This document shows, in pieces, positions 1 to 39,236 of a DNA stretch of 39,236 bases. The stretch is taken from NCBI GenBank assembly GCA_016276965.1, contig JADNRU010000007.1, forward strand, positions 1-39,236. Reading direction: 5' to 3'. Every line of letters begins with the position of its first letter. Positions within the stretch are counted from its first letter, which is position 1. This stretch comes from Nitrosopumilales archaeon (lineage in GTDB: Archaea > Thermoproteota > Nitrososphaeria > Nitrososphaerales > Nitrosopumilaceae). The position numbers and the translations under genes are program-made. The notes below the pieces were generated by a model, which was not told the origin of the DNA, ran no database searches, and saw nothing but the letters and a program-made list of their open reading frames with translations.

Positions 1-2
1 TT

Positions 3-35
3 GCTGAACGAATTAAGGAGCTTGAAAAAGAATAA
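3..35 (+). CDS. C-terminal fragment of an upstream CDS (…AERIKELEKE*)
   Basis: Open frame from the window start to TAA at 33-35; charged helical peptide; too short to identify. Confidence 0.3.
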   Translation, partial: AERIKELEKE

Positions 36-85
36 TCTCGACGTGCCCCCTGCCCTTCGAGCTCCAATTTTCTTTTTTTAAAAAA

Positions 86-709
86 CTATGATTTTTTCAT
101 AACAATGAACAATGCTTTTGGAAATTGATCCAGAGTTCCTTTGAAAACACTATCTTTGATACTTTGTATCTCAAAGTCATTACTGAAAATATCAATTATT
201 TGCTGCTTTGAGAATTTATGGGGCACTTCGTTATCTGGCAAATTTTTTTCTTCAATGCTCATACATTTTAAGAATAATTTTCCATTATTCTTCAAAATTC
301 GTTTGATTTGTTTAACATATTTCGGTCTTTGTGAAACATCAAATACGTGAAAGCAACCCCTATCAAAAATATAGTCAAATTCATTATCTGGCAGTTTTGA
401 ATTCAAAAAATCATCTGTTAGAAAATTAACCTTGTTTGATAGTGTTTTTGCTTTTTCTATTGCATTTTCTGATAAATCAGTTCCAGTTACATCAAAACCT
501 CGTTTTGCTAACTGATTTGCCTGTGTTCCTGGACCAGTCCCAAGATCTAAGAATCTTCCTTTGCTGAGGTTTCTTGATATGATTTCATTTTCTAAATCAT
601 TATCTAAGTTCTTCTCATACCAGGGCATCTTCTCTACTTCATTATCATTGTAGTAAGTGTTCCAGTCTGAAAATTTATCTTTGAAATCCTTCAATGTCAT
701 GTTGTTCAC
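86..709 (-). CDS. Class I SAM-dependent methyltransferase (small-molecule/TPMT-like)
   Basis: FLDLGTGPGTQANQLAKRGFDVTGTDLSENAIEKAK motif I/II; MPWYEKNLDNDL N-terminus. Confidence 0.85.
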   Translation of the reverse strand: MNNMTLKDFKDKFSDWNTYYNDNEVEKMPWYEKNLDNDLENEIISRNLSKGRFLDLGTGPGTQANQLAKRGFDVTGTDLSENAIEKAKTLSNKVNFLTDDFLNSKLPDNEFDYIFDRGCFHVFDVSQRPKYVKQIKRILKNNGKLFLKCMSIEEKNLPDNEVPHKFSKQQIIDIFSNDFEIQSIKDSVFKGTLDQFPKALFIVMKKS

Positions 710-822
710 GTTTTAGGAAGCTTCAAAAAAGCTTTTGCAAATTAGCCTAATCCTTTTTTGTGTAAAACCATTACAAAAATTAACTGAATTTTATAAAAAA
801 GCTGAAAAGCTTCGTTTAATCA

Positions 823-1349
823 TGACATTTGGTTTAGAGACAGTATTTCTTGAGACAGCAGATGTACGGGCTGAGCATTTCGCTGTTGGGGCTGCAGTAA
901 TTGCAGCATTAGTGGGCTTCATTATACCATATATTTACACGCGAAGAAATACATCCCTTTGGGGACATATAGAACTTGCAAGAATTTTCGATGGACCCAA
1001 ATTCTCTGGGGGAAGCAAGAAGCTGCGCTCAAAATATGAAGAAGGTCAAGAGGTTTCTGAGGATGATTTGAGGTTAGCTGCAGAACAAGTTCGTTCAGAG
1101 CTTGTTGTTGTTATGGCAATGATTCAGACAGGTTTAGCTAAGAAAAAACGTGTTTTTAATGATCATTCAGATACTATTGTTAAAACGATTGATTCTTACA
1201 GAAAATACCTTGAGGAATTTGAATCCAGATTATATGGGGGGGAATCTGATCCAGTGTTTTCAGAATTTGAGATTCCTCTTAAAAGATTCTACAATACCGC
1301 TCAGCAGTGGATAAAAGAAGGTAAATTGGTAAAATCGGTGAAAGATTAG
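823..1349 (+). CDS. Membrane-anchored hypothetical protein, paralog of the next gene
   Basis: ORF 735..1349; likely start MTFGLETVF at 823; one N-terminal TM then basic stop-transfer and a helical cytosolic domain. Confidence 0.7.
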
Positions 1350-1350
1350 T

Positions 1351-1887
1351 TTGGTAAATTACGAGCTAGGACCTCTAGCACCATATGTAACAGATCCTGA
1401 ATGGCAATTTGTTGGAATGGCAATCGCAATGGGCCTTACTGCTTTTGCATTTTTTTATCCAACATATTTTTCTCGAAGACAGAATATGGGAAGAGGATTA
1501 ACCGAAGCGATTAGAATTCTAGAAGCAGATGATTCATGGAGAGCAAGACGTATTCTTATCTTAAAATACGACGAAAAACTCGTACCAAATGAAAAGAATT
1601 TAAAAAACAGTGCTGAAAAAGTTCGAAACGATCTGTTAATGATACAAAGTTGGATAGAAGAGAAAGGCCTTCCAACGAAGGTTTTACAAGAACTATATTC
1701 AGGTATTTTTGTAAAAATGATAGAAGTTTATGTAAAATTCATGGAAGAGTTTTATCCCACTGCTCAAATTGAACGCCCTATTAGAAAACTTTTCAAAAGT
1801 TCCTATAGGTATCATAAACACCAATCAAAAACTACAAGAGTAATGGAAGATGCGGCATTGAATTTATGGGATAAACTTGGATTATAG
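1351..1887 (+). CDS. Membrane-anchored hypothetical protein, tandem paralog of the preceding gene
   Basis: TTG start 1 nt after the upstream stop; same TM-RR-helical architecture. Confidence 0.7.
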   Translation: MVNYELGPLAPYVTDPEWQFVGMAIAMGLTAFAFFYPTYFSRRQNMGRGLTEAIRILEADDSWRARRILILKYDEKLVPNEKNLKNSAEKVRNDLLMIQSWIEEKGLPTKVLQELYSGIFVKMIEVYVKFMEEFYPTAQIERPIRKLFKSSYRYHKHQSKTTRVMEDAALNLWDKLGL

Positions 1888-1891
1888 AAAT

Positions 1892-2698
1892 TTACTTTTT
1901 AATTTCAATTAAAATATTCTCATCTTCCCATTTGATGTTTTCCAAATCATCAAAGTTGTTTCTGATGTTTTGTTCAAATGTTTTAATTGATTTTTTAAAG
2001 GTATCCTCACTATACAAACTAAAGGTGGAATAATGCTTATTTTTTGCCTTTTCTAAAAGCTGAGCTAAGCTAAATGTTCTGTTATAACCAAATATCTTCT
2101 TGGAATGAATCCTCATGTCTGATTGTTGAATAATTTTTTTGATTTGATCAAATTCATACAAACGATTTTCAATTTCTATAAACAAAGGAAAATGTTTTCC
2201 CCAGATGCTTCTAAAATTTTGATTTCTCAAGCGGGTATATATGAAAAAATGGCCCTCTTCTTTGAGTGCTCTTGATACTTCGGCAAAAAATTTCAGAAGA
2301 TCAAAATGATGAATTGCATTAAATGTTGTAATGCAATCAATAGATTCAGTCTCTAATGGCAATCTTGATGCATTTCCTTGACGAATACAAAAGCCATCCA
2401 TCCTGTTTTGATTAAAGTAGTCTACCAAGCTTTTTAACATATCTTCATTTGAATCAACACAATGAATAAAACATTCATTGCCAAGGTTTTTCAAAAGCTC
2501 TAAGGAATATCTTCCATCACCGCATCCAATATCTGCAATACTTTTTACAGATTTTCCATTAAGTTGATTTTTAATAAATAAAATCGGTTCAGAGTCAGTT
2601 ATACGTAAGCTTCTATACTTTGAAGCAATTTTTGAAAAATGATTGTATGTATGTTCTTCAACTAATTCAATTTCTTTTAGAGGATATTTTGGAATCAT
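1892..2698 (-). CDS. Class I SAM-dependent methyltransferase (UbiE/COQ5-like)
   Basis: SIADIGCGDGRYSLELLKNLG motif I; ITTFNAIHHFDLLKFFAEVSRALKEEG. Confidence 0.85.
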   Translation of the reverse strand: MIPKYPLKEIELVEEHTYNHFSKIASKYRSLRITDSEPILFIKNQLNGKSVKSIADIGCGDGRYSLELLKNLGNECFIHCVDSNEDMLKSLVDYFNQNRMDGFCIRQGNASRLPLETESIDCITTFNAIHHFDLLKFFAEVSRALKEEGHFFIYTRLRNQNFRSIWGKHFPLFIEIENRLYEFDQIKKIIQQSDMRIHSKKIFGYNRTFSLAQLLEKAKNKHYSTFSLYSEDTFKKSIKTFEQNIRNNFDDLENIKWEDENILIEIKK

Positions 2699-2801
2699 AA
2701 GAATACTCTAAAATGTCAGAAGTGGCCTTTTAACTGTTAGTAATTATCATTTAAGTCTAGGTAGGTAATATCAATAAATACTGGTAAAAATCAGTTCTTG
2801 T

Positions 2802-2936
2802 ATGACAAGTATGAAATGCGTATCGTGCGGAATTGGATTCTTTTCTCCCACGGGTTCAAACAAATGTTCTAGGTGTGCAGATAAAGAAGCACACAACACC
2901 GAAGAAAGTCATGATTCTTGTGGTTGCGGGCATTAA
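2802..2936 (+). CDS. Small (44 aa) zinc-ribbon-like protein MTSMKCVSCGIGFFSPTGSNKCSRCADKEAHNTEESHDSCGCGH
   Basis: ATG..TAA frame read by eye; two CxxC pairs plus CGCGH tail; below the ORF-track length cut. Confidence 0.65.
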   Translation: MTSMKCVSCGIGFFSPTGSNKCSRCADKEAHNTEESHDSCGCGH

Positions 2937-2983
2937 CATTAAAAATAGATTAAAACAATATTTCGACTAAAATGATCAATAAT

Positions 2984-3329
2984 TTACTTGTGCTTTTTAA
3001 CTTGTTCAGAAGACAATGTGTCAATCAATCTTAAGGGATTTATCAAATCCTCGGCTACCTCATAAAGCATTCCTTCTCCATTTTTCAATTCATGAATAAA
3101 TTGGTCACCAGACTTAACAATAATCATACTATTATATGCCCCAATTTTGGTATCGCCTTTTGAAATCAATATCATTTGTTGTTTTGGAATTTTTTCCAAA
3201 AATTGTCCTTGTATTGTGATGAATGTTATATGGATGAAAACATTCGTCACCAATATGTACATGTTTTCTATGATCAGACATTTTGCATTGTGAATAATCA
3301 CAATTACATGCACGTATTACTTTTGACAC
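2984..3329 (-). pseudogene. Cys/His-rich small protein split over two frames (frameshifted gene or sequencing indel)
   Basis: GTG at 3329 gives MSKVIRACNCDYSQCKMSDHRKHVHIGDECFHP; the adjacent frame gives QFLEKIPKQQMILISKGDTKIGAYNSMIIVKSGDQFIHELKNGEGMLYEVAEDL; both look protein-like and overlap. Confidence 0.55.
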
Positions 3330-3365
3330 GGTATACTAATCGTCTTCATTAATTTTAAACGATAT

Positions 3366-3389
3366 GAAAATTAGTTTGCACTAATTTTC
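3366..3389. promoter_or_regulatory. Perfect 9-bp hairpin GAAAATTAG-TTTGCA-CTAATTTTC in a divergent intergenic region
   Basis: Direct inverted repeat. Confidence 0.4.
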
Positions 3390-3476
3390 TTAATTCTCAT
3401 TCTATAGAATCAGAATTTAGAATAACCATTGAGATTGTTATCTAAGTTTATTTAATTTGAGAGTCTAAAAAATACA

Positions 3477-3788
3477 ATGTCACAAACATTAGAAACAGAA
3501 AACAAAAAACTATGGATTTTAGTTAGCTCATTGAAAGAAACTGCAACTAGCGATGATCTACAAAGAATCACTCCGTCTGTGAGTACTCTTTTCGATCAAT
3601 GGTATTCTAGAGGAAAATTCGTTTTGTCTGGTCCACTTGACAACAATACAACAGGGCTAGCGATTTTTGAAGCCACAGAAAATGAAGCAAAACAACTTCT
3701 TGAAGAGCAAAAACGTGCTTCTTCAGATGCTCTGGATTCCTACATATATCAGTGGGATGCACTACCGTTTCTTTCACTGCTAAACTAA
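3477..3788 (+). CDS. YCII-related (YciI-like) domain protein
   Basis: LWILVSSLK…FDQWYSRGKFVLSGPLDNNTTGLAIFEATENEAKQLLEE pattern. Confidence 0.7.
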   Translation: MSQTLETENKKLWILVSSLKETATSDDLQRITPSVSTLFDQWYSRGKFVLSGPLDNNTTGLAIFEATENEAKQLLEEQKRASSDALDSYIYQWDALPFLSLLN

Positions 3789-3944
3789 TCTATTTTTTTT
3801 ATTTTTTCGTAATTTTTCTTGTTCATTGAGTGCGTCTTTAAGCTCCTTATATTGTCGATTAAGTTGAATCTTTGTTTCTCTAATTTGACTTGAAATCCAA
3901 ATAATCTTCTTCTGAATTATCTGGTCTTCTTTATGAAAATCCAT
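3780..3944 (-). CDS. Small charged coiled-coil protein (54 aa, MDFHKEDQIIQKKIIWISSQIRETKIQLNRQYKELKDALNEQEKLRKNKKNRLV)
   Basis: ATG..TAG frame by eye; overlaps the end of the convergent YCII gene by 9 nt. Confidence 0.45.
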   Translation of the reverse strand: MDFHKEDQIIQKKIIWISSQIRETKIQLNRQYKELKDALNEQEKLRKNKKNRLV

Positions 3945-4016
3945 TGATTTTCATAGATCTTGGACCTTTCTATTTTTTATTAATTATTGAAATTACTAAT
4001 TTAGCGAAATTGGAAC

Positions 4017-4089
4017 GGGTCTAGTGGGATTCGGACCCACGACAACCGGATTAAAAGTCCGGTGCGCTACCTGGCTGCGCCATAGACCC
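4017..4089 (-). tRNA. tRNA-Lys (anticodon TTT)
   Basis: GGGTCTA…TAGACCC acceptor, GGACTTTTAATCC anticodon arm, GTGGGTCCGAATCCCAC T-arm; no intron. Confidence 0.95.
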
Positions 4090-4182
4090 TCTGCCAACTT
4101 GTTTTCGTGTATAATTTAGTCTTTTACAGAATTTTTTGTTTTAAGGAAAGTTTAAACTGGTATTTTCTTTTTGACAAATCGT

Positions 4183-4260
4183 GCCCTTGTAGTATAGCCC
4201 GGTCTAGAATTCGGCCCTGTCACGGCTGAGACGCGTGTTCAAATCCCGCCGAGGGCGCCA
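4183..4260 (+). tRNA. tRNA-Asp (anticodon GTC), encoded CCA
   Basis: GCCCTTG…CGAGGGC acceptor, CGGCC-CTGTCAC-GGCTG anticodon arm, GTTCAAATC T-loop, discriminator G then CCA. Confidence 0.92.
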
Positions 4261-5061
4261 TCATTTTTTTACTTGCGACATTACATCATGAAGAATTTTT
4301 TCATTTGCAGCAGCAATAAATGACAATCTAGTTTGGTAGCTCAAATCTGAATCAAGTGGTTTCAAATTAGCATCAAGCATTAATCCGCCTGCTTCTTTAA
4401 TCAACAAATAACCTGCAGCTATATCCTGAATTCTAATTTTGTCTCTCCAATCTATGAATATGTCAAATAATCCACGTGCAAAAAATGCCATTTCAAGAGC
4501 ATTAGCTCCAAAATGTCTAGTGTGATTATGACTTTTAAAAATAAGTTGTAATCGTTTTACTAATTCTGGTGAAGCTCCAGACATGTTAATTCCCACAATT
4601 CTATAGATTGGTTCTTTTTCTTGAACATGAATTTTTCTTTCATTTAGGAATGCTCCTTTTCCTTGTGAAGCCCAATATTGGTCACCAGAAGAAAGGTCCG
4701 TTACTACTCCATCTGTAATTGAACTAATTTTATCATCAGTAGCAAATGCTAATGAGCAACAAAAAAACGGTATTCCTCTTACAGCATTTGCCGAACCATC
4801 TATTGCATCCATTATTACAAATCCTCTTGGATTTTTTGATAACTCAACGCGTCCACATTCTTCACCCAGAACAATGCACTCAAAATTAATTTCTTTAAAA
4901 TAATCAAGAACGGTTTTTTCTGCAACGATATCGATTTTTCTTGAGATATCTCCACCTGCGCCTCTTCCATAATCTCCTGCAGCATCACTTGTGCCTGCCA
5001 AGTTTTTTACATTCTCAAATACCCTCTTTGATGCTTCTTGCAAAACATCAATTACTTCCAT
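4261..5061 (-). CDS. Inositol monophosphatase family phosphatase (SuhB/archaeal FBPase-like)
   Basis: GEECGRVE; VIMDAIDGSANAVRGIPFFCCSLA; WRDKIRIQDIAAGYLLIKEAGG. Confidence 0.9.
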   Translation of the reverse strand: MEVIDVLQEASKRVFENVKNLAGTSDAAGDYGRGAGGDISRKIDIVAEKTVLDYFKEINFECIVLGEECGRVELSKNPRGFVIMDAIDGSANAVRGIPFFCCSLAFATDDKISSITDGVVTDLSSGDQYWASQGKGAFLNERKIHVQEKEPIYRIVGINMSGASPELVKRLQLIFKSHNHTRHFGANALEMAFFARGLFDIFIDWRDKIRIQDIAAGYLLIKEAGGLMLDANLKPLDSDLSYQTRLSFIAAANEKILHDVMSQVKK

Positions 5062-5147
5062 ACTCTGTTTGGATTTTTTTTCGTAATTTAAGTGGAAGAA
5101 AAAAAATTCTTTGAAAGCATAAATAACAAGAAGCGAGTTGAGCGATT

Positions 5148-6263
5148 GTGAGTGGAAAGGATCAATCTGTAATTAGCAAAGAGGCTTTAATGGGAACAAA
5201 ACCAGGCAAACAAATAATCAAACAAGGTTTGTTCAAAAAAAAAGGCTACAAGCTTTTCAAACGATACAAAGAAGAAGCAGAAAACGAATTTCCAAATTTT
5301 GCACAAAGATTCACAAAAGATTTGTTACAAGAAATTAAGGCAGATAATACTCCCAACTCAACTCAACAAGAATTTGCAAAAGAAGTGGGCTCTAATGAAA
5401 TCATCTTAGAAGAATCCCAAATTGATAGTATAAAATCAAATTTAGAAAAACCAGAAATTTTAAAAGACCGTGTTCTAAGAATTCTAAATTCTAATTTTGT
5501 TAAAATGACATTTCCCGTATTTAACGCACTTTACGATTCGGCTGGAGAATTTTTTGGTACAACTGATCCTGAAATGAGACAAAATTTGGTTGATGGCCAT
5601 ATTATTGCAATTGATCTTAGTGAACCAATGGATAGAATTGTAGACAAAGATGAGGATTTGGAATACTTGGATGATTACAAACTAATGAATCCTTACATTT
5701 TGAAAATAGCACGTGACAAAATTTCCAAAGGAGGAGAAGAGGTTCTAAAAGCCTTTGAAGAAGGATTCAAGGATGCTAGATTAGGTCAGGATATTGATAC
5801 TAAATTAAAATCAAAACCTACCAATATTACTGAAGAGGAAATGAATCAATGTTACAAAAAATATCGTGCAGTCATGGGAACTGCAGGACGAAATATGGCC
5901 CTCGCAAAACCACCCCTTGGAGAAATTTTTTACATTGGAATGGCACGTGCTGCTGAATGTGTAGGATGTGGAAATGAAATAGAAGACACAATAAAAAACA
6001 AATTTGTCAAAATCCCATCATGGCCTCTTTATTATTCTCTTCTTGCAGGTGATGTTAAAAAAGGATTTGAGATAACAATGGAAAAAAGTAATCTGTATTT
6101 GAGTGATGCAAGACTAGCACTAGAATTATTGCCAGATAAATTCTCACATCGCGAATTTCTCGAATTTCTATTTCTAACTGTAGAACACTACAACCATTTT
6201 TGGTATAATCAGCTTCAAAAAGCCAATATCTGGTCTGAACTATCTTCCAATCTTCCCAAGTGA
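5148..6263 (+). CDS. Conserved hypothetical protein upstream of rfcL
   Basis: 371 aa ORF, GTG start; no motif I recognise; ends 5 nt before rfcL. Confidence 0.75.
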   Translation: MSGKDQSVISKEALMGTKPGKQIIKQGLFKKKGYKLFKRYKEEAENEFPNFAQRFTKDLLQEIKADNTPNSTQQEFAKEVGSNEIILEESQIDSIKSNLEKPEILKDRVLRILNSNFVKMTFPVFNALYDSAGEFFGTTDPEMRQNLVDGHIIAIDLSEPMDRIVDKDEDLEYLDDYKLMNPYILKIARDKISKGGEEVLKAFEEGFKDARLGQDIDTKLKSKPTNITEEEMNQCYKKYRAVMGTAGRNMALAKPPLGEIFYIGMARAAECVGCGNEIEDTIKNKFVKIPSWPLYYSLLAGDVKKGFEITMEKSNLYLSDARLALELLPDKFSHREFLEFLFLTVEHYNHFWYNQLQKANIWSELSSNLPK

Positions 6264-6268
6264 TCTAA

Positions 6269-7429
6269 ATGATGTGGTCAGAAAAATACCGACCTCAAAG
6301 CATCGCTGATATGGTAGGAAATGAAGAAGCACGGACTGCTTTTGTAGAATGGTTTGCCAAATGGAAAAAGGGAACTAAACCTCTCCTTTTAGTTGGTCCT
6401 CCCGGAATTGGAAAAACTACACTAGCAAATTTAGCTTCAAAACAATTTGGATATGATATGATTGGTCTTAATGCAAGTGATATTAGAAATAAACAACGAA
6501 TACAAGAAATGTTAAGTCCTGTTCTTAGTAATTTGAGTATTTTTGGCAAACAAATGATTTTTGTTGATGAAGTTGATGGAATTCATGGAAGATCAGATTT
6601 TGGGGGAGTTGAAGGATTAATTAAAATTCTAAAGGAGCCCACCGTTCCAATAATTCTAGCTGCAAATTCAGAAACCTCTGATAAGATGAAAGGTATCAAA
6701 AAAGTTGTAAAAACAATTCATCTAAAACCACTCCCTCCAAGACTTTTACAACTTTATCTTCAAAAAATTCTCAAAAATGAAAATGCAAAACTTGGGCTCG
6801 GTTCCATTATTAAAATCATAATTAACTCTAGAGGTGATCTTCGTTCAATGATAAATTCTTCTCAGGTACTTGTTACTGGATTTGAGCCATCAACTGAAAG
6901 GTCCTTTGAGCGTCTAAATGTAGAGGATGGAATAAATGCATTTTTTAAAGCAAATTCGAAAGATGAAGCTAGAATTGTACTCTATTCTTTACGAATAGAC
7001 CCGCGAGAAAAAATTAACGCGTTTTACTCTAGTGTGATAACTAGCAACATTTCACAAATAGAGATGGAAAAAATGTTACAGGTTCTTTCAGAAGCTGATC
7101 TTTTGTATGGCAGAATTATGAAAACTCAGGAATGGAGACTCTTAAGATACCTTGATAATATTTTGCTAAAGTTATATCAAAAAGATATCTCAATTAGATA
7201 TACAAAATATAATCTATCTTGGCCACTTCTTAATCGATTACGTTGGGATGGTAGAAGTATCAAATCACTAGCAAATGTTTTTGCAAAAAAAATGCACATT
7301 TCAAAAAGTACGTTTGCTACATTTTATTTTCCATTCATTCTATTTTGTATGAAAAATAAAAAATTAGAATTGGAAATAGACGATACCTTAACAGAACTTC
7401 TTGAAAAGGAGATGAAATTGTTAAAATGA
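6269..7429 (+). CDS. rfcL: Replication factor C large subunit
   Basis: WSEKYRPQSIADMVGNEEA; LLLVGPPGIGKTTLA Walker A; FVDEVDGIHG Walker B. Confidence 0.93.
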   Translation: MMWSEKYRPQSIADMVGNEEARTAFVEWFAKWKKGTKPLLLVGPPGIGKTTLANLASKQFGYDMIGLNASDIRNKQRIQEMLSPVLSNLSIFGKQMIFVDEVDGIHGRSDFGGVEGLIKILKEPTVPIILAANSETSDKMKGIKKVVKTIHLKPLPPRLLQLYLQKILKNENAKLGLGSIIKIIINSRGDLRSMINSSQVLVTGFEPSTERSFERLNVEDGINAFFKANSKDEARIVLYSLRIDPREKINAFYSSVITSNISQIEMEKMLQVLSEADLLYGRIMKTQEWRLLRYLDNILLKLYQKDISIRYTKYNLSWPLLNRLRWDGRSIKSLANVFAKKMHISKSTFATFYFPFILFCMKNKKLELEIDDTLTELLEKEMKLLK

Positions 7430-7740
7430 GTTGGCGCAAAATTACCATGAAATTTCCTGGGACTTGTCTAGTTTGTAATGAAAAAATTGACGCAAATGAA
7501 GTTGGATTGTGGGCAAAAGGACAAGGTGTTAAACATGAAAAGTGCGCCGAAATTAAAGAACTCAAATGTATTGTTTGCGGAGGCCCAGCAGGCTGTCCTA
7601 CATGCGAATTCCAAGATAACTGTGATCGAAACATTGTTTCACAGTTATGTATATGTAAAAAGTGTAGTAATTCAGAAATGTCTTATGAGTCGTACATAAC
7701 TTCTGTAAAAAAGAAATTTCCTCTCATAAATTCTGCCTAA
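7426..7740 (+). CDS. Cys-rich zinc-binding hypothetical protein
   Basis: Start overlaps rfcL stop (ATGA); CLVCNEKI, CIVCGGPAGCPTC, CICKKC. Confidence 0.75.
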   Translation: MSWRKITMKFPGTCLVCNEKIDANEVGLWAKGQGVKHEKCAEIKELKCIVCGGPAGCPTCEFQDNCDRNIVSQLCICKKCSNSEMSYESYITSVKKKFPLINSA

Positions 7741-7866
7741 TTTGAAAATTATCAAATGGTATTCTGATTTTTCTTATGACAACACAGGTAAAGAGAACCG
7801 AAGAAATTTCCAGATAAGGTTCTAATTAAATTAATATATGTCAAAGCATGTTTCAGATCTCCGGGC

Positions 7867-9414
7867 ATGCATTCTGATAAAATCAAGGACTATTTACAAA
7901 AAAATAAAACAGCGCATCAGGGTGGCGGTCAAGACAGAATCTTATCCCAACACGAAAAAGGAAAGCTAACAGCAAGAGAAAGAATTGACTTACTTTTAGA
8001 TGAGGGTAGCTTCACTGAAGTTGATGCTCTAACTACCCATCATTATCATGAATATGATATGCAGAAAAAAAAATTCTTGGGTGATGGTGTAGTTGGTGGA
8101 TATGGAACAATCCATGGAAGAAAAGTTTTCGTTTTTGCTTATGATTTTACTGTTTTAGGAGGCACACTTAGTCAAATGGGTGCCAAAAAAATTACTAAAC
8201 TCATGGATCATGCAGTAAGAAACGGTTGTCCTGTAATCGGTATAATGGATTCCGGAGGAGCAAGAATTCAAGAGGGAATAATAAGCTTAGATGGTTTTGC
8301 AGATATTTTCTATCATAATGAATTAGCATCAGGTGTAGTGCCACAAATTACTGCAAGTATTGGACCATCTGCAGGAGGTGCAGTTTATTCTCCTGCAATG
8401 ACTGACTTTGTAGTTATGGTTGAAAAGACAGGAACAATGTTTGTAACTGGTCCAGATGTTGTCAAAACAGTTCTTGGTGAAGAAATTTCATTTGAGGATT
8501 TAGGTGGGGCTATGGCTCATGGAACAAAAAGTGGTGTGGCACACTTTGTGGTCAAAAATGAATACGAATGTATGGATTGCATCAAAAAACTGCTCTCATA
8601 CCTTCCACAAAACAATTCACAAGAGCCACCGACTGTAAAAACTGATGACGATCCTAACAGACTAGATCACAATCTCATAAATATAATTCCAGAAAATCCA
8701 CTCCAACCTTATGATATGAAAGAGATCATTAATTCCATTGCTGACAATCACGAATTCTTTGAAATTCATGAATTATTTGCACCAAATATAGTTGTAGGTT
8801 ATGTTAGATTAAACGGAAAAGTAGTTGGTATTGTTGCAAACCAACCACTTAGTCTTGCTGGTGCAATTGACATTGATTCCTCCAATAAAGCTGCAAGATT
8901 CATCAGATTTTGTGATGCTTTTAACATTCCACTCATCACACTAGTTGATACACCTGGATACATGCCAGGTTCTAATCAAGAACACAATGGAATCATTAGA
9001 CACGGAAGCAAACTATTATTTTCTTATTGTGAAGCAACTGTTCCAAAAATTACTCTTGTAATTGGAAAGGCGTATGGTGGGGCTTACATTGCCATGGCAA
9101 GCAAATACCTCAGAACCGACATAAACTACGCATGGCCTACAGCCAAAATTGCAGTGCTTGGTGCAGAAGCTGCTGTTAAAATTATGAATAGAAAGGAACT
9201 TGCCAAGGCAAAAGATCCAGACGCTCTAAAGAAAGAGCTAATGGAAGAGTTTACCGAAAAGTTTGAAAACCCATATGTGGCTGCATCTTTGGGAACACTA
9301 GATGCTGTAATTGATCCAGCAGAGACAAGACCAATGTTGATCAAAGCACTTGAAATGCTTGAAAATAAACGTGAAAAACAGCTGCCACGAAAACATGGCA
9401 ATATCAATCTGTGA
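7867..9414 (+). CDS. pccB: Acetyl-CoA/propionyl-CoA carboxylase carboxyltransferase subunit
   Basis: KLTARERIDLLLDEGSF; GGARIQEGIISLDG; FCDAFNIPLITLVDTPGYMPG. Confidence 0.95.
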   Translation: MHSDKIKDYLQKNKTAHQGGGQDRILSQHEKGKLTARERIDLLLDEGSFTEVDALTTHHYHEYDMQKKKFLGDGVVGGYGTIHGRKVFVFAYDFTVLGGTLSQMGAKKITKLMDHAVRNGCPVIGIMDSGGARIQEGIISLDGFADIFYHNELASGVVPQITASIGPSAGGAVYSPAMTDFVVMVEKTGTMFVTGPDVVKTVLGEEISFEDLGGAMAHGTKSGVAHFVVKNEYECMDCIKKLLSYLPQNNSQEPPTVKTDDDPNRLDHNLINIIPENPLQPYDMKEIINSIADNHEFFEIHELFAPNIVVGYVRLNGKVVGIVANQPLSLAGAIDIDSSNKAARFIRFCDAFNIPLITLVDTPGYMPGSNQEHNGIIRHGSKLLFSYCEATVPKITLVIGKAYGGAYIAMASKYLRTDINYAWPTAKIAVLGAEAAVKIMNRKELAKAKDPDALKKELMEEFTEKFENPYVAASLGTLDAVIDPAETRPMLIKALEMLENKREKQLPRKHGNINL

Positions 9415-9420
9415 GAGAAA

Positions 9421-10908
9421 ATGATTGAGAAAGTTCTAATAGCTAATAGAGGGGAGATTGCGATTCGTGTAATTAGAACCTGTAAAGCTTTAGGAATTAA
9501 AACGGTTGCAGTATATTCTGATGAAGATTACAATTCCTTGCATGTAAAACAGGCAACAGAATCTTACAACATTGGGGAAGGGACACCAGCTAAAAGTTAT
9601 TTAAACCAAGAGAAAATCTTGGAAACAATTTTGGCATCTGGTGCAGATGCTGTTCATCCTGGTTATGGTTTTCTTTCTGAAAACCCTGACTTTGCACGCC
9701 TTTGTGAAAAAAACAAAATCAATTTCATTGGTACAACTTCAAATTCTATGGAACTGTGTGGAGACAAAATGCAATGTAAAGCTGTAATGCTAAAGGCCAA
9801 AGTTCCAACAGTACCAGGAAGTCCAGATATTGTAAAAGATGCAGATGAAGCTCTACAGATTGCTAATGAAATCAAATATCCAGTTTTACTAAAGTCAGTA
9901 TATGGTGGTGGTGGGCGAGGAATACGACTTGTACATAACGATAAAGAGCTTAACGAAAATTATGATTCTGCTGTAGGCGAATCAATGGCAGCTTTTGGCA
10001 AATCAGCAATGCTTGTAGAAAAATTTCTTGAAAAAATAAGACACATTGAATATCAATTAGCACGAGATAAGAAAGGTAATACTGTACACATATTTGAAAG
10101 AGAATGTTCAATTCAAAGACGAAACCAAAAACTTATCGAGCAAACACCTTCACCCGTTGTAGATCAAGAAACAAGAGACAGAATAGGAGAAATAGTTGTA
10201 AGGGCAGCAAAAGCAGTAGATTACACTAACCTTGGCACTGCAGAATTTCTTAGGACAGATGAGCGAGAATTCTTTTTCATAGAAATTAATGCCAGACTAC
10301 AAGTAGAGCATCCAATAACAGAACTTGTTAGCGGTTTAGACCTGGTAAAATTACAAATAGACATAGCAAATGGTGAACCAATTCCATTCAAACAAAAGGA
10401 TCTTAAAATGAATGGATACGCAATTGAATGTAGAATCAATGCAGAAGACACTTTTTTGGACTTTGCTCCCTCAACAGGTCCAATACCCGATGTTACTATT
10501 CCATCTGGACCAGGAGTTAGATGTGACACATACCTGTATCCAGGGTGTACTGTTTCCTCATTTTATGATTCGCTTATGGGAAAACTTTGCACATGGGGAC
10601 AAACTTTTGAAGAATGTAGACTTCGGATGTTAACTGCGTTGAATGATTTTTACATTCAAGGAGTAGAAACATCAATTCCATTGTACAAAACAATTCTAAA
10701 GACAGATGAATACAAAAATGGTGAGCTTTCGACTGACTTTTTGAAGAGATATGGAATATTAGATAGACTAACTGCAGATATTAAAGAAGATAAAAACGCA
10801 AACAAAGAAGCAGCACTTGCTGCAGCTGTTATTCATTCTGAATATTTCAAAAGCAGAGTAACATCATCTGTAGAAGACAGTACACGTTGGAAGAGTCAAC
10901 TGGACTGA
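9421..10908 (+). CDS. accC: Acetyl-CoA/propionyl-CoA carboxylase, biotin carboxylase subunit
   Basis: IEKVLIANRGEIAIRVIRTCKALGIKTVAVYSDED; YGGGGRGIRLV; FIEINARLQVEHPITEL. Confidence 0.96.
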   Translation: MIEKVLIANRGEIAIRVIRTCKALGIKTVAVYSDEDYNSLHVKQATESYNIGEGTPAKSYLNQEKILETILASGADAVHPGYGFLSENPDFARLCEKNKINFIGTTSNSMELCGDKMQCKAVMLKAKVPTVPGSPDIVKDADEALQIANEIKYPVLLKSVYGGGGRGIRLVHNDKELNENYDSAVGESMAAFGKSAMLVEKFLEKIRHIEYQLARDKKGNTVHIFERECSIQRRNQKLIEQTPSPVVDQETRDRIGEIVVRAAKAVDYTNLGTAEFLRTDEREFFFIEINARLQVEHPITELVSGLDLVKLQIDIANGEPIPFKQKDLKMNGYAIECRINAEDTFLDFAPSTGPIPDVTIPSGPGVRCDTYLYPGCTVSSFYDSLMGKLCTWGQTFEECRLRMLTALNDFYIQGVETSIPLYKTILKTDEYKNGELSTDFLKRYGILDRLTADIKEDKNANKEAALAAAVIHSEYFKSRVTSSVEDSTRWKSQLD

Positions 10909-10914
10909 GCAAAT

Positions 10915-11427
10915 ATGGACTGTAAAATAGAAGACATTGAAGGAACATTCAATGGTGAAATAGTAGAGAATCTAGGAAATAACGAATATGTCATTAAATT
11001 AAACGACAGAGAACAAAACCTAAAAATTCTAAACATGGATGCAAGAGGAATTGAATTTGTTTTGGATCAAAAATATCACAAAGTAAAGTATTTGGAAAGT
11101 GGAACCTCAAAGATGAATCTAGTAGTCGATGGCGTTCCAATGACGCTAAACCTACATGCAAATCTTGATGAAATTGTTTACAAAAATGTTGGTGGCGGTG
11201 GGCCCGCAGGAACAGAACTTGCACTAAAAAGCCAAATTCCTGGGAAGGTTATTTCAATTGCATTTCAAGAGGGAGCAAGTGTAAAGAAAGGGGAAGCTGT
11301 ATGTGTTTTAGAATCTATGAAAATGCAAGTCACTGTCAAGGCTCACAAAGATGGAAATATTAAATCAATAAAGATCAAAGAAGGCGGGACTGTTGCAAAG
11401 AATGATGTTATCGCTGAAATAGAATAA
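10915..11427 (+). CDS. accB: Biotin carboxyl carrier protein
   Basis: C-terminal biotinyl motif VLESMKMQVTVKA with flanking lipoyl-like fold. Confidence 0.93.
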   Translation: MDCKIEDIEGTFNGEIVENLGNNEYVIKLNDREQNLKILNMDARGIEFVLDQKYHKVKYLESGTSKMNLVVDGVPMTLNLHANLDEIVYKNVGGGGPAGTELALKSQIPGKVISIAFQEGASVKKGEAVCVLESMKMQVTVKAHKDGNIKSIKIKEGGTVAKNDVIAEIE

Positions 11428-11439
11428 ACAGCAAGCAAT

Positions 11440-11937
11440 TCAGTTTCCTTTTTTAAGAAAGTTTTTGATTTCCTCATAGTTTGGTTCTACTAGTGGATCA
11501 TCTGAAACCCACTTGTAGCCAATCGTTCCATCTTCATTGATTATGAAAACTGAGCGTTTAGCAGCATCATAGTCTTTTATATGTAAAAGATGTGGCATCA
11601 AGATGTCATAATCCCTTATCGTTTTACTTTTGTAGTCACCAAGAATAGGAAATTTTAGATTATGTTTTTCTGCAAAAGCTTTGTTTGCAAAAGGTCCATC
11701 ATTACTAATAGCTACAACTTGAGCTCCAAGCTTTGAAATTTCATCCCATGAATCTCTAAATGTACACATTTCGGTTTCACAAACCGGTGAGCTTGCTGCA
11801 ACAAAAAATGATAGAATTATTTTTTTTCCAATGAATTCGTCAAGTGTTCTCATTTTTAATTCTGTATCAACTAATTCAAAGTTTGGAGCTTTATCTCCTA
11901 CATTCAATGCCATGAATAAGTTATAATAATTTGTCAT
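11440..11937 (-). CDS. Peroxiredoxin (AhpC/TSA family)
   Basis: MALNVGDKAPNFELVDTEL; SFFVAASSPVCETEMCTFRD; true start probably the internal MALNVGD. Confidence 0.9.
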   Translation of the reverse strand: MTNYYNLFMALNVGDKAPNFELVDTELKMRTLDEFIGKKIILSFFVAASSPVCETEMCTFRDSWDEISKLGAQVVAISNDGPFANKAFAEKHNLKFPILGDYKSKTIRDYDILMPHLLHIKDYDAAKRSVFIINEDGTIGYKWVSDDPLVEPNYEEIKNFLKKGN

Positions 11938-12030
11938 ATTAAGGATTTTAAAATTTTTCTTCTACAAAACTAATGATCGAAAAAAAATGTGCATAACTTT
12001 TTATATCTTCGGAAGGATGTCAAAGCTACT

Positions 12031-12405
12031 TTGGTGGGAGAAGTCTTTGGTAGCTATAGCCTTGTCTTAGCTATGTTTGGTTTTGCCATCGTTGTTATGG
12101 CTCCTGCACTTATCATATCTAGAATGATATCCCCAAGAACGAGAAGTAATCCAGTAAAATTCCTACCAATGGAATGTGGTCAAGTCCCATCGGGCGCCGG
12201 TAGAACTCACTTTATGATGCAGTATTATTCTTTCATTCTAATGTTTGTCGTATTTGATGTAATGGCAATCTTCTTGTATGCATGGGGTAGCACGATTCTG
12301 AATTTAGAAAAAACCGCGACCCTTCCTATTATGGCATTTTTAGGAATAATGTTTGCTGCAATGGCCTATGCACTTTATCAATCAAAGAGGAGAGATATTT
12401 GGTAA
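12031..12405 (+). CDS. nuoA: NADH dehydrogenase-like complex I subunit A
   Basis: PMECGQVPSGAGRTHFMMQYYSFILMFVVFDVMAIFLYAW; start probably TTG/GTG near 12031-12034 rather than 11989. Confidence 0.9.
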   Translation: MVGEVFGSYSLVLAMFGFAIVVMAPALIISRMISPRTRSNPVKFLPMECGQVPSGAGRTHFMMQYYSFILMFVVFDVMAIFLYAWGSTILNLEKTATLPIMAFLGIMFAAMAYALYQSKRRDIW

Positions 12406-12448
12406 TTCTTTATACAACTTCAGTCTACAATGGAAGTAAGGGATTCGA

Positions 12449-12964
12449 TTGTTAAAAGATCTACTTACTCCACAAACTACCAATGCTTTTGTTGGTAAAC
12501 TAGGAGATATTCTGGTTAAAGCAATCGATAAACCATTGGGCTACGCCATTAATTGGGGTAGATTATGGTCTCTCTGGCCCGTACATATTGAAACTGCATG
12601 TTGCAGCATAGAATTTGGAGCAGCATCTAGTCCTAGATACGATGTTGAAAGATTTGGCATCATTGAAGCCTTTGGTTCGCTACGACAATGTGATTTGGTT
12701 GTAGTTCAAGGAACCATAACAAGAAAAATGGCTCCACGTCTTCGACTAGTCTATGATCAAATGCCAGAACCAAAATACGTCATTGCAATGGGCGCTTGTG
12801 CAATCACTGGAGGATTGTACTTTGATTCGTACAATGTTCTTCCAGGAATTGATGGCATTTTACCAGTTGATGTATATGTACCAGGTTGTCCCCCTAGACC
12901 TGAAACACTTATCCAAGGATGTTTACTCCTTCAGGAGAAAATTAAGTGCATGAAGGCTAGGTAG
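12449..12964 (+). CDS. nuoB: Complex I subunit B
   Basis: ACCSIEFGA; MGACAITGGLYFDSYNVLPGIDGILPVDVYVPGCPPRPE; TTG start. Confidence 0.96.
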   Translation: MLKDLLTPQTTNAFVGKLGDILVKAIDKPLGYAINWGRLWSLWPVHIETACCSIEFGAASSPRYDVERFGIIEAFGSLRQCDLVVVQGTITRKMAPRLRLVYDQMPEPKYVIAMGACAITGGLYFDSYNVLPGIDGILPVDVYVPGCPPRPETLIQGCLLLQEKIKCMKAR

Positions 12965-12971
12965 GATCCAA

Positions 12972-13571
12972 ATGAGTTCATCAGATACAGATACTAAAAC
13001 AGAAACAAAGGAAAAAGAAACTACACAAACAAAACCTGTTGTTGTGGAGACAACTCCTGCTGAGAAAGGACCAGAATTACCAAAGTTTGAAAAAGATCTT
13101 TCAAATAAAATTACAGAGAAGTTTGGTTCCAAAACAGAAATTGCGTTTGTAAAACCAGATAGAGTTAGAGTAAATGTAAAAAAAGAAGATATCATTAATG
13201 TTGCCTCTTACATTCGAGACGAGCTAAACTTTGACCATGCTGAGTCTGTAACTGGAGTTGATTTTCCTAACGACAAGGAAATTGAAGTAGTATATCACTT
13301 GGGTTCATACACCGACCCTAAACTAGCCAGGCAAGTACTTTCATTAGCTACAAGAACCACAAGAGAAGATAATCCTAATCCAGGAAACGATTCCACTAGA
13401 TTACCTAGTCTTAGGGACATATTCTATAGTGTAGAATTTCACGAAAGAGAATGTTTTGAGATGTTAGGGGTTTACTTTGAAGGTCATCCTGATAATCGAC
13501 GTTTACTGTTACCTGAAGATTGGGCAGATATTCCTCCACTTAGGAAAGACTTTGCAATAAAGGGTAGATAA
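12972..13571 (+). CDS. nuoC: Complex I subunit C
   Basis: PSLRDIFYSVEFHERECFEMLGVYFEGHPDNRRLLLPEDW. Confidence 0.95.
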   Translation: MSSSDTDTKTETKEKETTQTKPVVVETTPAEKGPELPKFEKDLSNKITEKFGSKTEIAFVKPDRVRVNVKKEDIINVASYIRDELNFDHAESVTGVDFPNDKEIEVVYHLGSYTDPKLARQVLSLATRTTREDNPNPGNDSTRLPSLRDIFYSVEFHERECFEMLGVYFEGHPDNRRLLLPEDWADIPPLRKDFAIKGR

Positions 13572-13573
13572 CA

Positions 13574-14713
13574 ATGAGTGTGCCACTTCCCCCTGGTCTT
13601 CAATTAGAAAAATTCGAAGAGGATGATAAGATAATGACTCTCAATGTTGGCCCTCAACATCCAGGTTCAGGTCATATGAGACTCATTATCAGAGTTGATG
13701 GAGACTACATTGTTTCTTGTGACCCAGATCCTGGATATGTGCATCGTGGAGAAGAAAAAATGGCAGAATACAGAAACTATATCCTAAACATTCCTCATCT
13801 TGAAAGACCAGTAATTCATGATTCCTGTAACATACTTTATCCATATGTTTTGGGTGTTGAAGAACTATTAGGGCTTGAGGTTCCAGAACGTGCAAAATAT
13901 GTAAGAGTAATTGCTGCGGAATTAAACAGGTTAAGCTATACCCTTTATTGGTTAGCTATCTATGGAATTTTCTTGGGTCATTCGACTATGTTTATGTGGC
14001 CTGTAGGAGATAGAGAGCTGGCAATTGATCTCTTAGACAAATTAACCGGCGCAAGAGTTACACATTCATATTTTGTACCAGGTGGTATTCGAAACGATTT
14101 TCCAGCAAACTTTGAAGATGTATGTATTCGTCAAGTAAATTATCTCAAAAAACGCCTAAAAACATACGGCGATATTTTTTATGATAATCCAATTTTAATA
14201 TCAAGAACCGAAGATACCGGCATACTTTCACGAGAAGATGCAATAAGACTTGGAACTACGGGTTCTGTTCTGAGAGCAAGTGGTGTAGACTTTGATGTTA
14301 GAACGAAGGAACCGTATGATGCTTATGAAGAGCTTGACATTCACACTAACGTCTTAAAAAAAGGTGATTCATATGATAGATCAAAAGTTCCATGGCTTGA
14401 TATGCTTGAGAGCTGTAACATAATTAAACAAGCATTAGAAAAAATGCCAAAGTCTGGTTCTGTAAGAGTAAAACTAAAACCAAATCCAAAAGGAGGAGAC
14501 GATGAAGTATACAAAAGAGTTGAATCAGGACGTGGTTCTCTTGGAGTCTACATAGTTTCACGCAGCAAACCAGAACCTTATCGTCTCAAATTAAGTGTTG
14601 GTTCGTTTAGAAACCTAATTTGCTTGCCCTATTTGCTAAAGGGAGAAAAATTAGGAAATATGCCAGCAGTATATTGGGGTCTTAACTATTGGCCAGTGGA
14701 GGCAGATAGATAA
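13574..14713 (+). CDS. nuoD: Complex I subunit D
   Basis: LNVGPQHPGSGHMRLIIRVDGD; GYVHRGEEKMAEYR; LGSVGSFRNLICLPYLLKG-type C-terminus. Confidence 0.96.
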   Translation: MSVPLPPGLQLEKFEEDDKIMTLNVGPQHPGSGHMRLIIRVDGDYIVSCDPDPGYVHRGEEKMAEYRNYILNIPHLERPVIHDSCNILYPYVLGVEELLGLEVPERAKYVRVIAAELNRLSYTLYWLAIYGIFLGHSTMFMWPVGDRELAIDLLDKLTGARVTHSYFVPGGIRNDFPANFEDVCIRQVNYLKKRLKTYGDIFYDNPILISRTEDTGILSREDAIRLGTTGSVLRASGVDFDVRTKEPYDAYEELDIHTNVLKKGDSYDRSKVPWLDMLESCNIIKQALEKMPKSGSVRVKLKPNPKGGDDEVYKRVESGRGSLGVYIVSRSKPEPYRLKLSVGSFRNLICLPYLLKGEKLGNMPAVYWGLNYWPVEADR

Positions 14714-16027
14714 ATGTCAGTTATTGCACCAAAGTTCAGACTAGGGCATTTTATAAAAAGCATCACAAATGACATATTTTGGATCGTAGTTCTGATAACA
14801 TTAATTGGCATCCCTGTCATCTTCATAGTTCTCTTTTACATTGATTTGCCTGTATTAGATGGAGAACTCGTTACTCCATTTTTGGCTTTTACAATGTTGG
14901 CCCATCCAGAACTTTCAATTCCACTTATTGACTCTTTTATGAATACGGATTTTTTCAGAATTGCAATATTTCCTGGCTTTGGTTTTGCTGCTTTAATTGC
15001 AGGTAGTACAATTTTTGTTGAACGAAAACTTCTGGCAAAACTTCAGCTCAGGGTTGGACCATTTTACTGTGGAAAAATCGAAGGAATTCTTCAATTAGTT
15101 GGAGACGGACTAAAACTACTTTCAAAAGAAATTATTATTCCAGCTAAAGCTGACAAACCTATCTTTTGGGCTGCACCAGTTTTGTTTGTTGCAACTGCAG
15201 CTGCATTTGTTGCTTTAATCCCAGTAGCTCCAGGTTGGGTTGTTGCGGACGTTGATGTAGGATTACTTGCAGTCTTTGCAGTCATTGGATTCTTTCCTAT
15301 AATCACTGTTTTGTCATCGTGGTCTGCAAACAGCAAATATCCATTCATTGGAGGAATTCGAGCACTTCACCAAATGATTTCATTTGAAATACCGCTAATT
15401 TTGTCATTGCTTGGTGTTGTAATACTTACTGGAACTCTTAATTTAACTGAAATTGTTCAAAGTCAAACTAGCTATTGGTGGATTATATTTCTTCCAATAG
15501 GAGCTATCGTCTTTTTCATTACCATGTTGGCTGAACTAGAACGAATTCCTTTTGATTTGCCAGAAGCAGAAAGTGAAATTGTTGCAGGATGGCTAACTGA
15601 ATTTTCTGGCATGATGTATGGTTTAGTTCAGTTAGGTTCCTACATAAAGCTGTATGCCTTTGCTGCATTGTTTGTTGTACTATTCCTTGGTGGTTGGAAT
15701 GGTTTTGGTGTAATTCCCCCGACTCCTCCCGAAATTGTTGACTTTGGAATTCAGGCTGGACCTATTTCTGTTGATTTACCTGGAATAGAAAAACTAACTG
15801 AACGAACTCTTAATTTTTCGTTAATAAATGGTGTTGTATGGTTTGTCTTTAAAACTGTAATAGTAATATTTTTCATTTTAATTCCTCGAGGAGTTTTTCC
15901 AAGAGTTAGGATAGATCTTTTGTTGCATATTGGTTGGTACAAATTGATCACTCTTTCATTCGTTAACATCTTTATAGCTCTCGGCTTGCTGTATGCTGGA
16001 GTATTGGGACCGGGAGGATTGCTATAA
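14714..16027 (+). CDS. nuoH: Complex I subunit H
   Basis: FVERKLLAKLQLRVGPFYCG; AELERIPFDLPEAESEIVAGWLTEFSGM. Confidence 0.96.
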   Translation: MSVIAPKFRLGHFIKSITNDIFWIVVLITLIGIPVIFIVLFYIDLPVLDGELVTPFLAFTMLAHPELSIPLIDSFMNTDFFRIAIFPGFGFAALIAGSTIFVERKLLAKLQLRVGPFYCGKIEGILQLVGDGLKLLSKEIIIPAKADKPIFWAAPVLFVATAAAFVALIPVAPGWVVADVDVGLLAVFAVIGFFPIITVLSSWSANSKYPFIGGIRALHQMISFEIPLILSLLGVVILTGTLNLTEIVQSQTSYWWIIFLPIGAIVFFITMLAELERIPFDLPEAESEIVAGWLTEFSGMMYGLVQLGSYIKLYAFAALFVVLFLGGWNGFGVIPPTPPEIVDFGIQAGPISVDLPGIEKLTERTLNFSLINGVVWFVFKTVIVIFFILIPRGVFPRVRIDLLLHIGWYKLITLSFVNIFIALGLLYAGVLGPGGLL

Positions 16028-16524
16028 TGGGTACGGCAACTGGAATTATTCGGGCATTAAATTCAGGAATAAAACACCTTGCAGTTAAACGATTTACATT
16101 ACGATATCCTGAACAAAAACTCAAGTTCGTAGGAGATGGATATCAATTTGATCCAACCACTGGTGTAGGAATTGCTGGATATAAGGGACGACACCTGCTT
16201 TTTCATGATAAATGTACAGGATGTCAGCTATGTGCTATTGCATGTGAAGGAGTTGCAGAAGCAATTGGTATGGTTAAGGTGCCAGAAGACTGGAAACACA
16301 ACAAGAAAGCAATCATGCCACAGATAGACTATGGAAAATGTGTTTTTTGTGGTTTATGCGTTGATGCATGTCCTTTCTATGCATTATACATGACAAATGA
16401 TTATGAATTATCCTCATTTAGTAAGGAGGCATTAATTTACACACCTGCCCAACTACAAGTAAAGCCAGAGGTTCAACAAGATGCAGAAATCATAATTGAC
16501 GACCGGGGTGCATACCATGGTTGA
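16027..16524 (+). CDS. nuoI: Complex I subunit I (two 4Fe-4S motifs)
   Basis: CTGCQLCAIACEG and CVFCGLCVDACPF. Confidence 0.95.
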   Translation: MGTATGIIRALNSGIKHLAVKRFTLRYPEQKLKFVGDGYQFDPTTGVGIAGYKGRHLLFHDKCTGCQLCAIACEGVAEAIGMVKVPEDWKHNKKAIMPQIDYGKCVFCGLCVDACPFYALYMTNDYELSSFSKEALIYTPAQLQVKPEVQQDAEIIIDDRGAYHG

Positions 16525-17029
16525 CGCAGCATTTCTTGCATTATCCGTTTTAACAATTGGTACTGCAATTGCAGCACTTGAGATGCGTTCATTAATTTAT
16601 GGTTCCATAGCTCTTATGGGTTCACTTGGTGGAATTGCAGGATTTTTCTTATTATTGGATTCTCCCTTTGTTGCAATGTTTCAAATTGCAGTTTACGTGG
16701 GTTCAATTGCAGTATTAATTTTGTTTACTGTAATGCTAGTAAAAAGAGAATTAATTTTTCAAAAAATTGAAGATCCTAAAAGAAAATTTGCTGGTATTGG
16801 TTTAATGTTGGTACTAATGGTAGGAATTGGATCTATCATTCTTGATTCTGGATTAAAAACAATAGTCACAGATGAACCAGCAGTAGACTATAGAGAAATA
16901 GGAGTAGACTTTGTAACATACTACTGGCCTGCGTTGATAGCTATGGCACTTATTTTGGCAGGAGCTGTAACTGGAGCACTTGTTTTAGCAAGAAGGGAGG
17001 ATGTTGAAGATGAGCAACGAGCTAATTGA
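16519..17029 (+). CDS. nuoJ: Complex I subunit J
   Basis: Hydrophobic, MVDAAFLALSVLTIGTAIAALEMRSLIYGS; overlaps nuoI end; ORF track starts upstream at 16496. Confidence 0.92.
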
Positions 17030-17315
17030 TTTTGTAATTGTTTCTGTTGCATTATTAGGTATTGGAATTTATGGTCTAGCTGTAAAACGAAATGCAATCC
17101 GGATGCTTTTTTCAATTGAAATTATAATTAATGCTGCAAATCTTAATCTTGTAGCCTTTGGCCGATTCATTCCTGGTAGTGAAGGGCAAACACTTGCACT
17201 ATTTTCTATAGGCATAGCTGCTGCTGAAGTCGCAGTAGGGCTTGCACTGATAATAGTGGCCTATAGAATGTACAAAAACATCGACATTGCTGAATTTAGG
17301 AGCCTTAAAGGATAA
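17010..17315 (+). CDS. nuoK: Complex I subunit K
   Basis: GIYGLAVKRNAIRMLFSIEIIINAANLNLVAFG; AAAEVAVGLALIIVAYR. Confidence 0.94.
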   Translation: MSNELIDFVIVSVALLGIGIYGLAVKRNAIRMLFSIEIIINAANLNLVAFGRFIPGSEGQTLALFSIGIAAAEVAVGLALIIVAYRMYKNIDIAEFRSLKG

Positions 17316-18877
17316 TGGAGTATGCATTACTTCAGGCAGTCTTCCTGCCTCTGTTACTTTCACCACTAGTCTATTATCTTGGCAGAAAAGTCGGACCTAA
17401 TGCAGCAACATGGTTTAGTTTTGGAATACTACTCTACTGCACAATTCTGATCATTGTTGCAGCCCTTAATGGAACATATGAAGAACATTATCCATGGACT
17501 GAGTTATTTGGCGAATTTGGATTCCTATTAGATGGTTTAGCTGCTCCATTTGCCATAATCATCTATGTTTTGGCAACAATTCTTGCATTGTATTCTAAAC
17601 CTTACATGGTTCACAAATTCAAAGAAAACTTTCACGAGCTATATCAAAGCAAAACAGGAGGTGGAAGTGCTGGTCAAACTACCGCAATCGTAGAATCGTC
17701 TGCATTAACAGAATATGTTAACAAACAATCTGGAATCTACTTTGCATTATTCCTTGTCTTTTCAATGGGAATGCTTGGAACAGTACTTGCAACCAATCTA
17801 ATTGAATTTTATATTTTCTTTGAGGTCATGCTCGTTCCTGCTTTCTTCTTAATCGCTTTTTGGGGTGATGGTCCTAGACGACGAATTGCATTAATGTTCT
17901 TTTTATGGACTCATGTTGGTGCAGTAATTTTACTTTTAGGATTTTTGACAATTGGTCTTAGTATTGGAAGTTTTGATTTTGCTGACATTAAAGAATCAGA
18001 GATTCCATCAGACGTTGTACTTTTAGCAGCTGTTGCTATTCTCATAGGACTTGGGGTAAAGCTTGCAGCTTTCATGTTCCATATTTGGCTCCCTTATGCA
18101 CACGCTTCAGCTCCTACTCCAATTAGTGCATTGTTATCGCCAGCTATGATCGGAATTGGAGCCTATGCTATCTTTAGATTAATCATTGAATTTTTGCCAG
18201 GTCAATATGAAGTTCTTGCAATTTGGATACACATCTGGGGACTTGCAACCATGTTCTATGGTGGTGCAATGGCCTTAATGCAAGATGACATCAAGCGAAT
18301 GTTTGCATATTCAAGCATTAGTCAAATGGGATATCTTTTGTTTGGCATTGGCTCGTTTTCTGTTTTGGGACTTGCAGGCGCAGAAATGATGTATGTTACT
18401 CACGGACTAGGAAAGGGTCTTCTCTTTATGACCGCTGGAGTTCTAATACTACAGGTAGGTTCTAGAAAAATTTCACAGCTTGGAGGATTGGCAGGAAAGA
18501 TGCCAATTACTGCAGTATGTGCTGTAATAGGGGCCCTTACCATTATGGGCATTCCTCCAACGAGTGGATTCATGGGAGAATGGACATTATTTTACGGTGC
18601 CTTAGAAACAGCACTCGAAGAAGGTTCTACCTTACGGGCAGTAGCATTTGGTTTGGGTCTTGTAGCAACAGTTCTTACAATGGCTTACATACTTTGGATG
18701 CTAAAGCGTGTCTTCTTTGGAAAACTTCCGGAAAATCTTTCTGATGTAAAGGATGGAAGTTGGTATATGCTTGCACCTATGATGGTGTTAGCAGGATTTA
18801 CTATTGTTGTAGGAATTTATCCTGACATATTCTTTAACAAAATTATTCCATACATGAGTGGAGTGTTGGGAGGATAA
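17315..18877 (+). CDS. nuoM: Complex I subunit M (antiporter-like)
   Basis: FFEVMLVPAFFLIAFWG; KLAAFMFHIWLPYAHASAPTPISALLSPAMIG; position in operon. Confidence 0.94.
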   Translation: MEYALLQAVFLPLLLSPLVYYLGRKVGPNAATWFSFGILLYCTILIIVAALNGTYEEHYPWTELFGEFGFLLDGLAAPFAIIIYVLATILALYSKPYMVHKFKENFHELYQSKTGGGSAGQTTAIVESSALTEYVNKQSGIYFALFLVFSMGMLGTVLATNLIEFYIFFEVMLVPAFFLIAFWGDGPRRRIALMFFLWTHVGAVILLLGFLTIGLSIGSFDFADIKESEIPSDVVLLAAVAILIGLGVKLAAFMFHIWLPYAHASAPTPISALLSPAMIGIGAYAIFRLIIEFLPGQYEVLAIWIHIWGLATMFYGGAMALMQDDIKRMFAYSSISQMGYLLFGIGSFSVLGLAGAEMMYVTHGLGKGLLFMTAGVLILQVGSRKISQLGGLAGKMPITAVCAVIGALTIMGIPPTSGFMGEWTLFYGALETALEEGSTLRAVAFGLGLVATVLTMAYILWMLKRVFFGKLPENLSDVKDGSWYMLAPMMVLAGFTIVVGIYPDIFFNKIIPYMSGVLGG

Positions 18878-18880
18878 TTA

Positions 18881-20953
18881 ATGGCAACTGAGTTTATGGG
18901 TTTAGACGTAAGTGCAATTAGTGCTTGGACAATTTGGATTCTGCCTTTCCTCGCAGCAGTGATCATTCCTGCTGTTGGAAAAGGTTCCAAGAAAGCAACT
19001 GGTTATGTTGCTGTTGGTTTGGCACTCGCAAGTGCATTGTTTGCAACTTCTCTTTTACCTGGTGCACTTGAAGCTCAAGAAGTACATGATCAAATTCCGT
19101 GGATCTCATCAATAGGTCTGAAAGCAGGAGTGTTAGCTGATCCACTTGCTGTAATAATGGCTAATGTTGTAGGATGGATTTCATTTCTGATTTTGGTCTA
19201 CAGCATTGGTTACATGAAAGGCGACAAAGATATTGTAAGATTCTGGTTCTGGATGATGTTCTTTATTGGTTCCATGCAGCTTATTGTATTATCTGATAAT
19301 TTATTACAGCTGTTCTTTGGATGGGAAGGTGTAGGTCTTGCTTCTTATGCATTGATTGGTTTTTGGTATCGTGATAAAGCACAACACCATGTTGGAAAAG
19401 AAGGATACTCGACACTTGGAATAATGGAATATTATTCGCCAACTCATGCAGGAATGAAGGCATTCATCATGACAAAAGTTGGAGACATTATGATGTTAGC
19501 TGGTATGTTCTTGATATTTGCGTATGCGGGTACTTTTGGATTCAAAGAACTAATCGGAGATACTGCTTGGGCAACAACAATGTCAGCAGAGGGTCTTTTG
19601 GTTCCAGCTGCTGTTTTACTTTTTGGTGGTGCATTAGGAAAATCTGCTCAATTTCCACTAAATGAGTGGTTGCTTGAGGCCATGACTGGCCCTACGGCAG
19701 TTTCCGCTTTGATTCACGCAGCAACAATGGTAAAAGCTGGAGTCTTTTTGGTAGCAAGACTAGGTCCTTTGTTCTTTGCTTTAGGTGCTGCAGGAATTTT
19801 AGCAGATCAATTTTTTGAAATCATAGCTTGGGTTGGTGCCATAACTGCACTTTTGCTAGCAACGCAGGCCGTAGTAAATCCAGAAATCAAAAAAGTCCTG
19901 GCATATTCTACTGGCTCACAAATTGGTTATATGATGATGGCACTTGGAATTGCTGGACTATCACAACAATTCGTTGATGGTTATACCGCAGGATTCTACC
20001 ACTTGATTTCACATGCAATGTTTAAGGCATCTTTGTTCATGGCAGCAGGTTCGTTGTTGCATGTTGTCGGATCTCGATTTATGACAGACATGGGAGGACT
20101 GAGGAAACAGATGAAGAAGACATATGCATTCATGTGGGCAGCAGGTCTTGCATTAATGGGTGCGCCATTTATCACAACAGGATTTTGGAGCAAAGACGCA
20201 ATCTTTGCTGCAGTATACGAATCAGGAAATACTTGGGCTTTGCCAATTTTTGTAATTGCTATTTTGACTGCAGTAATTACAGCATTCTACACCACAAGAA
20301 TGATAGGAATGGTTTTCTTTGGAAAGAAAAGTAAACACATTGAGAAGATGGAAAGTGAAGGAAATCACATTCATGAAGCACCAATGTTAATGTGGGTTCC
20401 ATACGGAATACTTGCAGTACTAACGATAGGAATAGGAATCATCGGCTTGTCTGCAGAAGAAGGAATTCATGAACTATTTACAGAATATCTTGAAAATTCA
20501 TTTGGAATTTATTCAGTTCTTCCTGAAGTTGACGAATCTATGTTGCCTGGTTTTCTATCTGGTCTTAATCCAATAGCATTAGGTTCCTCGCTAATTGCAT
20601 TTTCTGTTGGTTTTGGATTGGGATACATTTTCTATATTGGACGGTGGGTAGATCCTGTCAAGTTTGTTAATTCTAACTTGTTCTTCTATGCCTTACACAA
20701 GGTAATGCTAAACAGATGGTATCTAAACGCAATAATTTACTGGGTATTTGTTATTGCACCACTTTGGCTAGCACGAGGAATTTGGAGATACTTTGAGCGA
20801 ACGGCAATTGATATGGGAATGAACGTTGGATTAGAACGAACTATTGGTTGGAGTGCTAAGGTAGTTCAGGCATCTCAAACAGGTATAGCACAGTCTTATC
20901 TTTTCGTATTTGGAGCAGGACTTCTCTTTATTGTCCTGATATTGTTAATTTAG
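18881..20953 (+). CDS. nuoL: Complex I subunit L (antiporter-like)
   Basis: GWEGVGLASYALIGFW; KSAQFPLNEWLLEAMTGPTAVSALIHAATMVKAGVFLVARLGPL. Confidence 0.96.
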   Translation: MATEFMGLDVSAISAWTIWILPFLAAVIIPAVGKGSKKATGYVAVGLALASALFATSLLPGALEAQEVHDQIPWISSIGLKAGVLADPLAVIMANVVGWISFLILVYSIGYMKGDKDIVRFWFWMMFFIGSMQLIVLSDNLLQLFFGWEGVGLASYALIGFWYRDKAQHHVGKEGYSTLGIMEYYSPTHAGMKAFIMTKVGDIMMLAGMFLIFAYAGTFGFKELIGDTAWATTMSAEGLLVPAAVLLFGGALGKSAQFPLNEWLLEAMTGPTAVSALIHAATMVKAGVFLVARLGPLFFALGAAGILADQFFEIIAWVGAITALLLATQAVVNPEIKKVLAYSTGSQIGYMMMALGIAGLSQQFVDGYTAGFYHLISHAMFKASLFMAAGSLLHVVGSRFMTDMGGLRKQMKKTYAFMWAAGLALMGAPFITTGFWSKDAIFAAVYESGNTWALPIFVIAILTAVITAFYTTRMIGMVFFGKKSKHIEKMESEGNHIHEAPMLMWVPYGILAVLTIGIGIIGLSAEEGIHELFTEYLENSFGIYSVLPEVDESMLPGFLSGLNPIALGSSLIAFSVGFGLGYIFYIGRWVDPVKFVNSNLFFYALHKVMLNRWYLNAIIYWVFVIAPLWLARGIWRYFERTAIDMGMNVGLERTIGWSAKVVQASQTGIAQSYLFVFGAGLLFIVLILLI

Positions 20954-20963
20954 GTGGTAATGG

Positions 20964-22448
20964 ATGATCGAAATTACATCAACTCCAGTGATTTTGATTG
21001 CAATATTAGGTACAATAGGTGTAGCCCTTCCAATAATTAGCATTTCACGAAAGGAAAGAGGTTCATCATCATTTTACGGTGCCATTACCTTTGGTGCGTT
21101 ACTAGCTTCAATTGGTTACGTTGTATATCAGATTTTTTCTGAAAATATTTTACCAGGAGCTGTCTTTTCAGAAGATGTTCTTGTTGATGATACTTTTGGT
21201 AGCTTGTTTGCAATTGCAATGTTAATTGTTGCAATGATGACAACAGTTGGCTCATTCAATTACATGCGAAACAAACCTCATACTGCGGTATATTTTTCGT
21301 TGATTCTTTTGTCCACTATAGGAATGGTACTCATTGCATATTCTACTGACTTGATAATGCTTTTAATTGCGTGGGAACTAATGAGTATCCCAACATATGT
21401 TCTAGCCGGCTTTATCAAAAAAGATCCAATGTCAAATGAAGCTGCACTCAAATACTTTTTGTTTGGTGCACTTGCATCAGCAATTATAATTTACGGAATT
21501 TCAATTGTATATGGTATTACAGGTTCAACTAACATTGGCGAAGTAATTCAGGGATTTGCAGCACTTGATTCAGACATGATGCCTCTTGCATTGTTAGCTG
21601 TTGCAATGTTTATTGCAGGATTTGGATTCAAAATGGGACTTGTTCCGTTCCACATGTGGTTACCTGATGCCTATGAAGGCTCTCCGCCAACTATTGCCAC
21701 ACTTTTAGCAGCTGGAACAAAGAAAGCAGGATTTGCTGCTGCAATACGAGTCATTGTAATGGGTACAATTGCTCTAAACTTGGAATGGACTTTTGCCCTC
21801 GGAATAATTGCTGTAATGACTATGACTGTTGGAAATGTTGCTGCAATTATGCAAAAAAATCTGGCAAGAATGCTTGCCTATTCCAGTATAGGACATGCTG
21901 GATACATCCTAATAGGCCTCTCAATTGCACCATTTAGCTCTATAGGACTTCAAGGTTCACTCTTTCATATCTTAAATCACGCAGTAATGAAAGGTGCTGC
22001 ATTCATTGCAGTAGCTGGAATAGTTTCAACTTTGGCAATTGCAAATATTGAAAAGCTAAAAGGTCTTGGAAGAAAAATGCCAATTACTTCATTAGGACTT
22101 GTTATTTCACTTCTTGCATTAGCTGGAGTTCCCCCACTTAATGGATTTTGGAGTAAATTGATATTATTTGGTGCTGCAATTGATGCAGGTCCAGTAGCTG
22201 CTTGGGCTCCCTGGCTTGCTATAGCCGGTGTTCTAAACAGCGCACTTTCACTAGCTTACTATGGTTGGATTATTCGAAAGATGTACTTTGAAGGAGAGAC
22301 AGAAAAAAGAGTCAAAGAACCAAAATCTATAATTGCCGTCATGATATTTTCTATCATCTTCATAGTAGCAATCGGAGTCTATCCAGACCCAATCATACAA
22401 TTTACAGAAAGTGCTGTACCTTCACTTAGTATGGCAATCTCGCCTTGA
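20964..22448 (+). CDS. nuoN: Complex I subunit N (antiporter-like)
   Basis: AWELMSIPTYVLAGF; KMGLVPFHMWLPDAYEGSPPTIATLLAAGTKKAGFAA. Confidence 0.95.
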   Translation: MIEITSTPVILIAILGTIGVALPIISISRKERGSSSFYGAITFGALLASIGYVVYQIFSENILPGAVFSEDVLVDDTFGSLFAIAMLIVAMMTTVGSFNYMRNKPHTAVYFSLILLSTIGMVLIAYSTDLIMLLIAWELMSIPTYVLAGFIKKDPMSNEAALKYFLFGALASAIIIYGISIVYGITGSTNIGEVIQGFAALDSDMMPLALLAVAMFIAGFGFKMGLVPFHMWLPDAYEGSPPTIATLLAAGTKKAGFAAAIRVIVMGTIALNLEWTFALGIIAVMTMTVGNVAAIMQKNLARMLAYSSIGHAGYILIGLSIAPFSSIGLQGSLFHILNHAVMKGAAFIAVAGIVSTLAIANIEKLKGLGRKMPITSLGLVISLLALAGVPPLNGFWSKLILFGAAIDAGPVAAWAPWLAIAGVLNSALSLAYYGWIIRKMYFEGETEKRVKEPKSIIAVMIFSIIFIVAIGVYPDPIIQFTESAVPSLSMAISP

Positions 22449-23289
22449 ATATCGTAAATTTAATTAGATTCTCTAAATTTGATTTTGCATCGCCATCAGT
22501 GATTTTTCTTAGACCAAACCGTGCTTTTTGAGAATAATTTTTCAATAAATCTTCCATTTTGTTAAATACGTCACGTGGATCAGAACTTTTTTTGATTAAC
22601 AGATTGAATAATTTATCTTCATTTTTCCAGTCATGAAGATCATCTTGAATTTGATAAGCAACGCCAATGTTTTTTCCATATTCTGATAAAGCTTCAATTT
22701 CTTCTTCAGTCCCTCCTCCAAGTATAGCTCCGAGTCTTGCTGCAGTTTCAAATGCCGTTGCAGTTTTGTATTCTATGACTTTAAGGTAATCATCAAATGT
22801 CACATCCTCACTTTCTTCTAATTTACCTTCAAGAATTTCTCCTTCACTCATTAGCATTGCAGTTGTGGAAAGATCTTTTGTTATCCTAGGATTGTTAATT
22901 CTAGAAGAGATATTGAGAATTAAACCCAAAACAAAATCTCCTGAAAGAATACTAGTATTATATCCATATTTGATATAAAATGGGTCTTTGTGTCTCCTTA
23001 ACGTTTCATTATCTATAATATCATCATGAATGACCGATTCTGTGTGTAGAAGCTCTACGGCACATGAGGCAACATAGGCATTTTCATCGGCCTTTCCCAC
23101 ACTTTCTGCTGCCAGGATTAAAATTAAGGGCCTAATTCGTTTTCCTCCCTCCGTTGCATATTTTAGGGAATCAATAAACTCTGATTCTGAATATAGATCA
23201 AGTTCAGATTCTAATGAAGAATCAATTTTTTTAATATAATTTTCGTATGTTTCTAGAAGAGGATTGACTTCAATGTTTTTCCTGTCCAA
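22426..23289 (-). CDS. Geranylgeranyl diphosphate synthase (polyprenyl synthetase)
   Basis: GGKRIRPLILILAAE; HTESVIHDDIIDNE; YQIQDDLHDW. Confidence 0.93.
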   Translation of the reverse strand: MDRKNIEVNPLLETYENYIKKIDSSLESELDLYSESEFIDSLKYATEGGKRIRPLILILAAESVGKADENAYVASCAVELLHTESVIHDDIIDNETLRRHKDPFYIKYGYNTSILSGDFVLGLILNISSRINNPRITKDLSTTAMLMSEGEILEGKLEESEDVTFDDYLKVIEYKTATAFETAARLGAILGGGTEEEIEALSEYGKNIGVAYQIQDDLHDWKNEDKLFNLLIKKSSDPRDVFNKMEDLLKNYSQKARFGLRKITDGDAKSNLENLIKFTIFKARLPY

Positions 23290-23333
23290 AATAACCCTTG
23301 ATAAATTTCTTTTAGTTTCATATTAATACTTGG

Positions 23334-23425
23334 TGCTCCCGCCGGGATTTTCATCATTAAGATTTTGAACCCGGGATCACCGCCTTGAAAGGGCGGTATG
23401 CTTGACCGGTCTACACCACAGGAGC
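23334..23425 (-). tRNA. tRNA-Glu (anticodon TTC) with apparent 16-nt insertion/intron in the T-loop
   Basis: GCTCCTG…CGGGAGC acceptor, CCGCC-CTTTCAA-GGCGG anticodon arm, CCGGG-TTCAAAATCTTAATGATGAAAAT-CCCGG T-arm; 92 nt, or 76 nt after removing 16. Confidence 0.9.
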
Positions 23426-23507
23426 CCGATTTGCATCGTGTTATCTTATCCATAAAATCTTTTTGAAACTCCAAAGATTTTTTTATCACCTTAAAACGAT
23501 AAAACCC

Positions 23508-24143
23508 GTGAATTCTCTAATAAAACTAATCGATGAATTGATCGAAGAACGAAGTTTGTTGAAACATCCATTTTACCAAATGTGGTCTGATGGAAAATTA
23601 TCTCTTGATTCTTTAACTGGGTACTCAAAAGAATATTTCCAACTTGTAAAGGCAGTCCCATCCTTTATGACACCTATAATAAAAAATGCTACTGAAACAG
23701 TTGTTGGAGAACTTACTTCAAATCAAGAAGAAGAAGTGCAACACATTGGACCTTGGATAAAATTTGCTGGAGCATTAGGGGTGCCTGAAAAGGAATTAGA
23801 ACAATATCCAGGTCTTTCCAAAACGAGACAAGCTGTTTCTCAACTTTCATCATTGATGAATTCCTTTGAAGGAGGATCTTGTGCAATGTATGCTTTTGAA
23901 AAGGAAATTCCAAAAATTAGTCAAGTAAAGTTAGATGGATTGGTAGAATTTTATGGAATTGACAGTGAAGATGCAACAGAATACTTCAAACTTCATACAG
24001 AAGCAGACATCAGACATGCTGCAAGCTGGAGAAAAATTCTTGACAAATCTTCAACAAATGACGAAGATATGATTAAAACTGCAGAAAAATCATTATCTGC
24101 ACAAAACTTGTTGCTTGACAGTTGTTACGAAGCTTACTGTTAA
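23508..24143 (+). CDS. CADD/PqqC-like (TenA/THI-4/PQQC superfamily) diiron-type protein
   Basis: LIEERSLLKHPFYQMWSDGKLSLDSLTGYSKEYFQLVKAVPSF; HTEADIRHAASWRKIL; likely GTG start near 23508 within ORF 23463..24143. Confidence 0.75.
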   Translation: MNSLIKLIDELIEERSLLKHPFYQMWSDGKLSLDSLTGYSKEYFQLVKAVPSFMTPIIKNATETVVGELTSNQEEEVQHIGPWIKFAGALGVPEKELEQYPGLSKTRQAVSQLSSLMNSFEGGSCAMYAFEKEIPKISQVKLDGLVEFYGIDSEDATEYFKLHTEADIRHAASWRKILDKSSTNDEDMIKTAEKSLSAQNLLLDSCYEAYC

Positions 24144-24184
24144 CTGTATAACATTTTATACTGAGAATCAAATCTGTTGTTCGA

Positions 24185-24258
24185 GGGCCCGTAACTCAGC
24201 TTGGTAGAGTAACCGGCTCATAACCGGTGAGCCAAGGGATCGAAGCCCTTCGGGCCCA
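24185..24258 (+). tRNA. tRNA with CAT anticodon (elongator Met or Ile2)
   Basis: GGGCCCG…CGGGCCC-A acceptor, ACCGG-CTCATAA-CCGGT anticodon arm, AAGGG-ATCGAAG-CCCTT T-arm. Confidence 0.93.
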
Positions 24259-24333
24259 TTCTAATTAGGTAACTAAATGCCTGTTTAGGAACGAAATACC
24301 ATTAGTTTTAAAATGAGTAAATAGTAGATTTGA

Positions 24334-24400
24334 TTGGCCGCAATGAAGAATCAGAGTTATATCTGAAAAATGATGTGAAGGCATTTGTCTGAGCTGCCAA
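24334..24400 (+). ncRNA. Candidate archaeal C/D-box guide sRNA
   Basis: TTGGC/GCCAA terminal stem; C ATGAAGA 24343-24349; D' CTGA 24363-24366; C' ATGATGT 24370-24376; D CTGA 24389-24392; guide spacers 13 and 12 nt, D'-C' gap 3 nt. Confidence 0.65.
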
Positions 24401-24419
24401 ATTCGATACAAAACAATTC

Positions 24420-25028
24420 TTAATAATTTCTCACTTGCTTATTGACATTTTCTAAAATTTCATTACTTACTAAATTATCCTCATGAAGTATTTTGGTAAT
24501 TTCCATAATGTCAGTTAATTGATGCAATTTTACAGATTCTGATTCTAGCATTTTTTCTGCTCCTTCTAATCGATTTATTATAACGTATGCATCTGTAACT
24601 TTGGTTCCAGCTTCTTTTAGCTGTTTTACTCCATTTACAACTGAGCTACCTGTAGTAGCAACGTCATCAATAACTAACACCTTCATATCAGAACGTGTTA
24701 CTCCTTCCACAGATTTTGTTGTACCGTGTTCTTTTGGTTTGTTTCTTACATAAATTAGTGGTTTTAGAATCTCAAAAGCCAATGCAGATGCAATTACCAA
24801 ACCACCAGTAGGAATTGATGCAATAGAATCAAAATTATCTAATCCTATATCTTCTGTAATAGAATTTTGAAGATGCTTTATCATTTTTCGGAATTGATGT
24901 GGAAAACTTGGAATTATTCTAAGGTCAATATAGTAAGAGCTCTTTTTTCCACTTGAAAGGGTAAACTCTCCAAACCTGAGCACACCATTTTGATGTAAAA
25001 AGGTTGCAAACTCTTTTACAAATTCCAC
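24420..25028 (-). CDS. pyrE: Orotate phosphoribosyltransferase
   Basis: GEFTLSSGKKSSYYIDLR; VLVIDDVATTGSSV PRPP motif. Confidence 0.94.
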   Translation of the reverse strand: MEFVKEFATFLHQNGVLRFGEFTLSSGKKSSYYIDLRIIPSFPHQFRKMIKHLQNSITEDIGLDNFDSIASIPTGGLVIASALAFEILKPLIYVRNKPKEHGTTKSVEGVTRSDMKVLVIDDVATTGSSVVNGVKQLKEAGTKVTDAYVIINRLEGAEKMLESESVKLHQLTDIMEITKILHEDNLVSNEILENVNKQVRNY

Positions 25029-25078
25029 ACTAAAATTAACTAAACTGGATTTATTTTGGTTTGTGTTTTGATTGAATT

Positions 25079-26161
25079 ATGCCTGAAATCTGGTTAAATT
25101 ATGGTAAAACAGAGGTAGTATTAGACATTAAAGCAGAAAACCTTGATCAAACTTTGGATAGTCAAGGAACTATCCTTAATGATTCAGAGATTGGACAAAA
25201 ACTAGACTCTATAGATATAACAAAACCAATTGAGCTGGTAGTTCTAAACCATTCCAAACTAGTTAAAAAAACTATTTTAACATTATTTGAAAAATGTGAA
25301 CTAAAGTCTGCACCAAAGCCACAAATTTTTGCAGATAAAAAAATCATCAAACTTGTAAAGGCAGGTCTACCAGAGGAAAATTCTGTTTCTGAATTCCGCA
25401 ACACTGAACTTTCTAATTCCAACCTCGTCTTTATTTCGGAAATGGAATTTGATGGCTTGTTTGGATTTGAAAGTAATGCAACTCGATTAATAAAAAAATT
25501 TGGAAATGAACAAATGCTTTCTGCTTATGAGAAAAGAAATGGAAATCTACCTACTCCAGGACAGGAAAATGAGAATGTCCAAATAGCGCAAAAATTTACA
25601 GATGGATTTGAAATAAATGCAATTGAAATTGCAGCAAACTCTAAAGGTATAGTTGATTTGGTAGTTGGGCATCCATCAAAAACCATAACTGTTTCTAAAT
25701 CCTTTCTTAATTCTGCAAAAAAAGAAGTAGAAAAACACCGTACATTAATGATTAGTACTGGAAAAGATTCCAGCAACGACTCACTTGGAAAATCATTGAA
25801 TTCACTTTGGAATTGTAATGGAGCAATCAAAGATGGTGGTCTGGGTATCTTGCTTGCAGAATGCAAGGATGGGATAGGTTCTGAAGCCATTCAACAATAC
25901 ATAGAAGGGAGAATGAGTTTGGACAGACTGAAAAAACCTGCCAAGTATGTTAATGGAATGGAAGATCTACTGTTTCTAACTGAGATTCAAAAAAGATTTC
26001 AAGTTGGTTTGGTGTCTGTTCTACCTGAATTTTATACAAAGAAACTAAACATCACGTCATTTGCAGGAATAAAAAGGGTTATGGATCATGTTTTGAAAGT
26101 ACAAGGAATTAAGCAAAAAGTTGCTGTAGTTTCTGATGGTGCACGTCTTCTTTTAGGGTAG
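25079..26161 (+). CDS. LarA-like (lactate racemase/DUF2088 superfamily) protein, function unclear
   Basis: DITKPIELVVLNHSKLVKKTILTLFEKC; DGGLGILLAECKDGIGSEAIQQYIEGR resembles the LarA C-terminal domain. Confidence 0.55.
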   Translation: MPEIWLNYGKTEVVLDIKAENLDQTLDSQGTILNDSEIGQKLDSIDITKPIELVVLNHSKLVKKTILTLFEKCELKSAPKPQIFADKKIIKLVKAGLPEENSVSEFRNTELSNSNLVFISEMEFDGLFGFESNATRLIKKFGNEQMLSAYEKRNGNLPTPGQENENVQIAQKFTDGFEINAIEIAANSKGIVDLVVGHPSKTITVSKSFLNSAKKEVEKHRTLMISTGKDSSNDSLGKSLNSLWNCNGAIKDGGLGILLAECKDGIGSEAIQQYIEGRMSLDRLKKPAKYVNGMEDLLFLTEIQKRFQVGLVSVLPEFYTKKLNITSFAGIKRVMDHVLKVQGIKQKVAVVSDGARLLLG

Positions 26162-27241
26162 TATTGAGGGTGGAAGAGGTGCACAAAGAATTGCAAGAAC
26201 TATTACTAAAATATACATACTTACTCTACTTTTAGGTACCGGAGAAACATCATCAAGTGGCATTGCACCTGGATTTCGTGAGCTTAATAACAAAATGAAC
26301 ATTGCCATAATGAAATATCCTAGTACAAAAAGAATTCCTATGCTTGCAAAAGTACCAATTCTATGAATCTTTGAACCAAAAAGAGCTCTTGCCATGTGAC
26401 CCCCATCAAGTTGCCAAGCCGGAAGAAGATTCAAAAACGTAATTAAGAATCCTAACCACGCTGCAAATAATACTGGAGTCATTAAAACTTCTTCTCCGTC
26501 ACCACCTTTATTAAAAACTGCAAGTGCTGCCTTCATTAAGATAGGTTCATTCATCTCCATAAGCTGTGATCTTGAAAACAAATCTTCAGCTAATTCTTCA
26601 TCAATTACGGGAGCTGTATATGCACCATACATTACCACAATGACAGTTATTACTAAACCAGCAATCGGTCCTGCTATTGCAACATCAAATAGTATATGTC
26701 GATTAACGGTCAATCCTCTAGATGTTATTATTGCTCCAAATGTAGGAATGCCGTATACTGGAATTCCTGGAATAAAGTATGGCCAAGATGTCTTTAGTTT
26801 ATGTAATCTTGCTACAACAAGGTGTCCAGATTCATGAATCCCTAATATTCCCAAAAGAGAAATTGTGTAAATTAAAGCAATATCGAAAGGATCACCGATA
26901 TAGATGAGAGTATTTGCACCAACCGTCCTGTAATACCCATCGATCATTACAAGTCCAAAAACTATTGAAAAAAGAATTCTAGGCGTCCAAGAACTCGATA
27001 ACCATTTTCTCTGTTTTCGTGGCGGGAATCTGTTAACTAAAATGTAGATTCCAGCAGATGTTTTTTGTAATCTGCTTACTAGATCCCTCTCTTCTAATTT
27101 TTGAGCTAGTTGTACAAATTTGGATTTGAACTGCTCATCTTCTATTTTGAATTTCAAGGTATCTAAAGTCAAGTCCACATCGCTAACCTCAAAAATCGAA
27201 GAAACGATGGAAACTACCTCTTCTTGCGTCGGTTCGCTCAC
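26153..27241 (-). CDS. Site-2 protease family (M50) membrane metallopeptidase
   Basis: GIHESGHLVVARLH (HExxH); NLLPAWQLDGGHMARALFG; multiple TMs. Confidence 0.92.
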   Translation of the reverse strand: MSEPTQEEVVSIVSSIFEVSDVDLTLDTLKFKIEDEQFKSKFVQLAQKLEERDLVSRLQKTSAGIYILVNRFPPRKQRKWLSSSWTPRILFSIVFGLVMIDGYYRTVGANTLIYIGDPFDIALIYTISLLGILGIHESGHLVVARLHKLKTSWPYFIPGIPVYGIPTFGAIITSRGLTVNRHILFDVAIAGPIAGLVITVIVVMYGAYTAPVIDEELAEDLFSRSQLMEMNEPILMKAALAVFNKGGDGEEVLMTPVLFAAWLGFLITFLNLLPAWQLDGGHMARALFGSKIHRIGTFASIGILFVLGYFIMAMFILLLSSRNPGAMPLDDVSPVPKSRVSMYILVIVLAILCAPLPPSILP

Positions 27242-27376
27242 TCTACTTTGAGCGTAACTTGAACCATTAATTGCTTTTGTGGTTTAAATTATATGGATTT
27301 CGAGCTCTAGAATTCTAAATTTAGACTCAAAACCTATCCTCAAAATTAAATATTTGATATAATATTATCATTCATA

Positions 27377-27877
27377 ATGCAAGTAATACTAAGACAGCTA
27401 GGCGATTGCATAATCAGGCGATGTGATCTGGCTGATATTATACCTATAATGGAAATAAACATGAAAACACTTCCAGAACATTATTCTGATTATTTCTATG
27501 AAAGCTTACTTGCAGAATTACCTGAAGCCTTTCTTGTTGGTGAAATTCAAGGAATACCAGTTGGGTATATCATGTGTAAAACAGAATATGGTTTTTCCAA
27601 CTTCAAAAAACTTGGATTTGTCAAAAAGGGACATATAGTATCCATTGCAGTACTTGAGGGACATCGCCAAAAAGGAATTGGTAAAGCCATAGTGGAAGAG
27701 GCATTAAAGGGAGTAAAATCAAAAAAATGCGATGAGCTATACCTTGAGGTTCGTTGTAGTAATACTGGCGGTGTGAAACTATACGAGAATCTGGGATTTA
27801 TTATAAAACAGAGATTAAAGGTATATTACCGTGATGGAGAAGATGCATTTTTGATGGCAATTGAATTCCATTACTAG
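27377..27877 (+). CDS. rimI: GNAT N-acetyltransferase (RimI/Ard1-like)
   Basis: IVSIAVLEGHRQKGIGKAIVEEAL; DELYLEVRCSNTGGVKLYENLGF. Confidence 0.88.
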   Translation: MQVILRQLGDCIIRRCDLADIIPIMEINMKTLPEHYSDYFYESLLAELPEAFLVGEIQGIPVGYIMCKTEYGFSNFKKLGFVKKGHIVSIAVLEGHRQKGIGKAIVEEALKGVKSKKCDELYLEVRCSNTGGVKLYENLGFIIKQRLKVYYRDGEDAFLMAIEFHY

Positions 27878-27913
27878 ATTCAAATAAATAACTCCATCCA
27901 AACTTGAAGCGCA

Positions 27914-28138
27914 ATGTCAAAACGGCGTTCTACAGGAATTATTATTTTTATTTTAAGTATAGCAAGTTTTTTCGTATACGCCTATCTTCTAATGCTTTCT
28001 GAATGGAGCCCAATAGTTTTACAACTTTCAGTTCTAATGATTGCTGGAGGTATACTTGGTGTGATATCTTGGATTGGATATACCATGGCAACAACAAACT
28101 CGTCATCTTCAACAATTACCTCTGACGATGAAGAATAA
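27914..28138 (+). CDS. Small membrane protein (two TM helices)
   Basis: 74 aa, two hydrophobic segments, acidic tail. Confidence 0.65.
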   Translation: MSKRRSTGIIIFILSIASFFVYAYLLMLSEWSPIVLQLSVLMIAGGILGVISWIGYTMATTNSSSSTITSDDEE

Positions 28139-28141
28139 ATG

Positions 28142-28978
28142 CTATTTTGTAATCTTTACATCAACTACGGTTTGATAATAACGAGGACCAACAGCTCTTA
28201 CTATTTTAGAATTAAGTACCTTAGAAACTACAGGTGAAATATCCATGAAATGGTTTTCCGAAAGCTTGGTAGCTTCGGATTTTTTATCTGCATGGATATG
28301 GGAATAGTAGTGAATTATTCCATTATTTTTTGTTGCAGCTACAGCAGAATCAAGAAACTCATCTGATCTTTCTGGAAGTAACATCAAAACTCTGTCCCCT
28401 TTATTTTCGAGCTTCTCTTTTATGATTTGAGCAGCGTCTCCTTGTATTGAAAATACCTTACCTGAAAGTTTGTTTAGTTTGATATTTTTTTCACATAATT
28501 CTACTGCATCTGGATTGATATCAATATTGTAAACAATGCATTTTTTATTTTTGGCAGCAATAATTGAGAACATTCCTATACCTCCAAACATGTTGATCAC
28601 AGTTTGACCATCCAGAATTTGTTCTGCAATTCTGTTTCGTTCATTTGATAAACGGGGCGAAAAAAACGCTTTTTGTACGTCTACAATAAATCTACATCCA
28701 AATTCTTTGTATTCAGTTTCAGTTTTGTCTTGACCAGCTATTATCTCCAAATCTCTTGTACGAAAATCTCCTTCCACTGGGGAGGATTGACAAAAAACAG
28801 AATTTGCAGTTTTTACATTTTCAAGAAGAGTTTTGCCAATAACTTTTTTCTTTGCAAGCAACGAATCAGGAATTCTTACAATAATGATATCACCAATTTG
28901 ATCAAAAGCTGAGATTAGCTCATCACTTTCTTTTTCTGAAAGAACACCCTCTAGTGCTTTTTTTAACATCCGTGTCAA
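28142..28978 (-). CDS. Trm5/TYW2-like tRNA methyltransferase family protein
   Basis: FCQSSPVEGDFRTRDLEIIAGQDKTETEYKEFGCRFIVDVQKAFFSPRLSNERNRIAEQ; MFGGIGMFSIIAAK; LLPERSDEF. Confidence 0.8.
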   Translation of the reverse strand: MTRMLKKALEGVLSEKESDELISAFDQIGDIIIVRIPDSLLAKKKVIGKTLLENVKTANSVFCQSSPVEGDFRTRDLEIIAGQDKTETEYKEFGCRFIVDVQKAFFSPRLSNERNRIAEQILDGQTVINMFGGIGMFSIIAAKNKKCIVYNIDINPDAVELCEKNIKLNKLSGKVFSIQGDAAQIIKEKLENKGDRVLMLLPERSDEFLDSAVAATKNNGIIHYYSHIHADKKSEATKLSENHFMDISPVVSKVLNSKIVRAVGPRYYQTVVDVKITK

Positions 28979-28983
28979 TTTTA

Positions 28984-30768
28984 CTATCGATAATAGAAAT
29001 TACCAGCATCTTTTTGTTGTTTGTCTAATCTACTGGCGTTCTTGTTTACTCTAGGTCTGAGTGATCTTTCATCACGTCTAAATGTAATATCCAAAGACCT
29101 TAGGAATCTGTTCATGGCTTCTACTTTAGAAAGTGGTGAGGATGCATGACCTTCGACACCTGATATTCCATCAAAAATGACCATAGAGTCAGAAATAAGA
29201 TCCATCAATAGTAAATCGTGATCAATTACAATAGCAGATTTGCCGTAAGAGCGTACAAATTTTTGAATAAACTTTGCAACTGCAATTCTATCTTCCACAT
29301 CTAAAAATGCAGCAGGCTCGTCTAACGCATAGAGATCTACTTTTTGCAACAGACAAGATACTACAGCAACCTTTTGCAGTTCTCCTCCTGACAAATTCTT
29401 GACGGATTTATTGTACAATTTTTTAATTTTCATTGGAACAACAATTAGTTCTTCTTCATTGCTACCTTGAATTGGAGTTTCGTTAGCTTTATCTAAAACA
29501 GACTCTACTTCAACATCAATATTGTTGGTAAGATACTGCGGTTTGTAGGCAATCTTAATTTTTTTATCAATTTTTCCAGAATCGGGTTTTTCAACACCTG
29601 CAATCATTTTCATCAGTGTGGTTTTTCCTAGTGCATTTGCACCCATCACTCCCAAAACCTCACCTTTGCTAATAGTACCAGGTTCAATCGATACAGAAAA
29701 TGATGGATATTTTTTCTCAAGTAACGGATAAGAAATTACTTCATCACCCTTTTGAAATTCTTCAGTAGTTGATGCTGAAGCATTAAAAGTGAATTTTTTA
29801 TCTCGAAATCTTACGTTTTCATTAGGTAAATAGCCATCTAAAAATACGTTAATTCCAACCTTTGTTGATAACACATTTGATACTATTCCGTATGCTGCAG
29901 GTTCTCCATACAATACATCAATGTAATCACTAAGAAAATCAAGTAAGGTAAGATCATGCTCTACTACCATCACACTTTTTCCAATTTTTGCCAAGCCTTG
30001 GATTACTTTTGCAACACTTGTTCTCTGAAAGACATCGTTGTATGAGGATGGTTCATCAAAAAAATAAAAATCTGCATCTTTTGATGTAGCTACGGCAACT
30101 GCCAAGCGTTGTAATTCTCCACCACTAAGCTCTTTTAGATTGTTTTCTAAAGAATTTTCTAATCCTAGTTCTTTTACAAGCTCCCTTGATACCCCCCTCT
30201 CATCAAATTTTTCAAGTAATTCCTTAGTAGTTCCATCAAAGGCTTCAGCAACATTGTAGACTTGTTGAGGCTTTATTGATGACTTGATTTGTTTTTCCTT
30301 AATTTTTTCAAAATGTGATTTTAACTCAGTTCCACCGTAGTATTTTAGAATCTCGTCCCAGTCTGGTGGTTCGGCGTATCTTCCAAGATTTGGTTTTAGG
30401 TTTCCTGATAATATATTAATGACAGTACTTTTTCCCATTCCATTTCTTCCAAGTAATCCAACTACTTCTCCTTTGGTTGGCGCTGGTAACTTGAATAATC
30501 TAAACGAGTTTACGCCGTATTGGTGAACCTTGTCAGTTGCAAGCTCACTTGCTAAATTCACAATGGTAATTGCATCAAAAGGACAAACCTTTACACAAAT
30601 TCCACAACCGTTGCATAAATCTTCAGAAATCTGCGCTTTTTTTATTTGCTCGTTTAATATAATACAATCAGAGCCAGATTTGTTTATTGGACAATACTTT
30701 ATGCATTCTAGACCACATTTTTTTGGCTGGCATAATTCCTTATCAAGTACAGCAACACGATGAGTCAT
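28984..30768 (-). CDS. ABCE1/RLI-type ribosome recycling ATPase
   Basis: N-terminal ferredoxin-like clusters (CGLECIKYCPINKSGSDC, CNGCGICVKVCPF), two ABC domains (GLLGRNGMGKST, GVMGANALGKTT; two LSGGELQ). Confidence 0.96.
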   Translation of the reverse strand: MTHRVAVLDKELCQPKKCGLECIKYCPINKSGSDCIILNEQIKKAQISEDLCNGCGICVKVCPFDAITIVNLASELATDKVHQYGVNSFRLFKLPAPTKGEVVGLLGRNGMGKSTVINILSGNLKPNLGRYAEPPDWDEILKYYGGTELKSHFEKIKEKQIKSSIKPQQVYNVAEAFDGTTKELLEKFDERGVSRELVKELGLENSLENNLKELSGGELQRLAVAVATSKDADFYFFDEPSSYNDVFQRTSVAKVIQGLAKIGKSVMVVEHDLTLLDFLSDYIDVLYGEPAAYGIVSNVLSTKVGINVFLDGYLPNENVRFRDKKFTFNASASTTEEFQKGDEVISYPLLEKKYPSFSVSIEPGTISKGEVLGVMGANALGKTTLMKMIAGVEKPDSGKIDKKIKIAYKPQYLTNNIDVEVESVLDKANETPIQGSNEEELIVVPMKIKKLYNKSVKNLSGGELQKVAVVSCLLQKVDLYALDEPAAFLDVEDRIAVAKFIQKFVRSYGKSAIVIDHDLLLMDLISDSMVIFDGISGVEGHASSPLSKVEAMNRFLRSLDITFRRDERSLRPRVNKNASRLDKQQKDAGNFYYR

Positions 30769-30895
30769 GACGATATGCGCTTATTCTTTAATTTATACCT
30801 CTTCGAGAAGACAAGTCAGTTTTTGCATCAATTTCATTTTAATTTTAATAGATAACAACGTTACCTTAATAGAGAGCGTTAAAATCAACACGATC

Positions 30896-31012
30896 AAGCC
30901 GGCCATAGCGTTGGGGTGCGACCCAGACCCATTCCGAACCTGGAAGTCAAACCCAATGTCGCTACTGTGTTACTAAGGTGCGAGAGCTCTTGGGAAGTAG
31001 TAGTGCTGGCAT
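30896..31012 (+). rRNA. 5S rRNA
   Basis: GCCGGCCATAGCG…CCCATTCCGAACCTGGAAGTCAAACC…GGGAAGTAGTAGTGCTGGC; closing stem GCCGGC/GCTGGC. Confidence 0.93.
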
Positions 31013-31056
31013 CTTCTTTTAATAAAACTAATACAGTGCGCTTGTTGTTGATTGTT

Positions 31057-31185
31057 ATGCCAAATTGTTCTGTTTGTGGCCAACAATTTGAAGATGATAT
31101 TAGATTTCTAAATCACATGATGGAAAAACATGGATTTCGAAATCCTAACATTGACAAACCTGATAGAAACAGCAGAGGATACTAG
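31057..31185 (+). CDS. Small C2H2 zinc-finger protein (42 aa)
   Basis: MPNCSVCGQQFEDDIRFLNHMMEKHGFRNPNIDKPDRNSRGY; CxxC…HxxxxH. The ORF-track start at 30916 lies inside 5S rRNA. Confidence 0.75.
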   Translation: MPNCSVCGQQFEDDIRFLNHMMEKHGFRNPNIDKPDRNSRGY

Positions 31186-31201
31186 TTTTCTAAAAAAATA
31201 T

Positions 31202-32680
31202 CTAGTTAGAACTTAGATAATCTAAAATCAATCTAACTCCAAATCCGGTAGCTCCTTTTGGATTGTATGGTTTTTTCTTAGTTGCATCTTGGGTCCAAGC
31301 AGTGCCAGCAATGTCAATATGGGCCCAAGGTGTATCGTCCACGGCGTTTGCCAAAAATGCTGCAGCAGTTATTGTACCTGCTGCTCTTCCCTTTCCAATA
31401 TTTCTCATATCAGCTACATTTGATTTGATCATATCCATATAATCATCATTGATGGGTAACTGCCAAACCTCTTCAGATGTCTTTTCAGATGAAGCTTTCA
31501 GCTTTTCTGCTAATTTTTTATCGTAGCTTACAAGTCCTGCTACGTTATTTCCTAATGCAACAATGCATGCACCAGTTAGAGTGGCAAAGTCGATAATGAT
31601 TTTTGGAGAATATTTCTTTATTCCATAAGATAAAGCATCTGCGAGAATTAATCTTCCTTCAGCATCTGTATTTAGAATCTCAGCAGTTTTGCCACTGTAA
31701 AGTCTTATAATGTCTCCAGGTCTATAAGATTCACCTCCTGGCATGTTTTCAACAGATGGAATTATTCCAACTATGTTAATTGGCAACTTTAGCTCTGAAA
31801 CTGCCTTCATAATACCTAAAACTGTACATCCACCACATTTGTCAAACTTCATTTCATCCATTTTTTCACTGGGTTTAATGGATATGCCACCAGTGTCAAA
31901 AGTTACTGCCTTTCCGACAATAACAATTGGTTTGTCACTACGTTTTCCCCTGTTATGTTCTAATACGATAAGCTTTGGTTCATTTTTACTACCTTGACCA
32001 ACGGCAATAATACCACCAAACTTTTTTTGTTTTAACTCATTTTTAGAAAATACTTTGCATTTGAGTTTATTTTTAGATGCAAGTGACTTTGCAAAACTTG
32101 CAAGCTGAGATGGAGCACATTCATTTGGAGGAAGATTTGCAATATTACGTGCATATTCTGTTCCTTGTGAAACAATTTGAGTTTTAGAAATAACTTCACG
32201 TATCTTTTGAGGATCAGCAAATAAAAGCGATAAATCTGGAATCTTTTCACTTTTTTCTTTTTTATATTTATCAAACGAATACATTGAAAGCTGGGCTCCT
32301 TCAACTATGGAAGTTACTACATCACTAACATCAATCGGAAATCCTTGTGGAATAATTATAGAAAATTCTGACAATCCAAGACTTTGAGCTTTTTGTGCAA
32401 TTTTTCCAGCAACAATTCTCAAAACATCCAAAGTAACTTTGTTTTTTGGACCTAATCCTGCAATTAAAATTCTTTTTGCAGGAATCATTCTATAAGTTTG
32501 GATGATTGCAAGCTCACCTACTTTTCCTTTGATTTCTTTGATACCATCTTTTACTGCATCATTAATTTTTGAATTAATTTTTCCTAATCCTAAGGATTCT
32601 GATGATTTCTCAAAAACAAAAGAACAAAGTAATGCAGTTTTTTTCTTTTGAGGCTTTGTATTTTCAGATTTTATCTTCAT
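31202..32680 (-). CDS. pepA: Leucyl aminopeptidase (M17)
   Basis: GKAVTFDTGGISIKPSEKMDEMKFDKCG; NTDAEGRLILADAL. Confidence 0.95.
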   Translation of the reverse strand: MKIKSENTKPQKKKTALLCSFVFEKSSESLGLGKINSKINDAVKDGIKEIKGKVGELAIIQTYRMIPAKRILIAGLGPKNKVTLDVLRIVAGKIAQKAQSLGLSEFSIIIPQGFPIDVSDVVTSIVEGAQLSMYSFDKYKKEKSEKIPDLSLLFADPQKIREVISKTQIVSQGTEYARNIANLPPNECAPSQLASFAKSLASKNKLKCKVFSKNELKQKKFGGIIAVGQGSKNEPKLIVLEHNRGKRSDKPIVIVGKAVTFDTGGISIKPSEKMDEMKFDKCGGCTVLGIMKAVSELKLPINIVGIIPSVENMPGGESYRPGDIIRLYSGKTAEILNTDAEGRLILADALSYGIKKYSPKIIIDFATLTGACIVALGNNVAGLVSYDKKLAEKLKASSEKTSEEVWQLPINDDYMDMIKSNVADMRNIGKGRAAGTITAAAFLANAVDDTPWAHIDIAGTAWTQDATKKKPYNPKGATGFGVRLILDYLSSN

Positions 32681-32827
32681 AATGTTTGGCTCTTTTATTT
32701 TGGGGTATTATAGATTACTTGGGGGCATGAATGATCGATTTTACGAGTATTTTGTTGAATAACTTTACCTTATTTGCAAAAAAATTGATACTCTTACTAA
32801 CAAAAATCCAGATTTATAAAATTGAAT

Positions 32828-33106
32828 ATGAGATTGATATGTCTGCTAATGGGTCATAACAAAATTCTAGAAAGTATTGAGGATAATGGTAAATTTGAAT
32901 ATTATACCAAGTGTTCACAATGTCACAAAAACTGGCGCAAAAAGGAGTCTTTCAAATTTCCAAAGATTTTTGAAAACAAAAGACAATATCTCAAAATGCC
33001 AAAGATCTTTGGAATAAAAAAAGAAAAACCATCAGAAAAGAATCTAGAACCTATTATTGTAAAAGTGAGCCCTCAAAAAAAAATTGATAAAAAAACCTCA
33101 GACTAA
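32828..33106 (+). CDS. Small hypothetical protein with CSQC motif
   Basis: MRLICLLMGHNKILESIEDNGKFEYYTKCSQCHKNWRKKE within ORF 32822..33106. Confidence 0.6.
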   Translation: MRLICLLMGHNKILESIEDNGKFEYYTKCSQCHKNWRKKESFKFPKIFENKRQYLKMPKIFGIKKEKPSEKNLEPIIVKVSPQKKIDKKTSD

Positions 33107-33118
33107 CTTTTATGCTCT

Positions 33119-33496
33119 TTAATTTATCTTAATTTTTTTACTATTAGAAAAAAGACTTGCAGATCTTAAGAAAACTGCTTTTTTGTTCTTACAACCAATA
33201 TCACAAGCCTCTTGTACACTAAGCTGATCTCCTTTTCCATTTGCATGAATTATAGCTGAAATCAGCGGTAATAATGCAGCTCTACCTCCATATGCAGTTT
33301 GTTCATCAACAAACCAAAACATATTGAGTGCACTCGAATCAAGAAAACTTTCTCTTAGCTGTTTGCCAGATTCAGTATAATGACCTACAAGACGTAATCT
33401 ACCTTTTGCCAAAAAATTAACCGCTTTTGCAAATTTTATGCAAACATAACATTGATCATCATATATTACGAGGGGTACCATACTTTGTAAATCCAT
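33119..33496 (-). CDS. DCC family (DUF393) thiol-disulfide oxidoreductase-like protein
   Basis: VIYDDQCYVCIKFAKAVNFL (DxxCxxC); FVDEQTAYGGRAALLPL. Confidence 0.8.
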   Translation of the reverse strand: MDLQSMVPLVIYDDQCYVCIKFAKAVNFLAKGRLRLVGHYTESGKQLRESFLDSSALNMFWFVDEQTAYGGRAALLPLISAIIHANGKGDQLSVQEACDIGCKNKKAVFLRSASLFSNSKKIKIN

Positions 33497-33573
33497 AATT
33501 ATTGTTGGTCGCGATCAGATTAAAATTTTCAGAAGTAGCTTTTTATTTCAAATACAAAGGGAAAAAGCAAGAC

Positions 33574-35241
33574 ATGGGCCTAAATTATTATCAAATAAAA
33601 AAAAATGTTCTCAAGGCTCGTAAACTGGTAATAAAAGGAACAACAGCTGCTGGTTCAGGCCATCCGGGAGGAAGTTTTTCAATGGCTGAAATATTGGGGT
33701 GTTTATTATTCAAATTCATCAAGTATGACCCCAAAAATCCACTTTGGGAAGAAAGAGATAGATTAATTCTTTCAAAAGGTCATGCGTCACCTGGATTATT
33801 TTCAAACCTTGCAGTAGCTGGTTATTTTGATCCTTCTGAAATTGAAACACTACGACAATTTGGAAGTAGACTTCAAGGCCATCCTGATTTGAAATGTCCC
33901 GGTGTAGAATTTTGTGGGGGTTCTTTAGGACTTGGTATTTCTTACTCTATTGGAAATGCACTTGCAGCAAAAATTGATGGCAAAAATCATCGTATCTATA
34001 CCATAATTGGAGATGGAGAGTCAGACGAGGGACAAGTTTGGGAAGCTGCCATGACTGCTGTAAAATACAAAGTAGATAAAATGACTGTAATTCAGGATAG
34101 AAATTTCATTCAACAGGATTCATACACTGAAAAAATAATGCCACTTGATGAAGAACTTGTGGGAGATGATCTCTCTGAGATGTGGAAGGATGCCAGTAGA
34201 TGGAAAACTGGGGACAAATGGCGTTCATTTGGATGGAATGTAATAGAAATTGATGGTCACAGAATTGAACAGATTGATTACGCAATCAACAAAGCAATAC
34301 AGACCAAGGGAGTGCCCTCTATCATCATTGCACGTACAATAAAAGGAAAGGGTGTTGAACACATGGAAGATAATCCTCAATGGCACGGTAAGGCACCAAA
34401 ACCCGAAATCGCACCAATAATTGATGTTGAACTTGATTCACAATTCATGATTGCTCCATCCATTATTGCAGGTGACATGTCTAATCTAGAAAACGAAGTA
34501 AAACGATGTGCAGATGGAAGAGCTGATTATATACATCTTGATGTAATGGATGGAGAATTTGTTCCAAACAAAACTTTTGATCATAATAAAATAAAAGAGC
34601 TTAGACCAATTACAGCAATTCCATTTGATGCTCATTTGATGATAAACGAACCTGTAAAACATGTACGCGATTATGTTGAAGCCGGTTGTGACATCATTAC
34701 TGTACACGCTGAAGTATGTGATGAAGCAAGTTTTGGAGAAATACATGATATTTTACGTCAAAATCAAGTTGGTGTTGGACTTGCAATAAATCCGGATACA
34801 GATCTTCCAAACTGGTCAAACAAATTCATTTCAGACTTGGATCATCTAATTGTAATGTCAGTAGTCCCGGGAAAATCTGGCCAAAAATATATCGAGTCAT
34901 CTCATGAAAAAACTCAAAAACTTTCAAAGAAGCTTGCAGAGCACAAATTTGAAGGGTATATCGAGGCTGATGGTGGTATTAACCTTGAAAATGCTGGACA
35001 ATGTTTTGCCGATGGTGCTAGGGCGTTTGTTGGGGGAGGTGCAATTGTTGGCCAAAAAGATGTAAGAGGTATAATTAGAGAATTTAGAAAAACAATATTG
35101 CATACAAGAAGGAAGCTGCTTATTCAAAAAGCACATGAATTTGGTGGAACTGAACTTGTTAACAAATGGATTGAGCTTCACGTAATTGGAGAAAAAAAGA
35201 ATGAACTGATTCAGCTATCTAAGGAGCTTGGTTACAATTGA
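33574..35241 (+). CDS. Transketolase N-terminal (ThDP) half fused to ribulose-phosphate 3-epimerase
   Basis: GSGHPGGSFSMAEILG, SKGHASPGLF, IGDGESDEGQVWEA; then from 34447 MIAPSIIAGDM, YIHLDVMDGEFVPN, FDAHLMINEP, VMSVVPGKSGQKY, IEADGGI. Confidence 0.93.
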   Translation: MGLNYYQIKKNVLKARKLVIKGTTAAGSGHPGGSFSMAEILGCLLFKFIKYDPKNPLWEERDRLILSKGHASPGLFSNLAVAGYFDPSEIETLRQFGSRLQGHPDLKCPGVEFCGGSLGLGISYSIGNALAAKIDGKNHRIYTIIGDGESDEGQVWEAAMTAVKYKVDKMTVIQDRNFIQQDSYTEKIMPLDEELVGDDLSEMWKDASRWKTGDKWRSFGWNVIEIDGHRIEQIDYAINKAIQTKGVPSIIIARTIKGKGVEHMEDNPQWHGKAPKPEIAPIIDVELDSQFMIAPSIIAGDMSNLENEVKRCADGRADYIHLDVMDGEFVPNKTFDHNKIKELRPITAIPFDAHLMINEPVKHVRDYVEAGCDIITVHAEVCDEASFGEIHDILRQNQVGVGLAINPDTDLPNWSNKFISDLDHLIVMSVVPGKSGQKYIESSHEKTQKLSKKLAEHKFEGYIEADGGINLENAGQCFADGARAFVGGGAIVGQKDVRGIIREFRKTILHTRRKLLIQKAHEFGGTELVNKWIELHVIGEKKNELIQLSKELGYN

Positions 35242-36212
35242 CTATGACTGAACAACTAACTGATATGCGTACTGAATATGGAAAAACCCTAATTGAATTA
35301 GGTAAAGAAAATCCAAATGTTGTTGTGTTGGGAGCAGACACTACTGATTCATTAAAGACTGCTAAATTTGGTGAAGTATATCCTGAAAGATTTTTCAACG
35401 TTGGAATTGCTGAAGCTAATCTTGTTACTGTTGCTGCAGGACTTGCATCTGCTGGCAAAGTTGCATTTGCAAGTACATATGCAATATTTCTTCCAGGAAG
35501 ATGTGTGGATCAAATTCGAAATGCAATTGCATATCCGAGCCGAGGAGACAAAAAAGGACTAAATGTAAAGTTGGTTGTTTCTCACGGTGGTCTTTCAGTT
35601 GGTGCAGATGGTGGTTCACATCAGCAAATAGAAGACATTGCAATAATGCGAGCAATTCCTAATATGCGAGTTTTAATTCCTGCTGATTCTGTTACGGTCA
35701 AAAAACTTACTTGGATAATTTCACAACAATATGGGCCTTTTTACATGAGGATGGCACGTACAAAAACACCATTAATTCATCAAGAGTCACAAGAATTTGA
35801 AATTGGAAAAGGAATTACTTTACGAGATGGTTCTGATTGTACCATTGCTGCATGTGGAATAACAGTAAAGATGGCACTTGATGCAGCCGAGTCTCTAAAA
35901 CAAGAAGGAATCTCTTGCAGAGTAATTGATGGTTTTTCAGTAAAACCAATTGATGCAGAACTGTTTGAAAAGGCTGCACGAGAAACGGGAGGAATCGTTA
36001 CGTGCGAAGAGCATAACATTTTAGCTGGGTTTGGTTCTGCAATTGCTGAGGTAGTTTCGGAGAGATACCCAGTACCGATCAAACGAATTGGTGCCCAAGA
36101 CATGTTTGGTGAATCTGCACGAGACAAAGAAATTCCACTACTCTTTGAAAAGCACGGAATTACATCTGTTAATATAGCAAAAAAAGTAAAAGAAATCAGG
36201 AGTAAATCATGA
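35238..36212 (+). CDS. Transketolase C-terminal half
   Basis: MTEQLTDMRTEYGKTLIELGKENPNVVVLGADTTDS; FFNVGIAEANLVTVAAGLA; GGLSVGADGGSHQQIEDIAIMRAIPNM. Confidence 0.94.
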   Translation: MTMTEQLTDMRTEYGKTLIELGKENPNVVVLGADTTDSLKTAKFGEVYPERFFNVGIAEANLVTVAAGLASAGKVAFASTYAIFLPGRCVDQIRNAIAYPSRGDKKGLNVKLVVSHGGLSVGADGGSHQQIEDIAIMRAIPNMRVLIPADSVTVKKLTWIISQQYGPFYMRMARTKTPLIHQESQEFEIGKGITLRDGSDCTIAACGITVKMALDAAESLKQEGISCRVIDGFSVKPIDAELFEKAARETGGIVTCEEHNILAGFGSAIAEVVSERYPVPIKRIGAQDMFGESARDKEIPLLFEKHGITSVNIAKKVKEIRSKS

Positions 36213-36874
36213 AAATTTTCCTAGATACTGCTAATCTCGAATCAATCAAAAAGTACAATGATATGGGATTATTAGATGGCATTACAACTAATCCAACCTT
36301 GCTTTCAAAAGAAAGCGGAGATCCTCAAAAAACAATGGCAGAAATTTGCCGCATAATTAAGGGTGATGTCAGTCTTGAGGTCGTGGCAACAGATTACGAA
36401 GGTATGATGGAAGAGGGTCGTCGACTTCGAAAATATGGTGACAATGTTGTTGTAAAGTGTCCTATGACTGCTGAAGGACTAAAGGCATGCAAGGCATTAA
36501 CTGCAGAAGGAATTCCTGTAAATATTACCTTGGTTTTTTCACCAAATCAAGCAATTCTAGCAGCAAAAGCTGGAGCAAAGTATGTCAGTCCTTTCATTGG
36601 AAGACTAGATGATGTTGGCAAAGATGGAATGAATTTGATTCGAGAAATAAAACAGATCTTTCCAAACTACAAATTCAAAACCCAAATTTTGGTTGCAAGC
36701 ATAAGACATCCAATGCATGTTGTAGATGCAGCAAAAATCGGTGCAGATGTTGTAACCTTGCCCGCTGCTGTTCTTGAAAAGATGTTAAAGCACCAACTAA
36801 CCGATATTGGATTGAAGAATTTTCTGGCAGATTGGGAAAAACTCAAATCTGAAGATCCAAATATTCATATATAA
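36209..36874 (+). CDS. tal: Transaldolase (small TalC/FSA-type)
   Basis: MKIFLDTANLESIKKYNDMGLLDGITTNPTLLSKE; VVVKCPMTAEGLKA; GADVVTLPAAVLEKMLKH. Confidence 0.94.
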   Translation: MKIFLDTANLESIKKYNDMGLLDGITTNPTLLSKESGDPQKTMAEICRIIKGDVSLEVVATDYEGMMEEGRRLRKYGDNVVVKCPMTAEGLKACKALTAEGIPVNITLVFSPNQAILAAKAGAKYVSPFIGRLDDVGKDGMNLIREIKQIFPNYKFKTQILVASIRHPMHVVDAAKIGADVVTLPAAVLEKMLKHQLTDIGLKNFLADWEKLKSEDPNIHI

Positions 36875-36896
36875 AATTTTTTTAAAAATAAAAATC
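36875..36896. terminator. Bidirectional T/A-rich transcription termination region
   Basis: aaatttttttaaaaataaaaat between convergent tal and tbp. Confidence 0.4.
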
Positions 36897-37456
36897 TATT
36901 CGTAGATCATTAAATTTTTCTCTTCTAAAAGCGCATGCAAGTTATGCACTGAACGATAAACATCTGCTTCCTTTTTTGCACCAGTACAAACAAGTTTGCC
37001 AGAAGCAAAAATCAAAATCACCGTTTTTGGATCAAGCATTCTGTGAATTAAACCCGGAAACTGTTCAGGCTCGTACATACTTCTTGGCAAGGTTCTAGCA
37101 GCTTGCTCGAGGTGAATTTTGCCACCAAGATTAATTGCAGCTACAATATTTTGTACCACAATTACTGCATCCTTTTTAATTTTAATTCCTCCCTTCCGAA
37201 GTTTTTGTACTACCGTTCTTACTGCTTTGATTGCCAATTCTTCAGATTTTGCTCCAGTACAAACCATTTTTCCTGTTCTAAAAATCAAACACGCAGTTCG
37301 TGGTGTTTTTAATCTAAATACTAATCCTGGAAATTGCTCTGGATGGTATTCTGTGTCTGGAAACTTTTTTGTTATATCAATGAGATCTATGGGCTGATCA
37401 ACTGATGCAGACGCTACAACGTTTTCTACACTTACAATTGGCTTTGTTTGAGGCAT
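36896..37456 (-). CDS. tbp: TATA-box binding protein
   Basis: Two direct repeats: FPGLVFRLKTPRTACLIFRTGKMVCTGAKSEELAIKAV and FPGLIHRMLDPKTVILIFASGKLVCTGAKKEADVYRSV. Confidence 0.96.
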   Translation of the reverse strand: MPQTKPIVSVENVVASASVDQPIDLIDITKKFPDTEYHPEQFPGLVFRLKTPRTACLIFRTGKMVCTGAKSEELAIKAVRTVVQKLRKGGIKIKKDAVIVVQNIVAAINLGGKIHLEQAARTLPRSMYEPEQFPGLIHRMLDPKTVILIFASGKLVCTGAKKEADVYRSVHNLHALLEEKNLMIYE

Positions 37457-37528
37457 AAGATGTCTTTTAAATACCCTCTTTATATACTAAATAAGCATTC
37501 TACAAAATCTGAAAAATACTATCAAAAA

Positions 37529-37987
37529 TTAATGACGACCAATCCATTGGTATCTATACTCTTCATCAATTAACTCTTCAAGGAGATCATTAGTTTTGAT
37601 CTTTGGTTTTTTCAGCTTTACTTCAAAAAAACCTAGTTTTCCTTTGAATGGAATTGGAATTCTAAATGGTTTTGCATTTTTTAAAAGAAAACTGTATCTG
37701 CTTGAAAGAAAATTTTTTGACGCTAGATGTTTTTTAGAATCTAAACGAAGCTCTGAACTAGATTTGTATTTTTTTACATCATAAAGTTCGGCCATTCCAA
37801 CAATAGCTCCTGTTACTAAATTTTTTGAGTTAATTTTGAGTCGTTTACAATCATCTTTTCTAATTCTTAGTGGTGCATGGATTAGAAATTCACCACGAAA
37901 ACTAGTATTCCATCGTCTTAGCTCAATTGTTTTTTTGCCTTGGATAATGAGGTTTGCAAAAGGCTGACTAACTGATAAACACTTCAT
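37529..37987 (-). CDS. ASCH-domain protein
   Basis: MKCLSVSQPFANLIIQGKKTIELRRWNTSFRGEFLIHAPLRI. Confidence 0.82.
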   Translation of the reverse strand: MKCLSVSQPFANLIIQGKKTIELRRWNTSFRGEFLIHAPLRIRKDDCKRLKINSKNLVTGAIVGMAELYDVKKYKSSSELRLDSKKHLASKNFLSSRYSFLLKNAKPFRIPIPFKGKLGFFEVKLKKPKIKTNDLLEELIDEEYRYQWIGRH

Positions 37988-38041
37988 TAATTGGAACTAA
38001 TACTGCATCTATTTGGATTCATCTCAAGATCGGGAATTTGT

Positions 38042-39236
38042 ATGGGTATCACAGGGATGATCGAGTTTAGATATTATAATGCCAAATTATTAGTGTTGAA
38101 AAAACTGTTAATTGTTGTTTTTTTGGTGATTTTTGGAATGCCTGCTTCATATTCCCAAGTGGTTCTTCCTCCACAACCAGAACCGCCGACTCCTCCATTT
38201 CAAATTCAAATTGGTCCCCCAAACCAAACTTTTCCATCTACTGATCTTTTCACAAGGGAACCTTCACAAGAAAGATGGGACAGCTTGGAGCCTATGCCCA
38301 CTCCAAGAACTGAGGTTGCAGTAGCTGCAATTGGAGAGCGAATCTACGTCATTGGCGGCTTTGATAAAACAAATCGTGCAACCGATATAGTCGAAGTATA
38401 CGATACCATATCTGACACGTGGGATTCTGCAGCTCCCTTACCCATTCCACTACACCATGTTGGGGCTGCAAGCCATTCCGGTGAGGTATACGTAGTTGGC
38501 GGATACGCTGAGGGTTGGAGTGCAACTGATTCAGTGTTCATTTACAACCAAGAGGCAGATTCTTGGAAGGAGGCTGCCGGCATGCCTACAAAACGTGGTG
38601 CACTTTCGGTTCAATTTGTTGATGGCATTTTGTATGCAGTAGGAGGAGCCGATAGAATTGCACTTGATATCAATGAGGCATACAATCCAAAAACAGACAC
38701 TTGGCAGAATATGGCTCCCATGCCAACTGCGCGAGACCATCTAGCTTCAGCTGTAGTTGATGGAAAAATGTACGCAATTGGGGGCCGCATAATTACACTT
38801 GGATCAAACCTTGCAACAAACGAGCTCTATGATCCAAAAGATGATTCCTGGAAGGTCGTAGATTCTATGCCAACTGCTCGGGGCGGGCTAGCTGCAGCTG
38901 CAATAGCTGACACCATCTTTGTTTTTGGTGGAGAGTCGCCAAACTTTACCTTTGAACAAAATGAGCAATATATTCCAGGAGCTGGTTGGTTTTCTCACAA
39001 AGATATGCCGACTGCGCGTCATGGTTTGGGTGTAGTAACAGTTGATGATCGAATTTATGTAATCGGTGGAGGTGTAGTGCCAGGAGCTTCCGTTTCTGGG
39101 ATTAATGAATCGTACTATAATGCAGCTTTTATTCCTGAATTTGGTGTGCTAAGCTTTATTGTTTTGGGAATATCTTTCTGTATTGTATTTTTATTGTATT
39201 ATACACGCTTTAACAAAAATAAAGAACTATTAATAA
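38042..39236 (+). CDS. Secreted kelch-repeat protein with C-terminal PEFG-CTERM-type tail (3' end beyond window)
   Basis: Frame read by eye: signal peptide MLKKLLIVVFLVIFGMPASYS (GTG 38093 or ATG 38042); repeated IYVIGGF…W…MPTARxxL units; IPEFGVLSFIVLGISFCIVFLLYYTRFNKNKELLI at the end; no stop before the window ends. Confidence 0.85.
   Translation, partial: MGITGMIEFRYYNAKLLVLKKLLIVVFLVIFGMPASYSQVVLPPQPEPPTPPFQIQIGPPNQTFPSTDLFTREPSQERWDSLEPMPTPRTEVAVAAIGERIYVIGGFDKTNRATDIVEVYDTISDTWDSAAPLPIPLHHVGAASHSGEVYVVGGYAEGWSATDSVFIYNQEADSWKEAAGMPTKRGALSVQFVDGILYAVGGADRIALDINEAYNPKTDTWQNMAPMPTARDHLASAVVDGKMYAIGGRIITLGSNLATNELYDPKDDSWKVVDSMPTARGGLAAAAIADTIFVFGGESPNFTFEQNEQYIPGAGWFSHKDMPTARHGLGVVTVDDRIYVIGGGVVPGASVSGINESYYNAAFIPEFGVLSFIVLGISFCIVFLLYYTRFNKNKELLI

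Follow-up and report, generated by a model that had tools for sequence, protein, structure and literature searches.

A 16-nt intron at position 59/60 of tRNA-Glu(UUC) in a Nitrosopumilaceae archaeon, with a conserved bulge-helix-bulge motif at its predicted splice sites

The window, a stretch of 39,236 nt from an 85% complete MAG of an ammonia-oxidizing Nitrosopumilaceae archaeon (83 contigs, 1.17 Mb), carries a tRNA-Glu(UUC) gene interrupted in its T-loop. It is almost certainly a functional and essential gene with a 16-nt non-canonical intron at position 59/60, which would be spliced by EndA and RtcB through a bulge-helix-bulge (BHB) motif. The intron is a real and ordinary member of the known archaeal tRNA intron class. 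Position 59/60 is among the listed sites of archaeal non-canonical tRNA introns (PMC4090602), Thaumarchaeota have non-canonical introns together with an alpha2-beta2 endonuclease (PMC3218864), and tRNAscan-SE 2.0 includes a Thaumarchaeota-specific BHB model, with 107 non-canonical introns counted in Thaumarchaeota genomes (PMC8450103); this kind of intron was therefore already known. A first-pass annotation of the window had proposed a non-canonical tRNA intron and advised a check of its position and size. The proposal was right; the site is a published one, and the size class is that of known BHB introns.

The acceptor, D, anticodon and T stems of the tRNA are all intact, and the T-loop, TTCAAAATCTTAATGATGAAAAT, has 23 nt (Table 1). 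The earlier description of a tRNA-Glu(TTC) with all arms intact, a 16-nt insertion and AAAAT at both insert ends is accurate, and what it leaves out is the strand, which is the minus strand. CCA is encoded directly downstream of the gene at 23333-23331. Searched against the genome, the spliced 75-mer matches in two pieces, query 1-62 to 23425-23364 and query 60-75 to 23350-23335. In the window, ARAGORN called the Lys, Asp and Met tRNAs and did not call this gene, and the Rfam tRNA model matched only its 5′ part with 21.6 bits, below the cut-off of 29. Both outcomes are expected when the T-arm is interrupted.

Table 1. Features of the tRNA-Glu(UUC) locus and its neighbors (window coordinates)
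Feature	Position	Strand	Basis
Precursor tRNA-Glu(UUC), G1 (23425) to A73 (23334) including the intron; acceptor end 23335	23334..23425	(-)	sequence; two-piece match; stems intact
Anticodon TTC (reads GAA/GAG)	23387..23389	(-)	sequence
5′ exon, tRNA positions 1-59, ending ...TTCAAA	23364..23425	(-)	100% match to spliced-query 1-62; equals intronless tRNA-Glu(UUC) of G028
3′ exon, T60 to position 72	23335..23347	(-)	spliced-query match and comparison with relatives
16-nt intron ATCTTAATGATGAAAA at position 59/60	23348..23363	(-)	missing from Glu(CTC) and intronless relatives; same site in many loci
Exon strand of the BHB central helix, TTCA (54-57), partner 23350-23353	23366..23369	(-)	paired in 41/41; U-A to C-G at position 55 in six
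Intron strand of the BHB central helix, TGAA	23350..23353	(-)	pair counts and RNAalifold
5′ splice-site bulge AA/A, predicted cut after second base	23363..23365	(-)	AAN in 41/41 distinct sequences
3′ splice-site bulge AA/T, predicted cut after second base	23347..23349	(-)	ANT in 41/41 distinct sequences
Inner helix TC:GA around 5-nt loop TTAAT	23354..23362	(-)	at least 2 bp in 41/41
Short-chain polyprenyl (GGPP-type) diphosphate synthase, downstream neighbor; syntenic anchor and gene tree	22426..23289	(-)	NCBIfam, below curated cut-offs
CADD/PqqC-like protein, divergent upstream neighbor, context only	23463..24143	(+)	NCBIfam TIGR04305, below its curated cut-off

The first-pass annotation had also asked whether a second tRNA-Glu(TTC) is absent. 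A search of the 85% complete assembly turned up none; the spliced 75-mer retrieved a single Glu(TTC), the intron-bearing one. The Glu(CTC) of the same genome is 89% identical, intronless, and has the ordinary TTCAAAT loop. GAA, which a tRNA with the anticodon CUC should not decode, predominates over GAG in six window ORFs (102 vs 28); tRNA-Glu(UUC) must therefore be made. An essential tRNA that ARAGORN and the Rfam threshold overlook is there, so that glutamate decoding is not to be called incomplete in this genome.

Judged on the window sequence alone, the AAAAT duplication allows six equivalent cuts, and to this extent the earlier remark on several equivalent junctions is right; overall, however, the BHB and the relatives leave one. 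Among 41 distinct T-arms of relatives, the position that follows TTCAAA can be A, T or C and the one that precedes the final T can be A, G, C or T, and TTCAAA and T are constant except at base 55, with A59 and U60 fixed. The variable terminal bases of the intron, the two fixed exon bases and the geometry of the BHB together place the junction between A59 and U60 despite the duplication. In a BHB, each 3-nt bulge is cut after its second base, and application of this rule to the window gives TTCAAA+T, the loop of the intronless relatives. Removal of the intron at this site, which lies away from 37/38, restores a standard tRNA: the predicted product is 100% identical over 75 nt to the natural intronless tRNA-Glu(UUC) of a relative (G028).

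BHB folding had been suggested as a check, and the window sequence fits a strict BHB, composed of the T-stem, a 4-bp UUCA:UGAA helix, two 3-nt bulges (AA/A and AA/U) and the inner helix UC:GA. Every one of the 41 distinct T-arms fits this BHB too. All of these have the 4-bp central helix, the 3-nt bulges and an inner helix of at least 2 bp, and follow the pattern T-stem, T[TC]CA, AAN, inner hairpin, TG[AG]A, ANT, T-stem. Pair counts over the 41 sequences gave 451 paired cells out of 451, with both sides changed in 14 cells as against 1.9 +/- 1.2 in shuffles, none of which reached as high. Slid pairing partners scored far below, and RNAalifold, unprompted, returned the same BHB. Exon base 55 and its intron partner are U-A in 35 and C-G in six of the 41 sequences with no exception, so that U to C at base 55 is matched by A to G in the intron, a covariation across the exon-intron boundary. 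The inner helix covaries as well, from U-A to G-C in two sequences and with GCC:GGC in L086/L087. In one sequence, the full BHB geometry would appear at the site by chance in about 0.2-0.3% of shuffled inserts; its conservation in many other loci rules chance out. When RNAfold was applied to the window sequence alone, the minimum-energy fold was an ATC:GAT hairpin without the central helix. This hairpin was rejected as a conserved structure because 17 of the 41 relatives cannot form its extra pair.

When the spliced tRNA was searched against 100 relatives, matches interrupted in the T-loop appeared in much of the family. Together with 80 named loci that surround the prenyltransferase gene, this yielded 147 extracted Glu tRNAs; since some genomes occur in both sets, the locus count does not equal a species count. 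An intron at 59/60 is present in 100 of the Glu(TTC) genes, the window included, and absent from 28, and all 19 Glu(CTC) genes are without it. The introns are 14-22 nt long and occur in 41 distinct T-arms. On this comparison, the intron is common to most, not all, Nitrosopumilaceae. Judged by the prenyltransferase gene, Thaumarchaeota CSP1-1 (86%) and archaeon MnTg01 (84%) are the closest of the named relatives, and it is the named relatives that assign the window to Nitrosopumilaceae. On the prenyltransferase tree, presence and absence of the intron require at least five changes, three of them forced by well-supported branches. The intron is absent from Nitrosopelagicus and, at the same syntenic place, from several Nitrosopumilus nested among intron bearers; precise loss in several lineages is therefore likely, with the direction of gain and loss partly inferred because the tree is unrooted and of one protein. 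The 41 variants, with their boundary covariation and the precise losses at a syntenic locus, show by clean comparative evidence what a minimal BHB intron looks like. In relatives, a conserved AAAAGATTTTATGGA precedes tRNA-Glu by about 30-45 nt (window 23440-23470) and is a possible TATA-type promoter. One contig titled Chitinophagaceae bacterium (L156) carries the Nitrosopumilaceae prenyltransferase/tRNA-Glu locus, and the bin is thus contaminated or mislabelled.

The same comparison bears on the idea that the gene has decayed into a tRNA pseudogene through a small T-loop duplication (AAAAT ... AAAAT), tRNA-Glu(UUC) being supplied by another gene. The 5-nt direct repeat that flanks the insert and the only 85% completeness of the assembly would agree with such decay, which is nevertheless very improbable. 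Neither broken stems nor relaxed constraint is found: the stems pair, and the gene is conserved in most of the family at the same place beside the prenyltransferase gene, its BHB kept through compensatory change. In genomes that yielded both genes, Glu(UUC) is single and carries the intron, and Glu(CUC) is single and lacks it. Furthermore, the flanking repeat has decayed in many relatives (e.g. AAATT...AAAAT) and is therefore not needed. Retention of the insertion, which would give the mature tRNA a larger T-loop that serves structure or regulation, is still harder to believe. Although the insert remains a hairpin attached to the T-stem in the minimum-energy fold, the length and letters of the hairpin loop vary freely in introns of 14-22 nt and only the splice-site letters are kept; several lineages have lost the insert precisely to leave an ordinary loop, and a T-loop of 21-29 nt would abolish the T-loop/D-loop contact.

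The perfect box-C string ATGATGA pointed out in the first-pass annotation is present but carries no significance, as it is a by-product of the conserved GA/UGAA of the BHB. Archaeal tRNA introns can contain C/D guides and ATGATGA fits RUGAUGA, but that the insert holds a box C/D guide RNA or a K-turn is practically out of the question: 16 nt is too short for box C, guide and box D, no conserved pair of boxes C and D flanking a guide is found, RUGAUGA occurs in nine of 41 distinct introns and CTGA (box D) in four but never both, about 17% would have the box-C string by chance given the BHB letters, and the sole Rfam C/D match, sR38, scores 13.5 bits against a cut-off of 50.

Because the 59/60 intron pairs with T-loop positions 54-57, it would evolve together with a nearly universal tRNA base. 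Two relatives (L049 and L053) have an intronless tRNA-Glu(UUC) with C55 (TCCAAAT), and these genes are apparently remnants of intron loss in a C55 lineage. It is conceivable, if rather unlikely, that A to G in the intron, tolerated as U-G, made a change of U55 to C possible in the tRNA-Glu(UUC) of some sub-lineages, the base then persisting in the intronless L049 and L053. C in place of the nearly universal U55 was also seen in the window tRNA-Lys(TTT) (4016-4089, minus strand), in a tRNA-Thr(TGT) (L002) and in the tRNA-Lys of several relatives. As a general mark of a lost T-loop intron, C55 was rejected: most relatives match the window tRNA-Lys(UUU) at full length and ungapped, and C55 thus arises without introns. 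A scan for the TCCA...TGGA pattern found four Glu(UUC) loci and three others, two of which look unrelated to tRNAs (L214 and L215), the third looking like part of another interrupted tRNA (L220).

Genes for the splicing machinery occur in the genus. Two EndA paralogues were found in nearly all of 40 family genomes. When aligned to solved crenarchaeal catalytic subunits, the alpha subunit of a congener (L204) shows the triad Tyr, His and Lys and, by our own count on the alignment, a lysine that matches K44 of A. pernix in the crenarchaea-specific loop, the importance of which is documented (PMC6379350). The EndA copy recovered in the window genome (L100) is without the histidine and is interpreted as a structural (beta-type) subunit; the 85% complete assembly yielded no catalytic alpha subunit, which presumably lies in the missing 15%. 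The ligase of the pathway, RtcB, is encoded in the window genome (PF01139, E = 9.3e-179). In the precursor, U54-A57 of the T-loop would base-pair with the intron's UGAA, located in its 3′ part, and this pairing, the T-stem and the short intron hairpin would form a strict 3-4-3 BHB. The heteromeric (alpha-beta)2 splicing endonuclease would cut each bulge after its second base (AA/A and AA/U), the intron would leave, and RtcB would ligate A59 with U60, whereby the normal loop UUCAAAU would be restored. That cleavage and ligation take this course in the cell is what we infer from the sequences.

Three further genes of the window genome have, by eye, a probable non-canonical intron: a Val(CAC) in the variable region (L019, G000:C32:12773-12866), an Arg(CCT)-like gene in the D-arm (L028, G000:C4:32978-33043) and a Gln(TTG)-like gene near position 10 (L029, G000:C3:34177-34233). 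In other families of the same order, introns at 59/60 are also found in both Glu(UUC) and Glu(CUC), many being without one; examples come from G061, G062 and G091 (L181, L182, L184 and L200). The UUCA:UGAA helix of the window recurs in L184 and L200; in L181 and L182 the central helix is relaxed. By eye, the Glu tRNAs of L198 and L200 (G099 and G091), from another family, appear to have two introns, in the anticodon loop and at 59/60. The 59/60 introns of these families sometimes lie in the CUC isoacceptor and can have longer inner hairpins. A BHB-type junction at 59/60 is also known from the circularly permuted tRNA genes of Thermofilum pendens (PMC3218864), although the exons are in normal order here. 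Compared with known BHB-type 59/60 introns, the present one is very short (14-22 nt in the family) and lies in one isoacceptor, but position, motif, size class and the expected EndA/RtcB pathway are the same, and nothing essential differs.
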